This document shows positions 1 to 64,000 of a DNA stretch of 64,000 nucleotides, one piece after another. The notes under the pieces are model-generated. The model saw only the letters and a program-made list of their open reading frames with translations. It made no database searches and was not told the DNA's origin. Position numbers and translations under genes: made by a program. Origin of the DNA: Nitrospirota bacterium. Lineage in GTDB: Bacteria; Nitrospirota; Nitrospiria; Nitrospirales; Nitrospiraceae. How positions within the stretch are numbered: the first letter of the stretch is position 1; each line of letters starts with the position of its first letter. The stretch spans positions 74,430-138,429 of the forward strand of contig JBFLWP010000009.1 of assembly GCA_040757595.1 (NCBI GenBank). Reading direction: 5' to 3'.

Positions 1-2
1 CA

Positions 3-466
3 TCAGGCATTGAGAAGTTCCGCGTCGACTATCCAAATCGGCGAGTAGCATTCATTATGATGCAGTTCGCGAACACAAAGGCGCACGAGGAGATTATTCG
101 CGTCCTGAGGGAAGGTCTTGATGCACACGGAATCACGGGCCTGCGGGCCGACGATAAGCAGTACATGGATGATCTCTTTCCGAACGTGAAGGCCTACATG
201 CATGAGTCCGAGTTCGGCGTGGCAGTCTTCGAGCGGATCACCGCCGATGATTTCAACCCGAATGTGTCGCTCGAAGTCGGCTACATGTTGGGGATGGGGA
301 AGGACGTCCTTCTCCTGAAGGACCGTACTCTAAAGACGCTGCCGACCGACCTCACTGGCCGCCTGTATCGCGAATTCGACACTCTCGACGTCACCTCAAC
401 CTCCCCAAGGAGCTGGACAAGTGGTTGTCGGACAAGGGCCTCTCCAGGAAGCGCGGTGGCGTCTAA
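3..466 (+). pseudogene. C-terminal part of a TIR-like / nucleotide-binding-fold protein, frameshifted (cassette 1)
   Basis: The frame is open from the window edge, so the N-terminus lies outside. The readable part has an alpha/beta core beginning near VAFIMMQF and the motif FNPNVSLEVGYMLG followed by KDVLLLKD. That pattern is typical of TIR-like or deoxyribosyltransferase-like domains in uncharacterised bacterial proteins. The frame then runs off after FDTLD near base 388. The expected family C-terminus (LPKELDKWLSDKGL) is present in another frame and ends at TAA 464-466, so one base appears to be missing around 388-392. The corrected stop lies in the first core of the following attC-like site, as is usual for integron cassettes. 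Family naming is tentative; the frameshift is directly visible. Confidence 0.6.
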
Positions 467-520
467 CAACAGCATGCAGCAGACGGCGCTGCGCGCCGCG
501 CCTCAGCCGTGACGTTAGCC
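461..520 (+). other. attC-like recombination site 1
   Basis: This 60-base imperfect palindrome starts with the core GTCTAAC (461-467, matching RYYYAAC) and ends with GTTAGCC (514-520, close to GTTRRRY but with one departure). Internal pairing includes ACGGC 483-487 with GCCGT 506-510 and a GC-rich inner stem. Length, position directly at the 3' end of a gene, and the stop codon inside the first core all match cassette attC sites. A second site with the same GTTAGCC end follows at 1102-1158. Confidence 0.65.
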
Positions 521-539
521 TGCACAAGCGATGCATCCC

Positions 540-568
540 TTGAACTGACGAGTTGGTCAGCGTAGCAT
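540..568 (+). promoter_or_regulatory. Cassette-borne sigma70-type promoter
   Basis: TTGAAC at 540-545 and TAGCAT at 563-568 are separated by exactly 17 bases. The start codon of the next gene is at 578, nine bases beyond the -10 box, so the transcript would have almost no leader. Toxin-antitoxin cassettes commonly carry their own promoter. Confidence 0.5.
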
Positions 569-577
569 GGCCTCCGA

Positions 578-868
578 ATGTTCGAGCGTGAGCTGAAACG
601 ATTCTGTTCGCTTGTTCGGAAGCGGCAGTATGTTCTTACCGTTCATGCACTTGAGGAAATGGGCGAGGATGAGGTCCTCGCCGAGGATATCGAACATGTG
701 ATACTCACAGGCCAAATCGTTGAGCGGCAAGTCGATCGCGCGACCAGGGAGCGAAAGTACGTGCTCACCGGAATGGACCTTGCCGGCGAGCTCGTGGGAG
801 TCGTCTTGAAGATGGGTTCGATGGGCAAGGTAGTCATCATCACCGTCTATCGCGAGGAGAAGAAATGA
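578..868 (+). CDS. DUF4258-type protein, probable toxin of a TA pair (cassette 2)
   Basis: This 96-residue protein begins with an alpha-helical segment (VLTVHALEEMGEDEV) followed by beta strands (RKYVLTGMDLAGELVGVVLKM). That is the layout of DUF4258 proteins, a small fold related to mRNA-interferase-like toxins. It overlaps the next gene by four bases at ATGA, implying translational coupling. The pair sits between two attC-like sites and has its own promoter, so it looks like a self-contained mobile toxin-antitoxin cassette. The toxin role is inferred from family and partner. Confidence 0.75.
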   Translation: MFERELKRFCSLVRKRQYVLTVHALEEMGEDEVLAEDIEHVILTGQIVERQVDRATRERKYVLTGMDLAGELVGVVLKMGSMGKVVIITVYREEKK

Positions 869-1107
869 TGAAGTGCGAAATCTGCGGCGCCAAGGCCGCC
901 GCCATCAAAAAGACAACGAAGAGTTTTGGCCGCGGCCATAATCTCGTCGTTATCGAAAACATTCCCATCGTCCATTGCACACGTTGTCATGAGTCCTACC
1001 TCACCGCTGACACAGCCCGCGAGATCGACCGCATTCGCAAAAATCGGCGCAACCTGGGGAAGGCAAAGCGCGTGCTCGTCGCCTCGTTCAAGAAAAGTGC
1101 GGCCTAA
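865..1107 (+). CDS. YgiT-type zinc-finger protein, probable antitoxin (cassette 2)
   Basis: This 80-residue protein has two CxxC pairs, CEICG at residues 4-8 and CTRCHESY near residue 38, which form the YgiT/MqsA-type zinc-binding head. A basic helical tail follows (RIRKNRRNLGKAKR). Genes of this type commonly follow DUF4258 genes as the cognate antitoxin and usually repress their own operon. The start overlaps the upstream stop (ATGATG at 865). The stop codon lies inside the core of the next attC-like site. Confidence 0.75.
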   Translation: MMKCEICGAKAAAIKKTTKSFGRGHNLVVIENIPIVHCTRCHESYLTADTAREIDRIRKNRRNLGKAKRVLVASFKKSAA

Positions 1108-1158
1108 CCATCGGATACACCCGATCGCTTGATGACGGGTGATCCTTGTGCGTTAGCC
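1102..1158 (+). other. attC-like recombination site 2
   Basis: This 57-base imperfect palindrome has the core GCCTAAC (1102-1108) at its left end and GTTAGCC (1152-1158) at its right. GGATACACCCG (1113-1123) pairs with CGGGTGATCC (1136-1145), leaving one unpaired base, like the extrahelical bases that orient attC hairpins. It follows directly after the YgiT-type gene. The distance from site 1 gives a cassette of 638 bases, a normal cassette length. Confidence 0.65.
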
Positions 1159-1180
1159 ACATCCTGTTGCGTCGGTTTCT

Positions 1181-1420
1181 ATGTTCCTCTTGTCCGGCGC
1201 CACAGCCCTTTTCGTTGTCGTCACTGCCGCGTGGCTCTTTGTTTCGTGCCGCCAGTCGCTTCCTTGTCCGGTCTGGTTACGCTGGTGCGTTGAGCTCGAC
1301 AATCCCTTCACGAAAACCAACCGCGCCGCGGTCATCGTTGACCATCTCGGGCTTCAGCCAGGCATGACCGTGCTGGATCTTGGCTGCGGTTCTTTGGCAA
1401 TCGCGTGGCATTTCCCGTGA
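1181..1420 (+). pseudogene. Truncated SAM-dependent methyltransferase (cassette 3 remnant)
   Basis: The gene begins 23 bases after an attC-like site, the usual position of a cassette gene. It encodes an N-terminal hydrophobic segment and then methyltransferase motif I (VLDLGCG near residue 65). After that motif the similarity stops abruptly and the frame ends within about ten residues, so most of the catalytic domain is missing. No attC-like site follows, which suggests a deletion or rearrangement joined this cassette to the VapBC-like pair on the opposite strand. Confidence 0.6.
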
Positions 1421-1509
1421 ATTTGGAGAAGCCATCCAGTAGCCAGCAAGCCACTTAGCCCCCTCGCTTCGCTCGCAGCGAAAAAGCGCTTGATATAGAC
1501 TCCCGATCT

Positions 1510-1926
1510 TCAAATCCCAACCACCCGCAACCCACTGGCCTTGGCCGCAGTCGCCAGCGTGCCGTCATGGGTCGCCATCACAAGATCGGTGCCCGCCCGC
1601 TCTTGCCATAGTAGCGCTGTTGCTAAATGAATCGCGTCAAGGGTACCAAGCGCGGTCGGAAGCGGTTGAGCGGCCCGTGACAGGACCGGACGGGTGAACT
1701 CCACGATCTCCATTGCCTCGACCAGCCGGAACACGGCCTCACGTCGCAAGGCGATCTCGTCGTCGCTGAGTCCCTCGGCGAGACGCAAGCGATCCAGCGT
1801 CCGCAGACATTCCACCTCCACGAGCGCGGAACCGATTCCCTGCTCGATGGTAGGCCACTGCTTGAGGGCATTGGGTTGACGGAGGACGACGCGCAGGAGA
1901 ACCGACGAATCGAGGTAAGCGATCAC
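1510..1926 (-). CDS. vapC: PIN-domain toxin, VapC family
   Basis: This 138-residue PIN-domain protein starts with MIAYLDSSVLLRVVL (first acidic residue). It carries the conserved glutamate in SALVEVECLRTL and the C-terminal acidic pair in TLDAIHLATAL and ATHDGTLATAAKASGL. VapC proteins are metal-dependent ribonucleases cleaving tRNA or rRNA. Its ATG overlaps the stop of the upstream antitoxin gene by four bases, the normal antitoxin-first coupled order. Confidence 0.85.
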   Translation of the reverse strand: MIAYLDSSVLLRVVLRQPNALKQWPTIEQGIGSALVEVECLRTLDRLRLAEGLSDDEIALRREAVFRLVEAMEIVEFTRPVLSRAAQPLPTALGTLDAIHLATALLWQERAGTDLVMATHDGTLATAAKASGLRVVGI

Positions 1927-2186
1927 CGCTCGCCCTGTCTCTCTTCGAGCAGAAGCGTCACGATGTCTTTGCGCACGGACAACGGCGGTGGCAGCCCCAC
2001 GCGGCTGACCTTCGGGGTACCCGGTAGCGGTGACCGGACTTTCAACGAGGCGCCTTTGACCTCATACGGTTGGATGCGCGCGATGGGCGTATCACGATCC
2101 AGCACCGTGATACTCCGGCCTCGGCGCACTTTCCGGAGGTATTCACTCAGGCGACTCTTCAGGTCGGCGATCCGAACACCGTTCAT
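1923..2186 (-). CDS. Phd/YefM-family antitoxin
   Basis: This 87-residue protein opens with MNGVRIADLKSRLSEYLRKV, the Phd/YefM pattern: a short strand, then a helix that dimerises and binds operator DNA. RGRSITVLDRDTPIARI follows, and the tail is presumed to bind the toxin. I chose ATG 2186 rather than the upstream ATG at 2213. It fits the family start, and a promoter -10 box lies six bases before it, placing the upstream codon before the predicted transcript start. It pairs with the downstream PIN toxin. Confidence 0.8.
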   Translation of the reverse strand: MNGVRIADLKSRLSEYLRKVRRGRSITVLDRDTPIARIQPYEVKGASLKVRSPLPGTPKVSRVGLPPPLSVRKDIVTLLLEERQGER

Positions 2187-2192
2187 GGTCAC

Positions 2193-2221
2193 ATCATAGC
2201 CAACAGTGGTCATCTGTGCAA
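2193..2221 (-). promoter_or_regulatory. Promoter of the VapBC-like operon, leaderless type
   Basis: On the minus strand TTGCAC (2221-2216) and TATGAT (2198-2193) are spaced by 17 bases. The antitoxin ATG at 2186 is six bases beyond the -10 box, so transcription would begin at or next to the start codon. Confidence 0.55.
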
Positions 2222-2259
2222 GGATTCTGGTACGGCTCGGCCCGACCAGGACTCGCTTT

Positions 2260-3246
2260 TTACAGATACCCGTTGGTGCGGAACCAGGTAAGCGCGTCGC
2301 GGATGGCGTCTTCGACCGGGTTCCTGGGATAGTCCAGCTCGCGGATCGCTTTGGAACAGTCGTACTGCTGCATGTGCCGGAGCATCTCGACGAAGAAGCC
2401 GGGCACCGGCGCCGGCCGCCGCAAAAGGGTCCGGAAGGCCCAGTCCCCCAGCTTCGAGCCGATGCGCGCCAATTCGTAGGGGACCGGGAAGAGGGGAGCC
2501 GGCACGCCCGCCACTTTCGCGATCAACTCGTTCAACTCCTTCTGCGTCGTGTTCCAGTTACCCAGGATGTAGCGCTCCCCGACCCGCCCCCGTTCCGCCG
2601 CGCGGATCATCCCGGCCGCCACATCCCGCACGTCAATCACGTTGATCGGACCCTGGACGTAGCCGGGCATCAGCCGCTTCGCGATCATCAGAATCTGGGT
2701 GCCGCTCGTCGGCTTGCGGTCGTGGGGGCCGAAGAAGGCGGTGGGGTTCACGACGACGGCCGGCACGCCGTCCCGGGCCGCCGCCAGCACTTCGCGCTCC
2801 ATCGCGATCTTGGCCATCAAGTAGGGGTTGTCCGGGAAGAGCGGCGTGAAGGGACAGTCCTCGTTCGCCAGCTTGGACGGATCGGCAGGAAAGCCGATGG
2901 TCGTAAGCGTGCTGGTGAAAACCAGCCGCTCGACCGAAGCGCGCCGGACCGTCGCCAGAAGGTTCCGGGTCTCGGCCAGCGCCTGCGTGACCGCGGCGGA
3001 GGCGGGAATCGTCTGCGCCGGGTAATAGCTCGCGGTCTGATAGACGACCTGGACGCCGTCACAGGCCCGGGCCAGCGACGGCTCGTCGTTGAGATCCCCC
3101 TCCACCCGTTCGATGGCCAGGCCGTCGAGCGAGGGCGCCCCCTTCTCTGGCCGAATAAGGGCGCGGACCCGATCGCCATGGGCCAACAGGGCGCGGACCA
3201 GGTTCGATCCCAGAAACCCGGCCGCACCCAGCACGAGGACCTTCAT
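2260..3246 (-). CDS. NAD(P)-dependent epimerase/dehydratase, HpnA/dihydroflavonol-reductase-like
   Basis: This 328-residue short-chain extended dehydrogenase carries the N-terminal nucleotide motif GAAGFLG (residues 8-14). An acidic region follows (VEGDLND), then TSTLTTIG, and the catalytic YxxxK is NPYLMAKIAME. It resembles the hopanoid-associated epimerase HpnA and dihydroflavonol-4-reductase-like enzymes, but the sequence does not settle the substrate. Hopanoid side-chain genes occur 30 kb away, so a hopanoid role is possible but not shown by context. The ATG at 3246 gives a natural N-terminus directly before the glycine-rich loop. Confidence 0.8.
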   Translation of the reverse strand: MKVLVLGAAGFLGSNLVRALLAHGDRVRALIRPEKGAPSLDGLAIERVEGDLNDEPSLARACDGVQVVYQTASYYPAQTIPASAAVTQALAETRNLLATVRRASVERLVFTSTLTTIGFPADPSKLANEDCPFTPLFPDNPYLMAKIAMEREVLAAARDGVPAVVVNPTAFFGPHDRKPTSGTQILMIAKRLMPGYVQGPINVIDVRDVAAGMIRAAERGRVGERYILGNWNTTQKELNELIAKVAGVPAPLFPVPYELARIGSKLGDWAFRTLLRRPAPVPGFFVEMLRHMQQYDCSKAIRELDYPRNPVEDAIRDALTWFRTNGYL

Positions 3247-3314
3247 CAGAAACCAACGCTAAATTCTAAGTGCGAAGTGGCGGATGGACGAAAACCGCAT
3301 CTTGACCTCCGCGC

Positions 3315-3688
3315 TTATGGTTTGGCTGTCTTTGCCGTTTTTGCCGAGGAAATCAGCATTGCTACCATCTGCCGTGCATGAGCCTGCAATTCTACGAGCT
3401 GCCTCTCCGGTGCTAGTTTGCATTCGGCAAATAATTCGAGCCAATGGATCGTCTCCTCTAATTCCTGATAAGCCACCTTCTATCTTGCTGGCGAATTCGG
3501 CTCGTGATCTGGGCTCTTATTGCCTCCCGGTAATGCGCTCCGACCGACGTTCCGCTCCGTAACAGCTGTTTCCCGATCACCTGGGCTACGCCGTCTCTTG
3601 GGAGGGCCGAATACAGATGAATAACTTTCAGCGCAAACGCCTTGGGCGGAGCAAACAGCTCTGGCTTCTCACCGTCCTTTTCAGACAC
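3315..3688 (-). pseudogene. Four-helix-bundle protein (23S rRNA intervening-sequence type), two frameshifts
   Basis: The minus strand first reads AFALKVIHLYSALPRDGVAQ and IGKQLLRSGTSVGAHYREA, the hallmark N-terminus of the four-helix-bundle family. One extra base after EAIRA moves it to a second frame (SRAEFASKIEGGL). One further extra base moves it to a third frame (ELEETIHWLELFAECKL) ending at TAA 3317-3315. The span of 374 bases is exactly 124 codons plus the two inserted bases, so removing them restores a normal 123-residue protein. Function in the family is unknown. Confidence 0.8.
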
Positions 3689-3736
3689 TCACACCTCGAA
3701 CGGTTTTTCCGCCACTTATCACATAGCGCCTAGCAT

Positions 3737-4084
3737 TCAGGATACGGCCCTGAAGGCTTCGAAGGCCCGGTCGGCCTTGGCCGCCAGGTAGAAATCGCTC
3801 TCGGTCAGCCCGCTGATCTTGTGGGTCCAGATCTCGACCTTGCACTTGCCCCAGGCCAGGTACAGGTCCGGATGGTGCCCCTCCGCCTCGGCCACGGCGC
3901 CGACCCTGTTCACGAAGTCCAGCGCCTGCGCGAAGTCCTTGAAGGTGTAGAGGCGCTCCAGATGGCCGTCCTCGTTCAGGGCCCATCCGCGCTCGAGCTG
4001 CTTGAGCAGCTCCTGCGCCTTGGCCGGTTCCATGGGCGGCACGCCGCCGCGGCAGGGCACGCACTTATTGTCCGCCAATCCCAT
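3737..4084 (-). CDS. Pterin-4a-carbinolamine dehydratase
   Basis: This 115-residue protein shows the family signature EGHHPDLYLAWGKCKVEIW, with the two catalytic histidines, followed by THKISGLTESDFYLAAK. The enzyme dehydrates 4a-hydroxytetrahydrobiopterin in pterin recycling and also occurs as a stand-alone protein in bacteria without phenylalanine hydroxylase. The N-terminal CVPCRGGVPPM segment is common in bacterial members. No pterin-dependent hydroxylase gene is visible nearby, so the physiological partner is unknown. Confidence 0.9.
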   Translation of the reverse strand: MGLADNKCVPCRGGVPPMEPAKAQELLKQLERGWALNEDGHLERLYTFKDFAQALDFVNRVGAVAEAEGHHPDLYLAWGKCKVEIWTHKISGLTESDFYLAAKADRAFEAFRAVS

Positions 4085-4187
4085 AGGCTTCCCTCCATCA
4101 ATCTCCAGGCCCGTCAGGGCCTCACTCCACTCGGGAGATCTATTCGCCGCCGTCTATCCTAGGCTATCGGCTGACGGCTGTCAGCTT

Positions 4188-6014
4188 CTATTGTGCCGGA
4201 GCGATTCGGCACAATGTCAACGGCCGGGTCAGCCCGCGCAGGGTCGGCGTCCATTCCTCCCCCACCGAGGCCTTCTCCTCGGTCAGGACCCGGTCCACGG
4301 TCGGGTCCTGCACCGTCTCCCTGGTCGCCACCACGTCTCCCCCCCGGCTCTCGCGCAGGAGGCGCGAGGCGACGTTCACGGTCCGGCCGAAATAGTCCAG
4401 CCGCCCGTTCGCGTTGATCGCGATCGCCGGCCCCTGGTGCAGCCCCAGCTTGATCGTGAGCGGGCGCTGGTCGGGCGAGGCCCGGTTGAACGGCCCGAGG
4501 TCCCGCTGGATCTCCAGGCAGCAGCGCATCCCGTCCGCAGGCCGGTAGAACACGGCCATGACCGCGTCCCCGATCGTCTTGACGACGGCCCCGCCGTTCC
4601 GGGCGACCCGCTCCTTCAGAAAGTCGAAGTGCCGGCGCACGTGCCCGTAGGCCGGTGCGTCGCCGGCCTCCTCGTACAGGCGGGTGGACTCCCGGAGGTC
4701 GCTGAAGAGGATCGTCACCGACTCCACCCCGATGTCCTGGCCCGGCGCCAGCACCTCCGAGCCGAACAGGTCCCGGAACTCCTGCATCGCCGCCACGCGC
4801 GCCGCGGTCACCGCATGCTCGTCCCAGCGGACCCGCTCGAGCACCACCCCGATGAGCTGCGACGACTGGTTGCGCCAGCGGAACGTCAGCGGGCCAGGCT
4901 TGAAGGTCGCATCCCGCGGCGTCCAGTTCCCGTCCCGATAGGTGAACTCGGGCTCCGAGTTCCGGTGATCCCCGCCGGGCATCAGCAGGGCGGAGTGGTT
5001 CACCCTGAGGGTCCTGATCCGATAGGCCTCGTCCTGGAGAGTCGCGGAGAGGTCCCGCGTCTCGCCCGGCCGGAGCAGGTGCTGGACGAGGACGTGAGGC
5101 GCGCTATAGGGCCCGCCGAAGCAGAAAACCGCATCCTGCGCCGGCCGGATCCCCGGATGGACCCGGAACCGCAGCTCCACATGGCGATCCAGGCTGGCGT
5201 CGTAGTCGATCCCACAGGTGTCGCAGTGGAAGCGCCGGGCCACGAGCGCCAGGCTCTCGGCCTCGGCCTTGGGCACCCGGCAGTTGGGGCACATGAGGTC
5301 CCAGACCAGGCTCAGGAGTCCGGCTCGGGTCGCCTGCAGGAACAGGCGGAGCGTCTCGTCCCGGCCCGTCCCCCAGCGGGCCGCGAGCGCATAGGGCTGC
5401 ATCCGCACCACCTCGTCGTCGCCGGCTTCGACCAGGTGGCGCAACAACCGGTCGAGCATCGCCAGATCGAGCCAGGCCGCTCTATCCAGCCGGCTGGCCC
5501 GCTGCCGGAGCAGGGCCTGGTCCACCGGTGTCGCACGGACAGGCAATGGGACAGTCGCAGAGGCGGGAGCGGCGAGCTGTGCGACGGCCCGGCTGCAGTA
5601 GTCGCGTGCCTTGCGGAAGGTCTCGCGCGCGACGAGCGGAATGGCCAGCCGCCCAAGCCAGTTGCGCGGGGTCAGCTCCGCGAACATCCGCACGCGGCAG
5701 CCGCGTCCGGCCGGCTCCAATTCGACGCCCCCGCGAAACCGCGCCAGCGGGCCGCTCGTGTAGTCCCGCTGGACGCAGTAATTCTTCCCCCGCACCCACT
5801 CGAACGGATACTCGATCCAACTCAACGGGAGGAGCCCGTAGAGCCTGGCCCGGACGGGCCGGCCGATGGCCTCTTCCTCGAACGAGCTGACCTGGACGGA
5901 GGGCAGGCCGGATGCGCGGTTCAGCCGGTCGGTGTGGCCCAGCACCTCCCAGACGCGGGAGACCGGCGCGTCAATCTCCCACTCCTGGCTGATGCGGCGT
6001 GGAGAGAAGGGCAT
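4188..6014 (-). CDS. Class III adenylate/guanylate cyclase with SRPBCC-like N-terminus
   Basis: This 608-residue protein has three parts. Residues about 1-150 look like an SRPBCC/START-type domain (WEIDAPVSRVWEVLGHTDRLN). The middle (about 150-400) resembles the DUF5939 region and holds a zinc-ribbon-like MCPNCRVPK ... FHCDTCGIDYD. The C-terminal cyclase domain (about 420-600) has both metal-binding aspartates (ILFSDLRESTRLY and TIGDAVMAVF) and the late NVASRLL motif that supplies the transition-state Asn/Arg. It should therefore be catalytically competent and make a cyclic nucleotide. No membrane segment is visible, so it is probably cytosolic. The ligand of the SRPBCC part is unknown. Confidence 0.85.
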   Translation of the reverse strand: MPFSPRRISQEWEIDAPVSRVWEVLGHTDRLNRASGLPSVQVSSFEEEAIGRPVRARLYGLLPLSWIEYPFEWVRGKNYCVQRDYTSGPLARFRGGVELEPAGRGCRVRMFAELTPRNWLGRLAIPLVARETFRKARDYCSRAVAQLAAPASATVPLPVRATPVDQALLRQRASRLDRAAWLDLAMLDRLLRHLVEAGDDEVVRMQPYALAARWGTGRDETLRLFLQATRAGLLSLVWDLMCPNCRVPKAEAESLALVARRFHCDTCGIDYDASLDRHVELRFRVHPGIRPAQDAVFCFGGPYSAPHVLVQHLLRPGETRDLSATLQDEAYRIRTLRVNHSALLMPGGDHRNSEPEFTYRDGNWTPRDATFKPGPLTFRWRNQSSQLIGVVLERVRWDEHAVTAARVAAMQEFRDLFGSEVLAPGQDIGVESVTILFSDLRESTRLYEEAGDAPAYGHVRRHFDFLKERVARNGGAVVKTIGDAVMAVFYRPADGMRCCLEIQRDLGPFNRASPDQRPLTIKLGLHQGPAIAINANGRLDYFGRTVNVASRLLRESRGGDVVATRETVQDPTVDRVLTEEKASVGEEWTPTLRGLTRPLTLCRIAPAQ

Positions 6015-6030
6015 GGCCTACCAATGAGAC

Positions 6031-6112
6031 GTGCTAAGTGATGAATGATGAGTTAAAGAAGTCTCCCTGACATTCCGCATTCATCACTCAGCGCTCATCA
6101 TTCAGCATTCGC
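6031..6112. repeat. Unit-built intergenic inverted repeat
   Basis: The left arm repeats GTGATGAATGATGAG-type units and the right arm carries the reverse complements (CATTCATCACTCAGC, CTCATCATTCAGC). It fills the gap between the cyclase start and the 3' end of the ParB-like gene, so it could act as a terminator for the latter. It belongs to the dispersed hairpin family described in the findings. Confidence 0.65.
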
Positions 6113-6117
6113 GAAGC

Positions 6118-7116
6118 CTACTCGCCTTCGTCGGGGGCGCCGCCGGAACGGGCCAGGTCCTGCACCTGGATCTTGTCGGGGTTGAACTTGGCCGCAGCCT
6201 TGGCCATACGGTCGAGCGTCTCGTCGAAGCCCAGCGGCGCCGCCTCCTTCGGCCGGAACCGCAGCGGGTTCACGCGGGCCACGACGAAGCTCTTGAGGTA
6301 GGGGCTCGTCAAGCCCCTGGCCTTCAGCGCCTCGACCTGTTTGATCACCAGATCGTCCAGCTCCATGACCGTCCTGGCCCGAGCGCGGCGGAGATCCAGC
6401 GCGGCGCGCATGGGCTTCTTGAGGAACTCGTCCACCCGCTTGAGCACCGGGTGGTAGGCCCCGCCGCTGAAGCGCGGCCGCTCTTCGTAGCAGAGGCCCA
6501 GGGTGATGAAGGCCGGCTCCTCGAACTCCAGCGCGTAGGTCTCCTCCGTCGCTTCGTCCAGGCGGGCCAGCTCCCGGTACATGCGGACGACCTCCAGGGA
6601 CTTCTCCCGCAGGTTGTGGGCCTTCTCCGTGTTCAACGCCAGGATCTGATAGGCCGCCGCCGCTTCGGGCACGACGATCGCCGTGATGCTCTTCGCTCCT
6701 AGCGTGCGCATGGCCGAGAGCCGGTGATGTCCGTTCGGCGTCCAGTACCTGGTTCCCTGGGAGGGATGGACGGCCCGCACCGCGATGATCGGATCGAGGA
6801 AGCGCCCGAGCTTGCCGATCACCCCCTCCAGCTTACGGACGTGGGTGTCCGACAGATTCCGCTGATAGGGAGTGGGCTCGACCTGCTCGATCGGGAGCGC
6901 GGCCAGGACCAGCCAGCGCCCGCCGTAGGGCTCGCGATAGACGGCCAGCGCCTTGCCGCCGTCCTCCTCGATGGCCCGGTGCAGGGCCGCAACCTCGCCG
7001 GGCGGCGCGGCCGCCTGCAGCTCCGCGGCCGCCAGCCCGGCCGAGACCCCGGCCGGTTTCCGCCGCCGCCTCGCGGCGCCCGGCGCCTTCTCCTTCTTGG
7101 GCTTTTTCTCTGCCAT
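6118..7116 (-). CDS. ParB N-terminal-like (ParB/Srx fold) protein
   Basis: This 332-residue protein begins with a basic Lys/Arg/Pro-rich stretch. A ParB/Srx domain follows at about residues 70-160: LPIEQVEPTPYQRNLSD, then PIIAVRAV and the GHHRLSAMRTLGA box, equivalent to the GERR-like CTP-binding patch. No helix-turn-helix or ParA-partner motif typical of chromosomal ParB is evident, and no parA gene is adjacent. A solitary ParB-like regulator or nuclease-type protein is therefore more likely than the chromosome-partitioning ParB. The C-terminal half is helical and uncharacterised. Confidence 0.75.
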   Translation of the reverse strand: MAEKKPKKEKAPGAARRRRKPAGVSAGLAAAELQAAAPPGEVAALHRAIEEDGGKALAVYREPYGGRWLVLAALPIEQVEPTPYQRNLSDTHVRKLEGVIGKLGRFLDPIIAVRAVHPSQGTRYWTPNGHHRLSAMRTLGAKSITAIVVPEAAAAYQILALNTEKAHNLREKSLEVVRMYRELARLDEATEETYALEFEEPAFITLGLCYEERPRFSGGAYHPVLKRVDEFLKKPMRAALDLRRARARTVMELDDLVIKQVEALKARGLTSPYLKSFVVARVNPLRFRPKEAAPLGFDETLDRMAKAAAKFNPDKIQVQDLARSGGAPDEGE

Positions 7117-7186
7117 GCGAGGCTATGGTAGGGGAGCGGAAGGGAAAAGGGAAGTCCGCCTGGGTCACAGCCCGGTTGGACGGGCG

Positions 7187-7215
7187 TTGCCCGCCGCCGT
7201 GGCTCGTGCTACACT
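7187..7215 (+). promoter_or_regulatory. Promoter of the VapBC-like operon at 7243
   Basis: TTGCCC (7187-7192) and TACACT (7210-7215) are separated by 17 bases. The transcript would begin near 7222 and carry a strong ribosome-binding site, GGAGG at 7231-7235, before ATG 7243. Confidence 0.5.
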
Positions 7216-7242
7216 GATCCCGTGTAACGCGGAGGTGGTCGC

Positions 7243-7473
7243 ATGGCCAATTTAACCATCGCGATTGATGACGAGATTTTGAAACAGGCCAGAATTCGAG
7301 CCATTGAACAGGGCACGTCGGTCAATGCGGTCCTGCGGGAGTACCTGGCGAGCTATGCGGGAACGAAAGCCGCGCAGGAGAAGGCCGCCAAGCGTCTGTT
7401 GCGGCTGTCGCAACGAGCGAAGGCCAGGAGCGGAGGACGGCGGTGGACGCGGGATGAGTTGCACGAGCGATGA
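7243..7473 (+). CDS. vapB: Ribbon-helix-helix antitoxin, VapB-like
   Basis: This 76-residue protein starts MANLTIAIDDEILKQARIRA, the strand-helix start of ribbon-helix-helix DNA-binding antitoxins. EQGTSVNAVLREYL forms the second helix, and the Lys/Arg-rich tail is presumed to contact the toxin. The Shine-Dalgarno GGAGG lies seven bases before ATG. It overlaps the next gene by four bases (ATGA). Autorepression by the complex is expected from family knowledge. Confidence 0.8.
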   Translation: MANLTIAIDDEILKQARIRAIEQGTSVNAVLREYLASYAGTKAAQEKAAKRLLRLSQRAKARSGGRRWTRDELHER

Positions 7474-7916
7474 CGGACCGCGTCTTCCTGGACACCAATG
7501 TTCTCGTCTACCTGTTCGACGCCGATGCCTCGGCCAAACAGCGCCGGGTCCGGGAGATCCTCTCCGACCCCGCCCTGCGAGGGCGACTCATCCTCAGCAC
7601 GCAGGTCCTCCAAGAGTTTTACGTCTGCGTGACCAGGAAACTGGCCGTGCCGCTCGATCCGGAGGCGGCAGCCCAAGCGGTCCGAGACCTGGCGGCTTGG
7701 CCCGTCGTCCAGATTGATCCTGCCCTGATCCTCTCAGCCATTGCGCGCAGCCGGACAACGCAACTCTCCTTCTGGGATGCGCTGATCGTGGAAGCCGCGC
7801 TTGCAGGCGGCGCCGCGTCTCTGTACTCCGAGGACCTTCAGGCCGGGCGCGTGATCGAAGGGCTCAGGATCAGCAATCCGTTCCAGGAAGGCTCACCGGC
7901 CTCCCGGACCCGCTGA
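7470..7916 (+). CDS. vapC: PIN-domain toxin, VapC family
   Basis: This 148-residue PIN-domain protein begins MTDRVFLDTNVLVYLFD with the first catalytic aspartate. The conserved glutamate is in STQVLQEFYVCVTR, and the C-terminal acidic residues lie in LSFWDALIVEAAL and LYSEDLQAGRVI. The predicted activity is endoribonuclease. It is translationally coupled to the ribbon-helix-helix antitoxin, and its reading frame is intact, unlike the toxin at 41.1 kb. Confidence 0.85.
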   Translation: MTDRVFLDTNVLVYLFDADASAKQRRVREILSDPALRGRLILSTQVLQEFYVCVTRKLAVPLDPEAAAQAVRDLAAWPVVQIDPALILSAIARSRTTQLSFWDALIVEAALAGGAASLYSEDLQAGRVIEGLRISNPFQEGSPASRTR

Positions 7917-7935
7917 TCCTCGCAACCTTCATCCA

Positions 7936-8376
7936 TCACCGGCAAGTGGCGTCCGGGCCGGCCAGGCGGCTGAGCGTCCAGCACATGCCCACCAGGACGA
8001 GGTCCTCCAGCGGCGAGTACCAGCGGAGCGGCTGGGGGAAGAAGACGCCGAAGCAGCCGCAGTTCGCGAGCTCCAGGCCGCGCAAGAGGGAGACCGTCAT
8101 CCAGACCGCGTAGCCGGCGTTCACGCCCAGGCCCGCCAGGGCCGCGTCTCGCAAGCGCCAGCCGGAGAGCAGCCACAGCCCCAGGAGCAGCTCGACGCCG
8201 GCCACCGTGAGCGCGAGAGGCCAGAGCGTCTCTTCCGGAAAGGCCCGATAGGTCTTCACCACCTCCACGAAGCCGGGCAGATCGAGCCCCTTGCCGACTG
8301 CGGAGGCGAGAAAGATTCCGCCGATGAACAGTCGAAGCGCCCACGGCAGCACGATTCGACGGCCGGGCCAGGTCAT
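7936..8376 (-). CDS. MauE/DoxX-type redox membrane protein
   Basis: This 146-residue integral membrane protein has about four hydrophobic segments (LFIGGIFLASAVGKGLDLPGF; PLALTVAGVELLLGLWLL; AALAGLGVNAGYAVWM; EDLVLVGMCWTL). The motif NCGCFGVFF is the cysteine signature of MauE-like proteins, which are linked to disulfide or quinone redox chemistry in the membrane. The frame stays open upstream, but ATG 8376 gives the natural hydrophobic start and the upstream translation reads like non-coding sequence. It converges on the VapC gene with about 20 bases between stops. Confidence 0.8.
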   Translation of the reverse strand: MTWPGRRIVLPWALRLFIGGIFLASAVGKGLDLPGFVEVVKTYRAFPEETLWPLALTVAGVELLLGLWLLSGWRLRDAALAGLGVNAGYAVWMTVSLLRGLELANCGCFGVFFPQPLRWYSPLEDLVLVGMCWTLSRLAGPDATCR

Positions 8377-8451
8377 GCCGGCATCGTAAGGTGAGCGAGC
8401 GGAAAAGGAAAGGCCGATCTGCAGCGCGCGGGAATTCCGCGCCCCACCACC

Positions 8452-8480
8452 TTGCAAGCTCCTCGGCTGGCGCCTATACT
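8452..8480 (+). promoter_or_regulatory. Promoter of the Cache-PAS-GAF gene
   Basis: TTGCAA (8452-8457), a 17-base spacer, then TATACT (8475-8480). It is one of the best sigma70-like matches in the window and is followed about 75 bases later by the sensor gene. Confidence 0.55.
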
Positions 8481-8559
8481 GCCCCCTACGCATGTCTCTT
8501 GAGCGACCCGTCCCGCCTCCTTCGGCCGCCGCGTGCACCCGCGTCATGAGGCCCCGCAC

Positions 8560-10473
8560 ATGAGAAGCCGTCGCGAGCTGAACCTCCTCTACACGTCCCT
8601 GCCGACGCTCGTCCTGGTCATCACGGCGACCGCGCTGGTGCTCGCCGCGATCGCCTTCCGCAGCGTGCGGACCCACCTGATCGAGTTCGCCGGCGAGAGC
8701 CTGGCCCTGGCCGCCTCGGACATCGCGGACAAGCTGGACCTCGTCTTATACGAGCGGTACAGCGACGTGCAGGTGTTCGCCAAGACTCTGGCGACGCATC
8801 ACCATCAGACGGACGAGCTGTCCCAGACCCTGATCGAATGGCAGCAGGTTCATTCCCTGTACCTCTGGATCGGCGTGACCGACGCCGCCGGCCGGGTGAT
8901 GGCCGCGACCGAGCAGCAGAGCCTGGGGCATGATTACAGCCAGGACGCCTGGTTCCAGGCGGTGCGCGACCGGGGTGAGCCCTACGCGGAGGACGCCCAC
9001 GTGTCGGAGAAGGCCGGCGGCCGTCTGGCCGTCTCCTTCGCCGCTCCGATCCACGGCGCCGACAAGCAGTTCCTGGGCGCCGTCACGGCACGGGTGGGGC
9101 TGCCCTCCCTGGAGACGATCCTGGCCCGGACCGTGCGGCTGTTCCTGACGGAGCGTCGCATCTCCGGTGAAGTCGAGTGGCTGTTGACGGCCAGCGACGG
9201 GCGGGTCCTTGCCGACTCGACCTTGGGTCCGCAAAGCCAGATCCATCACGTGGAGCCGGTCCTGCTTCCCTCGGCCTTCCTGCTGACCGCCGCCATCCAG
9301 CCGGGCTACGTCGAGGAGGTGCACGCCAAACGCCGCGTGCCGGTCCTGACCGGCTATGCGAGGACCGAGGGCTACGGCCGCTTCCGCGGATTCCAGTGGG
9401 GCGTGCTCGTGCGCCTGCCGCGCGCCGACGTGGTGGCGCCGATCCGGAAGCTCCTCTGGCAGCTCGGCTCGGCCGCCGTGCTGGTCGGGGGGCCGATGTT
9501 CGCCTTTCTGCTCTGGACCTCGATGCAATTGCGGAAGGAATGGAAGGGCGCGCAAGACCGGGAGAACCGGCTCGCGACGACCCTGGCCAGCATCACCGAC
9601 GCGGTCTTCGTGACCGACCGAGAGGGCCGCATCTCCTCGCTCAACAGGGCGGCCGAAGCCCTGACCGAATGGCCCGAGCAGGAGGCGATCGGGAAGCCGC
9701 TGGCCGAGGTCGTCGCCCTGACCCAGCAGGCTCCGTCACGCCGCCCCGTGGACAATCCCGTCCTCCGCGCCCTGCGGGAGGGTGTCTCCGTCGCGCTGCC
9801 GGCTGAAGTTTCGCTGCTGACGAGGAACAAAAAGGCCCGGGCCGTGGAGGGGAACAGCGCGCCGATCCGGGACCTCGACGGCGACTTCATCGGCGGCCTG
9901 CTGGTCCTGCGCGACGTCACCGCTCGGGGGCTCGTGGAGCGCCGGCGCGCCGCCCAGTATGAAGTGACGCGGGCCCTGGCCGAGTCCTCCTCCCTGGCGG
10001 ACGCGGCGCCCCGCATCCTCCAGGCCGTCTGCGAGAGTCTCGACTGGGACGAGGGCGCCCTCTGGCGCGTGGACGCGGCCGCAAACCGGTTGCGGTGCGT
10101 GGCGCTCTGGCACAAACCCTCGCGGAGCTACCCGGAGTTCGACAAGGTCACCCGCGAGACGACCTTCGCGCCAGGGATCGGGCTGCCGGGCCGGGTCTGG
10201 TCGAGCGGCAATCCCGCCTGGATCCCCGACGTCTGCCAGGACGACAACTTCCCGCGGGCGCCGATCGCCAAGCGGGAGGGGCTGCACGCCGCCTTCGGAT
10301 TCCCCATCGTGACCGGCGGCACCGTCTTCGGCGTGCTGGAATTCTTCAGCCACGAGATCCGCCAGCCCGACCCCGATCTCTTCGAGCTGCTGCGGGCCAC
10401 CGGAGCGCAGATCGGACAGTTCTGCCAGCGCAAGGAGCTGGAAGCCAAAGTCCGCGACCGGCCCCAGACCTAG
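8560..10473 (+). CDS. Membrane sensor protein: Cache, PAS and GAF domains, no output domain
   Basis: The 637-residue protein has a transmembrane helix at about residues 10-32 (LPTLVLVITATALVLAAIAF). A periplasmic double-Cache-like domain follows (about 35-290), then a second transmembrane helix (LGSAAVLVGGPMFAFLLW), a PAS domain (about 335-450) and a GAF domain (about 465-620). The protein ends at ELEAKVRDRPQT, where a histidine kinase, GGDEF or phosphatase domain would normally begin. The stop is real in this sequence and a strong terminator follows 43 bases later. It is therefore either an orphan sensor acting through a partner or a gene that lost its output. ATG 8560 is preferred over GTG 8533 because GAGG precedes it at suitable spacing. 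Confidence 0.85.
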   Translation: MRSRRELNLLYTSLPTLVLVITATALVLAAIAFRSVRTHLIEFAGESLALAASDIADKLDLVLYERYSDVQVFAKTLATHHHQTDELSQTLIEWQQVHSLYLWIGVTDAAGRVMAATEQQSLGHDYSQDAWFQAVRDRGEPYAEDAHVSEKAGGRLAVSFAAPIHGADKQFLGAVTARVGLPSLETILARTVRLFLTERRISGEVEWLLTASDGRVLADSTLGPQSQIHHVEPVLLPSAFLLTAAIQPGYVEEVHAKRRVPVLTGYARTEGYGRFRGFQWGVLVRLPRADVVAPIRKLLWQLGSAAVLVGGPMFAFLLWTSMQLRKEWKGAQDRENRLATTLASITDAVFVTDREGRISSLNRAAEALTEWPEQEAIGKPLAEVVALTQQAPSRRPVDNPVLRALREGVSVALPAEVSLLTRNKKARAVEGNSAPIRDLDGDFIGGLLVLRDVTARGLVERRRAAQYEVTRALAESSSLADAAPRILQAVCESLDWDEGALWRVDAAANRLRCVALWHKPSRSYPEFDKVTRETTFAPGIGLPGRVWSSGNPAWIPDVCQDDNFPRAPIAKREGLHAAFGFPIVTGGTVFGVLEFFSHEIRQPDPDLFELLRATGAQIGQFCQRKELEAKVRDRPQT

Positions 10474-10515
10474 ATCGCACGGTCCCGCCGCGCGATTACC
10501 GAGGCCAGAAAGCGG

Positions 10516-10549
10516 GACGGCCCCTGGATCCTCCGATCCAGGGGCCGTC
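10516..10549 (+). terminator. Perfect hairpin terminator
   Basis: GACGGCCCCTGGATC, a four-base loop CTCC, and the exact reverse complement form a 15-bp perfect stem. It lies between the sensor gene and the 3' end of ssrA on the other strand and could end transcription from either side. No long T-run follows, so its efficiency is uncertain. Confidence 0.75.
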
Positions 10550-10626
10550 ATGCCTGTTTACCTTGCCGGGGCTTATCCGGCCGCCAGGAATAATCTCATG
10601 GCGGCCGGTACACGCCAAGCGAGGGA

Positions 10627-10977
10627 TGGTGGAGGTGGCGAGAGTTGAACTCGCGTCCGAAGACCTTCAGCGCAACGGCTCTACATGCGTAGCTGATCGT
10701 TTTGGTTTCGCCGCCGCCCACGCCCATCAGCCGGCTTAGAACGGCCGCTAGCCCAGTGCGTTCTCGTCCTCAGCCGCTGAGCACCAGCCTCGGACCAGCC
10801 TGCTGCATCGCGCCCCTTCCGCCCCCGCAGGCCTCAGGCGGAGGGACGTCGCGGTCAATTAAGCCGCGAGTGCCAGCTCTTGGTTGGCAGTTGCTATTTT
10901 CCCGGAGGTTTTACGAGTCCCCGAGAGCTCGGCATGCACCGCTGACCTCTTGATCCCCGTCGAAACCGGTCACCCCC
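10627..10977 (-). ncRNA. ssrA: tmRNA (transfer-messenger RNA)
   Basis: The 5' end on the minus strand (GGGGGTGACCGGTTTCGACG, from 10977) is the conserved tmRNA start. The 3' end has the T-arm GAGTTCAACTC and an encoded CCA (10629-10627), giving about 351 bases. The tag reading frame runs from GCA at 10894 to TAA at 10861-10859 and encodes ATANQELALAA, with the LAA ending recognised by proteases. It rescues stalled ribosomes with SmpB, whose gene lies 650 bases away on the same strand. The CCA end is encoded, not inferred. Confidence 0.95.
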
Positions 10978-10998
10978 GTATCCGACGAGTCCTGGTTC

Positions 10999-11027
10999 AC
11001 TATACCCCAGACCGCGTCCGTTTTCCA
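10999..11027 (-). promoter_or_regulatory. Probable ssrA promoter
   Basis: On the minus strand TGGAAA (11027-11022) and TATAGT (11004-10999) are spaced by 17 bases. The predicted transcript starts about 15 bases upstream of the mature tmRNA 5' end, consistent with processing by RNase P. Confidence 0.5.
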
Positions 11028-11040
11028 GAAAGCCACGGGA

Positions 11041-11442
11041 TCACGGGGCGGCGGGGGACGACGCAAAGGCGCGGCTGGTCCGGGTTCGGAACGGGGAGCA
11101 GGGCTGGCGGGTCCAATAGGTCAGGATCTTCTTCCTGTCGAACGTCAGGACATACTCGACGCAGGGGAGGCCGCCGATCATGTCGCCGCGCCGGAAGATG
11201 GGCGAGCTCCTGACCTCGTACCGGTAGGTCCAGAGGGAACTCCGATCCTCGAAGTCCTCGGTCTGAAACGGCGCTCCGAAGCGCTCTCTGATCTCCTCCT
11301 GGGTCGCCCGGCCGTTGGCCTCCACCAGGTAATCCCACTGCCACGGGAGGCACGAGGTGAGGACAAGCGCCAGCACCGGGGTCATGACCAAGCCGAGGAT
11401 CGCGCGCCGCTTCTTCACATCCCTGTCGGATTGAATGGCCAT
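11041..11442 (-). CDS. Small conserved lipoprotein, function unknown
   Basis: This 133-residue protein has an N-terminal signal (ILGLVMTPVLALVLTSC) with lipobox LTSC at about residues 28-31, so it is predicted to be lipidated. After that, NGRATQEEIRERFGAP and TYRYEVRSSP resemble SmpA/BamE-like folds, in which a helix precedes a small sheet. That comparison is weak. It lies between ssrA and smpB on the same strand. I do not recognise a specific family. Confidence 0.6.
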   Translation of the reverse strand: MAIQSDRDVKKRRAILGLVMTPVLALVLTSCLPWQWDYLVEANGRATQEEIRERFGAPFQTEDFEDRSSLWTYRYEVRSSPIFRRGDMIGGLPCVEYVLTFDRKKILTYWTRQPCSPFRTRTSRAFASSPAAP

Positions 11443-11627
11443 CCGTCGTCTTCTTCAATCCTTCCACTCACCCAAATAGCATAGACCGCCGAGACATTCC
11501 ACCTTCTCCTGCTTCTTGCTAAGTACGCCTCCCTCTCCGGCGCAAGGACCACAATCGGAAGCGGGGTAGGCGAGGAGGGGACGTGCGGATTTCTTATGAC
11601 AAACGCGAGTGGAAGGGCGTGTCTTCG

Positions 11628-12116
11628 TCACTCGCGTTCTCTTCTCCCTTTCATTGCCCGCTCGACTTCGCGCCCTGCCTCCCGTTCCTTGATCGCCTCG
11701 CGCCGATCGTACTGTTTCTTGCCGCGCGCCAGCGCGATCTCCACCTTGGCCTGGCCCCGCGGGCTGAAATAGATCCGGAGCGGGATCAGCGTCAGGCCCT
11801 TCTGCTGCGTCTGACCGAGCAGCTTGCTGATCTCCTTCCGGTGCAGGAGCAGCTTGCGGGGCCGCAGGGGATCGTGGTTCATGACGTTCCCGTGACTGTA
11901 GGGGCTGATGTGGCAGTTGTGGAGGAACACCTCCCCCCGGTCCACCGAGGCATAACTGTCCCGCAGGTTGACCTGCCCCGCGCGCAGCGACTTCACCTCC
12001 GTGCCCCGCAGGACGATCCCGGCCTCCAGCCTCTCCTCGACGTGATAGTCGTGGAAGGCCTTTCGGTTCGTGGCCACGACCTTCTCGCCGCTGTCCCTTT
12101 CCTTATCCTTCGCCAT
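11628..12116 (-). CDS. smpB: SsrA-binding protein SmpB
   Basis: This 162-residue protein shows the SmpB signatures [38 protein letters not shown] and the basic C-terminal tail [15 protein letters not shown]. It binds the tRNA-like part of tmRNA and is needed for trans-translation. Length is normal. Its ATG lies eight bases after a TATAGT box, with no clear Shine-Dalgarno, so it is a candidate leaderless mRNA. The linkage to ssrA on the same strand is classical. Confidence 0.95.
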
Positions 12117-12124
12117 GACGCGCC

Positions 12125-12153
12125 ACTATACCACCCGCAGAAGCCGTCAGCCA
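12125..12153 (-). promoter_or_regulatory. Probable smpB promoter, near-leaderless
   Basis: On the minus strand TATAGT (12130-12125) has TGGCTG 17 bases upstream (12153-12148). The -35 half lies in a one-armed copy of the CAGCCATCGGCTTTCAGCC-type intergenic repeat. The ATG is eight bases beyond the -10 box. Confidence 0.4.
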
Positions 12154-12231
12154 TCGGCTTTCAGCCTTCAGCTCACATGCGGCGAAGTGAGCGACTGACG
12201 TCGCAGTGCGGGGTTACTTATAGCGGCGCGC

Positions 12232-12260
12232 TTGACAGGGCTTTCACAAGGGCGGATAGT
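12232..12260 (+). promoter_or_regulatory. Promoter upstream of the BrnT-like gene
   Basis: A consensus TTGACA (12232-12237), a 17-base spacer, and GATAGT (12255-12260). A second AT-rich -10-like box, TAAAAT (12310-12315), lies eight bases before the ATG with a weak -35, so two start points are possible. Confidence 0.5.
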
Positions 12261-12323
12261 TACGCGGCGTTCGGCCTGCCACGCCATCATTGGCGGGCCG
12301 GTAGCTTTGTAAAATAATGCGCC

Positions 12324-12629
12324 ATGTCTCGATCATTCCGGAATCGCTTCGAATGGGATCCCGAAAAAGCCAGACAGAATGTCAAGAAGCACGGGATAGC
12401 CTTCGAGCGTGCTGCGACCATCTTTCTTGACCCAAATGCCCTCTCGGAGTTCGATGAGGAACACAGCAGGAACGAAGACAGGTGGGTGACGCTGGGGCTC
12501 GACGTGGCAGGCACCTTGCTCGTGGTATGTCATACCTACCACGCGGAGACTGAAAGCAGCGCCAGAATACGGATCATCTCGGCGCGCAAGGCGAGTGCGA
12601 AGGAGACGACCCAGTATAGGGGGAACTGA
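12324..12629 (+). CDS. brnT: BrnT-family ribonuclease toxin (DUF497)
   Basis: This 101-residue protein shows the family start FEWDPEKARQNVKKHGIAFE, then ATIFLDPNAL, EDRWVTLGLDVAGTLLVV and the closing ARIRIISARKAS. BrnT folds like RelE-type ribonucleases and inhibits translation. It is followed three bases later by a BrnA-like antitoxin gene, the toxin-first order normal for this family. The reading frame is intact. Confidence 0.88.
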   Translation: MSRSFRNRFEWDPEKARQNVKKHGIAFERAATIFLDPNALSEFDEEHSRNEDRWVTLGLDVAGTLLVVCHTYHAETESSARIRIISARKASAKETTQYRGN

Positions 12630-12632
12630 CCC

Positions 12633-12833
12633 ATGAAGCGCGAATACGATTTTTCCAAAGGTGTCAGAGGAAAGTTTTATAAGAAGGGGGCTGTCTTGCG
12701 CTTGCCCATCTATCTCGACGCAAAAACCCAACAAAAGCTTGAACGCATTGCGCGGAAGAAAGGGAAACCCGTCGGTGAGATAGTCAACCAACTCCTGAAG
12801 AAAGAAGCCGAGTTGTTTGAAGCATTAACCTGA
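12633..12833 (+). CDS. BrnA-like / CopG-type antitoxin
   Basis: The 66-residue protein begins MKREYDFSKGVRGKFYKKGA, a start shared by many BrnT partners. A ribbon-helix-helix region follows (VLRLPIYLDAKTQQKLERIA and GKPVGEIVNQLLKKE). It should bind the toxin and repress the operon. It directly follows the toxin and is probably co-transcribed from the promoter near 12232. Confidence 0.82.
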   Translation: MKREYDFSKGVRGKFYKKGAVLRLPIYLDAKTQQKLERIARKKGKPVGEIVNQLLKKEAELFEALT

Positions 12834-12840
12834 GGGGTAT

Positions 12841-12885
12841 GGCAACATCGTGAGCGGTTGGGTCGTCCTGGACCCCGATGTTGCC
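12841..12885 (+). terminator. Inverted repeat after the BrnTA-like pair
   Basis: GGCAACATCG (12841-12850) and CGATGTTGCC (12876-12885) are perfect reverse complements around a 25-base loop, seven bases after the antitoxin stop. It could act as a terminator or mRNA end-protecting hairpin. No T-run follows. The stretch 12886-12987 shows no convincing gene. Confidence 0.5.
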
Positions 12886-12987
12886 TCGGGGGTTCGCTCA
12901 TCCGAATCGGTCAACGCGATCCTGCGGTCCATTATCTCTCTTTTCTGCCTTTCCGAAGCAGATGCAAACACAGGCCAAGTGGGGCTA

Positions 12988-13148
12988 GAACCTATCTCAA
13001 AATTGAAAAAGCTCCATTCCGATGAAAATCGATTGGGCAAGCTAAGAGCTTTGAGAGACGTTTTTCCAGGAAAACAGCAACTCGTTCATGACTCAGGACC
13101 CTAACGGAACACGTGACCTAGCCCGGCAACCGATTTTGAGATAGGCTC
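12988..13148. mobile_element. MITE-like element with 20-bp inverted ends
   Basis: The ends read TAGAACCTATCTCAAAATTG (12986-13005, including the flanking TA) and, reverse-complemented from the right side, TAGAGCCTATCTCAAAATCG. They match at 18 of 20 positions, with an uninterrupted core of CCTATCTCAAAAT. TA lies directly outside both ends (12986-12987 and 13149-13150), as expected for a TA target duplication. The 161-base interior has no transposase, so the element must move in trans if it is mobile. The ends resemble IS5/IS427-type termini from memory; no search was made. Confidence 0.6.
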
Positions 13149-13542
13149 TAATAATTCGAGGTCTTTAGGGTATGACCTCATTTGCATGCACCCCGATCCC
13201 CAAAAGGCTAACAATGTCCTGCGCATTCAGGTGAAGAGTCGCTACCAAACAGACTGCGACCGTGCGTTCCCCGTAGAAGACAAGACCTTCGATTCATTTG
13301 ACTACTTGGTGGTGGTGTTTTTGAACATCGGTTATTTCTATGGTGGCAAGCCAGGGATCGCCGGCAGGCAGCCTGCGGAGTTTTATACCCTCCCCAGCAG
13401 ATTTGTCCGGAAACACCACGAGAAAGTACCTTCCGGGTTTGACCGCGTCAACACGGCGGGCCTTAATATGCTTCGATACAAAGACGAAGCGGGTTTTGAG
13501 ATAATCGCACAGGACTTAGGCGTACCGTATCCATCAAGGTAG
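13149..13542 (+). pseudogene. C-terminal remnant of a PD-(D/E)XK nuclease-like protein
   Basis: The frame encodes GYDLICMHPD followed by VLRIQVKSRYQTDCDRAFPV. That is a D...QxK pattern like the catalytic strand pair of PD-(D/E)XK proteins, followed by FDYLVVVFLNIGYFYGG. An upstream segment in another frame reads ANTGQVG, a typical N-terminal motif of such proteins, but the MITE-like element and a frame change lie between. Excising the element does not by itself restore one frame. An ATG at 13186 could start a 118-residue product, but it would lack the first catalytic half. Confidence 0.55.
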
Positions 13543-13824
13543 CGCCAACGCGCCTTTCTTCACTTCGTCTCAAGACCGTCGCCGGCCTTTTTCATACCTT
13601 TCCCACTTCTCCGCGCGGGGTGGAAGGGATGGACGTGAAGGGGCGGCGCCTCTGTGGGGAATAAGGGCAAGGAATGGATCGCTGGCTGGAGCAGCGCCGT
13701 TCGTGTAATCCGATGAGGTGCTGCGAGCCCGGCACAGAGCAAGGGAAGCCGCCGGTCTCCCGTCGCATCGAGGCGAACCCCCTGAAGGTCCGCCCTTCGT
13801 CTCCCCGCTTCCGACAATCCGCCA

Positions 13825-13859
13825 CCCTCACCCCAACCCTCTCCCCGAGAGGGCGAGGG
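13825..13859. repeat. REP-like GC-rich palindrome
   Basis: CCCTCACCCCAACCCTCTCC followed by GAGAGGGCGAGGG forms an imperfect stem of a type dispersed in many GC-rich genomes. It lies 14 bases upstream of the dciA promoter. The rest of 13543-13824 shows no convincing gene or RNA. Confidence 0.55.
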
Positions 13860-13873
13860 AGCAAATAGCTCGC

Positions 13874-13902
13874 TTGACCCCATCGGAGCGGCGGCATAGG
13901 AT
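13874..13902 (+). promoter_or_regulatory. dciA promoter, leaderless type
   Basis: TTGACC (13874-13879), a 17-base spacer, and TAGGAT (13897-13902). The ATG follows after only six bases (GCCGCC), so the mRNA should begin at about the start codon. Confidence 0.55.
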
Positions 13903-13908
13903 GCCGCC

Positions 13909-14421
13909 ATGCGGAAGCCCTCGGCTCTCACCTCCGTCTCGGCCGTGCTCGACGGCCTGGCCAAGCGCCTGGGGCTCGAATCCAAGCTCCTGGAATTCCA
14001 CCTGCGGCGCCGCTGGCCCGAGATCGTCGGCGAGCAGATCGCCGCGCACACGAGGCCGGACTCCATCCGGTTCAAGAAGCTCTACCTGCTCGTGGAAAAC
14101 TCGGTCTGGCTCCAGCAGCTCACCTTCTTGAAGCCAACGCTGCTGGAGAAGATCAACGAGGCCGGCGGCGCGAAGCTGGTCGCGGATCTCGTGCTGCGGG
14201 TGGGCGAGGTAGGAGCGTCAGCCGGTCAGATGGCGGAAGGCGGAAGGCAGCATGAGGAACTCGCTTCCCCGGAGCCGAACGAGGAAGTCCTCGCGGAGGC
14301 GGAGGCCCATGCGGCGTCGGTTACAGACCCCGAGCTGCGGGCCCGGCTGACGGAGGTGATGGCGAAGGCCCTGTCGCCATCTCGGACTCAGGGCGCGTCC
14401 CGGCCTCAATCTTCCCCTTGA
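13909..14421 (+). CDS. dciA: DciA-like protein (DUF721), helicase-loading factor candidate
   Basis: This 170-residue protein has the DUF721 core: LLEFHLRRRWPEIVGEQIAAHTRP, then LYLLVENSVWLQQLTFLKPTLLEKIN. DciA is the ancestral bacterial loader of the replicative helicase DnaB in lineages without DnaC or DnaI. Its position near dnaA, dnaN and the gyrase genes fits a replication role. The C-terminal tail (about residue 105 on) is low-complexity and overlaps the 3' end of the opposite-strand gene by 101 bases, so the true end of one of the two may be less conserved. Confidence 0.8.
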   Translation: MRKPSALTSVSAVLDGLAKRLGLESKLLEFHLRRRWPEIVGEQIAAHTRPDSIRFKKLYLLVENSVWLQQLTFLKPTLLEKINEAGGAKLVADLVLRVGEVGASAGQMAEGGRQHEELASPEPNEEVLAEAEAHAASVTDPELRARLTEVMAKALSPSRTQGASRPQSSP

Positions 14422-14938
14422 AAAGCTGCCGCGAGTAGGCGGCCGTGCCCGCCGTGTCCTTCCCGCTCAGGATCGGCCCGATCCGCCCTTCCTCCTCCGA
14501 CCCGTCCAGCCGGTAGAAGCCCCGGACCGCCTTCTCGAAGGCCTCCTTGATCTCCGGTTCCCCCGTCAGGTACCGGTGCAGCAGCTCCGGCTCGGCCCAG
14601 GCGTCGTGGGTGAAGACATACACGGTGATCCGGCGATAGCGGCCGGCGGGATCGCCGGGCGTCGTCGGCTGGATCTTCATCCGGCCAAAGTCGTGCGTCT
14701 CCCGCCCGACCTTGCGGAACCGCTCGATCAGGGTTTCGATGGCCGAGTCGCTCGTCCAGGAGGGCACGTGGACCGCCACGGCGGTCCCTTCCTGCGAGCC
14801 GATGCTGTAGGGTGGAATCGAGCGGTCCGGCCTCGTCAGGTACATCCCACCCCAGATCAGGACGAAGGAGCCGACGAAGACCCCCAGCCCCATCTTGACG
14901 ACGGTGTCGAGCTTCTTCTTCGGCTGTGGCTGCGGCAT
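14321..14938 (-). CDS. Membrane-anchored protein of unknown function
   Basis: The 205-residue protein has one transmembrane segment near the N-terminus (VVKMGLGVFVGSFVLIWGGMYL). A soluble domain follows, with ITVYVFTHDAWAEPELLHRY and a Pro/Ser-rich C-terminus. I do not recognise the family. Its last 101 bases lie opposite the end of the dciA-like gene, and the overlapping tail (PSPSPPSAGP) is low-complexity. It precedes gyrA on the other side and shares its direction of transcription away from the origin. Confidence 0.6.
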   Translation of the reverse strand: MPQPQPKKKLDTVVKMGLGVFVGSFVLIWGGMYLTRPDRSIPPYSIGSQEGTAVAVHVPSWTSDSAIETLIERFRKVGRETHDFGRMKIQPTTPGDPAGRYRRITVYVFTHDAWAEPELLHRYLTGEPEIKEAFEKAVRGFYRLDGSEEEGRIGPILSGKDTAGTAAYSRQLFKGKIEAGTRPESEMATGPSPSPPSAGPAARGL

Positions 14939-15052
14939 GTCGGGAGGTATGGTGTTGCGCGATCTCTGGCAGGCCCTTGCAGATGGCCGGGAAGCTGTCA
15001 GCTTTCACCAGTCACCGCCTCTTGATTCTCCCCGTCGCCAGGAGAAAAGCTG

Positions 15053-17527
15053 TTACTCGCCGCTGTCGTCCGCCGCGCCCTCGCCGGACTCCTCGGCGGC
15101 CTCGGCCAGCCTCGCCACGCCGACCACCCGGTCTTGCGGCCCTTCCAGCTCGAGGACCCGGACGCCCTGGGTGTTGCGGCCGATCTCGCTGATGTCGTTC
15201 ACCCGGCAGCGCAGGATCTTCCCCTGGGCAGCCATGATCATGATCTCGTCCCCGTCGCGCACCTGGAGGAAGCCCACCGCGAGCCCGTTCTTCTCGGTGG
15301 TCTTGACGCTGATGATGCCCTTGCCGGCCCGGCCCTGGATCCGGTACTCGGTGACCGGCGTGCGCTTCCCGTAGCCGCCCTCGGTGATCGTGAGGATCGC
15401 GGTCGTGGAATCGGGCGTGATCGTTTCCATCCCGATCACCTCGTTGCCCTCCTCGAGCGTGATCCCCCGCACCCCGTGGGCGGTGCGGCCCATGGGCCGG
15501 ACCTCGTCCTCCTTGAAGCGGATCACGATGCCCTGCCTGGTGCCCAGGAGGATCTCCCTCTGCCCGTCGGTGATCTCCGCGGCGATCAGCTTGTCGCCCT
15601 CGTCCAGCGTCAGCGCGATGATCCCGCCCGCCCGCGGGTTCCCGTAGGCCGAGAGCTGGGTCTTCTTGATGACGCCCTGGCGGGTCGCCATGACCACGTA
15701 GCGGTCCTCGCGGAACTCCTTGACGGGCAGGGTGGCCGTGACCTTCTCGTCATTCGCCAGCGCCAGCAGGTTCACCAGGGCCTTGCCCTTGGCGGCCCGG
15801 CCCGCCTCGGGAATCTCGTGGACCTTGAGCCAGTAGACCTTGCCCGCGTCGGTGAAGAACAGCAGGTAGTCGTGCGTCGAGGCGGTGAAGAGGGTCTCGA
15901 CGAAGTCCTCCTCCTTGATCCCCATCCCGATCTTGCCCTTGCCGCCCCGCCGCTGGGCCCGATAGAGGGAGACCGGGTTCCGCTTGATGTAGCCGGCGTG
16001 GGAGATCGTGACCGCGACCTCCTCCACGGCGATCAGGTCCTCGATGTTGATCTCGGCCTCCTCGGGCACGATCTTCGTGCGGCGCTCGTCCTTGTACTCC
16101 TCCCTGAGGGCCACGAGCTCGTCCTTGATGATCTTCCGGACCAGAGCCTCACTGGCCAGGATGGAGCGCAGGTACTCCATCTTCTTGAGCGTCTCCTGGT
16201 ACTCCTCGACGAGCTTGTTCCGCTCGAGCTGGGTGAGCCGCTGGAGCTTCATGTCCAGGATCGCGTTGGCCTGGATCTCGGTCAGGCGGAATTGGCGCAT
16301 GAGGCCGCCGCGGGCCTCCTCGGGCGAGGCGGAGCGCCGGATCAGCGCGATCACCGCGTCCAGGTGGTCGATCGCGATCTTGAGGCCCTCCAGGATGTGC
16401 GCCCGCTCCTCGGCCTTGCGCAGGTCGAAGGCCGTCCGGCGGACGACCACCTCCCGCCGGTGCTCGATGAAGGCCTGCAGGATCTGCTTGAGGTTGAGCA
16501 CCTCGGGCCGGTTGTGGACGAGCGCGAGCATGATGACGCCGAACGTGCTCTGGAGTTGCGTGTGCTTGTAGAGGTTGTTGAGCACGATCTGGGGGATCTC
16601 GCCCTTCTTGAGCTCGATGACGATCCGGAAGCCGTCCCGGTCGGACTCGTCCCGCAGGTCCGAGATGCCCTCGATCTTCTTGTCCTGGATCAGCTCCGCG
16701 ATCTTTTCGATGAGCCGCGCCTTGTTGACCTGGTAGGGGATCTCGGTGACGATCAACCGGTCCCGGTCGGTCCGCTCGTCGGTCTCGACGTTCACCTTGG
16801 CCCGCAGCGTGAGCAGGCCGCGGCCGGTCTCGTAGGCCTCCTTGATGCCCTGCGTGCCGTAGATGAACCCGGCGGTCGGGAAGTCCGGCCCCGGAATCTT
16901 CTTCATGAGCTGGGCGATCGTGGCGTCGGGGTTCTCGATCAGCAGGGTGAGGCCGTCCACGACCTCGGCCAGGTTGTGGGTGGGGATGTTCGTCGCGTAG
17001 CCCACGGCGATCCCGCCGGCGCCGTTGATGAGGAGGTTCGGCGCCTTGGCCGGCAGGACCAGCGGCTCCGTGCGCGACTCGTCGTAGTTGGGCCCGAAGT
17101 CGACCGTCTCCTTGTCGATGTCGGCCAGCATCTCCTCGGCGAGCTTGGTGAGCCGCGCCTCGGTGTACCGCATGGCCGCCGGCGGATCGCCGTCCACCGA
17201 CCCGTAGTTGCCCTGGCCGTCCACCAGCGGATAGCGCATGTTGAAGTCCTGCGCCATCCGGACCAGCGTGTCGTAGATCGCCGCGTCGCCGTGGGGATGG
17301 TAGTTCCCCATGATCTCGCCGACGATCTTGGCCGACTTGCGGAAGGCCCGGTTGTGGACCAGGCCCATCTCGTTCATGCCGTAGAGGATGCGCCGGTGGA
17401 CCGGCTTGAGCCCGTCGCGCACGTCCGGCAGCGCGCGGCCCACGATCACGCTCATCGCGTAATCCAGGTAGGACGAGCGCATCTCGTCTTCGATCGCGAT
17501 CTGGCTCAATCTCTCATCAACAGGCAT
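15053..17527 (-). CDS. gyrA: DNA gyrase subunit A
   Basis: The 824-residue protein has the canonical start [20 protein letters not shown] and the winged-helix region [20 protein letters not shown], which includes the quinolone-resistance segment. The active-site tyrosine is in [10 protein letters not shown]. The gyrase-specific QRRGGKG box near residue 525 separates gyrase from topoisomerase IV, and six C-terminal beta-pinwheel repeats follow. The last residues are acidic, as in many gyrases. It follows gyrB with a repeat-filled gap of about 100 bases. No quinolone-resistance judgement is made. Confidence 0.98.
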
Positions 17528-17540
17528 CTCTTCTCTCCAA

Positions 17541-17630
17541 AGAGTGGTCAGGGGTCTGTGGTCTGTGAACTTTCATTGACTGGCCGGTACTTCCGTCACC
17601 GACCCCCGTCCACTGACCACCAACCACTTG
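17541..17630. repeat. Unit-built intergenic inverted repeat between gyrB and gyrA
   Basis: GTGGTCAGGGGTCTGTGGTC units on the left are matched by GACCCCCGTCCACTGACCAC on the right, giving a long imperfect hairpin. It fills the gyrB-gyrA gap, so it would be transcribed if the two genes are co-transcribed. Confidence 0.7.
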
Positions 17631-17634
17631 TTGC

Positions 17635-20225
<2,591 letters not shown>

Positions 20226-20228
20226 GTT

Positions 20229-21356
20229 TCACACTTTGATCGGCATCACCACGCAGGTGAAGCCCGCGTTGCCCGGCTCCCGGATCAGACAGGGGCTCAG
20301 GGGCGTTTCCATCTGCATCGAGACCGACTCGCCGTCCATCACGCCCAGCACGTCGAGCAGGTAGCGGGCGTTGAACCCGGTCGTCACCGCATCGCCCGTG
20401 TAGCGGGCCGTCAGCTCCTCGGTCGCCTCGCCGAAATCCGGGTTGCTGGAGAACAGCGTCAGGCGGCCGGTCGCGAAGGTCAGCTTCACCGCGTTCGTCT
20501 TGTCCCGGGAGAGCACCGCGACGCGGCGCAGGGCCCCCTCCAGCGCCACCCGCTCCACCGTCGCGCGCTTGTCCTGGTCCTTCTCCTTCGGGATCACCTG
20601 CTGGTAGTTCGGGTAGTTTCCCTCCATGAGCCGGGAGGTCAGCAGCAGGCCGCTCCGGCGGAAGATCAGGAGGTTCTTCGTGAAGCCGATCTGGGGCTCG
20701 CCGTCGCCCTCCTCCAGGAGGCGCCGCATCTCCTGGGCCGCCTTCTTGGGCACGATCGCCTTGATCTCCTTCGGCGCCTCCTTGCCGGCTCCGGGCAGCT
20801 CCTGTTCGGCCAGGGCCAGGCGGTGCCCGTCGGTGCCGACCAGCCGGAGGGTCGTCTTCTTCTCCGCGGTCACGAGCGTCACCAGCAGCCCGTTGAGGAT
20901 GTAGCGGGCGTCGTTGTCCCCGACCGCGAAGAGGGTCTTGCGGATGAGTTCCAGCAGGCCGGCCCCGGCGAGCGGCGTGAGCCCCTCCCGCTCGATGGCC
21001 GGCAGGGCCGGGTAATCGCTGCTCGGGAGCCCGACGATCTTGAACTGGCTCTTGCCGGCGCACAGCGTCGCCCAGTTGTTGTCTCCGACCGCCAGCTCGA
21101 CCTCGCCCTCGGGCAGCTCCTTCAGGATCTCGAACAACTTGCGCGCGGACAGGGTGATCGAGCCCGGCTCCTCCACCGAGGCCTTGTACAGCCCGCGCAT
21201 GCCGATCTCCAGGTCCGTGGCCGTGATGTCCACGCCCTCCGCCTTCGCCTCGAGCAGGATGTTGGAGAGCTGGGGCATCGTGTTGCGCTTCTCGACGACG
21301 CCCTGGACCCTCTGGAGGGCTGTCAACAGTTCGTCCCGCGCGATCCGTAGCTTCAT
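20229..21356 (-). CDS. dnaN: DNA polymerase III beta subunit (sliding clamp)
   Basis: This 375-residue protein opens MKLRIARDELLTALQRVQGV and keeps the three-domain clamp layout. EKRNTMPQLSNILLEA lies in domain I, and ARYILNGLLV plus GTDGHRLALAE lie in domain II. The C-terminal ending is ITCVVMPI-like (FTCVVMPIKV). The clamp tethers the polymerase to DNA. It sits 28 bases downstream of dnaA, in normal origin order. Confidence 0.97.
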   Translation of the reverse strand: MKLRIARDELLTALQRVQGVVEKRNTMPQLSNILLEAKAEGVDITATDLEIGMRGLYKASVEEPGSITLSARKLFEILKELPEGEVELAVGDNNWATLCAGKSQFKIVGLPSSDYPALPAIEREGLTPLAGAGLLELIRKTLFAVGDNDARYILNGLLVTLVTAEKKTTLRLVGTDGHRLALAEQELPGAGKEAPKEIKAIVPKKAAQEMRRLLEEGDGEPQIGFTKNLLIFRRSGLLLTSRLMEGNYPNYQQVIPKEKDQDKRATVERVALEGALRRVAVLSRDKTNAVKLTFATGRLTLFSSNPDFGEATEELTARYTGDAVTTGFNARYLLDVLGVMDGESVSMQMETPLSPCLIREPGNAGFTCVVMPIKV

Positions 21357-21384
21357 CAGGTCCTCTCCCGGGTTGGTGGCCTGG

Positions 21385-22710
21385 TCAGCCCTTGGTGATC
21401 TGCTCCTTCAGACTGTCGAGCGTCGCCTGGAGCGTGGCGTCCGCCTCCTTGGCTTTCCCGATCTGCTTGCACGCGTGGATGATGGTCGTGTGGTCCTTCC
21501 CGCCGAAATGCCGGCCGATCTCGGGGAACGAGGCGTTCGTGAGCTCCCGGCAGAGGAACATGGCGATCTGCCGGGGATGGACCAGGGTCTTGCTCCGGCG
21601 CCGGCTCTTCAGCTCCGAGATCTTCACGTGGAACCGCGCCGCCACGGCCTCCTCGATGTCGTCCATCGTGACGATTTTCTTCTTCTCGCCGATGATGTCC
21701 CGCAGGACGCTCTTGGCCATGTCCATCGTGATCGGCTGGCCCGTGAGGGAGGAGTAGGCGCCGAGCCGCACCAGCGAACCCTCCAGCTCCCGGATGTTGC
21801 TCTTCATGTTGGCCGCGAGGAACTGGATGACCTCTTCGGGGAGCCCGACCCCCTCGTCCTCCGATTTCTTGCGGAGAATGGCGATGCGGGTCTCCACGTC
21901 GGGCGGCTGGAGGTCCGCGATCAGCCCCCACTCGAACCGGGAACGGAGGCGCTCCTCCATGTCGGGCATTTCCTTCGGGAACCGGTCGCTCGAGAGCACG
22001 ATCTGCTTGTGGGCCTCGTAGAGGGTGTTGAACGTGTGGAAGAACTCCTCCTGGGTCCGCTCCTTCCCGGCCAAGAACTGCACGTCGTCCACCAGCAGCA
22101 TGTCGATGTTCCGATAGCGCTTCCGTAGGTCCACCATTTTGTCGTACCGGATCGAGTTGATGACCTCGTTCGTGAACTGCTCGGTCGTGACGTAGGCGAT
22201 CCGCAGGTCGGTGTGCTGCGCGACCTGGTTTCCGATCGCGTTGAGCAGGTGCGTCTTGCCGAGCCCTACCCCCCCGTAGATGAACAGCGGGTTGTAGGCC
22301 TCGGCCGGTCGCTCCGCCACGGCCATGCTGGCCGCATGGGCGAACTGGTTGCTGGCCCCCACGACGAAGCTCTTGAACGTATATTTGGGGTTCAGGGGGT
22401 TGCTTCGCCGCGGGCGAGGCGATTGGCCGCCCCGGGCCGTATGAGCCGCCCTGCCGTCCCCTTTCTCGGTCGGCACGTAGGCCACGTCGACGCCCCCGCC
22501 CCCGCGGATGGAGGCAAGGGCTTCCGAGAGGAGGCCTGGGTGGTGCTTGTCCAGCCACTCACCGAAGAACCGGTTGGGAACTTCGACCTGGGCCGACGAA
22601 TCGCTCAGCCCTTGCAAGCGTAGGGGGAGGAACCAGGTATCAAACACCTGCTTGGGAACCTTCGCCTCGATGTAGGAGAGGGCGCCTTCCCATACCGCGT
22701 CGGTATCCAT
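21385..22710 (-). CDS. dnaA: Chromosomal replication initiator DnaA
   Basis: This 441-residue protein has domain I (WEGALSYIEAKVPKQVFDTW) and an AAA+ domain starting at YTFKSFVVGASNQFAHAA, with Walker A GGVGLGKTHLL and Walker B MLLVDDVQFL. The DnaA-box-binding helix-turn-helix lies at HPRQIAMFLCRELTNASFPE and GGKDHTTIIHACKQI. ATG 22710 is preferred to GTG 22743 because MDTDAVWEGAL is the usual family start. A perfect DnaA box and a weaker one lie upstream, so autoregulation is likely. Confidence 0.97.
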   Translation of the reverse strand: MDTDAVWEGALSYIEAKVPKQVFDTWFLPLRLQGLSDSSAQVEVPNRFFGEWLDKHHPGLLSEALASIRGGGGVDVAYVPTEKGDGRAAHTARGGQSPRPRRSNPLNPKYTFKSFVVGASNQFAHAASMAVAERPAEAYNPLFIYGGVGLGKTHLLNAIGNQVAQHTDLRIAYVTTEQFTNEVINSIRYDKMVDLRKRYRNIDMLLVDDVQFLAGKERTQEEFFHTFNTLYEAHKQIVLSSDRFPKEMPDMEERLRSRFEWGLIADLQPPDVETRIAILRKKSEDEGVGLPEEVIQFLAANMKSNIRELEGSLVRLGAYSSLTGQPITMDMAKSVLRDIIGEKKKIVTMDDIEEAVAARFHVKISELKSRRRSKTLVHPRQIAMFLCRELTNASFPEIGRHFGGKDHTTIIHACKQIGKAKEADATLQATLDSLKEQITKG

Positions 22711-23065
22711 CTTCAGAAACCCCCGATTAATCAGGCTATTCACAGCCTTATAAACACCTGTGGATAACAGCCCGGTGATCCTCTGGCTTGCTGGCCCCGC
22801 TTCGGGTCAGTGCAGGGACTCAGTCACCTTAATAAAGGAATTCCGCTCTTTGACGCTCCCAATACCCACACCCCACACCCGACCATTCCAACCGTTACCA
22901 GACGACAGCCCACAGGCCATCACCAGAGGAACACCGGGAGAAGCCTGTGGCCTTTCGCCGACTTCTGCTCCCTCCAGTGATTTCACAGGCCCTACTCCGA
23001 GTCCTACGTCTGCTCCGACAGATTTCTTTCCGGTGCAATCAAGGGGAGTCGGAGGGCATCTCTTC
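22711..23065. other. Probable replication origin region (oriC) upstream of dnaA
   Basis: The 355-base gap upstream of dnaA holds a perfect DnaA box on the minus strand (TTATCCACA, 22767-22759). A weaker one, CTATTCACA, lies at 22736-22744, and the two face each other around TTATAA. Further on are CCACAGGC and GCCTGTGG (an inverted repeat near 22912 and 22946) and an AT-richer stretch, CCTTAATAAAGGAATTCC. Long genes switch from mostly minus to mostly plus strand within 3 kb to the right, as expected at an origin. Only one strong box is visible, so the call is moderate. A 94-codon minus-strand ORF here looks spurious. Confidence 0.55.
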
Positions 23066-23323
23066 TCACAGAGCCACGACCGTGTCGGCATCGAAGATCA
23101 TCTCGACCAAGTCGGAATAGGAGATGCTCGGAAAAGGAGAAGCCACCTTGCGTGAGGCCACGTCTTCGGACAGGGCAAAAACCCGCGAAGCCGGTACATG
23201 GGAGAGCCTGACGGCATCTTGCAGGAGAACCACGGAAACCGTGCAGTCGGGTCTCTCCTTGGCCAGCAACTCCGCCGAGAATCGCTCGGTCTCTCTGTTC
23301 AGCAGGTACAACACCTTCCTCAC
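23066..23323 (-). CDS. DsrH/TusB-like protein
   Basis: The 85-residue protein begins MRKVLYLLNRETERFSAELL and contains VSVVLLQDAVRLSHVPASRVFALSEDV, the fold pattern of TusB/DsrH subunits. It is the last of three consecutive DsrE-superfamily genes on this strand. The family relays sulfur as protein persulfide, but the usual TusB residues cannot be confirmed here. The three genes have lower GC than their neighbours by eye. Confidence 0.7.
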   Translation of the reverse strand: MRKVLYLLNRETERFSAELLAKERPDCTVSVVLLQDAVRLSHVPASRVFALSEDVASRKVASPFPSISYSDLVEMIFDADTVVAL

Positions 23324-23333
23324 CGGAGGTTCC

Positions 23334-23678
23334 TCAGAAGGCCAAAGTCCGGTCGGATAAGGCTATTAACTCGGCGATTTCTACGGAAGAAGCCTCCCTG
23401 ACTTCGAAAGCAGGGTCGATCTCAAACTTTCTTCGTCCCCCCTCGGGAATCAGAAACGGGATCTTCAACTGCTGGAAGGACGGGAGGTACTTCTCGAGAA
23501 TGTCCTGATCGACGATGTCGTCCGGATCGTCGGTTAAGAGCAGGGGAGCCTGCCCGACCAGCACGACCGTCAGGGGATTCTCGCCCGCGCCCAGGCCGAG
23601 GGCGATACGGAGAGCCTCAACCGCACGGTGCGTCTTCAGAGGGTTCTCACGGATGACCACGACGACGCTGGGCGGCAT
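23334..23678 (-). CDS. DsrF/TusC-like protein
   Basis: The 114-residue protein starts MPPSVVVVIRENPLKTHRAV. It continues EALRIALGLGAGENPLTVVLVGQAPLLL and YLPSFQQLKIPFLIPEGG, a typical DsrE/F superfamily fold. ATG 23678 is chosen because GGGAG precedes it by five bases; an upstream GTG at 23699 is the alternative. It is the middle gene of the DsrE-like trio, ten bases before the DsrH-like gene. Confidence 0.7.
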   Translation of the reverse strand: MPPSVVVVIRENPLKTHRAVEALRIALGLGAGENPLTVVLVGQAPLLLTDDPDDIVDQDILEKYLPSFQQLKIPFLIPEGGRRKFEIDPAFEVREASSVEIAELIALSDRTLAF

Positions 23679-23699
23679 GAAGCTCCCGCGAGCGGGCAC

Positions 23700-24020
23700 C
23701 TAGTTGAACGCGACGAAGCGATCGCACCCGTTGATCATGTTCGACAAGACGACAAGCCCGCAGAGCGTGACTTCCTTCGGGAGTCCGTCCGTCGGAACAC
23801 CGTGCTGCTGGCAGCCGTACGCACAGACGAAAAACTTGGCCCCGGACGTCGAGAGGTGCAGCAGCCGCCGATCCTTCAGGTTCAGCACGCCTTCGTCAAT
23901 CAGGTACAGATAAACGTCATACCCGGCCGTGAGGGCCGCCTCACAGAGCCCGGAAACAGTCTCGACGTTCGGATGGGACGGAGGAGTTGAGAGCAGGACT
24001 CCAAGCTTCTTCTTCTCCAT
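23700..24020 (-). CDS. DsrE/TusD-like protein with candidate persulfide cysteine
   Basis: The 106-residue protein contains FVCAYGCQQHGV, where a cysteine precedes a helix as in the sulfur-carrying cysteine of TusD/DsrE. VSGLCEAALTAGYDVYLYLIDEGV earlier is the superfamily pattern. It leads the three-gene operon. A role in sulfur transfer, for tRNA thiolation or sulfur oxidation, is inferred. No dsrAB or tusA gene is visible in the window. The 112-base gap to hisS is AT-rich but shows no feature I can name. Confidence 0.7.
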   Translation of the reverse strand: MEKKKLGVLLSTPPSHPNVETVSGLCEAALTAGYDVYLYLIDEGVLNLKDRRLLHLSTSGAKFFVCAYGCQQHGVPTDGLPKEVTLCGLVVLSNMINGCDRFVAFN

Positions 24021-24132
24021 GGAAATCCACAGGCTCTCAAGGAGAGAAAACCTATAACAATCAAAAAGTTACGAGATCGAGTGAACTGTGAATGACTCTA
24101 CTGTGACTGGAGGAAAAAGTCAATAGCAAAAA

Positions 24133-25398
24133 TCAGGTGGAAGGGGCCGGAGACAGACGCGCCGCCAGCGCCGAAGCCGCGCCTTCGAGAGGCAGTTCCT
24201 CCTGCTCCTTGGAGGCCATGTTTCTGACGATGACCCGCCCGTGTTTGACCTCGTCGTCGCCGACGATGACGGCGAATGAGGCATTGAGACGGTCCGCCTG
24301 GCGGAGCAGCGCTTTGAGGGACGAGGCGCGGTAGTCCGTGTCCGCGGGAATACCTCGGGCCCGCAACCCGTCGAGGATCTTCAGCCCGGCCGGCTGACCG
24401 TGGGCGCCGAAGGCGGCCACGAAGACCGGCCTCGCGGGCGCGGGGACGGCTGAGTCGGGCAGCATCAGCGAGACCCGCTCCAAGCCCACGGCGAATCCGA
24501 TGGCGGGAGTCTTGGGCCCTCCGAGAGCCTCTACCAGACCATCGTACCGCCCGCCGGCACCCACGGCGTTCTGTGCGCCCAGGTGCGCGGAAGTCACCTC
24601 GAAGGTCGTCAGCGTATAGTAATCGAGCCCGCGGACGAGCCGGGAGTTCACCGTGTAGGGAATCCCGAGTCCGTCCAGTCCGGACAGCACGGCCTGGAAA
24701 TGCTGGCGGGAGGCGGTCGAAAGGTGATCGGTCAGCTTCGGCGCCCCCGCCGTCACCTCCCGGCAGGAGGGAACCTTGCAGTCGAGCACGCGGAGCGGGT
24801 TGGTGCCCATCCGGCGGCGGCAATTCTGGCACAGTTGCGCCTCGCGCGGCTTCAGGAACTCCAGGAGGGCCGTCTTGTAGGCCGCCCGATCCGCCTGATC
24901 CCCCAGGCTGTTGATCTCCAGCGTGAGGTCGGGGAGCTCCAGCCCGGAGAGAAAGTGCCACAGGAGCGAGATCACCTCGACATCGGCCAGCGGGCTGGCG
25001 CTCCCGAACGACTCCACTCCGTACTGGTGAAACTGGCGAAGGCGACCGGCCTGGGGGCGCTCGTGACGAAACATCGGGCCCACGTAATAGAACTTCTGGG
25101 GGGCTCCGGAGGCCGCGAGGTTGTGCTCGATGTAGGCGCGCACGACGCCGGCCGTCGCTTCCGGCCTGAGCGTCAAGGAGGAGCCGTCCCGGTCCTCGAA
25201 CGTGTACATCTCCTTCTCGACGATGTCGGTCGTCGCCCCGATGCTGCGTGCGAACAGCTCCGTCACCTCGAAGATCGGAACGCGGATTTCCCGGTAGCCG
25301 AAGAGGTGCGAGAGCCGCCGCGCCCGCTGCTCGATCAGATGCCACCGGTCCATGTCGGCCGGAAGCAGGTCCTTGACGCCTTTGATGCCGCGAATCAT
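24133..25398 (-). CDS. hisS: Histidyl-tRNA synthetase
   Basis: This 421-residue class II synthetase begins MIRGIKGVKDLLPADMDRWH. Motif 2 is VGPMFRHERPQAGRLRQFHQ, the histidine-specific motif is VRGLDYYTLTTFEV, and motif 3 is PAIGFAVGLERVSLML. The C-terminal anticodon domain runs VFVAAFGAHGQPAGLKIL to the end. ATG 25398 is the family start; a longer frame reaching 25443 runs through a repeat-derived segment and is rejected. It charges tRNA-His. Confidence 0.97.
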   Translation of the reverse strand: MIRGIKGVKDLLPADMDRWHLIEQRARRLSHLFGYREIRVPIFEVTELFARSIGATTDIVEKEMYTFEDRDGSSLTLRPEATAGVVRAYIEHNLAASGAPQKFYYVGPMFRHERPQAGRLRQFHQYGVESFGSASPLADVEVISLLWHFLSGLELPDLTLEINSLGDQADRAAYKTALLEFLKPREAQLCQNCRRRMGTNPLRVLDCKVPSCREVTAGAPKLTDHLSTASRQHFQAVLSGLDGLGIPYTVNSRLVRGLDYYTLTTFEVTSAHLGAQNAVGAGGRYDGLVEALGGPKTPAIGFAVGLERVSLMLPDSAVPAPARPVFVAAFGAHGQPAGLKILDGLRARGIPADTDYRASSLKALLRQADRLNASFAVIVGDDEVKHGRVIVRNMASKEQEELPLEGAASALAARLSPAPST

Positions 25399-25410
25399 AT
25401 CTATTAAGCC

Positions 25411-25478
25411 CCGTGACGAGTGACAGGTGACGAGCGGCCACACAAGAAATGTCTATGCATCCGCGCGTCACGCGCATT
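25411..25478. repeat. Unit-built intergenic repeat upstream of hisS
   Basis: CCGTGACGAGTGACAGGTGA units on the left and CGCGCGTCACGCGCATTG on the right form an imperfect hairpin. It lies just upstream of the hisS start. Confidence 0.6.
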
Positions 25479-25528
25479 GAAGCGCACTATAGCCCTGGGG
25501 TAGGGGCAAGTCAACGCGCCTGAGGAGG

Positions 25529-25617
25529 TCATTGGTCAGCCGTCACGGGTCAATAACAAAGGGTTGTCGGATCGGGTCTCACCCGAAACCATTGACGAGT
25601 GACCATTGACCAATGAT
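25529..25617. repeat. Unit-built intergenic inverted repeat
   Basis: GTCATTGGTCAGCCGTCACG and GGGTCAAT on the left are mirrored by ATTGACGAGTGACCATTGAC and CAATGATACC on the right. The centre holds the smaller stem TCGGGTCTCACCCGA. It lies between the divergent hisS and YeiH-like operons. Confidence 0.7.
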
Positions 25618-25632
25618 ACCCAACTAAGCTGC

Positions 25633-25661
25633 TTGCGAAGCCTCGCCCGCGGCGCTATAGT
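25633..25661 (+). promoter_or_regulatory. Probable promoter of the YeiH-like operon
   Basis: TTGCGA (25633-25638), a 17-base spacer, and TATAGT (25656-25661). The transcript would include the hairpin repeat at 25678-25754 as its leader. Confidence 0.45.
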
Positions 25662-25677
25662 GCGGCGCACTACCCGC

Positions 25678-25754
25678 AACGCAGAACGCAAAGTGCTGAA
25701 CGATGATTGGAAGGGCCGACGTTCGTTCATCGTTCTGCGTTCATCATTCATCGT
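25678..25754. repeat. Unit-built intergenic inverted repeat (AACGATGAACGC type)
   Basis: AACGCAGAACGCAAAGTGCT and GAACGATGATTGG on the left match GTTCGTTCATCGTTCTGCGT and TCATCATTCATCGT on the right. It ends five bases before the ATG of the small membrane ORF and would form a strong leader hairpin. Confidence 0.65.
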
Positions 25755-25758
25755 GGTT

Positions 25759-25845
25759 ATGAACGAAGACTGGCTGGCAGTCGTCGTAGGGCTGAGCCTG
25801 GTGGGCTCCGTCGCGGCGGGGTTCCTCGGATTGGTGCCGTGGTGA
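25759..25845 (+). CDS. 28-residue single-helix membrane peptide, coupled to the transporter gene
   Basis: The ORF encodes MNEDWLAVVVGLSLVGSVAA followed by GFLGLVPW, a single hydrophobic helix after an acidic start. Its stop overlaps the GTG start of the transporter by four bases (GTGA), implying coupling. From memory, longer YeiH-family proteins begin with an MNEDWLAV-like segment. The peptide may therefore be the detached first helix of the transporter, or the gene may carry a frame break here. It is conserved-looking but too short to be sure. Confidence 0.5.
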   Translation: MNEDWLAVVVGLSLVGSVAAGFLGLVPW

Positions 25846-26900
25846 GCGACGCAGGCGCGCGTGATGCCGAGGAGGCGACCGGCCGGCTCATGGCCGCCCT
25901 CTCGTTCCTGCTCGTCGTCCTCCTGGCCGTGGCGGCCAACCGGTTGACGCAGGCCGGGAAGGCCTGGCTCGGCCGGGACCTCCTGGAGTATCCGCTCTGG
26001 GCGGTGGGGGTGGGCCTGGCGGCGAATCTGGCGATCAGCTTGGCCGGCCTGCGCGAGCGGCTGAGCGCCGCGTTCCGCACCGAGTTTTTCCTGAAGACCG
26101 GCTTGGTCCTCATGGGCGCCACGATCAACTTCGCGGACGTCCTCCGGATTGGGGCCAAGGGCATGGTGCAGGCCGTGCTCGTCGTCACCGCGGTTTTCTT
26201 CTTCACCTGGTATCTGGCCGGCTGGTTCGGCCTGGAGGCCAAGCTGCGGGCGCTCATGGCCGCCTCCGTGTCCATCTGCGGCGTGTCGGCCGCGATCGCG
26301 GCGGCCGGCGCGGTCCTGGCCAAGAAGGAGCACCTGACCTACGTCGCGACGCTCGTCATCGTCTTCGCGCTCCCCCTGATGCTGCTCCAGCCCTATGCGG
26401 CCAAGGCCCTGGGCCTCTCGTCCGACGTGGCCGGGGCCTGGATCGGCGGGAACATCGACACGACGTCCGCCGTGGTGGGCGCCGGCGCGATCCACAGCGA
26501 GGCGGCCATGCGGGTCGCCTCCGTCGTCAAAATGTCCCAGAACGCGCTGATCGGTTTCGCCGCCTTTTTGCTCGCCTTCTACTGGGTGGTCGTGATTGAA
26601 CGGCGGCCGGACCGGAAGCCGGATCCCAAGGACATCTGGACGCGGTTCCCCAAGTTCGTGCTGGGCTTCCTGGTCGCCTCCCTCGTCACGACCCTGGGGT
26701 TCCTGACTCCGGACCAGGTCAAGGGCGCGATCGTCCCGCTCCGCAACTGGTTCCTGACCGTCGCGTTCGTCTGCATCGGGCTCGAGCTGGCCTTCGGGGA
26801 ATTCACCAGGGTCGGGTGGAAGCCGGTGTTCGTCTACTTTCTGGCGACGGTCGCCAACACGGTGCTCGCGCTCGGCGCCGCCTATCTCCTCTTTGCGTGA
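25842..26900 (+). CDS. YeiH/UPF0324-family membrane transporter (putative sulfate exporter)
   Basis: This protein of about 352 residues has roughly nine hydrophobic helices. It carries the family motifs LKTGLVLMGATINFADVL, MAASVSICGVSAAIAAAGAV, GAWIGGNIDTTSAVVGAGAI and VVKMSQNALIGFAAF. Family members are annotated as sulfate or other anion exporters; the true substrate is unproven. GTG 25842 overlaps the stop of the upstream small peptide, which argues for coupled translation. The transported ion cannot be read from the sequence. Confidence 0.8.
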   Translation: MSDAGARDAEEATGRLMAALSFLLVVLLAVAANRLTQAGKAWLGRDLLEYPLWAVGVGLAANLAISLAGLRERLSAAFRTEFFLKTGLVLMGATINFADVLRIGAKGMVQAVLVVTAVFFFTWYLAGWFGLEAKLRALMAASVSICGVSAAIAAAGAVLAKKEHLTYVATLVIVFALPLMLLQPYAAKALGLSSDVAGAWIGGNIDTTSAVVGAGAIHSEAAMRVASVVKMSQNALIGFAAFLLAFYWVVVIERRPDRKPDPKDIWTRFPKFVLGFLVASLVTTLGFLTPDQVKGAIVPLRNWFLTVAFVCIGLELAFGEFTRVGWKPVFVYFLATVANTVLALGAAYLLFA

Positions 26901-26987
26901 CGCGTGACAGGGGACACGTGACAAGGAATAGGCGAATATCCACAGGCTTCAGTTCTCGTCACGCATCACGCGTCACCCGTCACGAGG
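26896..26987. repeat. Unit-built intergenic inverted repeat (GTGACGCGTGAC type)
   Basis: GTGACGCGTGACAGGGGACA and CGTGACAAGG on the left are mirrored by TCTCGTCACGCATCACGCGT and CACCCGTCACGA on the right. The left arm starts within the last codons of the transporter. The right arm ends in GAGG, which also serves as the ribosome-binding site of the next gene. Confidence 0.7.
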
Positions 26988-26993
26988 ATGTTC

Positions 26994-28478
26994 ATGACTG
27001 ACGGCCCAGCCCGCCGCGTGCTCGCGGTCGCCCCGATGCCGCCGGAGAAGTCGGCCTACGCGCTGGCCCGCTACAGCCGCTCGCCGGACTCGATCGAGGA
27101 CAGCCTCCGCTGGGTCCACGCCCATTCGTCCGAGAAATTCTGGGAGCAGTTCTACTTCGCCTACGGCCACGCCTCGATCGCGGACCTGGGCCACGTCATC
27201 GTCTGCTTCGAGCACATCTCCGAGCTGGCCGCGATCCGTCTGGAGGATGAGCCGCTCTGGGACGGGCAGGCCAAGTCAAGCCGGTACCAGAACTTCGGGC
27301 CGAGCGGCTGCTACGTGCCCGATGCGATCCGCGACACGGAGACGGAGGGCGTCTACCGCGGCATCCTGCGAAGCCTCTTCAACTGCTACCGGCTCCTCCA
27401 CGACCCGTTGAAGCGCTTCCTGTCCGAACGCTCGCCCCGCCCGGAGAGCATGAAGCCGGCCGACTACGACCGGACCATCGCGGCCCGCGCCTTCGACGTC
27501 ACCCGCTACCTGCTCCCGCTCGCGGCCAAGACGAACGTCGGGCAGGTGGTCAGCATCCGGACGTTGGAGAAGCAGATCACGCGGCTGCTGTCCTCGCAGT
27601 TGCCGGAGCTGCGGGCGATCGGAGAGGAGTTGAAGGAGGCCTGTCTTCGGCCGCCGGTGAACGTCTGGGGCGAGCTCTCCGGCCAGACGGCGGGCATGGC
27701 CGAGCCTCTGGCCCCCACGCTGGCCCGGCACGCCCGGCCCAGCGCCTATCAGGCCGAGGTCTATACGGACCTGGCCCGGCATGCGAAGGAGACGCTCAAG
27801 GCCGCAGGCCTGGACCAGCCCGCTGCCTGGGGCTCCGTCCCGGCCGTGGACCTGATCGAGCCGCACCATCCGCTGGACGAGATCGCGGCGACGCTGCTCT
27901 ACCGGGTCAGCCAGGCGCCCTACCGGCGGATTCTGTCGGCGGTGAAGGACTGGACCGAGAAGCAAAAGCAGGAAACCGTCGAGGTCGCCCTGCGGAAGCG
28001 GGGGCCGAACGACGAGCTGATCAAGGAGTTCCGCAGCGGCTACGCCTTCCTGTTCGACGTGCTGATGGACATCGGCGGCTGGCGCGACCTGCACCGGCAC
28101 CGCCGCTGCCAGCAGGTCCAGCAGCCCTTCACCACCGCCCACGGCTACGACGTCCCGCAGGCCCTGACCGACGCGGGGCTGGAAGCCGACTACCGGGCGG
28201 CGATGGAGGCGGTGAAGCAGGACGTCGAGGGACTGCGCAAGACCCACCAGGAGGCGGCTCTCTACGCCACTCCCTTCGGCTTCAAGGTCCGATGTCTGTT
28301 CAAAATGGATTTTGCCGAGGCGGAATACGTCTCCCGGCTCCGGTCCGGCGTGAAGGGCCACTGGTCCTACCGGACCGTGGCCTGGCTGATGAAGCAGAAG
28401 ATCGCCGAACGCTATCCCTACCTGGGCGAGCAGATCAAGGCCACGCCGCCGGACGTCGAAGATAGTCTCACGAGATAG
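26994..28478 (+). CDS. Long, apparently double-domain ThyX-like (FAD-dependent thymidylate synthase) protein
   Basis: The 494-residue protein contains two ThyX-like halves. The N-terminal half has FWEQFYFAYGHASIADLGHV and ends its motif with AKSSRYQNFG. The C-terminal half carries DLHRHRRCQQVQQPF, the RHR start of the ThyX signature but without its usual SxRY end. Classical ThyX is about 220-300 residues, so this is an enlarged and possibly specialised version. Whether it makes dTMP is uncertain because the signature is split between halves. ATG 26994 has GAGG six bases upstream; ATG 26988 is an alternative. Confidence 0.7.
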   Translation: MTDGPARRVLAVAPMPPEKSAYALARYSRSPDSIEDSLRWVHAHSSEKFWEQFYFAYGHASIADLGHVIVCFEHISELAAIRLEDEPLWDGQAKSSRYQNFGPSGCYVPDAIRDTETEGVYRGILRSLFNCYRLLHDPLKRFLSERSPRPESMKPADYDRTIAARAFDVTRYLLPLAAKTNVGQVVSIRTLEKQITRLLSSQLPELRAIGEELKEACLRPPVNVWGELSGQTAGMAEPLAPTLARHARPSAYQAEVYTDLARHAKETLKAAGLDQPAAWGSVPAVDLIEPHHPLDEIAATLLYRVSQAPYRRILSAVKDWTEKQKQETVEVALRKRGPNDELIKEFRSGYAFLFDVLMDIGGWRDLHRHRRCQQVQQPFTTAHGYDVPQALTDAGLEADYRAAMEAVKQDVEGLRKTHQEAALYATPFGFKVRCLFKMDFAEAEYVSRLRSGVKGHWSYRTVAWLMKQKIAERYPYLGEQIKATPPDVEDSLTR

Positions 28479-28530
28479 CTTTCAGCCATCGGCGCTCAGC
28501 CCTCGGCACCAGCGGGAATCCTTTGGCGAC

Positions 28531-29124
28531 CTACATCCGCGGCTTCTGGTCCGTCTGGAGCCGTTCCCGGTCGAACTCTTCCAGCGGCAGGTAGTTCATC
28601 GGCAGTTCGAACAGGTAGTTCGGCAGCGTGTGCAGCTTCACGCGCCGGTACTCGACCTGCCACCGGCCGTCCTTGCGGGCCAGCTTCAACGGGAATCCGA
28701 TGTCGGTGGCGAGCCACTGGTAGTAGCCCACCTCGCGCGAGCCTTGCTGGACGGTGACTTCGTAGAGCGTGACCGGGTGGCCGTCCAGGATTTCCGTGCC
28801 GATTTCCTCACGGGCGACCTCTCCTTCAAGCTGGGCGGAGACTTTGGGCGTCTGTTCCGGATCGAAGGGGACACTCTTGAAGTGTTTCAGGCGGGACAGG
28901 AGCAACCACATGACGTCTTTGTCCTTGCGGACGATCGTCACGCTGACCGGTCCCGGGTCGTTCAGCTCGAGACGCCACATGTCGTCACGGTAGTAGATGT
29001 TCGCGTGGCGACTGTGCCCGTTGATCCGGGTGATCTGGTCGGCGACGAACTCCAGGGCATGAGAGACGGGGATGGATGAGAACCACACCGCGCATGCGAG
29101 CGCGACCGTCGGGAATGGACGCAT
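28531..29124 (-). CDS. Exported protein of unknown function, LolA-like fold possible
   Basis: The 197-residue protein has a signal peptide (MRPFPTVALACAVWFSSIPV) with cleavage likely after SHA. The mature part is mostly beta (FVADQITRINGHSRHANIYY, VTIVRKDKDVMWLLLSR, HPVTLYEVTVQQGSREVG). This resembles DUF4412 or LolA-type outer-membrane lipoprotein-handling proteins, but the assignment is weak. ATG 29124 is chosen for the signal peptide; the upstream extension is non-signal sequence. It is convergent with the ThyX-like gene and its 3' side carries a one-armed AGCTTTCAGCCATCGG repeat (28475-28508). Confidence 0.65.
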   Translation of the reverse strand: MRPFPTVALACAVWFSSIPVSHALEFVADQITRINGHSRHANIYYRDDMWRLELNDPGPVSVTIVRKDKDVMWLLLSRLKHFKSVPFDPEQTPKVSAQLEGEVAREEIGTEILDGHPVTLYEVTVQQGSREVGYYQWLATDIGFPLKLARKDGRWQVEYRRVKLHTLPNYLFELPMNYLPLEEFDRERLQTDQKPRM

Positions 29125-29437
29125 GGCCGTACCCTCCTCTCTCGGAGCGGCGAGGCCGAAGACTGTAGGCTCATCAAGAGGGAGAGCAAGTCTCGTACCC
29201 TGTGAATGCCAGCTCAACAGGGCCGCCTGGCACAGGCTGGGTCGGCTGGATTCAGGGCCGAGCCGGGCAATTCTTGCCGGACGCCGGGCCTTTTCCTGCC
29301 GTGAAGCGCGCCTCTCCCTCTTTCTTGAATTTCTCTGCCAGGGGGACTAGCATTTCATAGCGCAGGTACCCTTTGGCTCTGTTGGCTTCCGCTGCGCGAT
29401 GGACGCGCCGAAGTAGTCAGAAGGCGATGAGACACTC

Positions 29438-29539
29438 GTGACGTTTCGGTACTCCACGCACCTCCGCCAGCGGATGGGGCTGCGACAGATTGCTCCTGAA
29501 CTTATGGTGTCGGCGTTCCGGGAAGCAGAGGAGCGGTAG
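29438..29539 (+). pseudogene. Short DUF4258-like stump
   Basis: Starting at GTG, the 33 codons read VTFRYSTHLRQRMGLRQIAP and ELMVSAFREAEER. This matches the beginning of DUF4258 proteins, which normally continue for another 45-60 residues. The stop TAG at 29537-29539 cuts it short, nine bases before a DUF2283 gene, its usual partner. It is probably a decayed toxin gene. The preceding stretch 29125-29437 has no convincing gene. Confidence 0.55.
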
Positions 29540-29547
29540 GTGCCGCT

Positions 29548-29757
29548 ATGAGCTTGCAGGTCTCCTATGACGAGAAGGCCGATGTCCTGTATCTCGCTCG
29601 ACCGGGCGAGGAAGCCGAGGCCGTTGAAGCCGCGCCGGGCGTCACGCTGGAATATGACGCATCAGGCGGGCTCCTGGGAGTGGAGATTCTGCATGCATCC
29701 CGTGTGCTTCGGGATGTGCTTCGGCCCCTCTTGGCGCAGGCAGAACCTCACTCCTGA
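29548..29757 (+). CDS. DUF2283 protein, possible antitoxin
   Basis: This 69-residue protein has the family pattern VSYDEKADVLYLARPG, GVTLEYDASGGLLGVEILHA and a short C-terminal tail. DUF2283 genes commonly sit next to DUF4258 genes and are suspected antitoxins. Here the upstream partner is a 33-codon stump, so this may be an orphaned partner of a dead toxin. The start ATG lies eight bases after the stump's stop. Confidence 0.75.
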   Translation: MSLQVSYDEKADVLYLARPGEEAEAVEAAPGVTLEYDASGGLLGVEILHASRVLRDVLRPLLAQAEPHS

Positions 29758-29812
29758 GACGGAGTGGAGAAACCGCCTTGACACGCTCGTCACCACCACA
29801 AAAGGTGCTCCG

Positions 29813-30355
29813 ATGAAGAGTCGCCTCCAGTTCGCCGGGCATCCGATCCACACGATGGTCGTGGGGTTCCCGATCGGGCTCTACTCGACCGCGCTCCTGT
29901 GCGATATCCTGTACCTGCTGCTGGCCGACGCCTTCTGGTTCCGCATGGCCTTCTGGGCGATCCTGTTCGGGCTCGTGACGCACCTGGGCGCGGCCGCGAC
30001 CGGCCTCCCGGATTTCCTGGCGGTGATGAAGGAACGGCAGGAAGGGCAAGATCTCCAGGATCTCAAGGGGGCGCAGCGGGCGGCCACGTCCCACCTGGTC
30101 TTCGGGATCGGGCTGTTGGTGGTGCAGGGGCTGAACCTGGCGGTGCGGCACGGGGGCGAGGTCCCGCCCGGCGGGTCCATCGCCATGCCCCTGATCGTGA
30201 ACGTGATCGGCGCGGCGCTGACCGGGCTGCAGGGCTGGTACGGAGGGGAGTTGGTCTTCCGGCACCATGTCGGGGTCGAGCTGCCGGAGGCGCCCCTTCC
30301 CGGTCACCAGGGGAAGCCCAAGGAGAGGGAGAAGGGGCCGAAGTTTCATTATTGA
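29813..30355 (+). CDS. DUF2231 membrane protein
   Basis: The 180-residue protein begins MKSRLQFAGHPIHTMVVGFP, the family signature with the conserved GHPIHTM motif. Four hydrophobic helices follow (IGLYSTALLCDILYLLLADA; FWFRMAFWAILFGLVTHLGA; SHLVFGIGLLVVQGLNLAV; MPLIVNVIGAALTGLQGWYG). The conserved histidines suggest haem or metal binding in the membrane, but no activity is established. It leads a + strand run with the TPR gene 59 bases downstream. Confidence 0.8.
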   Translation: MKSRLQFAGHPIHTMVVGFPIGLYSTALLCDILYLLLADAFWFRMAFWAILFGLVTHLGAAATGLPDFLAVMKERQEGQDLQDLKGAQRAATSHLVFGIGLLVVQGLNLAVRHGGEVPPGGSIAMPLIVNVIGAALTGLQGWYGGELVFRHHVGVELPEAPLPGHQGKPKEREKGPKFHY

Positions 30356-30414
30356 CCGGATGCCCGCGACTCGCCGTCCGGAGGAGTCGAGGGCCGGGGA
30401 GTTGATCTCGAACG

Positions 30415-31455
30415 ATGCCAGACCACGCGGCACGCACCCGCGACGCCATTATTGGAGGGGACTGGAACGCGGTTCAGGCCGAGGCCGAGGCCTGGGTCTC
30501 AGGCCTGTCGGCAGCCGGCCGGCAAGACCCTCGGCCGCACTTTGCCCTGAACGTGACCCATCTTCTAAAGGGGGCATTCAAGGAAGCCTGGCGGCTCCAC
30601 TCGGTCTGCTTGCAGGAAGCGGCCGACATCGAAACGGTCCGGGGCTGGGTGGAGGCCCTGCTCAAAGAGCAGCCGGAGCAGGCCAACCTGCAGCTCGTGG
30701 CCGGGCTGTTCCTGTCCCAGTCGGGCCAGTCCGAACAGTCCGTTGACCGCTACAAGGAAGCCATCCGGCTGGATCCCCGCTCGGCCTACCCCCACTATTT
30801 TCTCGGCCAGATCCACGAGCGGGCCGGCCGGCCCGAGCAGGCGATCAAAGAGTATCGGGAAGCGGTGAAGCTGGCGCCCGCCTTCGCCCCGGCCCGGATG
30901 AACCTCGGCGTGGTCTACCAGCATCAGGGGCAGTTGGAGATGGCCATTCCCCAGTATCGGGAGGTCATCAAGCTGCACCCCGACGACGCGATGGCGCATG
31001 CGAACCTGGCCTGCGCACTGGCGGAGCAGGGGAAGATGGAGCCGGCGGTCCTGGAGTACAAGGAAGCCCTGCGGCTGAATCCCGGCGACGCGGAGGTGCA
31101 CTTCGCGCTCGGCGGCCTCTACGAGGGCCGCGGGCGCCTGGACCTGGCGCAGAGAGAGTATGAAGCGGCCTTGAAGGCCGACCCCAGCTTCGGGGCGGCG
31201 GAGACCGCGATCGGATGGATCCGCTTGGGCAAGGGCTGGCGGGAAGAGGCCTTCGAGTCCTTCAACCGCGCGCTCCGGGCGAATCCGGAGGACGCGCGGG
31301 CCTACCTCGGCATCGCCAAGGTGTACCTCCTCCGGGGCAAGCAGCAGTCGGCGATGGAGAACTACGCCCAGGCGCTGCGGCTGGAGAAGGACCCGGAGAA
31401 GAAGAACCAGATCATGAACGACCTGTTCCGCGAGGGAAACACCTGGGACGTGTGA
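30415..31455 (+). CDS. TPR-repeat protein
   Basis: The 346-residue protein is built of about eight 34-residue TPR units. Examples are SVDRYKEAIRLDPRSAYPHY, AIKEYREAVKLAPAFAPARM, AIPQYREVIKLHPDDAMAHA and LAQREYEAALKADPSFGAAE. TPR arrays mediate protein-protein contacts. No signal peptide or membrane helix is visible, so it is probably cytosolic. The partner is unknown. The following gap contains GTGACGAGCGGCACGGAGC-type repeat units and then a hairpin. Confidence 0.85.
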   Translation: MPDHAARTRDAIIGGDWNAVQAEAEAWVSGLSAAGRQDPRPHFALNVTHLLKGAFKEAWRLHSVCLQEAADIETVRGWVEALLKEQPEQANLQLVAGLFLSQSGQSEQSVDRYKEAIRLDPRSAYPHYFLGQIHERAGRPEQAIKEYREAVKLAPAFAPARMNLGVVYQHQGQLEMAIPQYREVIKLHPDDAMAHANLACALAEQGKMEPAVLEYKEALRLNPGDAEVHFALGGLYEGRGRLDLAQREYEAALKADPSFGAAETAIGWIRLGKGWREEAFESFNRALRANPEDARAYLGIAKVYLLRGKQQSAMENYAQALRLEKDPEKKNQIMNDLFREGNTWDV

Positions 31456-31696
31456 ACGGGGAGGGCCGGGTGACGAGCGGCACGGAGCAGGAAGGGTGAC
31501 GAACGGTGGCCGGATTCAGGCTGCTCGACGATGCAATGGAGTCCGGGTGGCTGCTGCGAGTCTCACCGTTGGCCAGCCGCCTCATCGGACTAGGCGGAAC
31601 GGCGGCCGGCACCCAATCTGGCCATTGAAGCTACGCTCCCGCCGTCAGCAGCCTTCACCGGCCATCCGTTCCACCCTGACAACGGAGAGGGAGCGA

Positions 31697-31726
31697 CGGG
31701 AATAGGTCGTGACGGACCTATCCCCG
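31697..31726 (+). terminator. Hairpin upstream of the caspase gene
   Basis: CGGGAATAGGTC, loop GTGACG, and GACCTATCCCCG form a nearly perfect stem (one unpaired base), followed by TTTC. It could terminate TPR-gene transcripts or lie in the caspase leader. The rest of 31456-31696 has no gene I can support. Confidence 0.5.
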
Positions 31727-31752
31727 TTTCTGCTAGTGCTGTGGGAAGAACT

Positions 31753-33207
31753 ATGAAACCGGAAAGCCGATTCGTGGCGGGGCTGCTGGTGCTCGGCGCG
31801 GCGCTGGTCGCAAGCGCCTGCGCGAGTCCTTTGCATACCGCTGCTGAGCGCGGCGATGTCCAGGCCGTACGCACGCTGCTTGACCAGGGAGCCCAGGTGA
31901 ACGAAGAAGGGGATCCTGGCGACAAATGGCTTCATGCGACGGCCCTGCACTGGGCCGCGGCGAGGGGGCACCTGCAGGTCATGGAGCTGCTACTCGATCG
32001 CGGGGCCGATGTCAACTTCAGGATAGCCCATGACCAGACTCCTCTCCACTGGGCGAGTGGAGCCGGCCAGCTCAAGGCTGTACAGCTCCTGCTCGATCGC
32101 GGCGCGGACGTAAACGCGAAGAATGCGTATGGTGATACCGCGCTGCACGATGCGGCCAAGCACGGGCACGCGCAGGTTGTCCGGCTCTTGCTGGAACGAG
32201 GCGCCATGGCCGGCGACACGAACAGGTATGGGGAGACACCCGCCGCTGTCGCGAAAGGAGAGGGCCACCCGGCCGTGGCCCAGATGCTGGAGCAAGCAGA
32301 GGCGCGTCAGCTTGGAACCGCACCGTTTGTGGCGTCCTCTCCCGAATCGGCCTCGTCCGTCCCTCCAGTTTCAGCCAGGGTTCAGGACAGCGATGTGGAC
32401 CAGCCGCCGGTTGCGGGACGAACCAAGCAGAATCGTTATGCGGTCGTGGTCGGGATCGAGCAGTACCGCACCAAGCTGCCGAAGGCCGACTTCGCCGCTC
32501 AGGACGCCAGGGTCATGGGGGCCTATTTGACGAAGAGCATGGGCTTCTCGGAGGAGAACGTCGCGATCCTGGTGAACGAGAACGCCACGCGCACGGACAT
32601 GGAAAAGTATCTGGAACACTGGCTGCCCAACCGCGTCGAGAAAGACGGCACCGTGTTCGTCTACTATTCCGGGCATGGGGCGCCGAATCCCAAGACCGGC
32701 GACGCCTATCTCGTACCCTATGACGGGGACCCAAGCTTCGTGGAGGCAACCGGCTATCCCTTGAAGCGGCTCTATGAGCAGCTTGGCAAACTGCCGGCCA
32801 AGGAGGTCGTCGTCCTGCTCGATTCCTGCTTTTCCGGCGCCGGCGGCCGGTCCGTGATCGCCAAGGGCATGAGGCCGATGGTGCTTTCGGTCGAGAACCC
32901 GGTGCTGGCCGGCGGGAAAACCGTGGTCCTCGCAGCCAGCAAGGGCGATCAAGTCTCCAGCACCTATGATCAGAAGGGCCACGGGCTGCTCACCTATTTC
33001 TTCCTCAAGGGACTGCGGGGCGAGGCGGACGCGAACAAGGACGGATCGGTGGACCTGGCCGAGGTCTACGAATATCTGAAGCCGCAGGTGGAGCGCACCG
33101 CCAGGCGGGAGTTCAACAACGATCAGACGCCGCAATTGCTCGGCAGCCCCGGCCTGCTGTCCAAGGGCGTCCGCCTAGTCGAGCGCGCCGGTACATCGAA
33201 ACCGTAA
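31753..33207 (+). CDS. Exported ankyrin-repeat / caspase-like (C14) lipoprotein
   Basis: The 484-residue protein has a signal ending in a lipobox-like VASAC (about residue 24), so it is probably anchored outside the cytoplasm. Four ankyrin repeats follow: LHTAAERGDVQAVRTLLDQG, ALHWAAARGHLQVMELLLDR, PLHWASGAGQLKAVQLLLDR and ALHDAAKHGHAQVVRLLLER. After a linker the C14 domain carries catalytic histidine in VYYSGHGAP and cysteine in LLDSCFSGAGGRS, both present. It should be a Lys/Arg-specific orthocaspase-type protease or its relative. The ATG has GGAAG six bases upstream. Substrate and trigger are unknown. Confidence 0.88.
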   Translation: MKPESRFVAGLLVLGAALVASACASPLHTAAERGDVQAVRTLLDQGAQVNEEGDPGDKWLHATALHWAAARGHLQVMELLLDRGADVNFRIAHDQTPLHWASGAGQLKAVQLLLDRGADVNAKNAYGDTALHDAAKHGHAQVVRLLLERGAMAGDTNRYGETPAAVAKGEGHPAVAQMLEQAEARQLGTAPFVASSPESASSVPPVSARVQDSDVDQPPVAGRTKQNRYAVVVGIEQYRTKLPKADFAAQDARVMGAYLTKSMGFSEENVAILVNENATRTDMEKYLEHWLPNRVEKDGTVFVYYSGHGAPNPKTGDAYLVPYDGDPSFVEATGYPLKRLYEQLGKLPAKEVVVLLDSCFSGAGGRSVIAKGMRPMVLSVENPVLAGGKTVVLAASKGDQVSSTYDQKGHGLLTYFFLKGLRGEADANKDGSVDLAEVYEYLKPQVERTARREFNNDQTPQLLGSPGLLSKGVRLVERAGTSKP

Positions 33208-33210
33208 GGC

Positions 33211-33283
33211 AAGGGGTCAGTGGTCCGTGGTCAGTGAAGGAAGAAGGACAGTAGGTCCACTGACCACTGCCCCCTGACCACCG
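33211..33283. repeat. Unit-built intergenic inverted repeat (GGTCAGTGG type)
   Basis: GGGGTCAGTGGTCCGTGGTC and AGTGAAGG on the left match GGTCCACTGACCACTGCCCC and CTGACCACC on the right. It lies between the convergent caspase gene and the small minus-strand gene and could act as a two-way terminator. Confidence 0.75.
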
Positions 33284-33284
33284 C

Positions 33285-33554
33285 TCAGAGGTCGCGGATG
33301 GCGCCTTGCAGGACGGTGATCTGGGTGAGGGGATCACCGGCGCTTTTCAATTCGGCCCGGATCTGATCCTTCAGGTAGGACGAATAGCCGACCCGGTCCA
33401 GCAGGATTTCGAGAAATCGCTCGGCCGGCAGCAGGCTGTGGCTCTTCAGCTCCACGAGGGTCTCGTCGCTCACGGGCACGTAGATGCTGCCGATATGCAG
33501 CACGACCTTGTAGTAATGGCCGTTGCCCAGCCGTTCGAACCGCAAGCCTTTCAC
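33285..33554 (-). CDS. Small conserved protein of unknown function
   Basis: The 89-residue protein starts at GTG 33554, preceded by GGGAGGGAG. It reads KGLRFERLGNGHYYKVVLHI and then VSDETLVELKSHSLLPAERF. An ATG 12 codons upstream is the alternative. The C-terminal half is helical (ILLDRVGYSSYLKDQIRAEL). I do not recognise the family. Confidence 0.55.
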   Translation of the reverse strand: MKGLRFERLGNGHYYKVVLHIGSIYVPVSDETLVELKSHSLLPAERFLEILLDRVGYSSYLKDQIRAELKSAGDPLTQITVLQGAIRDL

Positions 33555-33743
33555 GGTCGGTCTCCCTCCCGGAGCGTTGACGGGCGTCATTGTAGTCAAA
33601 CGGGTACGGGAAGACAAGAGCGGGCGGACCGGCCCCGCGCCACATTTTTTACTTCCCAAATGGCCGGGGGATGGGGTATAGTGCAGGACTTCGTGCATAA
33701 CCTCTCGTTCCTGCTTGAGAATTCGAGAAGGAGGCGATAGACG

Positions 33744-35180
33744 ATGAAGACCCTGCTCCTGAACCCGCCCTCGTTCGAGCAATTCGACGGGGGGGCCAGC
33801 GCACGCTACCAGGCGACGCGGGAAGTGCGTTCCTTCTGGTATCCCGTCTGGCTCGCGTACCCGGCCGGCTTGATCAAGGACAGCCGCCTCGTGGACGGGC
33901 CGGCACAGGGGATCACACCCGAGGACACCGTCGCCATCGCGCGCGACTACGAGTTCGTCGTGATCTTCACCAGCACGGCGGGGTTCCGGAGCGACACCCG
34001 CTTGGCCGAAGCGATGAAGGCGGCCAAACCGGACCTGAAAATTGCGTTTGTGGGCCCGCACGTCACGGTCAAGCCGGAGGAGAGCCTAACGGCCTGCCCT
34101 GCGGTGGATTTCGTGGCCCGGCGGGAGTTCGACTATTCGGTCGCCGAGTTCGCCTGGGGCCAGCCGCTGGAGACAATCGCCGGCATCAGCTACCGGAAGG
34201 ACGGGAAGATCGTGCACAACCCGGACCGGCCCGCGATCGAGGATCTGGACGCGCTGCCCTTCGCCGTGGACATCTACAAACGCGACCTGGACCACCGAAA
34301 GTACAACATCCCGTACCTGCTCCACCCCTACGTGTCCTTCTATTCCTCGCGCGGCTGTCCTGCCCTCTGCACCTTCTGCCTGTGGCCGCAGACCATCAGC
34401 GGGCACCCCTGGCGGACCCGCAGCGTGGACAACGTCGTGGCCGAGGTAAAGAAGGCCCTGGCATACTTCCCGGACATCAAGGAGATCTTCTTCGACGACG
34501 ACACGTTCCCCTGGGCCAAGTCCCGGGCGCTGGAGGTCTGCGAGGCCTTCAAGCCGCTGAAGTTCACCTGGTCGTGCAATTCGCGCGTGCACACCGACTA
34601 CGAGACCCTCAAGGCGATGAAGGACGCCGGCTGCCGGCTGCTGGTCGTGGGCTTCGAGTCGGGCGACGACACGATCCTGAACAACATCAAGAAGGGGGCG
34701 ACGACGGCTCAGGCCATCGAGTTCATGAAGAACTGCAAGAGGGCCGGGCTCGTCGTGCACGGAGACTTCCAGATCGGGCTGCCGGGGGAAACCCCCGAGA
34801 CCATCGAGAAGACGATCGAGTTCGCCAAACGGCTGGACCCGGAGACGATCCAGGTCTCGATTTCGCACCCCTACCCGGGCACCGAGTTCGACAGCTACGT
34901 GCGGAAGCACGGGTACATGACCGACGACGAGATGACCGACGAGTGCGGCCACCAGCTGCCCAACATCCACTATCCGGGCCTCGATCGCCGCTACATGGTG
35001 GAGATGGTGGAGCGGTTCTACGAGCGCTATTACTTCCGCCCGAAGGTGATTTTCCGGTTCCTGCGCCGCATGGCCGCCGATTCGTACGAGCGCCGCCGGC
35101 TGCTCTCCGAAGCGCGGGAGTATTTTTCGACGCGAGCCAAGCGGCATCGCTTCGCGCGGACCGAAGAAGTCACCGCCTAA
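33744..35180 (+). CDS. hpnJ: Hopanoid-associated B12-binding radical SAM protein HpnJ
   Basis: The 478-residue protein begins MKTLLLNPPSFEQFDGGASA, and its N-terminal cobalamin-binding-like domain runs to about residue 170. The radical SAM cluster motif is GCPALCTFCLW (CxxxCxxC). From family knowledge HpnJ converts the glucosaminyl head group of bacteriohopanetetrol to the cyclitol ether, after HpnI and HpnK. A TATAGT box at 33677-33682 lies upstream, and GGAGG precedes the ATG. The gene opens the hopanoid side-chain cluster. Confidence 0.88.
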   Translation: MKTLLLNPPSFEQFDGGASARYQATREVRSFWYPVWLAYPAGLIKDSRLVDGPAQGITPEDTVAIARDYEFVVIFTSTAGFRSDTRLAEAMKAAKPDLKIAFVGPHVTVKPEESLTACPAVDFVARREFDYSVAEFAWGQPLETIAGISYRKDGKIVHNPDRPAIEDLDALPFAVDIYKRDLDHRKYNIPYLLHPYVSFYSSRGCPALCTFCLWPQTISGHPWRTRSVDNVVAEVKKALAYFPDIKEIFFDDDTFPWAKSRALEVCEAFKPLKFTWSCNSRVHTDYETLKAMKDAGCRLLVVGFESGDDTILNNIKKGATTAQAIEFMKNCKRAGLVVHGDFQIGLPGETPETIEKTIEFAKRLDPETIQVSISHPYPGTEFDSYVRKHGYMTDDEMTDECGHQLPNIHYPGLDRRYMVEMVERFYERYYFRPKVIFRFLRRMAADSYERRRLLSEAREYFSTRAKRHRFARTEEVTA

Positions 35181-35184
35181 GAAC

Positions 35185-35256
35185 ACAGGCACGAGGCACG
35201 AGCGAGAGGAATTCCTCCCCTGCAAAGTCCCTTGCCCCGTTGCCTCTCGCCCCTAG
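35185..35256. repeat. Unit-built intergenic inverted repeat (GAGGCACGAG type)
   Basis: GGCACGAGGCACGAGCGAGA and GGAATTCC on the left are mirrored by CTTGCCCCGTTGCCTCTCGC on the right. It follows hpnJ directly and separates it from the next membrane-protein gene. Confidence 0.6.
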
Positions 35257-35363
35257 CCGGTAGGCGGCGTGCAGGATTCACCGCGACCGTCCAGGGCCGC
35301 TTCGGCCTCCTCATACAAGGTTCACCAGACCGTTCGGCCTCGTTTCTCGTTTGAGGGAGAGTC

Positions 35364-36212
35364 ATGACGAACAGACGGTCCTTGTCCATCCGATCGAAAG
35401 GTCTTTGGGTTGCCGTGGCCGTTTCCTGGCTGGGGCTGGCTTGGCTGCTCCTGGGGCCCGCGCCGGCCTTCGCCGACGCCGGGCCGCACGAGGCGCACGA
35501 CGCCCATGACGCCGCCGGCCACGGGAGCCAGGCGGACCAGGCGCCGCCAGCCGCCCACGACCACCATGCGGCCGGGGCTCACGAGGAGCCCGTGGACCCC
35601 TCCAAGATCATCGTCCGCGGGGGCATCACGCGGGAGGAGGAGCGGGCCTATTCGCTCTTCATGCACCGCTCCTGCGGCCTGGCCGTGCTCGCGCTCGGAT
35701 TGCTCGTGCTCGCGGACCGGCTGACGCAGCGCCGCTATCCGTTGCTCCGCAAGGGGATGGGGGTGATCTGGTTCCTCATGGGCCTCCACATCTTGTTCAA
35801 CGCGGACCCGACCGATTGGCCGCTGGACGCCACGTTCATGGAGAGCTATAACCGTCCTGGGTCGGGCGAGTGGCTGCAACACAAGCTCCTGTCGCTGGTC
35901 CCGATGGCGGTCGGTCTCTACACGATGCTGGTCGCGCCCAAGCTCAAGGCGAGCCCCTACGCGGGCTATGCCATGGGCGCCGTGCTGGCCGTCGCCGGCG
36001 TGGCGCTCCTGTTCCACGAGCATCAGCACAGCCCCGGCATGGACATGGCGTTGATCGTGAAGCAGCACAACGTCATGGCGCTGACCGCGCTCCTCATCGC
36101 CGCCGGCTGGCTGGCCGACGCCATGGAGCGGCTCGCCTGGAAGCCCAAGCTCTACGTCGTTCCCGTCGGCTTGATCCTGCTCGGCCTGGAGCTGGCCGTG
36201 TACACCGAGTGA
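35364..36212 (+). CDS. Histidine-rich multi-pass membrane protein
   Basis: The 282-residue protein has a signal peptide ending at FADA. A His-rich periplasmic stretch follows (residues about 38-75, with HEAHDAHDAAGHG and HDHHAAGAHEE) and then six hydrophobic helices. The His cluster suggests metal binding, perhaps copper or nickel. It sits between hpnJ and hpnI but has no hopanoid-specific motif, so it may be a guest in the cluster. The start ATG at 35364 gives a complete signal peptide. Confidence 0.65.
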   Translation: MTNRRSLSIRSKGLWVAVAVSWLGLAWLLLGPAPAFADAGPHEAHDAHDAAGHGSQADQAPPAAHDHHAAGAHEEPVDPSKIIVRGGITREEERAYSLFMHRSCGLAVLALGLLVLADRLTQRRYPLLRKGMGVIWFLMGLHILFNADPTDWPLDATFMESYNRPGSGEWLQHKLLSLVPMAVGLYTMLVAPKLKASPYAGYAMGAVLAVAGVALLFHEHQHSPGMDMALIVKQHNVMALTALLIAAGWLADAMERLAWKPKLYVVPVGLILLGLELAVYTE

Positions 36213-36234
36213 TGCGCTGCGCGTAGGAGAACCC

Positions 36235-37404
36235 GTGTCTTCTCTCATGGCCCTGCTGCAGTGGCTTTGCCTGGTCCCCGTGGTCGGGGGGGCCGTCTAC
36301 GGGCTCCTGACCGTCCCGACGGCTCTGCGCTTCCGCCGGAAGGCCATGGCTTCCGCCGCGCCTCCTGCCCGGACTTGGCCGCCGGCGACCGTGCTCAAGC
36401 CGGTCTACGGGCTGGAAAAGAACCTCAGGACCAACCTGCGCAGCTTCTGCCTGCAGGACTACCCGGACTATCAGGTCGTCTTTTCCGCCCAGAGGGACCG
36501 CGATCCGGCCATCCCGCTCCTCTACGAGCTGCAGCGGGAGTTCGGAGCCGGCAGGGTCTCGGTCGTCGTGAAGAGCGTCCAGGCCGGCATGAACGGGAAG
36601 GTCAACAATCTGCTGGGCGGCCTGACCGAAGCCCGCCACGACGTTCTCGTCATCAGCGACAGCGACATCCGGGTCGGGCCCGACTATCTGAAGGCTGTCG
36701 TGGCGCCGCTGGCCGACCCGGCGGTCGGGTGCGTCTGCGCGCCGTTCAAGGCGGTCTGCGCGGACCGCTGGTACGAGAAGCTGGAGCTCCTCAGCATGAA
36801 CGCGGACTTCCTGCCGAGCGTGGTCTTTGCGCTCGCGACCGGAGCCTCGGGCTACAGCAACGGGCAGTCCATCACGATCCGGCGCGAGACCCTCGAGGCG
36901 ATCGGCGGGCTGGAAAGCCTCGGCGACTATCTGGTGGAGGACTACGAGATCGGCCGGCGGATCTGGGAGTCCGGCAAAAAAATGGCCGTGATCCCCTACC
37001 TGCTCGAAGCGACGGTGGATTTGCAGTCCGCCGGCCAGTGGTGGAGCCATCAGGTGTACTGGGATCAGAACACGCGCTTCGCGAGGCCGGGCGGGTTCTT
37101 CGCGACCGTGTTCACCCGATCCGTGCCCTTCGCCCTGCTCTATGCGCTGCTGCGCCTCCTGGACCCGGTCGGCCTCGCGGTTCTGGCCGCCGCCCTGACG
37201 GTGCGGCTCGCGACGGGGGCCCTGGCCCTGGCGGCGTTCGGCGACCGGGAGGGACTGCGCAGCCTGTGGCTGCTGCCCGTGCGCGACGTGCTGGGGCTCG
37301 CGTCCTGGGCGCTGGCGTTCACGCAGCGCACCGTGATCTGGCGCGGGGCGGAGTTCGTGCTGACCCGCAACGGGCGGCTGGTGCCCCGGGAGGCGCGGTC
37401 GTGA
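36235..37404 (+). CDS. hpnI: Hopanoid-associated glycosyltransferase HpnI
   Basis: The 389-residue GT2-type, ceramide-glucosyltransferase-like enzyme has an N-terminal helix, then ATVLKPVYGLEKNLRTNLRS. The donor-binding AGMNGKVNNLLGGL, the metal motif SDSDIRVGPDYL, VEDYEIGRRIW and the acceptor-side QVYWDQNTRF follow. C-terminal membrane helices complete it. HpnI adds an N-acetylglucosamine to bacteriohopanetetrol. GTG 36235 has AGGAG six bases upstream. HpnK, the deacetylase expected to act between HpnI and HpnJ, is absent from this window. Confidence 0.85.
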   Translation: MSSLMALLQWLCLVPVVGGAVYGLLTVPTALRFRRKAMASAAPPARTWPPATVLKPVYGLEKNLRTNLRSFCLQDYPDYQVVFSAQRDRDPAIPLLYELQREFGAGRVSVVVKSVQAGMNGKVNNLLGGLTEARHDVLVISDSDIRVGPDYLKAVVAPLADPAVGCVCAPFKAVCADRWYEKLELLSMNADFLPSVVFALATGASGYSNGQSITIRRETLEAIGGLESLGDYLVEDYEIGRRIWESGKKMAVIPYLLEATVDLQSAGQWWSHQVYWDQNTRFARPGGFFATVFTRSVPFALLYALLRLLDPVGLAVLAAALTVRLATGALALAAFGDREGLRSLWLLPVRDVLGLASWALAFTQRTVIWRGAEFVLTRNGRLVPREARS

Positions 37405-37454
37405 AGACTTTCCTGGAGCTGTTCTGCGGACCAAACGGAACGAGGAGGAAGCTG

Positions 37455-37850
37455 ATGTTTCGCGTCGTTGTGGCTATGATTGTTGCGTCCGCCGCGACCG
37501 CAGCCGGCCAGGTGCTGATCCGCCGCGGGATGCAGGACGTGGGGGCCCTGGAGGCGTACGCGCCCGCGGCTCTGATGTCGTACTTCGGGCAGGCTCTCGC
37601 CAACCCCTACGTGATCCTGGGCACGGTCTTGAACGGGATCTTCTACTTCCTGCTGATCGCCTCGCTCTCCTGGGCGGACGTGACCGTCGCCGTGCCGTTC
37701 ACGGCCATGGAGTACGGGTTCGCCGCGGTGCTGGCGATCACGATCCTGCAGGAGGTCGTTCCGCCGATCCGCTGGGTGGGCATCGTGCTCGTGATCGTCG
37801 GCGTGCTGCTGATCACGATCAGCGGGGAGCCGACCTCCGCGCAGTCGTAG
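37455..37850 (+). CDS. EamA/SMR-type small membrane transporter
   Basis: The 131-residue protein has four hydrophobic helices (VVAMIVASAATAAGQVLI, YVILGTVLNGIFYFLLIASL, VTVAVPFTAMEYGFAAVLAI, IRWVGIVLVIVGVLLITISG). It resembles EmrE/ArnE-type transporters or flippases. GAGGAGG lies six bases before the ATG. In this cluster it could flip a sugar- or polyprenyl-linked intermediate for hopanoid modification, which is inference from context only. A longer in-frame start at 37401 is less likely. Confidence 0.7.
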   Translation: MFRVVVAMIVASAATAAGQVLIRRGMQDVGALEAYAPAALMSYFGQALANPYVILGTVLNGIFYFLLIASLSWADVTVAVPFTAMEYGFAAVLAITILQEVVPPIRWVGIVLVIVGVLLITISGEPTSAQS

Positions 37851-37857
37851 GGCCGCC

Positions 37858-38994
37858 ATGCTGCCGATCAAACCGTTCTACTTCGACGTCACGGAAGCCG
37901 AGATCGCCGAGTTCCAGCAGGAGGCGGCCAAGATCCTGCGTTCCGGCACCCTGATCCTCGGCGATTACACGGCCCGGTTCGAGCGGGCCTTCGCCGAGTA
38001 CGTCGGCACGAAGCACGCGATCGGGGTCAACACGGGCTCGACGGCGCTGGAGATCCTGCTGCGCCTGAAGAAGGTCGAGCAGAAGACGGTGCTGGTCCCG
38101 ACCAACACGAACTTCGCCACCGTGGCCGCCGTCATCCGGGCCGGCGGGGAGGTCCGGTACCTCGACATGGAGAAGCAGACCTTCACCCCCAGCCTGGCCA
38201 TGGTCCGTGAGGCGGTCGAGGGCCGGCGCGCGCGGAAGGGGCCGCCCGTCGCAGGGGTCATGTGGGTGCACATCGGCGGGGTGATCGCGCCGGACTTTCC
38301 GGAGGTCGTGACCTACTGCCGCCGCAAGGGACTCTTCGTCATGGAGGACGCGGCACACGCGCACGGGAGCCGGCTCAAGGGCGTCATGTCCGGCAACCTG
38401 GCGGACGCGGCCGCCTTCTCGTTCTTCCCCACCAAGGTCATGACGACCTTCGAGGGGGGCATGATCACGACGAACAGCGACGAGGAGGACTACCTGGCCC
38501 GGTCGTTCCGGAACCAGGGGAAGCGGGGGATGAACTACGGCGGCCTGCACCATGATTTCGGGAACTCGAGCCGGATCCTGGAGACGAGCGCGGTGCTGGG
38601 CCTGATCCAGCTCCGGAAGCTGCCGGAGATGATCCGGAAGCGCCAACGGGCCTACGACCTCATCACGAAGGAGCTGGACCGGGCCGGGCTCAGCTACGTC
38701 TCCACGAGGCACATGGACGCGGCGAGCCAGTACAAGCTGATCGTCCACGTCCCCGAGGGCCAGCAGACCGAGGCGCTGAAGAAGGCGCTGGCGGGGGACG
38801 GCGTGACGTGCGGCGGCGGGGTCTATGACCTCCCGTGCCACAAGCAGCCGGTGTTCGAAGGCATCTGCGCGGGCGAGGCCTATCCGGGCGCGGACCGCTG
38901 GTGCCCGAACCATCTCTGCCCGCCGCTGACCTCCGGCATGGCGGACGACGAGGCCCGGTACGTCGGCGAAATGCTGGTGAAGCACCTGTCCTGA
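37858..38994 (+). CDS. DegT/DnrJ/EryC1/StrS-family aminotransferase
   Basis: This PLP-dependent sugar aminotransferase of 378 residues begins MLPIKPFYFDVTEAEIAEFQ. It contains GTKHAIGVNTGSTALEILLR, FVMEDAAHAHGSR and the Schiff-base lysine in FSFFPTKVMTTFEGG. Members aminate keto-sugars. It starts eight bases after the SMR gene and precedes an FAD oxidoreductase by eight bases, which argues for one operon. Involvement in making an amino-sugar or aminocyclitol head group is plausible but unproven. Confidence 0.85.
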   Translation: MLPIKPFYFDVTEAEIAEFQQEAAKILRSGTLILGDYTARFERAFAEYVGTKHAIGVNTGSTALEILLRLKKVEQKTVLVPTNTNFATVAAVIRAGGEVRYLDMEKQTFTPSLAMVREAVEGRRARKGPPVAGVMWVHIGGVIAPDFPEVVTYCRRKGLFVMEDAAHAHGSRLKGVMSGNLADAAAFSFFPTKVMTTFEGGMITTNSDEEDYLARSFRNQGKRGMNYGGLHHDFGNSSRILETSAVLGLIQLRKLPEMIRKRQRAYDLITKELDRAGLSYVSTRHMDAASQYKLIVHVPEGQQTEALKKALAGDGVTCGGGVYDLPCHKQPVFEGICAGEAYPGADRWCPNHLCPPLTSGMADDEARYVGEMLVKHLS

Positions 38995-39002
38995 GGAGGC
39001 CC

Positions 39003-40295
39003 ATGGCCGACGGGGAGCGCATACGGGACTTCGCGGTCGTCGGGGGCGGGATCGCCGGGCTGGCGATCGCGGAAATGCTCCAGCGGTCGGGGGCCTCGGT
39101 CATCCTGCTCGAGAAGAACCGGACCCTCTGCTCCGAGGCCTCGGCCGAGCAGCAGGGCTGGTTCCACACCGGCGCCCTTTACACGGCGCTTCCGAGCAAC
39201 TTTTTCTGCCGCACGATGGTCGGGAACCTGGACGACCTCATGGACTACTACAGCGGGTTCCCCGGCATGAACCTGCGGGTGGACAAGCACATCTACACGA
39301 CCGACCGGGACGGCTGGTTCTCCAACCGCACCAACTTCTACGTCTACACGAGCACCGACGGCGTGAGCTGGAAGTGGAAGCTGCCCTGGGCCGTGGCCCT
39401 GTACCGGGCCAAGCGCCGTATGTCCTGGTTCGAGACCCTGGACACGTCGCGGAGCCTGAGCCACCAGATGGGCTTCGGAGCCAAGCCCCTCAAGTACGTC
39501 GTGCACGGCTCGACCCTGGGGGTCAACCTGGAGCACGTGGCCTTCGCGCTCAAGTCCCGCGACCGGGCGATGAACACGCAAAGGATCGCCGAGGACCTCC
39601 TGCGGTCCTTCCTGGCCTGCGGGGGGACGGTCAGGACCCAGGCCAAGGTGCTCAGCCTGGACAGGGGGGCGGTGCTCGCCAAGCTGGAGTCGGGCGAGAT
39701 GCGCATCCCGGCCCGCCATACGATCCTCGCGACCGGCAAGGACACGACGGCCTTCGACGGCACCACGAAGGTCTTCATCAGCCCGCTCTTGGTCGTCTAT
39801 CCCGCGCTCACCGACCTCAACTTCGTGCGGATGTCTCCCCACATGGACCAGACGATCAACCATCTCTGCCACCGGAACGACGGGCTGGAATACTCGCTGA
39901 TCGGGAACGCGGTCTATCACGATTCGCGGCAGGTGGGCCCCGAGGTCCTCGATCGGGTGCGGGCCGGCATGGTGCGCATGGCCCGCAGGGTGTTCGGCGA
40001 CTTCGACGAGAAGGGCGCCGACCTCTTCTTCGGCTACAAAACCGAAGTCTCGTCATCGTCCTTCATCCGGAACTACCTCTACCACATCATCGACCGGGGG
40101 CATTACACGCTCGCGCTCCCGGGCAAGTTCTCCCTCTGCTTCAGCCTGGCCGCGAACGTCTGCCGGCACTTCGGGATCGAACCGGTGAAGGCAATCAGGC
40201 TGGCCGAGCCGCAAGCCGTCGAAGGGCTGATCGAGGAGCCCCTGCACTCCAGGCTCGCGAAGCGCCTCGCCGAAAAGAGCCGGAACCCGTCCTGA
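39003..40295 (+). CDS. FAD-dependent oxidoreductase (DAO-type)
   Basis: This 430-residue protein has the FAD-binding start DFAVVGGGIAGLAIAEML and EKN at the end of the second strand. ATGKDTTAFDG lies in the second nucleotide segment, and the C-terminal FSLCFSLAANVCRHF region is helical. ATG 39003 has GAGG just upstream. It directly follows the aminotransferase and is probably the last gene of the hopanoid-side-chain operon. The substrate, perhaps a hydroxyl to be oxidised before amination, is inferred from context. Confidence 0.75.
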   Translation: MADGERIRDFAVVGGGIAGLAIAEMLQRSGASVILLEKNRTLCSEASAEQQGWFHTGALYTALPSNFFCRTMVGNLDDLMDYYSGFPGMNLRVDKHIYTTDRDGWFSNRTNFYVYTSTDGVSWKWKLPWAVALYRAKRRMSWFETLDTSRSLSHQMGFGAKPLKYVVHGSTLGVNLEHVAFALKSRDRAMNTQRIAEDLLRSFLACGGTVRTQAKVLSLDRGAVLAKLESGEMRIPARHTILATGKDTTAFDGTTKVFISPLLVVYPALTDLNFVRMSPHMDQTINHLCHRNDGLEYSLIGNAVYHDSRQVGPEVLDRVRAGMVRMARRVFGDFDEKGADLFFGYKTEVSSSSFIRNYLYHIIDRGHYTLALPGKFSLCFSLAANVCRHFGIEPVKAIRLAEPQAVEGLIEEPLHSRLAKRLAEKSRNPS

Positions 40296-40396
40296 TCCAT
40301 CTTTTCCCCTCGCTTCAGTCTCGGGGTCAAGGGATAAGGTGAGAGGGCTTCCTGGCTTGACCATGGCGCAGCCTCGGTCTATAAAGAGTCTGGCAT

Positions 40397-41122
40397 ATGG
40401 CAAAGAGGAGTGCAGCCTTCCGCAACGACGATGTGAGAGAAATGCCCTCCTACGGGATCATGGAGGCTGCCCATTACCTGATTATTCCGCCTACCACCAT
40501 CCGCTGCTGGGTCTCCGGTCGGTATTACCCCAGCAAGGCGGGCGGACAATTCTCCAGCCCGGTCATTCGCCTGCCTGATCCGGGAACGAACCTGCTGTCC
40601 TTCATGAACCTGGTCGAAGTCCACGTCCTCGACGCGATTCGTCGGAAGCACAACATCCCTCTCGAAAAGGTCAGGATCGCGGTCCGCTATCTGTCAAAGG
40701 AATTTCCTTCCAGACATCCTCTGGCCGATCAGGAGTTCGAAACTGATGGGCTGGATCTCTTTGTCAAGAAATTCAGCCAGTTGATCAACGTCTCGCAAGC
40801 CGGACAGCTCGCGGTGCGCGAGGTGCTCCAGGCCCATTTGCAGCGGATCGAAAGAGACCAGGCCGGTATCCCGGTGAAACTCTATCCATTCACCAGGAAG
40901 CGAGATCCCCAGGAGTTGAAGGAAGAGCCCAAGGCCGTCGTAATCGATCCACGTGTTTCCTTCGGCCGACCCGTGCTCGCGGGCACGGGCATCCCGACCG
41001 CCGTGATCGCAGAACGCTACAAGGCGGGCGAATCCGTGGACGATTTAGTGGACGATTATGGACGCCGGCGGCTCGAAATCGAAGAAGCCATCAGGTGCGA
41101 ACTCCACCTCGAAGCCGCCTGA
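40397..41122 (+). CDS. DUF433 protein with N-terminal HTH, VapB45-type antitoxin
   Basis: The 241-residue protein has an N-terminal helix-turn-helix-like region (EAAHYLIIPPTTIRCWVSGR). The C-terminal DUF433 domain reads VVIDPRVSFGRPVLAGTGIP, IAERYKAGESVDDLVDDYGR and LEIEEAIRCEL. DUF433 proteins are the antitoxins of VapC45-like PIN toxins, and the following ORF is such a toxin, though broken. The overlap with the toxin start is large (41058-41122). Confidence 0.75.
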   Translation: MAKRSAAFRNDDVREMPSYGIMEAAHYLIIPPTTIRCWVSGRYYPSKAGGQFSSPVIRLPDPGTNLLSFMNLVEVHVLDAIRRKHNIPLEKVRIAVRYLSKEFPSRHPLADQEFETDGLDLFVKKFSQLINVSQAGQLAVREVLQAHLQRIERDQAGIPVKLYPFTRKRDPQELKEEPKAVVIDPRVSFGRPVLAGTGIPTAVIAERYKAGESVDDLVDDYGRRRLEIEEAIRCELHLEAA

Positions 41123-41506
41123 TCCCCCGTCTTTTTCCTCGATCGGTCACTTGGAAAAAAGCGGATCGCCACCGCCCTCCGCCAAGCCGGCGCCACCGTC
41201 CAGGTCCATGACGACCACTTCTCTCCCGATGCGAAGGACGAGGACTGGTTGTCACAGGTTGGACAAAAGGGATGGAGCGTTCTTACCAAAGACCAGCGCA
41301 TCAGGTATCGTCATCTGGAGCGCACGGCCTTGATGAAAGCGAAGGTAGCGGCTTTTATCTTGACCTCCGGTGATCTTCAGGGTGAGGAAATGGCCCAAAT
41401 CTTCGTGAAGGCGCTTCCGGCCATCACACGATTCCTGAAGAAACACGAGAGACCCTTCATCGCCGGAATCACCAGGAGCGGCTCGGTGCGGATGCTTTTT
41501 CGGTAG
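41058..41506 (+). pseudogene. VapC45-like PIN-related toxin, frameshifted at a C tract
   Basis: From ATG 41058 the frame reads MDAGGSKSKKPSGANSTSKP and PDPP, a natural VapC45-type start, then becomes nonsense. The expected continuation (VFFLDRSLGKKRIATALRQA, VHDDHFSPDAKDEDWLSQVG, WSVLTKDQRIRYRH) lies in another frame and ends at TAG 41504-41506. The switch falls at a run of five C at 41124-41128; a sixth C would restore the protein. In its present form the toxin frame has no usable start codon of its own. Confidence 0.75.
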
Positions 41507-41658
41507 GACCGGGCCTGGTCGGTCCGCCTAAGCCTCAAGGTTTCAATTCCCCTCGAAATGCCCGAGGAGGAGGCGCCGGAAGAGGTCATTGAGACTTCGG
41601 CGACTGGCGGTCGTTGCCTTGCGGGCTCGCGAATTTGCCGAGGAAAGCCAATGCTCGG

Positions 41659-42417
41659 CTATCGGCGCGGGCGGATCTGGAGGAAGTCCTGGTGATTCGA
41701 GAAGCGGTAGCGGCCGTCGCCGGTGGCGAAGCGGGTCCGCACGTAGGCCTCCACGTCGGCGCGCAGGGGCGGGTGAGCGAGCGGAGCCAGGTTCAGCATG
41801 AACTCGGCGATCCAGTAGGCCGCATCGAGATCCCGCGTCTCGACGTGAGCCTCGTCCAGGTCGAGCCGGACGTCGTATCGGCTTCCGTGCTTCCGGCGGA
41901 AGGCCTCGCCCAGCCCGGCTAGGTCGTACCGTTGTCCGCCGAACCGCTCCAGCATCGCCATGCAGTCCGTGTCCCGGTTCTGAAGGACCAGGACGACCGT
42001 CCCGTCGGGAGAGAGCCAGGAGGCCAGCCGCTCCAGGCTCGCAAGCCACTGGCTCCGGTCGACGTAATAGAAGGTGTGCGAGCAGAGAACCAGGTCGCCC
42101 GGCTCAAGCGGCGTCGCGGTCTGGATGGGCTGGTTGAGGACCACGGCCTCGGGCAGCCGCTGCCGAAGCTGCTCGCAGAAGAGGGGATTGGGCTCGACCG
42201 CGATGGTCCGCCGGAAGGAGCCGGCGAGCCAGGCGGTCACCTCGCCGCTGCCGGCCCCGGCGTCGACGAAAACGTTCCGGGACGGGAGTCGGTCCAGGAG
42301 TCCCTGGAGCCACCGCCGCGCGTTCCTCTTCTGGTCGGTGTGGTCGAGAAAGACCTGGAAGGCGCGCCGGTACTCGTCACCCTGAGAGTCGAAAATCCGG
42401 ATCGGCTCGCCGCTCAC
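41659..42417 (-). CDS. Class I SAM-dependent methyltransferase
   Basis: The 252-residue protein has motif I as VFVDAGAGSGEVTAWL, the acidic residue ending the second strand (IAVEPNPLFCEQLRQR) and the fourth-strand motif LVLCSHTFYYVDRSQWL. Its substrate is not evident. It is transcribed away from the VapB45-like pair and is followed upstream by envelope genes on the same strand with about 30 bases between. Confidence 0.75.
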   Translation of the reverse strand: MSGEPIRIFDSQGDEYRRAFQVFLDHTDQKRNARRWLQGLLDRLPSRNVFVDAGAGSGEVTAWLAGSFRRTIAVEPNPLFCEQLRQRLPEAVVLNQPIQTATPLEPGDLVLCSHTFYYVDRSQWLASLERLASWLSPDGTVVLVLQNRDTDCMAMLERFGGQRYDLAGLGEAFRRKHGSRYDVRLDLDEAHVETRDLDAAYWIAEFMLNLAPLAHPPLRADVEAYVRTRFATGDGRYRFSNHQDFLQIRPRR

Positions 42418-42448
42418 CGTGTGCCAGGCCTCCCGCCCCCTCGTCCCC

Positions 42449-43441
42449 TCAGAACCGGTACTCCGCTCCCACCCAGAGGTTGCTGTCGTTCACGCCGCGG
42501 GAGCCGACGCTGGAGGTCCTCATGGAGCGCTGGAATCCGGCCGTCAGGGTGACGGATTCGGTCAGCGCCTGCTTGAGTTCCGCCTCCCCCTGATAGATGT
42601 TTTCCGCGGTCCCGCGCCGGTCGTCGCCGGCCAGGGCGCTCGTGAAGTCGTTCCGCTCGTAGTCGAATCCGAGGAACAGGGAGGCTCGGCTCGTCAGGCG
42701 GAACCCCAGGCCGACGGCGACGTAATGGTTGACGTAGGAGACGTCGTCGCTGAATTGAGGCTGGTTGCGTCCGTCGGCCAGCCCCCGCTCGTAGTGGTAG
42801 CCGAGCGTCAGATCGATGCGCGGCGTGATCGCCCATTCCACGTGCGGCCCGATCGTCCAGAAGCGGGTGTTCCGCTGGGCGAAGGCCTCGTTGTAGAGCC
42901 GCAAGCCGTAGCGGCTGAGGAGCCTGATGGTCACGGCCTGGGATGGCCGTTGCTCCAGGTGGGCGCTCCAGATGTGGCTGGTGACCTGCTCGTCGGTCGG
43001 CTGCCTCGTCCCGCTGCGCCGCTCCGCGTTCCGGGCCAGGAAAAGGTGGGGCGCGTAGTAATAATCCAGGCGCAGCAGGCTGCTCCAGGGAAGGTCCTGC
43101 TCGAGCTCGACGCGGAGCGTGCCGTGGTTGAAGACGGGATTCTGCGCGAAGACGAACCCCTGACCCTTCGCGGACAGCTCGGTCTTTCCCCCGCCGGACG
43201 TAAACGCGCGCTTGAGCTCGGCCGCCGGCTCGAAGACCATGTCCGACCCCTGGCCGGTCACGTCCACCACGGGCTGCGTGGGGTCTTCCATCAAAGCCAG
43301 GCGGCGCGAGGCGGAGAAGAGGGAGACGTCGCTCGCATAGAACAGGTTGCTCTCGGCCTCGAGGGCCCACTGGGCCGGCGCCGGGACCGCCGTCGCCAAG
43401 ACGCACGCGGCGGCGAGAAGCGCTCGGCGCGCAAGATCCAT
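42449..43441 (-). CDS. Outer-membrane beta-barrel-type protein
   Basis: The 330-residue protein has a signal peptide ending at PAPAQ, then alternating amphipathic strands (TIRLLSRYGLRLYNEAFAQR, IDLTLGYHYERGLADGRNQP, NHYVAVGLGFRLTSRASLFL). It ends in AEYRF, the terminal aromatic signature recognised by the BAM complex. It probably forms a porin-like barrel of unknown specificity. It is followed by the coiled-coil lipoprotein on the same strand. Confidence 0.75.
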   Translation of the reverse strand: MDLARRALLAAACVLATAVPAPAQWALEAESNLFYASDVSLFSASRRLALMEDPTQPVVDVTGQGSDMVFEPAAELKRAFTSGGGKTELSAKGQGFVFAQNPVFNHGTLRVELEQDLPWSSLLRLDYYYAPHLFLARNAERRSGTRQPTDEQVTSHIWSAHLEQRPSQAVTIRLLSRYGLRLYNEAFAQRNTRFWTIGPHVEWAITPRIDLTLGYHYERGLADGRNQPQFSDDVSYVNHYVAVGLGFRLTSRASLFLGFDYERNDFTSALAGDDRRGTAENIYQGEAELKQALTESVTLTAGFQRSMRTSSVGSRGVNDSNLWVGAEYRF

Positions 43442-43471
43442 CCCCGATATGACGTGAGCGGGCCGGGCCGG

Positions 43472-44164
43472 TCAGAAGAACCAGTGCCAGATGGACATGA
43501 GCCAGCGCTTGATCATGGCCAGGAAGCCCGTTTCCTCCTGGGCCGGCGCCGGCTCCGGCGCCGCGGGGCCCTTCGGCGCGGCCTGCGCCTCCTGGGGCTT
43601 GGATTGCACAGCCCCCTCCTTCGCGGGAGGCGCGGCGCCGGCGACCTGGGGCGGGCCAGACGGGCCGGGGCTTGGCGCGCCGGCTTTCGACGGGGGGGCA
43701 GCCGGGCGGGGGGCCAGCGGCGCCGCCGGCGGGCCGGCCGGCCGCTGCTGCGCCTTCAGCTCCTTCTGGAGGCGGACCACCGTGGCCTCGAGCGAAGCGT
43801 TGCGGCGCTTCACGTCGTCGTACTCTTTGCGCAGGCCCCGCTGCTGGGCCGTCAATTCCTTGACCCGTTGGTCCAGATCGCGGGCGCGCGCGTCGGCGCT
43901 GTCCTGCTCCTTCCCCATGCTGTCCTTGAGCCGCTGGACCTCGGACTTGGCGAGCTCCGCGTCGGAGGAGAGCTTGCTCGTCTGAGCCTGGAGGGTTTTG
44001 AGTTCCTGGTCGAGCGCCTTGGTCTGGGCCTGCTCCCGCTCGAGATCCGACCTGGCGGCCTCCGAATTCGCGACCGCAGCCTGATACTTGGATTGGGACA
44101 CCATGCATCCGCCGAACGCCATCACCGCCACGGCGGTCGCGGACAGAGCCAACGCTTTCCTCAT
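43472..44164 (-). CDS. Coiled-coil lipoprotein with proline-rich tail
   Basis: This 230-residue protein has a signal with lipobox FGGC (about residue 20). A long coiled coil (about 25-150) is rich in Glu, Lys, Gln and Leu. A Pro/Ala-rich segment follows, and the protein closes with an aromatic FLAMIKRWLMSIWHWFF end. The coiled coil may span or tether envelope layers, by analogy with Lpp or OmpA-like spacers. ATG 44164 is chosen over the upstream frame because of the signal peptide. Confidence 0.65.
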   Translation of the reverse strand: MRKALALSATAVAVMAFGGCMVSQSKYQAAVANSEAARSDLEREQAQTKALDQELKTLQAQTSKLSSDAELAKSEVQRLKDSMGKEQDSADARARDLDQRVKELTAQQRGLRKEYDDVKRRNASLEATVVRLQKELKAQQRPAGPPAAPLAPRPAAPPSKAGAPSPGPSGPPQVAGAAPPAKEGAVQSKPQEAQAAPKGPAAPEPAPAQEETGFLAMIKRWLMSIWHWFF

Positions 44165-44220
44165 CGTTCTCCTCCCTCGCTTTCGTCCCTGCTGCCGGCT
44201 TCTCCGTAGCCGCCGGCTGC

Positions 44221-44727
44221 TTAGAAACAGCCCGCCAGAGGACCGAGCTGGTCGCACGCGTAGCCGTGGGGTGGGGACGCACGGGAAGCGGCCGGCTTCC
44301 GGAACCGGAGGGTGGCCAGGGTCTGCCAGCCGATTCCCGTCAGGACCCCATCGGTGAAGATGTACGGGGTGAAGTCGTCGTTGGGCGGCAGGCCGTTGGA
44401 ATCGGGGGCCTCGTCCAAGTGGCGGGCCGAGCGGAAATAATGGATCTCGACCAGGCTCTCCCGCCCCGAATCCGTGACCGTCGTGAAGGCCACGGGCGGC
44501 TTGATCTCGTTGCTTTCCAGCTCGAACTGGGTCGGCTGTAGGAGATCGAGCACCTGGTCCCGCGCGTCGCCGAGCGCGACCTTGGCCGACGCCGCCTTGT
44601 AGCGTGCGATCGCCTCGTCAATGCGGGCAGTGGTGTATTCTTGCGACCACCGCTCCATCACGCAGCCGGTGAGCGCGCATCCCGCGATCGCCGGGATGAG
44701 CCACGCGATTCGGCCAGCGAGGCTCAT
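44221..44727 (-). CDS. Lipoprotein of unknown function
   Basis: The 168-residue protein begins MSLAGRIAWLIPAIAGCALTGC, with lipobox LTGC. It continues with a helix (TTARIDEAIARYKAASAKVA) and a beta-rich part that includes YIFTDGVLTGIGWQTLATLR, somewhat SmpA/BamE-like. The operon neighbours suggest an envelope role. No specific family is recognised. Confidence 0.6.
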   Translation of the reverse strand: MSLAGRIAWLIPAIAGCALTGCVMERWSQEYTTARIDEAIARYKAASAKVALGDARDQVLDLLQPTQFELESNEIKPPVAFTTVTDSGRESLVEIHYFRSARHLDEAPDSNGLPPNDDFTPYIFTDGVLTGIGWQTLATLRFRKPAASRASPPHGYACDQLGPLAGCF

Positions 44728-44862
44728 CGCCGGCCCTCTGTTCGGTCATCCAGGTCCATCGCACCGATCCATTACGCAGAACACTGGTGCGAAGGCTAGC
44801 CCTTCCCTTGCATGAGTGTCAAGGAGGATGGCGATTTCGTGACACCGGCCCGCAGCCGTCGG

Positions 44863-44979
44863 TCAGGGTTGGACAACCTTGGTCCGCTCCGGCTCCTGCC
44901 CCACCACCGGCGCTCCCATGAAGGCCAGGGCGGACAACGCCCCACCGAAAAGCCCTCCGGCCAGGCTGATCCCGACCAT
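44863..44979 (-). CDS. Small membrane protein, possible non-AUG start
   Basis: From ATG 44979 the 38 codons read MVGISLAGGLFGGALSALAF followed by MGAPVVGQEPERTKVVQP, one glycine-rich helix and a polar tail. The frame is open for eight more codons upstream to ACG 45003 (ARRVDWI precedes the ATG), and GGAGG lies eight bases before that ACG. The natural start may therefore be the ACG, or the ACG may be a mutated ATG. The gap 44728-44862 shows no other feature. Confidence 0.4.
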   Translation of the reverse strand: MVGISLAGGLFGGALSALAFMGAPVVGQEPERTKVVQP

Positions 44980-45114
44980 GATCCAGTCAACTCGTCGTGC
45001 CGTGCGTCGTGCCTCCGTTCAGTGCGGGGCGTGACGAAGGAGCCTCCGGAGCGGCCCTGGGAAAGGCTCCGGGGGCTCCAGCGTCTACCAGGCGAAAGGA
45101 GCGGAGCCGCCCGA

Positions 45115-45143
45115 TGGACGGTTCAGGACCTTTCGGCTAGAAT
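45115..45143 (+). promoter_or_regulatory. Promoter upstream of the isoprenylcysteine-methyltransferase-like gene
   Basis: TGGACG (45115-45120), a 17-base spacer, and TAGAAT (45138-45143). The same TGGAC-17-TAGAAT layout recurs before murJ 541 bases downstream. Confidence 0.45.
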
Positions 45144-45194
45144 CCTCACGCTGCGGTGGATAGCGGGCGCCTCGCGGTGCCGAATGTGCCGGAG

Positions 45195-45644
45195 ATGATG
45201 TCCGGGTCGAGTCGCTTCGTCTCCTTCCTGCTGGTCGCGGTCCAGTTCCTCTGCGTCGCCGCCATCCTCCTGACCGGGCCGCTCGTGCCCGCGAGCCTGC
45301 CCGGGCTCGGTCTGGCGGGGCTCGGCCTGGCCCTCGGCCTGTGGGCGATCCTCACGATGCCGCGCCGGTCCCTCCACGTGCTCCCCGACGTCCGCGACGG
45401 GGCGACGCTCGTCACGCAGGGGCCCTACCGGTACGTCCGCCATCCCATGTATACGGCGCTCTTGGGAGTGACCCTGGTCCTGGTCCTCGAGCAGGCGACG
45501 GGCCTCAGGCTGACGTTCTGGCTGGTCCTGCTCGCCGACCTGATCGCGAAGCTCCTCCGCGAGGAACGTTTCCTCATCGAACGCTTCGGCGAGTACCGGG
45601 AGTATCGGGCCCGAACGTTCCGCCTCGTGCCGTTCGTATTCTGA
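45195..45644 (+). CDS. Isoprenylcysteine carboxylmethyltransferase-like (ICMT/PEMT) membrane protein
   Basis: The 149-residue protein has three or four hydrophobic helices. The family signature is GPYRYVRHPMYTALLGVTLV and REERFLIERFGEYREYRAR. Such proteins are SAM-dependent membrane methyltransferases; bacterial substrates are mostly unknown. The ATG at 45195 is chosen because it begins the hydrophobic part, but an upstream GTG at 45156 lies 12 bases from a -10 box and cannot be excluded. Confidence 0.75.
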   Translation: MMSGSSRFVSFLLVAVQFLCVAAILLTGPLVPASLPGLGLAGLGLALGLWAILTMPRRSLHVLPDVRDGATLVTQGPYRYVRHPMYTALLGVTLVLVLEQATGLRLTFWLVLLADLIAKLLREERFLIERFGEYREYRARTFRLVPFVF

Positions 45645-45655
45645 CCCTCTTCCGA

Positions 45656-45684
45656 TGGACTGGCGGGGCCGCTTGAGCTAGAAT
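45656..45684 (+). promoter_or_regulatory. murJ promoter, leaderless type
   Basis: TGGACT (45656-45661), 17-base spacer, TAGAAT (45679-45684), then CGCCGCG and ATG 45692. The gap of seven bases predicts a transcript starting at or beside the start codon. Confidence 0.5.
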
Positions 45685-45691
45685 CGCCGCG

Positions 45692-47323
45692 ATGTCCGAT
45701 CCCGCCAGCCTTGCCGCATCGCCGGCCCCCGCGCAGGACGAGAACCACCGGGTCGTCAAGGCCGCCGGGCTGATCGGCGCCGCCACCTTCTCCAGCCGGA
45801 TCCTCGGCTTCGTCCGGGACATGGTCCTGGCCCGCCTGTTCGGCGCCACGCCGGCCGCCGACGCCTTCTTCGTGGCCTACCGCATCCCGAACCTGCTGCG
45901 CGAGCTGTTCGCCGAGGGCTCGATGTCCTCGGCCTTCGTGCCGGTCTTCACCGAGTACCAGACGTTGCGGGCCAAGCGGGACGCCTGGGAGCTGGCGAGC
46001 GCGGTCTTCACCACCCTGCTCTCGATCCTCACGGCGGTCACGCTGCTCGGCATCCTGGCGGCGCCGGCCATCGTCTGGCTGCTGGCGCCCGGCTTCCACG
46101 AGGACCCGGTCCGGCTGGCCACGACCACGCTGCTGACCAGGATCATGTTCCCTTATCTCTTGTTCATCAGCCTGGCCGCGCTCGCGATGGGGATCCTGAA
46201 CTCGGTCCGGGCCTTCGCGGCGCCGGCCTTCTCGCCGGTCCTCTTCAACGTCTGCATCATCGCGTTCGCCCTGTTCGCGTCGCCGGCGCTGGCCGAGCCG
46301 ATCCTGGGCGTCGCCGTCGGCGTGGTGGTCGGCGGGGCGGCGCAGTTCGCCATGCAGGTGCCGGGGCTCCGGCGCCGCGGGCTCCTGTTCGGCTGGCGCT
46401 TCCAGCCGGGGCACCCCGGCGTCAAGCGGATCGGCGCCCTCCTGGTCCCGTCGCTCGCCGGCATGTCGGTGACGCAGGTCAACATCACGGTCAGCACGAT
46501 CCTGGCCTCCTTCTTCGCGGGCGCGCCCACCTACCTGTTCTACGGGATGCGGCTGATCCAGTTTCCCCTGGGCATCTTCGGGGTGGCCCTGGGCACGGCC
46601 ATCCTGCCGACCCTCTCGGCGCAGGCGGCCCGGGGCGCGGTGGATGAGTTGCGCGGCACGCTCGCCTTCGGACTCCGGATGATCCTGTTCATCATCCTGC
46701 CGGCGATGGCCGGGCTGATCCTGCTGCGCACGCCGATCGTGCACCTGTTCTTCGAGCACGGGACCTTCGCCGCCGCCGACACCGCGGCGACCGCCGCGGC
46801 CCTGCTCTGCTACGCGGTCGGGCTCTGGGCCTTCGCCGGCGTGCGGATCATCGTCGCGGCCTTCTACTCGATGCAGGACACGAGGACGCCCGCCCTGGCG
46901 GCGGCGGCGGCGGTCCTGGCGAACCTCGCCCTGTCGTTGCTGTTGATGGGCTGGCTGCGCCACGCCGGGCTCGCGTTGGCCACCGCGCTGGCGGCGATGG
47001 TGAATGGCGCGATCCTGGTGGCGGTGCTGAACCGCCGGCTCGGCGGCCTCGACTGGCGCTCCGTCCGGCGGTCGGCGGGCCGGGACTTGGTTGCGCTCCT
47101 GCCGCTCGTGCTCGCCTGCGTTTGGGTGGGCGGCGCGGCCGTCTGGACCCGCCAGGGGGAGTGGCTGGCCAAGACGGTCATGCTGGGCGTGGGCGTCGGG
47201 CTGAGCGTGACCGGCTACTTGGGCGTCCATGCCCTGCTCCGGTCGGAGGAACTGGATGTGTTGTGGGGGATCATCAAACGGAGGATCGGGCGCGAGGCGC
47301 GAGGCACGGGGCGAGGGGCATGA
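45692..47323 (+). CDS. murJ: Lipid II flippase MurJ
   Basis: The 543-residue protein has about 14 hydrophobic helices and the family motifs AATFSSRILGFVRDMVLARL, AFFVAYRIPNLLRELFAEG and GSMSSAFVPVFTEY. Charged residues in the central cavity are conserved. It flips lipid-linked peptidoglycan precursor across the inner membrane. Its last codons (ARGTGRGA) are encoded by a copy of the GAGGCGCGAGGC-type repeat that here lies inside coding sequence. Confidence 0.95.
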   Translation: MSDPASLAASPAPAQDENHRVVKAAGLIGAATFSSRILGFVRDMVLARLFGATPAADAFFVAYRIPNLLRELFAEGSMSSAFVPVFTEYQTLRAKRDAWELASAVFTTLLSILTAVTLLGILAAPAIVWLLAPGFHEDPVRLATTTLLTRIMFPYLLFISLAALAMGILNSVRAFAAPAFSPVLFNVCIIAFALFASPALAEPILGVAVGVVVGGAAQFAMQVPGLRRRGLLFGWRFQPGHPGVKRIGALLVPSLAGMSVTQVNITVSTILASFFAGAPTYLFYGMRLIQFPLGIFGVALGTAILPTLSAQAARGAVDELRGTLAFGLRMILFIILPAMAGLILLRTPIVHLFFEHGTFAAADTAATAAALLCYAVGLWAFAGVRIIVAAFYSMQDTRTPALAAAAAVLANLALSLLLMGWLRHAGLALATALAAMVNGAILVAVLNRRLGGLDWRSVRRSAGRDLVALLPLVLACVWVGGAAVWTRQGEWLAKTVMLGVGVGLSVTGYLGVHALLRSEELDVLWGIIKRRIGREARGTGRGA

Positions 47324-47337
47324 TTCGGAGAAGCATC

Positions 47338-47985
47338 ATGAAGACAGGTGGCAAGAAGAAAGCGGTGACTGCATCAGCAACGGGAGGCTTCCGCGCGGAT
47401 CTCCCACTTGCCTCGCGCCCCATGCCACGAGCCTGGGCGGTCTTCAAGACCGCCTGGGGCTGGATGGGGCTGGCCGCCTCGCCGCGTGGGATCGCGGCGA
47501 TCGTCCTCCCCCACCCCACGAAGTGCGCCGCGCTGACGGTGCTGAGCCGGTTGGAGGCGAGGCGCAAGGGGGCGAGTGAGAACCCCTCACGTCTGACGTC
47601 TCACGTCTCACGAGTGACCGAGTCCCGGTTGCGCCGGGCCAGGGCCCAGATGGTCAGCTTCCTGGCCGGCCGCCGACAGACGTTGGCCTTCCCGGTGGAC
47701 TTCACGGGCGGGACTCCGTTCCAGACGCGGGTGTGGCGGACGATCCGGGCCGTCCCTTACGGACAGGTCCGCTCGTACAAATGGGTGGCGACCCGCGTGG
47801 GCGGGGCACGCTATGCGCGGGCGGTCGGGCTGGCTCTGGGGGCCAATCCCGTTCCGCTGATCGTCCCCTGTCACCGGGTGATCGCAGCGGACGGATCACT
47901 CGGCGGCTTCTCCGGCGGCCTGCCGATCAAGCGCCGCCTGCTAGCTCTGGAGGGCACGCTGCCCAGAACGGGGAGGAGTGGATAG
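47338..47985 (+). CDS. Methylated-DNA-protein-cysteine methyltransferase (Ogt/MGMT-like)
   Basis: The C-terminal part carries [20 protein letters not shown], the arginine-finger region [17 protein letters not shown] and the acceptor cysteine in PCHRV, then [18 protein letters not shown]. These are the defining features of an O6-alkylguanine repair protein. The N-terminal part is unusual: residues around 78-90 ([11 protein letters not shown]) are encoded by a hairpin-type repeat (GTCTGACGTCTCACGTCTCA). ATG 47338 has GGAG seven bases upstream; ATG 47320, overlapping the murJ stop as ATGA, is an alternative. Length is about 215 residues. Confidence 0.85.
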
Positions 47986-48072
47986 TGGTGGGTGGTCAGG
48001 GGACGGTGTCAGGTCATCCATAAGAGACGCTTGTCTCTTCACCGACCACTGTCCACTGACCCCCCTGACCAT
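47985..48072. repeat. Unit-built intergenic inverted repeat (GGTCAGGGG type)
   Basis: GTGGTGGGTGGTCAGGGGAC and GGTGTCAGG on the left match GACCACTGTCCACTGACCCC and CCTGACCA on the right. The centre has a perfect GAGACGC/GTCTC-type stem (AGAGACGCTTGTCTCT). It lies between the Ogt-like gene and dtd. Confidence 0.7.
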
Positions 48073-48079
48073 TGCTGGT

Positions 48080-48559
48080 ATGAGGGCGGTGATTCAGCGC
48101 GTCACGCGCGCGTCGGTGGAGGCGGAGGGGCGGGTCGTCGGGCGGATCGGGGCCGGCCTCCTCGTGCTCCTGGGCGTGGCGAAGGGAGACGGGGAGGGGG
48201 ACGCCGAGTACCTGGTTGAAAAACTGGCGACCCTGCGCATCTTCGGGGATCGAGAGGGGAAGATGAACCTGGCGCTCGGGGAGGTGGGCGGAGCCCTGTT
48301 GCTCGTCTCCCAGTTCACGCTGCTGGGGGACACGGAAAAGGGCCGCCGGCCGGGATTCGACCGGGCGGCCCCCCCGGGGGAGGCGCGCCGGCTCTACGAG
48401 CTGGTGGTGGACCGGCTCAAAGCCCGCGGCGTCCGCGTGGAGACCGGCCTGTTCGGCGCGCACATGAAGGTCTCGCTGGAGAACGACGGGCCGGTCACGT
48501 TCATCCTGGACAGTCAGGAGAAAAGGCCGCGGGGGCCGGCCCCTGTCCCTGATGGTTAA
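48080..48559 (+). CDS. dtd: D-aminoacyl-tRNA deacylase
   Basis: This 159-residue protein begins [20 protein letters not shown]. It has the [20 protein letters not shown] segment and the [11 protein letters not shown] motif whose Gly-Pro lines the active site. Dtd removes D-amino acids wrongly attached to tRNA. The C-terminal tail ([11 protein letters not shown]) is slightly longer than usual. It follows the hairpin repeat closely. Confidence 0.93.
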
Positions 48560-48736
48560 GCTCCGTCCAGGGGGAGCCGATAAGGACCATGGGGAAGCCG
48601 CGCGGGCCGTTCTGCTTGACAGGATGCCGGCGCCGATGCTACTCCCCGCTCCATACGAGATCTCTCGGCATTGTCATCCGGTGGGAGGGCTGGCATACTG
48701 AAGATTGACGGCTGAAGGGGAGCGTCAGGAGGAGAC

Positions 48737-49303
48737 ATGGAGAGTCGGATACCTGAGCACCACCCGTTGCGCCGCCTGTTCGGGGCCTTGACCCAAAAGA
48801 GCTTCACCGAGACGCTGGGCTGGCCCGACCTGAACGTGGCCGAGTACGTGTCCAACCTCCTCGTCGAATTCACCCACAGCGACCAGCTCTACCGCGTCCG
48901 CAATCGGCGGGGGGAACGGGTGGACACGGTGGCGGACCTGCTCTTCGAATCGGAAGTCCTGCTGGAAGCCCGCTCGCTCGAGCAGGAGCGGGACGTGCAT
49001 CGGCACATCGGCGACTTCACCCTCTTCATGGCGGGCCTCTTCCCCGAATATCTGAAGCGGCTGAAGAGCGCCGGGCTCATCTACCACAAGGACTTCCTCG
49101 TGGATTACGTGAAGACCGGCAAGCGGTCCTACGGGATCGTGGCGCGCCTCGACGACGGAGACTGGCGCGACGACTCGCCCCTGTTTCGGAAGCTCTCCGA
49201 GAACTTCGAGCTGTGCGTGACCGGGCTCGGCTTCGTCCGTAACGACCTCGACCGGATGCAGCACGCGACCTACCGCAAAGCCAAGGATATCCTTCTCAAT
49301 TAG
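48737..49303 (+). CDS. Conserved protein of unknown function
   Basis: The 188-residue protein is mostly helical. It contains FTETLGWPDLNVAEYVSNLL, LLFESEVLLEARSLEQERDV, HIGDFTLFMAGLFPEYLKRL and TYRKAKDILLN. No signal peptide or membrane helix is visible and no motif is recognised. GGAGG lies six bases before the ATG. The gap 48560-48736 has no support for a gene. Confidence 0.7.
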   Translation: MESRIPEHHPLRRLFGALTQKSFTETLGWPDLNVAEYVSNLLVEFTHSDQLYRVRNRRGERVDTVADLLFESEVLLEARSLEQERDVHRHIGDFTLFMAGLFPEYLKRLKSAGLIYHKDFLVDYVKTGKRSYGIVARLDDGDWRDDSPLFRKLSENFELCVTGLGFVRNDLDRMQHATYRKAKDILLN

Positions 49304-49321
49304 CCCGCTCGTTCATGCGCG

Positions 49322-49390
49322 TTTCTCGTGAAGCGTGAAGCGTATCTCGTGAAATCCATCACGAAATACGGGCGACGAGCGACGAGTCAC
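49322..49390. repeat. Unit-built intergenic inverted repeat (CGTGAAGCG type)
   Basis: TTTCTCGTGAAGCGTGAAGC and GTATCTCGTG on the left mirror CACGAAATACGGGCGACGAG and CGACGAGTCACG on the right. It lies between the unknown gene and the asparaginase gene. Confidence 0.6.
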
Positions 49391-49407
49391 GCGGCGAGCC
49401 GACGCAA

Positions 49408-50334
49408 ATGATGCGGGCTCGCCGTCGCCAGCCGGTCCTCCTCGTCCACGCCGGCGCCGGTGCTCGGGCCATGACGGAGCGCCAGCGGGCCTGCCTGGCC
49501 GAGGCGCTGGAGGCCGGCTATGACCTGCTGCGCGGCGGCGGGCCGGCGATTGCGGCCGTGGAAGCGGCCATCCGGGCGATGGAAGCGTCCGGTGCCTTCA
49601 ACGCCGGCGTCGGCTCCCGCGCCCAGTTGGACGGGATTCGCCGGATGGACGCCTCGATCATGGAGGGGCGGGACCTGCAGGCCGGAGCGGTGGCCGGCCT
49701 CGAAGGGATTCGCCATCCGATCACCGCCGCCCGCCTCGTGATGGAGAAGACCGCACACGTCCTGCTGGCCGGTCCGCAGGCGACCCGGTTCGCCCGATAC
49801 TTCGAGCTGGAACCTCTCGCCTCGTTCCCCGGCCCTCGCGCCCCCACGAAGCAGCCCCGTGGGGAGGTCCCAGCGATGCTCCGGCTGTATCGGGCCATGG
49901 CGCGGCGTCGGCGGGTCGGGCTGGAGACGGTGGGCGCCGTCGCCCTGGACCGGACGGGCAGCCTGGCAGCCGGCGCCTCGACCGGCGGCATCGCGGTGAT
50001 GCTGCCCGGCCGGGTCGGGGATACGCCCCTGATCGGCTGCGGGGTCTATGCGGACGACCTGGCCGGCGCCGTCTCCATGACCGGGGTGGGGGAGGGCATC
50101 ATCCGTCTGGCCGTGGCCAAGGAGATCGCGGACCGGCTCGCGGCCGGGGCCGCCCCCGGCGCAGCCGCCCGGTCCGTCCTCGCCCGGTTGGCGGCGCGCC
50201 TCCGAGGAGAGGCCGGCGCACTGGTTCTGGCGAGAGACGGCCGGTTCGCCATCCGCCATACGTCGCCGCGCATGGCGGCCGGCTGGTGGACCGGCCGCGG
50301 CAAACCGGTCATCAAAGACAAGTTTGAACGATGA
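49408..50334 (+). CDS. Isoaspartyl peptidase / L-asparaginase (Ntn-hydrolase family)
   Basis: The 308-residue protein has the family layout GPAIAAVEAAIRAMEASGAF and AGVGSRAQLDGIRRMDASIM. The self-cleavage site threonine is in LETVGAVALDRTGSLAAGAS, followed by TGG. The precursor should split before this threonine, which then becomes the nucleophile. The usual residue before Thr is Gly, here Glu, which may affect maturation. It degrades isoaspartyl dipeptides or asparagine. Confidence 0.85.
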   Translation: MMRARRRQPVLLVHAGAGARAMTERQRACLAEALEAGYDLLRGGGPAIAAVEAAIRAMEASGAFNAGVGSRAQLDGIRRMDASIMEGRDLQAGAVAGLEGIRHPITAARLVMEKTAHVLLAGPQATRFARYFELEPLASFPGPRAPTKQPRGEVPAMLRLYRAMARRRRVGLETVGAVALDRTGSLAAGASTGGIAVMLPGRVGDTPLIGCGVYADDLAGAVSMTGVGEGIIRLAVAKEIADRLAAGAAPGAAARSVLARLAARLRGEAGALVLARDGRFAIRHTSPRMAAGWWTGRGKPVIKDKFER

Positions 50335-50430
50335 ACGCGGAACGCCGAGCGACCGTTGCAGAGATGAGCAGAGGAAGGTAAAGTGAGCTGGTCTTCAGTT
50401 CATCGCTCAGCATTGATCGTTCAGCATTGT
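50326..50430. repeat. Unit-built intergenic inverted repeat (AACGATGAACGC type)
   Basis: TGAACGATGAACGCGGAACG and CCGAGCGACC on the left match AGTTCATCGCTCAGCATTGA and TCGTTCAGCATTG on the right. The left arm overlaps the last codons of the asparaginase gene. This is the same unit class as 25678-25754. Confidence 0.7.
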
Positions 50431-50438
50431 GAGGGATT

Positions 50439-50888
50439 ATGGGCCGCGTGCTGTTCCACCTCGCTTTTCCGGTGAGCGACCTCCAGGAGGCCAAGCGGTT
50501 CTACGTGGACGGGCTGGGGTGCGCGATGGGACGTGAAGCGCCCTTCTCCCTGATCCTCGACCTGCGCGGCAACCAGATCGTGGCCCAGCTCACGGACCAG
50601 CCGCCGGAGCCGCAGAGGGGGATCTACCCCCGCCACTTCGGCCTCGTGTTCACCTCGAAGGAAGACTGGCAGGCCCTGGTGGACCGGGCCAAGGCCAAGG
50701 GCCTGCGCTTCTACCAACAGCCCCGCCTCCGGTTCCCCGGCACCAGGCTGGAGCACGACACGTTCTTCCTCGAAGACCCCTTCCACAACCTGCTGGAGTT
50801 CAAGCACTACACGCACGAGTCCGCCATCTTCGGCGAGCGGGAGGATGCGCGGGTGGGGGATCGAACTGGAGCCCCGGAGCGGCGCTAG
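50439..50888 (+). CDS. Glyoxalase/VOC-family protein
   Basis: The 149-residue protein shows a bleomycin-resistance/dioxygenase fold. HLAFPVSDLQEAKRFYVDGL and HFGLVFTSKEDWQALVDRAK are present, and the metal-ligand region FFLEDPFHNLLEFKHY ends the domain. The substrate is unknown. Its stop overlaps the stop of the convergent mtgA gene by four bases. Confidence 0.8.
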   Translation: MGRVLFHLAFPVSDLQEAKRFYVDGLGCAMGREAPFSLILDLRGNQIVAQLTDQPPEPQRGIYPRHFGLVFTSKEDWQALVDRAKAKGLRFYQQPRLRFPGTRLEHDTFFLEDPFHNLLEFKHYTHESAIFGEREDARVGDRTGAPERR

Positions 50889-51613
50889 CGTGCCGGTGGA
50901 TCGCGCCGTCTGCTCAGTTGGGGAGCTTTCTCCATCCGGGCCAGGATTTGCCGCTGGCGCTCGGCGAGATAGGGCGTGAGGCGGATCGGGTCGTAGCGCC
51001 GGGGGGAGGGGAGAATGGCCGCCAGCAGGGCGGCTTCCTCGCGGGACAGGTCCTGGGCGGCCTTGCCGAAGTGGTGGCGCGCCGCCGCCTCGGCCCCGTA
51101 GACCCCGTCGCCCCACTCCACCACGTTCAGGTAGAGCTCCAGGATCCGTTGCTTGCCGAGGTGCTGCTCCAGCGACCAGGTGAGCAGCGCCTCGCGGACT
51201 TTCCGGAGCAGGGTCTTCTCCGGGGACAGGTACAGGTTCTTGGCGAGCTGCTGCGTGATCGTGCTGCCGCCCCGCTGGAGCTTGCCGGCCTCCACGTTGC
51301 GCGCGGCCGCCTCCCTGATCCCCTTCCAGTCGAAGCCTCCGTGCTCGTAGAACGAATCGTCCTCGGCCAGGACGACCGCCTGCCGCAGGTACGGGGAGAT
51401 GCGCGGGAGCGGAACCCAGGTCCACCGGGGCGGCCGGGCCGTGGCCGCCGTCCGGGCCTGGATCAGCGCCGTCGTGCGGGGGTTGCTCTTCGCGAGCTGG
51501 GCCACGTCCGGGAACGTCGCCGACCAGTAAAGGGCCAGCCCGGCCAGGCCCACCCACAGCAGCAGGATCAGGCCGCGGGCGAGGCGGGCCGGTGTCAGTC
51601 GCGGGTTTGACAT
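50885..51613 (-). CDS. mtgA: Monofunctional peptidoglycan glycosyltransferase
   Basis: This 242-residue protein has an N-terminal membrane helix (ARLARGLILLLWVGLAGLAL). The GT51 motifs follow: VVLAEDDSFYEHGGFD with the catalytic glutamate, then GGSTITQQLAKNLYLSPEKT and LNVVEWGDGVYGAEAAARHH. No transpeptidase domain follows, so it polymerises glycan strands only. ATG 51613 gives a normal cytoplasmic start. It is divergent from engB by 70 bases. Confidence 0.93.
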   Translation of the reverse strand: MSNPRLTPARLARGLILLLWVGLAGLALYWSATFPDVAQLAKSNPRTTALIQARTAATARPPRWTWVPLPRISPYLRQAVVLAEDDSFYEHGGFDWKGIREAAARNVEAGKLQRGGSTITQQLAKNLYLSPEKTLLRKVREALLTWSLEQHLGKQRILELYLNVVEWGDGVYGAEAAARHHFGKAAQDLSREEAALLAAILPSPRRYDPIRLTPYLAERQRQILARMEKAPQLSRRRDPPAR

Positions 51614-51683
51614 GGAGATGGCGCGATGAGTATGAAGAAGGCGCGAGGCGCGAGGCAAGAGGGGGAAGCGTCTGCGTGAAAGC

Positions 51684-52322
51684 ATGAAGATCCTCACCGC
51701 CGAATTCGTGCGCAGTTGCCTGAAGCCGGAGCAGTTCCCCCGGGAGCCCCTGCGCGAGGTGGCGCTGGTGGGCCGCTCGAACGTGGGGAAGTCCTCGCTG
51801 CTCAATTCCCTCCTCCACCGTCGGGGGCTTGCGAAGGTCAGCCGCACGCCCGGCAAAACCCGGGCGGTCAATTTCTTCCTCGTGACCACGGACGATCCGC
51901 AGGTCCGGCGGTTCTATCTGGTGGACCTGCCCGGCTACGGCTATGCGAAGGCTCCCAAGTCGGTCCGCATCTCCTGGGGCCCGCTCATCGAGCGGTATCT
52001 CGCCGACCGGCCGCAATTGCGCGGCGTCTTCCAGCTCGTGGACGCGCGGCGGATCGAACCGCAGGACCGGGACACGTTCCAGTGGCTCCTGGGGACAGCG
52101 GGGACGCCGGTGCTGGTGGCGACCAAGGTGGACAAGCTCTCCCGCACCCAGCGGTCCACCAGCCTGGCGGCGATGCGCGAGATCTTCGGCGCGGCGGCCC
52201 GGCTCGGACCGATTCCCTACTCCTCGATCACGCATGAGGGCCGGGAGGAACTCTGGGCGGCGATCCGGACGATGCTGGTTGCATCGTCCGGCGAGAGGCT
52301 CGAGGCGAGGGGCGAGCGGTAG
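51684..52322 (+). CDS. engB: Ribosome biogenesis GTPase YsxC/EngB
   Basis: The 212-residue GTPase has G1 LVGRSNVGKSSLLN, G2 KVSRTPGKTRAVNFF, G3 VDLPGYGYAKAP, G4 VATKVDKLSR and G5 PYSSITHEG. EngB is needed for large-subunit assembly and is usually essential. Its C-terminal codons (GERLEARGER) are again encoded by a GAGGCTCGAGGCGAGGGGC-type repeat copy. Confidence 0.95.
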   Translation: MKILTAEFVRSCLKPEQFPREPLREVALVGRSNVGKSSLLNSLLHRRGLAKVSRTPGKTRAVNFFLVTTDDPQVRRFYLVDLPGYGYAKAPKSVRISWGPLIERYLADRPQLRGVFQLVDARRIEPQDRDTFQWLLGTAGTPVLVATKVDKLSRTQRSTSLAAMREIFGAAARLGPIPYSSITHEGREELWAAIRTMLVASSGERLEARGER

Positions 52323-52371
52323 GGCAATCAAGCCGGGCGTCGTTGGCCCCCGCGCGCCTCGCTGCCGTCTT

Positions 52372-53349
52372 TTAGAATTTCACTTCGATGTACGCCCTGT
52401 TCTTGAGGTCGGCCAACCAGACCTGGTACATGTCCTCGCTCTTCTGGCTGTAGACGAGCCCGTGGATCTCGGTCTTGACCTCGGCGAAGGGGCGGAACTG
52501 CGGCGGGGTCTTCTCCTCCAGGCGGATGATGTGGAAGCCCTGGGGCGTCTCGATCGGCTCGCTGAATTCCCCTCCCTGCAGGGTCGCCAGGGCCCGCTCG
52601 ATCTGTGGGAGGAGCTCGCCCTGCCGGACGAGGCCGAGGCTGCCGCCCCTGGTGGCCTCCGGGCCGTCTGACCGGCGGAGGGCCAGGTCGGCGAAGTCGG
52701 CCCCCCGCTTCAACTCCTCGTGGATCTCGGCGGCGCGCGCCCGCGCCTGGGCCCGTTCGTCGGGGGACCGCTGGAGGATCAGGATCTGGCTGATCCGGTA
52801 CTCCTCGGGGAGCAGGAAACGGCTCTGGTGCTGAATGTAGTACCGCCGTAACTCGGTGTCGGAAATCATGATGCCGCCGCGTATTTCACGATCCACGACC
52901 TTCATCAACATCAACTGCTCGCGCAGGGCCCGCATGGCCGCTTCGTCGGACTCGTTGAACTTCTCCCCTTGACGCTTCAAGTCTTTGATGGTGCCCTTGA
53001 TTTCCTCGTCCGTGACGTCCACCCCTTTGGCCCTGGCGAACTGCACCTGGAGCCTCTGCTCGATCATGCGCGTGAGCGCCGCGAACTCCGCCTGCCGCAG
53101 GCGCCGTTCCAACTCGGTCCCTCGGAATTTCGCGCGGAGCTTCTTCTCCGTTTCCTGGGTTTCCGCCTTAAGCTCCGAGAGCGTGATGACCTCGGTGTTC
53201 ACGACGGCCACGATGCGATCCGTGAGGTGGGCGGCCTGGGCCGGCGGGAGGGCGGAAACGAGCGAGGGCAGGAAGAGCAAGCCGACGGCCCACAAGCGGC
53301 GCAGGGTCCCGGAACGGCGACGGCGGTGGACAGCGTGTGAACGGAACAT
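52372..53349 (-). CDS. surA: SurA-like periplasmic peptidyl-prolyl isomerase
   Basis: The 325-residue protein has a signal peptide (ending near PPAQAA) and then the SurA N-domain (LTDRIVAVVNTEVITLSELK). One parvulin domain follows (YRISQILILQRSPDERAQAR, SDGPEATRGGSLGLVRQGEL, IETPQGFHIIRLEEK). It chaperones outer-membrane proteins. It lies directly downstream of another PpiC-type lipoprotein gene and mfd, probably one operon. Only one isomerase domain is present, whereas E. coli SurA has two. Confidence 0.88.
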   Translation of the reverse strand: MFRSHAVHRRRRSGTLRRLWAVGLLFLPSLVSALPPAQAAHLTDRIVAVVNTEVITLSELKAETQETEKKLRAKFRGTELERRLRQAEFAALTRMIEQRLQVQFARAKGVDVTDEEIKGTIKDLKRQGEKFNESDEAAMRALREQLMLMKVVDREIRGGIMISDTELRRYYIQHQSRFLLPEEYRISQILILQRSPDERAQARARAAEIHEELKRGADFADLALRRSDGPEATRGGSLGLVRQGELLPQIERALATLQGGEFSEPIETPQGFHIIRLEEKTPPQFRPFAEVKTEIHGLVYSQKSEDMYQVWLADLKNRAYIEVKF

Positions 53350-53400
53350 GGAACGATCACGCCGGGGCGCAGGACCGCTGCGTCCGTTTCGGCGAGGGCC

Positions 53401-54318
53401 TTACGGAGTCGGAGTGGCGGGAGGACGGCCGGTGTCTTCCGTCACGAGCCTGGAGGCATCCGCCATCCGGATGGTCGCCGACGCCCTGAGCTTCGACAGA
53501 TATTCCTCGAAGCGCTGGCGCTGCTTCTCCACGTAGAGTTCTTGTTTCAGCCGTTCGCGCGCGGCCCGGGTGGCGACCGAATCAGAGGTTTCCCGGCTGA
53601 TCACTTTGACGAGATGGAATCCCGCCTCGGTCTCCACCGGCTCGCTGACCATCCCCGGTTTCAGCACCAGGAGGACGGCTTCGAGCCGTGGCGCCAACGC
53701 GCCCCGGTGGTACAGGCCGAGGTCGCCGCCCCGCGGCTTCGTGGCAGAGTCGATCGAGTGGCGCTGGGCCAGCTTGGCGAAGTCCGCCCCCTGGTCCAGT
53801 TGCCGCTTCAAGTCCCCGGCTTGGGCCTCGCTGGACACCAGGATGTGGGCCGCGCGGATCTGCTCGGCTTCCAGCAGCTCGCCCGAATGGCTCGCATAGT
53901 AGGCCTCCAGATCCTCAGGGGACAGGTCCACCCTGGCCCGGACCGTCTGCTTGATCAGCTCCTCGAGCGCCAGTTGCTCCTTGAACCGTTCGAGCCGCTC
54001 GCGGGCGGCAGGAGCCTGGTCCAGCCCGAGCTTGCGGGCTTCCTGCAGGAGCAGCTCCTGCGCGATCAGGTCGTCCAGGAATTTCCGCTTGCCCCCGTGG
54101 TTCTGGTATCGGGCCTGCGCGGACGGAGGCAGCTCCGACCAGCGGAAGTCGAACTCGCTTTGCGTAATGGGCTTCCCGTTGACGATGACCAGGACCGACG
54201 AGTCCTCCGGCTCGGGACGGCAGCCGGCGAGCCCCCCGCCCAGGGCCACCGTCAGGCAGACCGCTCCCGCGGTCAGGCGGCACCATCCGCCGGCTCGCAG
54301 CCCCCGCCTTTTACCCAC
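53401..54318 (-). CDS. PpiC/parvulin-type lipoprotein foldase
   Basis: The 305-residue protein has a lipoprotein signal with GGLAGC at about residues 28-33. SVLVIVNGKPITQSEFDFRW follows, and the parvulin domain reads IRAAHILVSSEAQAGDLKRQ, RGGDLGLYHRGALAPRLEAV and VETEAGFHLVKVISRE. It resembles PrsA/SurA foldases and is predicted to act at the membrane in the periplasm. It is 51 bases upstream of surA and 15 bases downstream of mfd. Confidence 0.85.
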   Translation of the reverse strand: MGKRRGLRAGGWCRLTAGAVCLTVALGGGLAGCRPEPEDSSVLVIVNGKPITQSEFDFRWSELPPSAQARYQNHGGKRKFLDDLIAQELLLQEARKLGLDQAPAARERLERFKEQLALEELIKQTVRARVDLSPEDLEAYYASHSGELLEAEQIRAAHILVSSEAQAGDLKRQLDQGADFAKLAQRHSIDSATKPRGGDLGLYHRGALAPRLEAVLLVLKPGMVSEPVETEAGFHLVKVISRETSDSVATRAARERLKQELYVEKQRQRFEEYLSKLRASATIRMADASRLVTEDTGRPPATPTP

Positions 54319-54333
54319 GGTCTCCTCTCCGAA

Positions 54334-57300
54334 TCACGCGATGGACGGCGACACTACGGTGTTCTTGGTATCACACACGGTCAGGGTTTGCAAGGCGGCG
54401 CTCAGCTCGGGGAACAGCGCCAGCCAGTCCCCGTCCCGGCTCTGGAGCTCGAACGAGCGGGGCGACAGGAGCCGCAGCCGCCGCTGGTACCGGTCCATCA
54501 GCCGGCGGATTCCGGCCTCCGGAACCGGCGCCTGGGGGGCGAAGGAGACGGCCATGGTTCCGCCCGTCCCGCCGGACTTCACTTCGACGGAGGCCAGCCG
54601 GAGCGACTTGGCCAGCAGCCGGATCTGCATGACCTCGAACAGCCGCTCGACCGGGTCGGGCAGGGGCCCGTACCGGTCCTGGATCTCCCCGTGCAGCAGG
54701 GCCAGGTCCCCGACTTGGAGGGCGGAGGAGAGCCGCTTGTAGAGGGAGAGCCGCTGGTGGGCGTCGCCCACGTACTCCTCGGGAATGAACGCGGAGACGG
54801 GCAGGTGCAGGGCGGGATCCGGCTCCACCTCCACGACCCGGCCTTTGAGCTCCTGCACCGCCTGCTCGACCATCTGCAGGTAGAAGTCCAGGCCCACCGC
54901 GGCAATGTGGCCGGACTGTTGCCGGCCGAGCAGGTTCCCGGCCCCGCGGATCTCCAGGTCGGCCGCGGCGATCCGGAAGCCGGCGCCGAGCTCGGTGAAC
55001 TCCTGGATCGCGACGAGCCGCTTCTGCGCGTCGCCGCTCAGCGCGCCCTCGTCCGGCACGAAGAAGTAGGCGTAGGCCTGGTGGCCGGCCCGGCCCACCC
55101 GGCCGCGCAGTTGGTAGAGCTGCGCGAGCCCGAAGGCGTCCGCCCGGTTGACCAGGATCGTGTTGGCGGTGGGCACGTCCAGGCCGGACTGGATGATGGC
55201 GGAGGCCACGAGCACGTCGGCCTCCCGTTGGACGAACTTGAGCATCACCGACTCCAGCAGCCGCTCGTCCATCTGCCCGTGCGCCATCACGACCCGCGCC
55301 TCCGGCACCAGTTGCTGGAGCCAGGTTGCCGTCCGCTCCATGGTCTGGACGCGGTTGTGCACGAAGAAGACCTGCCCGCCCCGGCCCAGCTCGCGCACGA
55401 CGGCCTCGCGGATGACGGTCTCGTTGAACCGGAGCACCTGGGTGCGGATGGCCAGCCGGCCGGGCGGCGGGGTCTCGATCACCGAGAGGTCGCGGACCCC
55501 CGACATGGCCATCTGGAGCGTGCGCGGGATCGGCGTGGCCGTGAGGGTCAGGACGTCCACCTGCGTCCGGAGCTGCTTGAGCCGCTCCTTGTGCCGGACG
55601 CCGAACCACTGCTCCTCGTCGACGACGACCAGCCCCAGATTCCGGAACTGCACGTCCTTCTGGAGCAGGCGGTGGGTGCCGATCACGACGTCGATCGTTC
55701 CGGCGGCCAGCTCGCGGAGGACGGCCCGGGACTCCTTGGGCGACTGGAAGCGCGAGAGCGTCGCCACCTTGACCGGAAAGGGGGCGAACCGGGCGGAGAA
55801 GTTGTCGTAGTGCTGCTGGGCGAGGAGCGTCGTGGGGACGAGCACGGCCACCTGGCGGTTGTTCTCCACGGCCATGAAGGCCGCCCGCATGGCCACCTCG
55901 GTCTTGCCGTAGCCCACGTCGCCGCACACCAGGCGGTCCATGGGCTTGGCGGACTCCATGTCGCGCCGGATGTCCTCGATGGCCCGGCGCTGGTCCGCGG
56001 TCTCCTCGTACTCGAAGGCCGCCTCGAACTCGTGGGCGAGCGTGCTGTCGCCCAGGTACTCCGGGCGCTGGACGACCTCGCGGTTCGCGTAGAGCTGGAC
56101 CAGCTCCTGCGCCATCTCCAGGATGCTCTGCTTGACCCGCGCCGTCGTGCGGGCCCAGCTCGTGCCGCCGAGCCGGTCCATCCGGGGCTGGTTCCCGTCC
56201 GCGCCGCGGTACCGTTGCACCTGGTTCAGCCGGTCGAGGGGGACGTAGAGCTTGTCGCCGCCCGCGTACTCCAGGATCAGGTAGTCGCTCTGGAACCCTT
56301 GGACGTCCAGGCGCCGCAACCCCTCGTACCGCCCGATCCCGTGCTGGACGTGGACCACGAAGTCGCCGGGGTTCAGATCCTCGAGCGAGGAGAGGAAGGT
56401 CGCGGCCTTGCTCTTCGCGGGCGGCCGGTGCCGCATCCCCTTGGCGAAGAGCTCTTCCTCGGTGACGATCGCCAGCCGTCCCTCGGGCGAGACGAATCCG
56501 GCGGAGAGGTCTCCCTGAACCAGCAGGAAGGGCCGTTTCTGCTCGCGGGCCGGCCCGCCCGTCCAGTCCTGGGGCTTCCAGCGGGTCGCGGGCAGGTCGT
56601 GCTCCGCGAACAGCGCCAGCAACCGATCCACCTGCCCGCGGCTGCGCGCGACGAGCAGGATGCGGCTGCCTTCCCGCAGCCGATCCAGCAGGACCAGGGT
56701 CTGCGAGAAGGGTGTGCCGCGCTGTGCCAGGCCGACGCTGCCCGGCGACTGGGACGGAAAGGGCACGACGGGGGTCCAGGAACCGTCCGGCGGAGCCAGC
56801 GGCTCCAAGGCCAGACGGGGGGAGGCGGCCATGCGGTCCAGCACGGAGTCCCAGTCGAGGTAAAACCGATCCGGCGCCGGGTAGGGGGCCCCGTGGCGGG
56901 CATAGGCCTCCGCCGCCTCCTCGCGGAACTCCTGCGCCTTCTTGCTCAGCGCCTGAGGCTGGTCCAGCGCAACGATCGGCCGGCTCGGAAAATAATCGAG
57001 GAGCAGGTCCATGGACGGATAAACCTCCGGCCCGCGCCACTCGGCGTCTGGCGGGAGGGGGCCGCCGTCACCCGGTCCGGCCTCGGGCGCGATCAGCTCC
57101 CGTGCCGGCAGGACCCAGGCCCGGGCCAGCTTGCCGGTGGACTTTTGCGTGGCGGGGTCGAAGAGCCGCACCGACTCCACCGTGTCGCCCAGGAACTCCA
57201 CCCGGAGCGGTTCGGCGTAAGCCGTCGAGTAGATGTCCACGATGCCGCCCCGGACGCTGAACTCGCCGGGAATCTCCACCACCGAGCCGCGCCGGTACCC

Positions 57301-57813
57301 CAGCCGGAGGAGGCGGGCGGCCAGCGCCTCCCGCTCGATCGTCCCGCCGGGCGTGAGCGGGAGGCAGGCCTCCGTGAACACGGACCGCGGGAGCAGACGC
57401 TGGACGAGCGCGGGCACGGAGGTGACGAGCACCGTGGGAGCGCCCTGGATCAGTCGGTGGAGGGCCCGCATCCGTCGCGACACGAGGTCCACGTGCGGCG
57501 GCGTCGGCTCGTAGGGCAGGGTCTCCCATTCGGGGAAGAGGGCCAGCGTCTCCTGATCGAGCCCCAGCAACGAAGAAAAGAACCGCAGGTCGTCGTAGAC
57601 CCGTTCGGCTGCCTCGTCGGAGGTGGCCACGACCAGCCAGGGCCGGTCCTTGAGCCCCGCGGTCTGGGCCGATCTGGTCAGGAGCGTCACGGCGAAGGCC
57701 GCCGTCGAGCCGTGCAGCCCGGTCAGACAGGCTTTGCCGGCGTCGCGTTCGAGCGTTTCCAGAACGGGCCTGAGGATCTGATCCCACATCGGCGGATGGA
57801 GCGGATGGGTCAC
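54334..57813 (-). CDS. mfd: Transcription-repair coupling factor Mfd
   Basis: The 1159-residue protein has a UvrB-like N-terminal region (TLPYEPTPPHVDLVSRRMRA), the RNA-polymerase-interacting domain (NPGDFVVHVQHGIGRYEGLR) and a RecG-like translocase. The translocase carries MDRLVCGDVGYGKTEVAMRA (Walker A), VVVDEEQWFG (Walker B), LTLTATPIPRTLQMAMSG and the R-motif region QLRGRVGR. The C-terminal domain closes the protein. It removes stalled RNA polymerase and recruits repair enzymes. Length agrees with the family. Confidence 0.97.
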   Translation of the reverse strand: MTHPLHPPMWDQILRPVLETLERDAGKACLTGLHGSTAAFAVTLLTRSAQTAGLKDRPWLVVATSDEAAERVYDDLRFFSSLLGLDQETLALFPEWETLPYEPTPPHVDLVSRRMRALHRLIQGAPTVLVTSVPALVQRLLPRSVFTEACLPLTPGGTIEREALAARLLRLGYRRGSVVEIPGEFSVRGGIVDIYSTAYAEPLRVEFLGDTVESVRLFDPATQKSTGKLARAWVLPARELIAPEAGPGDGGPLPPDAEWRGPEVYPSMDLLLDYFPSRPIVALDQPQALSKKAQEFREEAAEAYARHGAPYPAPDRFYLDWDSVLDRMAASPRLALEPLAPPDGSWTPVVPFPSQSPGSVGLAQRGTPFSQTLVLLDRLREGSRILLVARSRGQVDRLLALFAEHDLPATRWKPQDWTGGPAREQKRPFLLVQGDLSAGFVSPEGRLAIVTEEELFAKGMRHRPPAKSKAATFLSSLEDLNPGDFVVHVQHGIGRYEGLRRLDVQGFQSDYLILEYAGGDKLYVPLDRLNQVQRYRGADGNQPRMDRLGGTSWARTTARVKQSILEMAQELVQLYANREVVQRPEYLGDSTLAHEFEAAFEYEETADQRRAIEDIRRDMESAKPMDRLVCGDVGYGKTEVAMRAAFMAVENNRQVAVLVPTTLLAQQHYDNFSARFAPFPVKVATLSRFQSPKESRAVLRELAAGTIDVVIGTHRLLQKDVQFRNLGLVVVDEEQWFGVRHKERLKQLRTQVDVLTLTATPIPRTLQMAMSGVRDLSVIETPPPGRLAIRTQVLRFNETVIREAVVRELGRGGQVFFVHNRVQTMERTATWLQQLVPEARVVMAHGQMDERLLESVMLKFVQREADVLVASAIIQSGLDVPTANTILVNRADAFGLAQLYQLRGRVGRAGHQAYAYFFVPDEGALSGDAQKRLVAIQEFTELGAGFRIAAADLEIRGAGNLLGRQQSGHIAAVGLDFYLQMVEQAVQELKGRVVEVEPDPALHLPVSAFIPEEYVGDAHQRLSLYKRLSSALQVGDLALLHGEIQDRYGPLPDPVERLFEVMQIRLLAKSLRLASVEVKSGGTGGTMAVSFAPQAPVPEAGIRRLMDRYQRRLRLLSPRSFELQSRDGDWLALFPELSAALQTLTVCDTKNTVVSPSIA

Positions 57814-57823
57814 GGGTGACGCG

Positions 57824-58306
57824 TCAGGATTGCGAGGCTCTGATCTTCTGGACGAGAGCCGTGGTGGACACTCCGGGCACCAGCGGGATCGTCTTGACGA
57901 GCCCGCCGCGGGCCTCGACGGTGTCCCGGCCGATGATCTGGTCCGGGGCCCAGTCGCCGCCCTTCACGAGCAGGTCGGGCTGGAGCTCGGCGATGAGCCG
58001 GCCCGGGTCGGGTTCGTCGAACAGTACGACGTAGTCCACGCAGGCCAGCGCCGCCAGCACCTCGGCGCGCTGGGCCTCCGGCACGATGGGGCGCTCGACG
58101 CCCTTGCTCAACGCGCGGACCGAGGCGTCCCCGTTCACGCCCACGACCAGCAGGTCGCCCAGCGCCCTGGCCTCCTGCAGGTATCGGGTGTGTCCGACGT
58201 GCAGCAGGTCGAAGCAGCCGTTCGTGAACACGATGCGCGCCCCATTGGCCCGGCGGGCGGCCAGGAGCCGGCTCAGCTCGGCGCGGGTCTTGATTTTGTC
58301 GGTCAT
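57824..58306 (-). CDS. rfaE2: D-beta-D-heptose 1-phosphate adenylyltransferase
   Basis: This 160-residue protein has the nucleotidyltransferase motif FTNGCFDLLHVGHTRYLQEA, then VNGDASVRALSKG and LVKGGDWAPDQIIG. It makes ADP-heptose for the lipopolysaccharide inner core. It is the stand-alone C-terminal part of what is HldE in E. coli; no kinase half is in the window. It starts ten bases upstream of mfd. A TAAGAT box lies six bases before ATG, so this mRNA may also be leaderless, though the -35 is weak. Confidence 0.93.
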   Translation of the reverse strand: MTDKIKTRAELSRLLAARRANGARIVFTNGCFDLLHVGHTRYLQEARALGDLLVVGVNGDASVRALSKGVERPIVPEAQRAEVLAALACVDYVVLFDEPDPGRLIAELQPDLLVKGGDWAPDQIIGRDTVEARGGLVKTIPLVPGVSTTALVQKIRASQS

Positions 58307-58446
58307 GGCGACATCTTAACGAAAGAGCCTGGTAAAATCATAGTCCGAGCCCGGCGGGGCACGAATGGCGCGCTTCCGCTCGCTCAACGGGGAACTGTGG
58401 GCAGGCGTGAGGGCAGACGGATGATGAGGAGTGGGTGGGGCGGCCC

Positions 58447-60645
58447 TTACGGCTTGCCGTTCAGCACGTCCCGGATCTTGCGCGCCAGCTCCTCGCGGGT
58501 GGCCGGCTTCCGGATGAACGCGACGCCGGCCTCGAGCGAGCCGGGGCGCAGCGCCACGTCGTCCGTGTAGCCCGACATGAAGAGGACGCGGGTCTCCGGC
58601 CTCAGCGCCGCCATGTTCTCGGCCAGCTCCTGGCCGTTCATGCCCGGCATGATGACGTCGGTCAGCAGGAGGTGGATGGGGCCCCGATGCTCCTGGCAGA
58701 TGCTGAGGGCTTCCTGCCCCCGGCTCGCCTCCAGAATCTTGTATCCCAGCGCCTCCAGCATGCCCCGCACCACCTCGCGCACCGCGTCGTCGTCTTCCGC
58801 GACCAGGATCGTTTCCCACCCGGTCGCCGGATCGGCGGCCTGATCCTGCGGGGCCAGCGCGGGCGCGACGGGAGCCGCCACCTGCGGGAGGAAAATGCTG
58901 ACGCTGGTCCCCCGCCCCGGCTCGCTCGCCATCTCGATGATCCCGCCGCTCTGCTCGATGATGCCGTAGACCGTGGCCAGGCCGAGCCCCGTGCCCTTCC
59001 CCCGCCCCTTGGTCGTGAAGAAAGGCTCGAAGCAGTGTTCCAGCGTCGAGGCGTCCATGCCGACGCCGGTGTCGCGCACCTCGAGCCGGACGAAGGCTTG
59101 GGCCCGGGCGAGGCCCAGTTTCCGGGCCAGGCGCTCGTCCCTTTCGAGGATGGCCGTCGAGATCGTCAGCTTGCCGCCCTGGGGCATGGCGTCCCGCGCG
59201 TTGAGGACGAGGTTCACGAGCGCCTGCTCGATCTGGCCCCGGTCGGCGCGGATCCGTCCCGCCGCCGGGGCGAGGGCCGTGACGAGCTCGATGTGCTCGC
59301 CGATCAGCGGGCGGAGCAGGGTCTGCAGGTTCAGGACCACCGCGTTCAGGTCCAGCTCGACGGGCTGGAGCACCTGTTTGCGGCTGAAGGCCAGCAGTTG
59401 ATTCGTGAGAAGCGCGGCCCTGTGCCCGGCCTTGTTGATCTGCTCGACCTTCCTCCGGGCCGGATCGTCCGGGTTCAAGTCCGACAGGAGGAGCTGGCAG
59501 TACCCGGTCACGACGGTCAGCAGGTTGTTGAATTCGTGCGCGATGCCGCCGGCCAGGCGTCCCACCGCCTCCAGCTTCTGGGACTGCCGGGCCTGCTCCT
59601 CGCTCCGGCGGAGCGCCTCTTCGGCGCGCTTGCGCTCGGTGATGTCGCGGACCACCCAGATCACGCCGCCGTGCTCCAGCCTGGTCAGCGACAGCTCCTG
59701 CGGGAACGTCCCGCCGTCCCGCCTCCGGCCGACCGCCTCGCCCCGCCACTGCCCTTCCGCTGAGAGACGGGGCAGCACCTCGCGTTCGAAGCGCGCGAGT
59801 TCCCGCTCGTCGTAGAGGCTCCGCCAGGACCGGCCGACGAGCTGCTGAGCCTGCTCGCACCCATGCAGCCGGGCCTGCGCGAGGTTGGCGTAGGTGAAGA
59901 TTTCGTTGGCGTCGGTCACAGCCATGCCGTCCATGGACGCTTCCAGCGCGGCCAGTTGCTCCGAGTCGGTGATGTCCTGGGCGAACACGATCACCCCGGC
60001 GACGGTGCCTTTTTCGTCACGGTAGGGGAGCTTGTCCGTGCGGATCCAGCGCTTCTCGCCGGAACCCGTCCGGTAGGGCTCGACGATGCCGAGCTTGGGC
60101 TGGCCGGAGGCGATCACTTCGAGGTCGCCCTGGTGGTACGTGGCCGCCTCCTCCGGGTAGAGGTCGTAGACGGACCGGCCTTCCACCTCCGTCACCCGCC
60201 GCCCGATGGAGTCCGCCGCCGTCTTGTTGGCGCGCAGGATGCGGTTGTGCCGGTCCTTGTACCAGATCATGGCCGGGACGGAGTCGAAGATCACCTGCTG
60301 CTCCTTCTTCTGCTGGAAAAGGGTTTCTTCCGCCGTCTTCAGCCGCAGGATCAGGAACGTGGCCGCCCAGATCACGCCCACCACCATCATGCGCATGAGG
60401 CCGGCGGTCCGGTCGGGCACGCCGGGATGGGCGAAGAGGGCGCCGAGCACGATGAGAGCGGAGTAGGCCGAGGCCAGCAGGAACGCGACGCGCCGGTCGG
60501 GGGGCCGGAGCGTCAGCATGAGCGGGATCAGGTACAGGGTGAGGACGGCCACGCCGAACGGCGTCGCCACGTCCAGGATGAAAAGCCCGACGGTCAGGAG
60601 GACGGCGGCGGGGGTGATGAAAGGGCGGAGTCTCGTCACGAGCAT
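58447..60645 (-). CDS. Hybrid sensor histidine kinase with two PAS domains and a receiver domain
   Basis: The 732-residue protein has two to four N-terminal hydrophobic helices and two PAS domains (about residues 115-240 and 240-360). The phosphoacceptor is in GGIAHEFNNLLTVVTGYCQL. ATPase motifs are VNLVLNARDAMP, VRDTGVGMDA and GKGTGLGLATVYGI. The C-terminal receiver carries the acidic cluster VAEDDDAVREV and phosphoryl site LLLTDVIMPGMNG. ATG 60645 is chosen because a promoter lies between it and the upstream ATG at 60744. Confidence 0.9.
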   Translation of the reverse strand: MLVTRLRPFITPAAVLLTVGLFILDVATPFGVAVLTLYLIPLMLTLRPPDRRVAFLLASAYSALIVLGALFAHPGVPDRTAGLMRMMVVGVIWAATFLILRLKTAEETLFQQKKEQQVIFDSVPAMIWYKDRHNRILRANKTAADSIGRRVTEVEGRSVYDLYPEEAATYHQGDLEVIASGQPKLGIVEPYRTGSGEKRWIRTDKLPYRDEKGTVAGVIVFAQDITDSEQLAALEASMDGMAVTDANEIFTYANLAQARLHGCEQAQQLVGRSWRSLYDERELARFEREVLPRLSAEGQWRGEAVGRRRDGGTFPQELSLTRLEHGGVIWVVRDITERKRAEEALRRSEEQARQSQKLEAVGRLAGGIAHEFNNLLTVVTGYCQLLLSDLNPDDPARRKVEQINKAGHRAALLTNQLLAFSRKQVLQPVELDLNAVVLNLQTLLRPLIGEHIELVTALAPAAGRIRADRGQIEQALVNLVLNARDAMPQGGKLTISTAILERDERLARKLGLARAQAFVRLEVRDTGVGMDASTLEHCFEPFFTTKGRGKGTGLGLATVYGIIEQSGGIIEMASEPGRGTSVSIFLPQVAAPVAPALAPQDQAADPATGWETILVAEDDDAVREVVRGMLEALGYKILEASRGQEALSICQEHRGPIHLLLTDVIMPGMNGQELAENMAALRPETRVLFMSGYTDDVALRPGSLEAGVAFIRKPATREELARKIRDVLNGKP

Positions 60646-60666
60646 ATTCGGACGGAGCCAGCGGGG

Positions 60667-60711
60667 CTCCTCTCCTCCTACGTGAGGAGCGTAATCAACG
60701 GTGGAGAGGAG
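60667..60711 (-). promoter_or_regulatory. Hairpin in the leader of the histidine-kinase mRNA
   Basis: CTCCTCTCC (60711-60703 on the minus strand) and GGAGAGGAG (60675-60667) can pair around a 27-base loop in the predicted leader. The purine-rich arm looks like a strong ribosome-binding sequence, but it ends 21 bases before the chosen ATG, so its role is uncertain. Confidence 0.35.
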
Positions 60712-60714
60712 GGT

Positions 60715-60744
60715 ATCATATAGCCTCCTGACGGGAGAAAGCAA
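60715..60744 (-). promoter_or_regulatory. Promoter of the hybrid histidine kinase gene
   Basis: On the minus strand TTGCTT (60744-60739) and TATGAT (60720-60715) are spaced by 18 bases. The predicted start near 60708 leaves a leader of about 62 bases before ATG 60645. Confidence 0.45.
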
Positions 60745-60813
60745 CGTTGCTCTACGATGATTTTCGCAGGGAGGGGGGCAACGGGACGGGGATGAACGGC
60801 TGCGGAGGCCTTT

Positions 60814-61428
60814 TTATGCGAACGCCAGCGGGAGATCGAGCTGGAGAGCCAGCCCCGAGCCCTTCCCCGTCGCCCGAAGGCGCCTGGCTTGCGCGGGGCG
60901 TACTTCCGCAAGCGTTCCGAGGCACGCGCCGCAGCGGTGGCGGCTCGGCCGGATCGTCCGCCGCTGCCGCCGATAGACCTGTCCGCAGGCGAGGCAGCGC
61001 CAGGCGTAAGCGGCCAGCTTGGCCACCGCCTCGTCCAACGAGTGACGGACCGTGATGCCGAGCCCGTCGCGGTTCATCTCGGCCATCTTGCGGAGGAAGT
61101 CCGGGCCGTGGTTCGGCCGCCGCTTCAACACGTCGAACTGCCACTGGTGGATCATCTCGTGCGCCAGCGTGCCGAGCAGCTCGGCCTCCGGCTGGTCGTG
61201 CAGGAGCGGCACCGACAGGCGGATGCAGCGCCGGCCGGCCGGATCGGGGCAGCGCGGCCCGCTGCGGCTGGAGAACATCCCGGCCGAGGCGGTCAGCCGG
61301 TCGCTCCATCCGATCTCGATCGGGGGAAGGACGTTGCGGAAGTAGCGGGCGTTCAAGTCCGCCCAGAAGGCGCGCAGCCGATCGGCGGGGCAGGCCCGAA
61401 CGAGGTCCGGCGGGCCGGGGGGCGTCAT
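60814..61428 (-). CDS. SprT-like zinc metallopeptidase
   Basis: The 204-residue protein has the zinc-binding HExxH in TLAHEMIHQWQ, with a further ligand in NHGPDF. A C-terminal zinc ribbon is formed by CLACGQ and CGACLG. The SprT/Spartan family includes DNA-protein crosslink proteases, but the bacterial role is unclear. The ATG overlaps the upstream stop by four bases (ATGA), so it is coupled to the preceding gene. The upstream continuation of the frame is antisense-like and rejected. Confidence 0.8.
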   Translation of the reverse strand: MTPPGPPDLVRACPADRLRAFWADLNARYFRNVLPPIEIGWSDRLTASAGMFSSRSGPRCPDPAGRRCIRLSVPLLHDQPEAELLGTLAHEMIHQWQFDVLKRRPNHGPDFLRKMAEMNRDGLGITVRHSLDEAVAKLAAYAWRCLACGQVYRRQRRTIRPSRHRCGACLGTLAEVRPAQARRLRATGKGSGLALQLDLPLAFA

Positions 61429-62420
61429 CGCCTCGCCAAGGCTTCGACCACTGCGGCGGCCAGCAACGGAATCATGATCTCGTGGTGGCCGGTGAGGGAG
61501 TAGCCGCGCCCCCCCTTCTGGGTGGGGCGCCGGACCACGTTCGTCATCGGGCGGTAGTGGGTCAGGAAGTCCATGTTGACGGTCGTGATGTCGGTCAGCG
61601 GGTGCCCGAGGTTCCGGCCCAGCGTGACGGTCTTGAGGAAGACCTCCGGCAGGATCACCGCCGACCCCCAATTGAGGTACACGCCGCCCTCCATCCCCGC
61701 CACGACCGCAGCCAGCTTGCGGAAGTCCAGGAGCGAGCAGGCCCCGATCGCAGCCCCGTCCGCCGAGGGGTGCATGTGGATGATGTCGGTGCCCAGGGCC
61801 ACGTGGACGGTCACGGGAAGGTTCAGCCGCGCGCCGGTGGCCAGGATGCTGGTCCGCCGGTTCGGGAACTGCCGCTTGTGCTGGTTGATGTAGTAGCCGA
61901 CCGCCTCCCCGAGCCCCAGCCCCTCCTTGCTGCCCCGCACGATCGCCTCGTTCAGCATCCGCCCGGTCTCCTCCGCCATCCCGAAACGGCCGGAGTCGAT
62001 TTCCGCGTCCACCTCCTCCGAGGTGTGGCCCATGAGCGCCAGCTCGAAGTCGTGGATGATCACGGCCCCGTTCATCGCGACCGCGGTCACGATGCCGCGC
62101 TCCATCAGGTCCACCAGGATCGGATTGAGGCCGACCTTCGTGACGTGCGCGCCCAGGCCGACGATGACCGGCCGGCCGCGGCGGCGCGCCCGCACGATCG
62201 CCTGCACGACGGCGCGCAGGGTCTTGACGGCCAGGATGTCGGGGAGCGTCCGGAGGAACCAGTCGAGCGAGCCGCCGCGCCGCCAGGGCACGGAGAAGTC
62301 GGACAGCTTGACCTTGCTGTGCCGGCGCGCCAGCGGATAGGTCTTCAGCCGGGAGACGTCGATCGGGCGGACGGGGCCGGACGGTCGGGCCCGGCGCGGG
62401 GCGCGGCGGGGGTTACGCAA
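61425..62420 (-). CDS. Conserved protein of unknown function, possible nucleotide-binding fold
   Basis: The 331-residue protein starts with a basic segment. It then contains VIVGLGAHVTKVGLNPILVD, GIVTAVAMNGAVIIHDFELA, VDAEIDSGRFGMAEETGRML and GGVYLNWGSAVILPEVFLKT. The end is GGRGYSLTGHHEIMIPLLAA. I do not recognise a definite family; a distant resemblance to deoxyhypusine-synthase-like proteins crossed my mind but is unproven. It overlaps gmhA by eight bases and sprT by four, so the three genes form one operon. Confidence 0.6.
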   Translation of the reverse strand: MRNPRRAPRRARPSGPVRPIDVSRLKTYPLARRHSKVKLSDFSVPWRRGGSLDWFLRTLPDILAVKTLRAVVQAIVRARRRGRPVIVGLGAHVTKVGLNPILVDLMERGIVTAVAMNGAVIIHDFELALMGHTSEEVDAEIDSGRFGMAEETGRMLNEAIVRGSKEGLGLGEAVGYYINQHKRQFPNRRTSILATGARLNLPVTVHVALGTDIIHMHPSADGAAIGACSLLDFRKLAAVVAGMEGGVYLNWGSAVILPEVFLKTVTLGRNLGHPLTDITTVNMDFLTHYRPMTNVVRRPTQKGGRGYSLTGHHEIMIPLLAAAVVEALARR

Positions 62421-62982
62421 AGAGCCCTTCCTCGATCAGCTCGCAGAGTACGTGGCCGAGCGTGAGGTGACATTCCTGGATGCGGGCGGTCACGGTGGAA
62501 GGCACGACGAACGGATGCTCCACCATCCCGGCCAGCTTGCCGCCGGCGCCGCCGGTCCAGCCCGCCGTCACGAGCCCGCGCTCGCGCGCGGCCTCCACGC
62601 CCTTGAGCACGTTCGGGGAGTTGCCGCTCGTGCTGATCGCGATCGCGATGTCGCCCTTCTGCCCGTGGGCCCTCACCTGGCGGGCGAAGGTTTCCGTGTA
62701 GTCGTAGTCGTTGGCGATGCAGGTCAGCGCCGCCGGGTCGGCGGTCAGGGCCAGGGCGGGGAGCGGCGCGCGGTCCTTGTGGTAGCGGCCGACGAACTCC
62801 GCGGCGATGTGGGAGGCGTCGGTGGCGCTCCCGCCGTTCCCGAAGAGGAGCACCTTGCGCCCCTCCCGGAAGGCCTGCGCGATGAGGCGCGCGAGCCGCT
62901 CGATCCGGTCCGCGTGCTCGCGGACGAAGCGCCGCTTGACCTCAGCGCTCTCCTCGAAGGCCTGAATCACCCGCTCGTTCAT
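62413..62982 (-). CDS. gmhA: Sedoheptulose-7-phosphate isomerase GmhA
   Basis: This 189-residue SIS-domain protein has KVLLFGNGGSATDASHIAAE, FVGRYHKDRAPLPALALTAD, IAISTSGNSPNVLKGVEAAR and the metal or substrate-binding HLTLGHVLCELIEE. It makes D-glycero-D-manno-heptose 7-phosphate, the first step towards ADP-heptose; RfaE2 encoded 4 kb away acts later. The ATG lies six bases beyond a perfect -35/-10 promoter. Confidence 0.93.
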   Translation of the reverse strand: MNERVIQAFEESAEVKRRFVREHADRIERLARLIAQAFREGRKVLLFGNGGSATDASHIAAEFVGRYHKDRAPLPALALTADPAALTCIANDYDYTETFARQVRAHGQKGDIAIAISTSGNSPNVLKGVEAARERGLVTAGWTGGAGGKLAGMVEHPFVVPSTVTARIQECHLTLGHVLCELIEEGLFA

Positions 62983-62988
62983 GCGGCG

Positions 62989-63017
62989 ATTCTAGGCGAG
63001 CCCGGACGGTCTGTCAA
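62989..63017 (-). promoter_or_regulatory. gmhA operon promoter, leaderless type
   Basis: On the minus strand a consensus TTGACA (63017-63012), 17-base spacer, TAGAAT (62994-62989), then CGCCGC and ATG. This is the clearest leaderless promoter of the window and matches murJ in the TAGAATCGCCGC segment. Confidence 0.65.
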
Positions 63018-63035
63018 ACCGCGGGATGCAGCCGG

Positions 63036-63572
63036 TTAGCCGGTGGGGAGAAAGGCGTCCGCCGACCAGCCGCGCGTCGGCGGCGAGGATCCGTGCCGGT
63101 CCTTCTTGGCGGCCCGCCTGGTCCGGAGCGCGGCCACGGTCCGCGCGAGCGCGTCCTGGAAGGCCATCTCCTGATCGGGTCGCACCCGATCGGCCACCAG
63201 GCTGAGCGTCAGCGGAGGAGAGTCCGCGTGCCCCGCCTGCCACTCGCCGAGCCGGTCCTCCAGCCGGAGAAGCAGGGCGTCGGCCGCCAGCTCGGAGGTC
63301 TCCAGCAGCAGGACGGCGAACACGTCCGGCTCGATGCGCGCCACCACGTCGGAGGTCCGGAACGTGCACCGGAGGAGCCGGGCCGTCTCCCGGAGGCTGG
63401 CTTCGTGAACCGGCTCCCACCCGCCGTCCGCCGGCAGGCCGTCCACCCCGACGACGAACAGGATCGCCTCCCGCTTCACCCGGCGCAGGAGCTTGAGATA
63501 GTGCTCGGCGAAAAATACCAGCCCGAACCGGCTCCACGCGCCGGTCAGGGGGTCCAGGACGCCCTCGGTCAT
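63036..63572 (-). CDS. Degenerate GGDEF-domain protein
   Basis: The 178-residue protein starts MTEGVLDPLTGAWSRFGLVF, the usual LDPLTG..NR start of GGDEF domains. It continues with RETARLLRCTFRTSDVVARI, and the place of the GGDEF motif reads EPDVF. Loss of the glycines and the glutamate suggests no diguanylate cyclase activity; it may bind nucleotide or partners. ATG 63572 has GGAGGGAG upstream at good spacing. It is divergent from the partial gene at the right edge. Confidence 0.65.
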   Translation of the reverse strand: MTEGVLDPLTGAWSRFGLVFFAEHYLKLLRRVKREAILFVVGVDGLPADGGWEPVHEASLRETARLLRCTFRTSDVVARIEPDVFAVLLLETSELAADALLLRLEDRLGEWQAGHADSPPLTLSLVADRVRPDQEMAFQDALARTVAALRTRRAAKKDRHGSSPPTRGWSADAFLPTG

Positions 63573-63671
63573 CGTGCGCTCCCTCCGGTGTTCCAATCGG
63601 CTGTTTCGGCGGCTGGCTTGAGCCCGATTGCTAACGAGCGAAGACGCGACGAAACCGCGTCTCCGGTCCGG

Positions 63672-63700
63672 TTGATTGGTGGGGACCCCGGTGCTATAGT
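63672..63700 (+). promoter_or_regulatory. Promoter of the right-edge gene
   Basis: TTGATT (63672-63677), a 17-base spacer, TATAGT (63695-63700), and ATG at 63710. The nine-base gap predicts a nearly leaderless mRNA. Confidence 0.5.
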
Positions 63701-63709
63701 CCGCCCGCG

Positions 63710-64000
63710 ATGGCTGCGGAAGCTCCCGTGAAAGCCCTGCTGCTCGCGATGACCGACGACGCGCCGGCCGCGGTGTACTCCGTCAATCGCCTCAAGCCGG
63801 AGCTGCTCTGCTTCTTCCTCCCCGAATCGGCCAAGCCGCTGGTCGAGACCTCCGTCCAGCCCCACATCGCCCAGATGCCGCGCAAGTGGGACTGGGTCGT
63901 CACGCCGGACTCCGCCCGGTTTCTGACCTGCCACCGGACGCTCGCGCGGGTGCTGCCCGAGCTCCTGCGGACCTGGGAGGTGCAGCCGGGCGAGCTGGTC
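63710..64000 (+). CDS. Start of a possible CARF-domain (TIGR02710-like) protein, cut by the window edge
   Basis: The 97 visible codons read MAAEAPVKALLLAMTDDAPA and AVYSVNRLKPELLCFFLPES. They continue to VVTPDSARFLTCHRTLARVL and LLRTWEVQPGELV, where the window ends. The opening strand, the S-I/V-N ... P-E/D-x-h-C-F-F pattern and the later TPD ... LP.LL..W....GELV layout recall the CARF proteins annotated TIGR02710. In that family a V.Y.GGTK segment follows just after this point. Without the rest the call is tentative. No CRISPR repeat or cas gene is seen in the window. Confidence 0.45.
   Translation, partial: MAAEAPVKALLLAMTDDAPAAVYSVNRLKPELLCFFLPESAKPLVETSVQPHIAQMPRKWDWVVTPDSARFLTCHRTLARVLPELLRTWEVQPGELV

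Follow-up and report, generated by a model that had tools for sequence, protein, structure and literature searches.

What would a caspase-like protease, joined in one chain to a protein-binding ankyrin array and preceded by an apparent lipoprotein signal, do outside the bacterial cytoplasm? The question is raised by a 484-residue protein encoded on a 64,000-nucleotide stretch of a Nitrospirota genome (GCA_040757595.1, contig JBFLWP010000009.1; hereafter the window), for which an earlier note had suggested a role in envelope stress, interaction with other cells or regulated self-lysis. The targets, place and timing of cleavage by the abundant bacterial caspase homologues are mostly unknown, and the family to which this protein belongs offers handles on them: a predicted envelope location, a fixed catalytic domain and, in relatives, a recurrent candidate partner. 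Nitrospirae are rich in such homologues, with 1.11 per 1000 proteins according to passages of an earlier survey (PMC3501461).

The chain begins with a predicted lipoprotein signal peptide, and the ankyrin array starts almost directly behind the lipobox cysteine, C23; a flexible linker leads to a Peptidase_C14 domain that reaches near the chain end (Table 1). Pfam matched ankyrins over about residues 27–180 (Ank_2, E = 9.9e-35; four Ank stretches), and the count of four repeats given in the earlier note stands as a Pfam count; the AlphaFold model, however, has five helix pairs within residues 26–186, which puts the structural count at five. The Peptidase_C14 match (PF00656) scored 61.3 bits, above the curated cut-off of 21.4, and NCBIfam caspase_w_EACC1 (NF047832) scored 102 bits, below its cut-off of 140. 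Both the ankyrin and the C14 units were confidently modelled in the full-length chain (mean pLDDT 85.7), with a pTM of 0.61 that does not fix their mutual placement; modelled alone, the C14 unit reached a pLDDT of 85.5 and a pTM of 0.88. The closest solved fold to this C14 model was metacaspase 4 (Z = 24.6, rmsd 2.3 over 223 residues), followed by MALT1 (Z = 22.9) and the Geobacter protein GSU0716 (Z = 21.8), and the alignments with metacaspase 4 and MALT1 spanned its whole length. By its predicted model, the C14 domain has the caspase fold.

Table 1 Features of the ankyrin-C14 gene and its conserved neighbours (window coordinates; residue numbers refer to the ankyrin-C14 protein)
Feature	Position	Strand	Basis
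Gene for predicted ankyrin-C14 lipoprotein, 484 aa	31753..33207	+	ORF (ATG at 31753, stop at 33205-33207), Pfam; orthologues in the same gene order in three further genomes
Predicted type II (lipoprotein) signal peptide, residues 1-22	31753..31818	+	Sequence and heuristic test with control
Codon of lipobox cysteine C23, predicted lipidation site	31819..31821	+	Conservation
Ankyrin array, residues 24-186	31822..32310	+	Pfam and model; fast-diverging between orthologues
Pro/Ala/Ser-rich flexible linker, residues 187-224	32311..32424	+	Low pLDDT at 192-207
Peptidase_C14 (caspase-fold) domain, residues 228-462	32434..33138	+	Pfam, model, fold comparison
D251, expected S1 pocket residue	32503..32505	+	111/111 complete relatives among matches listed; Yca1 alignment
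Catalytic H308 (SGHG)	32674..32676	+	110/111 complete relatives among matches listed, partly by selection because one scan pattern contains the catalytic His motif
D357, two residues ahead of the catalytic Cys; second acidic residue expected in the S1 pocket	32821..32823	+	110/111 among matches listed
Catalytic C359 (DSC)	32827..32829	+	109/111 among matches listed, remaining two gaps
Disordered loop behind catalytic Cys, residues 361-379	32833..32889	+	pLDDT <50; basic residues conserved
EF-hand-like loop of C14 domain, residues 426-437	33028..33063	+	Between two helices in model
Upstream TPR protein, conserved neighbour	30415..31455	+	Synteny in orthologous loci
Downstream hpnJ (hopanoid biosynthesis), conserved neighbour	33744..35180	+	TIGR03471 734 bits, cut-off 577.6

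Both catalytic residues lie in the same chain, as the earlier note had claimed, and judged from its sequence the domain has the His-Cys dyad of prokaryotic caspase homologues (orthocaspases) in H308 and C359. Metacaspase 4 cuts after Arg or Lys and MALT1 after Arg. Aligned to the yeast metacaspase Yca1, D251 falls on the Asp of the C-x-N-D-A motif of metacaspases. In Trypanosoma brucei metacaspase 2 (TbMC2), Asp95 and Asp211 accommodate basic substrate residues, as a passage of PMC6426788 describes. D251 and D357 are the expected counterparts of these two residues, with Arg or Lys binding expected in turn, and we infer that the window protein cleaves after Arg or Lys. The loop directly behind C359 keeps the basic residues R366, K371 and R374, and we would guess that it is a self-cleavage loop. 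Farther along, the segment DANKDGSVDLAE fits the EF-hand pattern DxNxDGxxxxxE between helices of the model; Pfam EF-hand models stayed below cut-off (EF-hand_1, 11.4 bits vs 25.4). Among the matches listed, this loop is canonical in only 38 of 103 rows, the window protein included, and altered or missing elsewhere, which rules out calcium control as a family-wide trait; such control through the loop is possible in the clade of the host genome.

At the N-terminus, a basic start and a hydrophobic core are followed by ASA-C23, and this lipobox behind a signal peptide has, by sequence, the pattern of a bacterial lipoprotein. C23 was invariant in all 15 lipoprotein-type relatives compared and at least 90% conserved across 48 ankyrin-C14 proteins among the matches listed, and the hydrophobic stretch ahead of it varies between relatives. 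As a control, we applied the same crude lipobox test to 34 long ORFs of the window that do not overlap one another; two were positive, one of them this gene. Among the matches listed, the strict test was positive in 46 of 52 complete ankyrin-C14 proteins and a relaxed one in 2 more, the rest comprising 3 ordinary Sec-type signals without a lipobox and 1 uncertain start. The ASAC of the window copy is weaker than the usual LxGC, and with Ala rather than Leu at −3 the signal might be cut by signal peptidase I instead; three orthologues carry ASGC, LPGC and ANGC. The residue after the lipobox cysteine (+2) is Ala in 31 of the 46 proteins positive in the strict test and Asp in none of them (among the matches listed), which under the E. 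coli Lol rule favours outer-membrane placement, and the signal peptidase II (LspA) and LolA families were found in the host genome. Lipobox conservation thus supports the lipoprotein signal proposed in the earlier note and, as probable, its placement of a caspase-like protease with a protein-binding array outside the cytoplasm; export was not rejected, and the protein is probably lipid-anchored in the cell envelope.

How widespread is this architecture? We scanned named genomes by two patterns and kept the best 80 of at least 588 stretches; from at least 79 loci we collected 120 C14 ORFs, set aside 9 that were cut at an end or had no N-terminus before C14, and retained 111. The scan yielded at least 52 complete ankyrin-C14 proteins, and both catalytic residues are kept in 51 of the 52 listed, so the loss of the catalytic pair that the earlier note had envisaged among homologues did not occur. 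A fold alignment comprised 47 of the 51 ankyrin-C14 rows that have both residues, and a further alignment comprised 102 of the 111 rows, chosen for identity above 45% and both catalytic residues. Most of the listed loci bear titles of Nitrospira, Nitrospirae, Nitrospirota and Deltaproteobacteria groups; a few are from Nitrospinota, and Elusimicrobia and Nitrosomonadales account for one each. Ankyrin-C14 genes often stand in tandem among them. In the host's taxonomic family, a profile search at E 1e-60 matched 25 of 98 genomes, four of them with 9–12 matches (counts that mix ankyrin and non-ankyrin members), and we therefore regard the distribution as patchy.

The host genome itself (3.37 Mb, 36 contigs, 15 PF00656 matches) holds 16 C14 proteins without visible breakage by profile and protein search; locus L050 runs off its contig. 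All 16 have an export-type N-terminus, the strict lipobox test is positive in 11 (L043 among them doubtful), and both catalytic residues are kept in 13, having been lost in L052, L053 and L055. Ankyrin-C14 proteins make up five of the 16, and three of these five are encoded in tandem on a single contig (L051). In others the partner of C14 is an FGE-sulfatase domain, TPRs or a part that has no assignment, and weak matches to GNA1162-like or CARDB models, below cut-off, occur in some. The uniform export-type N-termini of this set, together with the number of ankyrin-C14 proteins in relatives, contradict, for this lineage, the earlier view that the combination is unusual. L053 and L055 are lipoproteins with C14-like domains that have lost the dyad residues and show weak, sub-cut-off CARDB matches; they are possibly inactive partners. 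At L046, a C14 gene is split into two ORFs (contig C2, 7325-7768 and 7801-9099); it looks like a disrupted gene of the signal peptide-C14-FGE-sulfatase type, of which an intact copy lies nearby.

We compared how the two halves of the protein have evolved. Among the matches listed, 262 pairs of proteins share at least 75% identity in C14 with an ankyrin array in one partner and an unrelated N-terminus in the other; in the extreme pair the C14 domains are 92% identical and the N-termini have no detectable similarity. The C14 domain terminates the chain in nearly all of the relatives listed. Three orthologues occur in the same gene order elsewhere (L056, L057 and L063; L057 and L064 are one assembly), and these are 90–92% identical to the window copy in C14 and 44–60% identical in the ankyrin array. 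Across the orthologue comparisons, dN was 0.052–0.065 in the C14 domain (dS 0.83–1.16), 0.104–0.206 in four flanking genes of the same loci (dS 0.65–1.30) and 0.33–0.49 in the ankyrin array, where dS was near or beyond saturation. By these dN values conservation is highest in the protease and lowest in the array among the pieces compared, and part of the apparent ankyrin turnover could be repeat misalignment because ankyrin dS is (nearly) saturated. In the array dS and dN are both high, a pattern that speaks for replacement or recombination and not for selected point mutations. We do not claim positive selection on the ankyrins: dN/dS was 0.11 and 0.16 in the two window-copy comparisons with finite dS (the third being saturated), and recombinational replacement fits better. 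Third-position GC is 0.72 in the ankyrin part, 0.84 in the C14 part and 0.88 and 0.91 in two neighbours; the lower value of the ankyrin part agrees with recombinational replacement without proving it.

The earlier note had found no partner gene among the neighbours, and this stands for the window, where our search for one found none and a promoter and terminator scan upstream of the gene gave nothing useful. The TPR gene and hpnJ keep their places in the orthologous loci, but this is a matter of synteny alone and nothing ties them to proteolysis; the hpnJ-hpnI order behind the ankyrin-C14 gene is likewise kept there, and the hopanoid gene hpnI lies at 36235-37404 of the window (327 bits, cut-off 310). 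The minus strand of the window also encodes, at 28531-29217, a small exported protein, judged by eye to be similar to outer-membrane lipoprotein-sorting proteins. For the family the claim did not hold: an exported DUF4384-type protein is encoded near ankyrin-C14 in 18 of 41 loci of relatives among the matches listed, and in 17 of the 41 its gene lies directly downstream of a C14 gene on the same strand. The spacing is mostly a zero gap or overlapping open frames, the overlaps being upper bounds because frames were taken stop to stop. Three members tested matched DUF4384 at 73–92 bits (cut-off 27), one of them with an additional FlgT_N match below cut-off, and passages of two papers report DUF4384 fused to other caspase homologues (PMC6426788, PMC7475262). 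The window copy has no DUF4384-type neighbour; the closest homologue in the host genome (contig C13, 19284-20075; 40% identity) belongs to another gene cluster, with no C14 gene in the 19 kb read. That part of the contig (19-34 kb; L148, 3973-18650) holds a cluster of the exported DUF4384-type homologue, similar proteins and predicted lipoproteins. Near ankyrin-C14 genes, a nucleotidyltransferase-like ORF, so labelled by eye, occurs in 7 of the 41 loci among the matches listed (L077, L081, L090, L092, L093, L112 and L126). We rejected a defence system: PADLOC returned only generic caspase and ankyrin-type models and a weak MzaA match, and the neighbourhood gives no support.

Our best reading is that of an envelope lipoprotein protease with Arg/Lys specificity and interchangeable recognition modules, a statement that we consider about evenly balanced between right and wrong. 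On this reading, the lipoprotein would probably be anchored in the outer membrane, facing the periplasm, where the ankyrin array on its flexible linker could bind a particular envelope protein or complex. Binding would bring C14 domains together or to a substrate, and the His-Cys protease would then cut after Arg or Lys, either in itself, at the basic loop behind C359, or in a neighbour; the EF-hand-like loop might add a calcium requirement in the clade of the host genome. Paralogues of one genome, with the same protease and different recognition modules, would act as parallel receptors with one output. A more ambitious version, which we put forward tentatively and hold to be possible rather than probable, is an envelope receptor repertoire in which a single lipid-anchored, Arg/Lys-specific caspase-like output is recombined with changing recognition modules and, in relatives, acts with a DUF4384-type substrate or regulator. 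With the same reserve, ankyrin arrays would turn over at fixed chromosomal sites as the protease stays nearly constant.

Export and an intact active site would also suit an envelope housekeeping or nutritional protease whose N-terminus merely recruits substrates, with no signalling or switch. Paralogues with different N-termini could then mean different substrate ranges, and a passage of PMC4933709 suggests that metacaspases of freshwater Betaproteobacteria may degrade protein outside the cell. Against this, the C14 domain is more constrained than the four flanking genes tested, the pocket is expected to accept basic residues specifically and not a broad range, and the tandem arrays and recurrent neighbour look like a system; we consider such a protease rather unlikely. 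Regulated self-lysis or programmed cell death, of which the protein would be an effector, is widely discussed for bacterial caspase homologues (in passages of PMC3501461 and PMC7475262), and a protein in the envelope could reach cell-wall enzymes. The twelve commonest neighbour clusters among the matches listed, however, contained no lysis gene, pore former or cell-wall hydrolase recognisable by eye, and sixteen copies in the host genome seem many for a suicide device, so that we find this role improbable.

We give still less credence to a toxin against neighbouring cells of the polymorphic type with a C-terminal caspase domain. Passages of PMC3482391 place C-terminal caspase toxins, Sec export and ankyrin repeats among polymorphic-toxin parts, and the position of C14 at the chain end in nearly all relatives listed fits. 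The pattern of variation is nevertheless reversed, with the C-terminal domain conserved and the N-terminus variable, the recurrent neighbours of the ankyrin-C14 loci listed included no recognisable immunity-like gene, and no toxin leader domain was recognised in the protein. An uncleaved N-terminal anchor, leaving the protein cytoplasmic or tethered to the inner membrane, would accommodate the weak −3 Ala, but the conservation of a cysteine at the exact lipobox position behind varying hydrophobic cores makes it very unlikely. Least credible of all is a catalytically inert scaffold of caspase fold: three host-genome paralogues (L052, L053 and L055) have indeed lost dyad residues, and the dyad rate of Nitrospirae was low, 57%, in passages of the earlier survey (PMC3501461), yet both residues are intact in the window copy and in 51 of the 52 listed relatives, and the pocket aspartates are likewise retained.

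If the envelope protease with interchangeable recognition modules is borne out, it would represent caspase-like signalling outside the bacterial cytoplasm, an extracytoplasmic counterpart of cytoplasmic sensor-caspase systems. Given the fixed catalytic domain, one specificity measurement would serve many genes. Because these genes abound in uncultured Nitrospirota and sulfate-reducer-type Deltaproteobacteria, the question concerns common environmental bacteria. Our search of the open-access literature found no account of a lipoprotein ankyrin-caspase family, of sensor exchange or of the DUF4384 neighbour, and the parts of the prokaryotic caspase homologue literature examined hold no account of a lipoprotein subfamily with exchangeable N-termini. 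We regard the window protein as a member of a large and mostly undescribed family with one conserved protease on many sensor modules.

Among known systems, the protein is closest to the prokaryotic caspase homologues (bacterial metacaspases or orthocaspases), with which it shares the C14 fold, the His-Cys dyad and both acidic pocket residues and which, like it, are often fused to protein-binding repeats; localisation data are absent for most of those described, whereas lipoprotein anchoring is predicted here. Plant metacaspase 4 and human MALT1 are the closest solved folds but are eukaryotic and not lipoproteins; metacaspases use a calcium site other than the EF-hand-like loop, and MALT1 has death and Ig domains. 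One named protein bears the locus tag Desti_1504, which we take to be that of Desulfomonile tiedjei. It has the same two domains, ankyrin and Peptidase C14, in one chain, and is named in passing in a footnote to a supplementary legend that gives no signal, family or function (PMC3932732). Fusion of caspase homologues to repeat domains was already known, and many of their N-terminal helices may be signal peptides, according to passages of PMC3501461. Bdellovibrio Bd3460 also has exported, periplasmic ankyrin repeats that bind envelope enzymes, but it has no protease domain and acts as an inhibitor, as passages of PMC4686830 describe; by analogy it is an earlier example of enzyme binding by periplasmic ankyrins. 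The caspase domains of polymorphic toxins are likewise exported and C-terminal, in passages of PMC3482391, but those toxins join a conserved N-terminus to a variable C-terminal toxin beside an immunity gene, an arrangement that the window family reverses.

Follow-up and report, generated by a model that had tools for sequence, protein, structure and literature searches.

A hopanoid head-group locus with an aminotransferase–FAD oxidoreductase pair and without HpnK in Nitrospiraceae

A locus in a 64-kb window (the whole stretch of DNA that was analysed) from a Nitrospirota bacterium (Nitrospiraceae; genome of 3.37 Mb, completeness 100%, contamination 0.89%) carries, in this order, hpnJ, a gene for a His-rich membrane protein, hpnI, a small multidrug resistance (SMR)-type gene, a DegT aminotransferase gene and a DAO-type FAD oxidoreductase gene. 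We read the same six-gene order in all FAD-carrying Nitrospiraceae genomes found (n = 7; hereafter, the FAD type). The evidence leaves us about evenly divided on whether the locus represents a variant, specific to this lineage, of the HpnI/HpnK/HpnJ hopanoid head-group operon in which oxidation and transamination would supply the amine.

Locus architecture

The window encodes the following genes:

33744–35180, forward strand: hpnJ, B12-binding radical SAM protein (TIGR03471, PF04055, PF02310); cyclitol-forming step in the known pathway
35364–36212, forward strand: His-rich membrane protein of 282 amino acids, without a Pfam or NCBIfam family
36235–37404, forward strand: hpnI, GT2/GT21-like glycosyltransferase (TIGR03472); GTG start
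37455–37850, forward strand: SMR/EamA membrane protein, ArnE-like (PF00892, 34.7 bits); best start ATG 37455
37858–38994, forward strand: DegT/StrS PLP aminotransferase of a divergent subtype (PF01041, 311 bits)
39003–40295, forward strand: DAO-superfamily FAD oxidoreductase (PF01266, 64 bits)

The original prediction, made from the window alone, had recognized hpnJ and hpnI and placed the other four genes between and after them in tight order. Both points held up: HpnJ scores 734 bits against a curated cut-off of 577.6 (TIGR03471) and HpnI 327 bits against 310 (TIGR03472), a narrow margin, and the last four genes are separated by 50 (hpnI–smr), 7 (smr–degT) and 8 bases (degT–fad), following gaps of 183 (hpnJ–membrane gene) and 22 bases (membrane gene–hpnI). 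The fad open reading frame listed from 38835 is over-extended; GAGGAGG precedes ATG 39003. Gene order is kept in the relatives' loci L003–L007 and L064, so the arrangement is not a product of chance, and the His-rich membrane protein is conserved in the same loci; some HpnK-type loci (L055 and L065) likewise have a homologue (37–43%) ahead of hpnI. Recent horizontal gain of degT and fad was rejected on composition, given that their GC3 (0.94–0.95) resembles that of hpnI (0.92).

HpnK absence and distribution of the FAD gene

The predicted absence of HpnK from the window extends to the whole genome: a search elsewhere, suggested with the original prediction, yielded zero matches to HpnK (TIGR03473) and zero to the YdjC family (PF04794) at E ≤ 1. 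The presence of hpnK, one of the two results named beforehand as counting against that prediction, was not observed. HpnH (adenosylhopane synthase; E 1.3e-166) is encoded elsewhere in the genome, and two squalene-synthase-family genes were found. The known bacteriohopanetetrol (BHT) cyclitol-ether pathway of Burkholderia and Alphaproteobacteria uses HpnI, HpnK and HpnJ (Schmerk et al. 2015, cited from PMC12583986). The source genome resembles that system in having HpnI and HpnJ in one locus and HpnH elsewhere, and differs in lacking HpnK and adding the SMR, DegT, FAD and membrane genes; the Mycetohabitans locus, for comparison, is hpnI-hpnJ-hpnK without SMR or DegT.

The FAD gene occurs in 7 of the 148 relatives searched; its carriers are a group of uncultured Nitrospira-related bacteria. 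All seven also have HpnJ, and in all seven the DegT–FAD pair is linked to hpnJ/hpnI, a result that supports the original prediction on this point. Such FAD–HpnJ co-occurrence has a chance probability of 6e-9 if genomes are assumed to be independent, which they are not. Among the 13 relatives with HpnJ, the two modules exclude each other: seven carry DegT–FAD without HpnK, five carry HpnK without the FAD gene and none carries both; in the remaining genome (G035) the contig ends inside smr, but its HpnI and HpnJ group with those of the FAD clade. The FAD-type genomes all fall into a single clade, and the exclusivity therefore rests on one evolutionary event; the FAD gene was not detected in the phylum outside this clade, and the FAD protein had zero matches on plasmids.

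A phylum-wide rule that every HpnJ genome has either HpnK or the FAD gene was rejected, as it is true only among near relatives; elsewhere in the phylum, HpnJ without a strong HpnK and without the FAD gene is common. HpnI and HpnJ without HpnK, as here, have also been reported for SD1 and SD3 Acidobacteria (PMC5462960), and Leptospirillum apparently has the same combination (PMC7231039). A missing HpnK alone therefore proves little, and its loss does not in itself call for a substitute.

The FAD enzyme is portable, as shown by one homologue at a polysaccharide locus of a Methylomirabilota MAG (L009), in which HpnI was not found; two FAD-carrying MAGs gave no match in the HpnI search. This homologue is the single instance of the association with unrelated polysaccharide loci that had been named as evidence against the original prediction, and DegT genes are frequent in such loci. 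Even so, we consider it very unlikely that the SMR, DegT and FAD genes are polysaccharide or O-antigen genes merely adjoining hpnIJ: their order is fixed in the FAD genomes, with 74–84% identity of DegT and the FAD protein and gaps of only 7–50 bases in the window, the FAD gene never occurs without HpnJ among the 148 relatives and SMR is tied to hpnI/hpnJ throughout the phylum. The L009 homologue leaves the link to hopanoids intact for Nitrospiraceae, where the pair stays with hpnJ/hpnI.

Comparison with HpnK-type loci

The loci of HpnK-type relatives read hpnI-hpnK-(hpnJ)-SMR-DegT-SDR, and those of HpnK-type Nitrospirales (L055, L056, L062 and L063) hpnI-hpnK-(SDR-hpnJ)-SMR-DegT-SDR-LtaS-like sulfatase. 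They have HpnI, often HpnJ, SMR and a DegT in common with the FAD type, and HpnK and SDR where the FAD type has the FAD gene. The aminotransferase and oxidase genes had been called extra; this holds for the FAD gene and for the peculiar DegT subtype, but neither SMR nor a DegT as such is an addition, because HpnK-bearing relatives carry both, with SDR instead of the FAD gene. The DegT of HpnK-type Nitrospirales has approximately 40% identity to that of the FAD type, which falls outside the HpnK-type DegT clade (long branches in the tree). The SDR orthologue is 80–100% identical among HpnK-type genomes and was not found in FAD-type genomes (best matches 34–35%, one 51%, none in G025). The FAD type has thus lost HpnK and SDR, gained the FAD gene and has a very divergent DegT. 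In the f22-type loci, by contrast, hpnJ-hpnI is mostly accompanied by SMR but has no DegT match nearby.

As HpnK-type loci also have a DegT, the aminotransferase need not replace HpnK. The FAD–DegT pair could instead replace SDR–DegT and add a second amine or other modification to a standard head group, with an unlinked, unrelated deacetylase acting or none being needed. We regard this as unlikely, though worth keeping in view: DegT and SDR beside HpnI-HpnK point to a separate function of the DegT–oxidoreductase pair there, and HpnI/HpnJ with neither a strong HpnK nor FAD is widespread, whereas in the clade the loss of HpnK coincides with the gain of FAD and the conserved block contains no deacetylase.

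HpnI, HpnJ and the SMR protein

HpnJ groups with Nitrospirales HpnJ, and the HpnI and HpnJ of the FAD type are sister clades to those of HpnK-type Nitrospirales. A search for specificity residues that would set the HpnI of the FAD type apart found none, with zero type-specific changes at positions conserved elsewhere; HpnJ has two, both conservative. This suggests that the chemistry of HpnI and HpnJ is probably unaltered in the FAD type.

The SMR gene lies near hpnI/hpnJ in most such loci read in the phylum, whatever their type. Its protein resembles ArnE, scoring 22.8 bits against a cut-off of 92 and so falling short of an ArnE/ArnF assignment; it is a probable flippase of the glycolipid, and a drug-efflux reading was rejected on gene linkage and the ArnE-like match. 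In the arn operon, the DegT protein ArnB, the GT2 protein ArnC and the SMR proteins ArnE/F are grouped around an aminosugar lipid. The FAD type has a similar set of GT2, DegT and SMR-type flippase, and differs in adding the radical SAM protein HpnJ and the FAD protein and in its low ArnE score.

This likeness bears on an alternative in which the Nitrospirales HpnI subfamily transfers a different aminosugar, from an NDP-sugar made by DegT and its partner oxidoreductase, to a hopanoid or other lipid, making the set an aminosugar-lipid and not a cyclitol-ether pathway. HpnI barely exceeds its cut-off and has the motif YWDQN where other HpnI proteins have RWxRT, the SMR protein is ArnE-like and solved DegT relatives act mostly on NDP-sugars. 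We nevertheless judge this alternative improbable, given that HpnJ is well above its cut-off, HpnH is present and the HpnI motif is common to the FAD type and HpnK-type Nitrospirales, so that it does not explain the FAD pair.

The DegT–FAD pair

DegT matches the DegT/DnrJ/EryC1/StrS profile and has an invariant catalytic Lys193 (alignment A3), but reaches none of the PseC, ArnB, DesI or WecE equivalog cut-offs (best, PseC, 159 versus 423.5). The FAD protein belongs to the DAO family (PF01266, gathering score 27.9), with a GGGIAG Rossmann motif and a SAEQQGWFHTGALY segment resembling PA4991/GlpO. Its matches to LhgO (30.6; cut-off 299) and GlpO II (30.5; cut-off 460) are below cut-off and N-terminal only, PDB sequence searches returned only N-terminal FAD-motif matches and an AlphaFold2 model (8 sequences) had a mean pLDDT of 35; its designation as a putative alcohol oxidase therefore derives from the N-terminal motif only.

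That the pair could introduce an amino group, as originally predicted, is chemically plausible. GnnA/GnnB is an established oxidoreductase–transaminase pair that aminates UDP-GlcNAc for lipid A (PMC8036547), and by analogy the FAD type may likewise aminate a sugar bound for a lipid; the GnnA orthologue is described as NAD-dependent (PMC8036547), whereas the partner here is a DAO-type FAD protein. Kitasatospora (L164) has a related DegT gene with a DAO-FAD gene, though a different one, immediately upstream. A literature search linking hopanoids with DegT returned only unrelated titles, and one on the hygromycin B cluster returned nothing.

Proposed pathway and implications

The proposed variant of the head-group operon would have inherited its HpnI, HpnJ and SMR protein together with those of HpnK-bearing Nitrospirales, whereas HpnK and the SDR that partners the usual DegT would have been lost, with the FAD oxidoreductase and the distinct DegT in their stead. 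The FAD enzyme would oxidize a sugar hydroxyl to a ketone, on an NDP-sugar or a hopanoid-bound sugar, and DegT would convert the ketone to a free amine by transamination. HpnI would join the sugar to bacteriohopanetetrol, HpnJ would remodel the aminosugar as with glucosaminyl-BHT and the SMR protein would flip the product. The free amine normally unmasked by HpnK would thus arise through oxidation and transamination. More tentatively, FAD oxidoreductase and DegT may make the head-group amine directly, giving an acetyl-free route to lipids of the BHT-glucosamine/cyclitol-ether type. The product could also be a positional isomer, such as one with a 3- or 4-amino sugar, which HpnJ would then contract to a new aminocyclitol.

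Composite hopanoids serve as biomarkers, and hpnI, hpnK and hpnJ are used for predicting cyclitol-ether producers; where a lineage combines HpnI and HpnJ with another amine-forming module, such genome-based prediction would fail. How organisms with hpnIJ manage without hpnK becomes a testable question for the FAD-type lineage. Nitrospira-related bacteria may have a head group that has yet to be described and, if the proposal is true, such a hopanoid would be one not yet described from nitrifier-related bacteria.

Gene content and conservation of the locus

Direct reading and family matches confirmed the predicted gene order: hpnJ, a His-rich membrane gene, hpnI, smr, degT and fad. In profile searches, HpnJ scored far above its curated cut-off (734 versus 578 bits) and HpnI narrowly above (327 versus 310 bits), the SMR protein resembled EamA/ArnE, the DegT protein was a full PF01041 member and the last gene, fad, encoded a DAO-superfamily FAD oxidoreductase. 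Gaps across the last four genes are 50, 7 and 8 bases. A C35 hopanoid base is likely, given two squalene-synthase-family genes and HpnH in the same genome. Upstream, a gene whose product joins ankyrin repeats to a caspase (C14) domain (window 31741–33207) belongs to a conserved block in several relatives (L004, L005 and L064). Downstream, a gene for an HTH_66/DUF433 protein and a short ORF (40397–41400; GC 0.58 versus 0.66 for the window), which look like an inserted toxin–antitoxin-like pair, separate fad from an outer-membrane gene that lies directly 3′ of fad in L004–L006.

When the genomes of 148 relatives were searched in full with the FAD protein as query, 7 carried it. All seven also have HpnJ, in line with the co-occurrence that was originally put forward for testing, and the six-gene order was seen directly in L003–L007 (Nitrospira or Nitrospirota MAGs) and L064. 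Beyond Nitrospiraceae, homologues occur at L008 and L009; one of these adjoins polysaccharide genes. HpnI had no match in either genome (a search without positive control, in possibly partial MAGs).

Absence of HpnK

HpnK, the deacetylase of the known cyclitol-ether pathway, had been noted as missing from the window, and its absence extends to the whole genome: TIGR03473 (HpnK) had no match anywhere in the assembly (rated 100% complete), nor did the YdjC family, even at E = 1. Among the 148 relatives, 11 carry HpnK above its cut-off and 13 carry HpnJ. The HpnJ genomes include five with HpnK (G015, G094, G104, G106 and G140), seven with FAD and none with both; in the thirteenth (G035), hpnJ, the membrane gene, hpnI and smr are followed by the contig end, and its HpnI and HpnJ group within the FAD clade in trees. 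This non-overlap has a probability of 0.005 if genomes are taken as independent, to be read cautiously because the FAD genomes form one clade and the exclusivity is thus one evolutionary event.

Relatives that carry HpnK, whether or not HpnJ is also present, have hpnI, hpnK, (SDR, hpnJ), one or two smr, degT and a second SDR, several with an additional LtaS-like sulfatase and Omp85. SMR and a DegT, originally counted as extras, are therefore part of the usual Nitrospirales cluster; most distant loci read also have an SMR gene near hpnI or hpnJ. In contrast to HpnK-type loci, the window type lacks HpnK and the downstream SDR, has the FAD gene and carries a different DegT. The SDR orthologue (80–100% identity among HpnK-type genomes) was not found in the window's genome (best match, 34%). 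Loci L062 (1749–9974), L063, L159 and L163 couple hpnI–hpnK with SMR, DegT, SDR, LtaS-like sulfatase and Omp85, often without hpnJ, a wider hopanoid head-group system that may be undescribed.

Elsewhere in the phylum, HpnJ commonly occurs with neither FAD nor a strong HpnK match (HpnK was scanned at a strict threshold of 1e-60, which weaker HpnK-like proteins in distant genomes could escape), and hpnI and hpnJ are reported without hpnK in Acidobacteria (PMC5462960), as is hpnIJ, with hpnK unnamed, in Leptospirillum (PMC7231039). HpnK can thus be absent even without an FAD–DegT module, so FAD–DegT may instead replace the SDR–DegT pair. Loci of a distant, probably Leptospirillum-like family (L144–L147 and L158) have hpnJ–hpnI and no HpnK nearby; SMR adjoins hpnI in most, and L145 has a squalene-hopene cyclase-like ORF. 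On a Streptomyces sp. SAT1 plasmid (L165, 4113–8050), consecutive genes encode a glycosyltransferase, radical SAM protein, SDR and DegT. A predicted APH(7'')-Ia resistance gene is close by, and the SDR and DegT are related to their counterparts in HpnK-type loci.

Phylogeny and proposed route

FAD-type HpnI forms a supported clade (99/96) beside HpnK-type HpnI, and FAD-type HpnJ (100/100) is sister to HpnK-type HpnJ (97/98). FAD-type DegT has a long branch and falls outside the HpnK-type DegT clade (96/96); it may have replaced the usual DegT or descend from it by fast divergence. A Kitasatospora DegT, itself encoded after a DAO-FAD gene, joins it (83/94), a link that is only suggestive because the tree program warned of long branches; the two FAD proteins align over the first 54 residues only.

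At positions conserved elsewhere, HpnI has no FAD-type-specific residues and HpnJ has two, both conservative, so both enzymes probably catalyse identical steps in FAD-type and HpnK-type cells. Nitrospirales HpnI (window 36235–37404, compared with L148, L144 and L167) has YWDQN versus RWxRT in other HpnI, which may reflect a different donor or acceptor.

The window DegT keeps its catalytic lysine. The FAD protein carries the dinucleotide-binding GGGIAG, and its SAEQQGWFHTGALY segment aligns with PA4991 and glycerophosphate oxidase, an enzyme that converts a secondary alcohol to a ketone. GnnA/GnnB provide a precedent for paired oxidation and transamination on a lipid-destined sugar (PMC8036547). 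Given these features and the probably unchanged HpnI and HpnJ steps, we favour a route in which the FAD protein would form a ketone, DegT would convert it to an amine (before or after transfer to the hopanoid), HpnI would make the linkage, HpnJ would remodel the product and the SMR protein would flip it. The original observation is confirmed and its interpretation, a modified head group, partly supported; we read the locus as a new variant of the known pathway.
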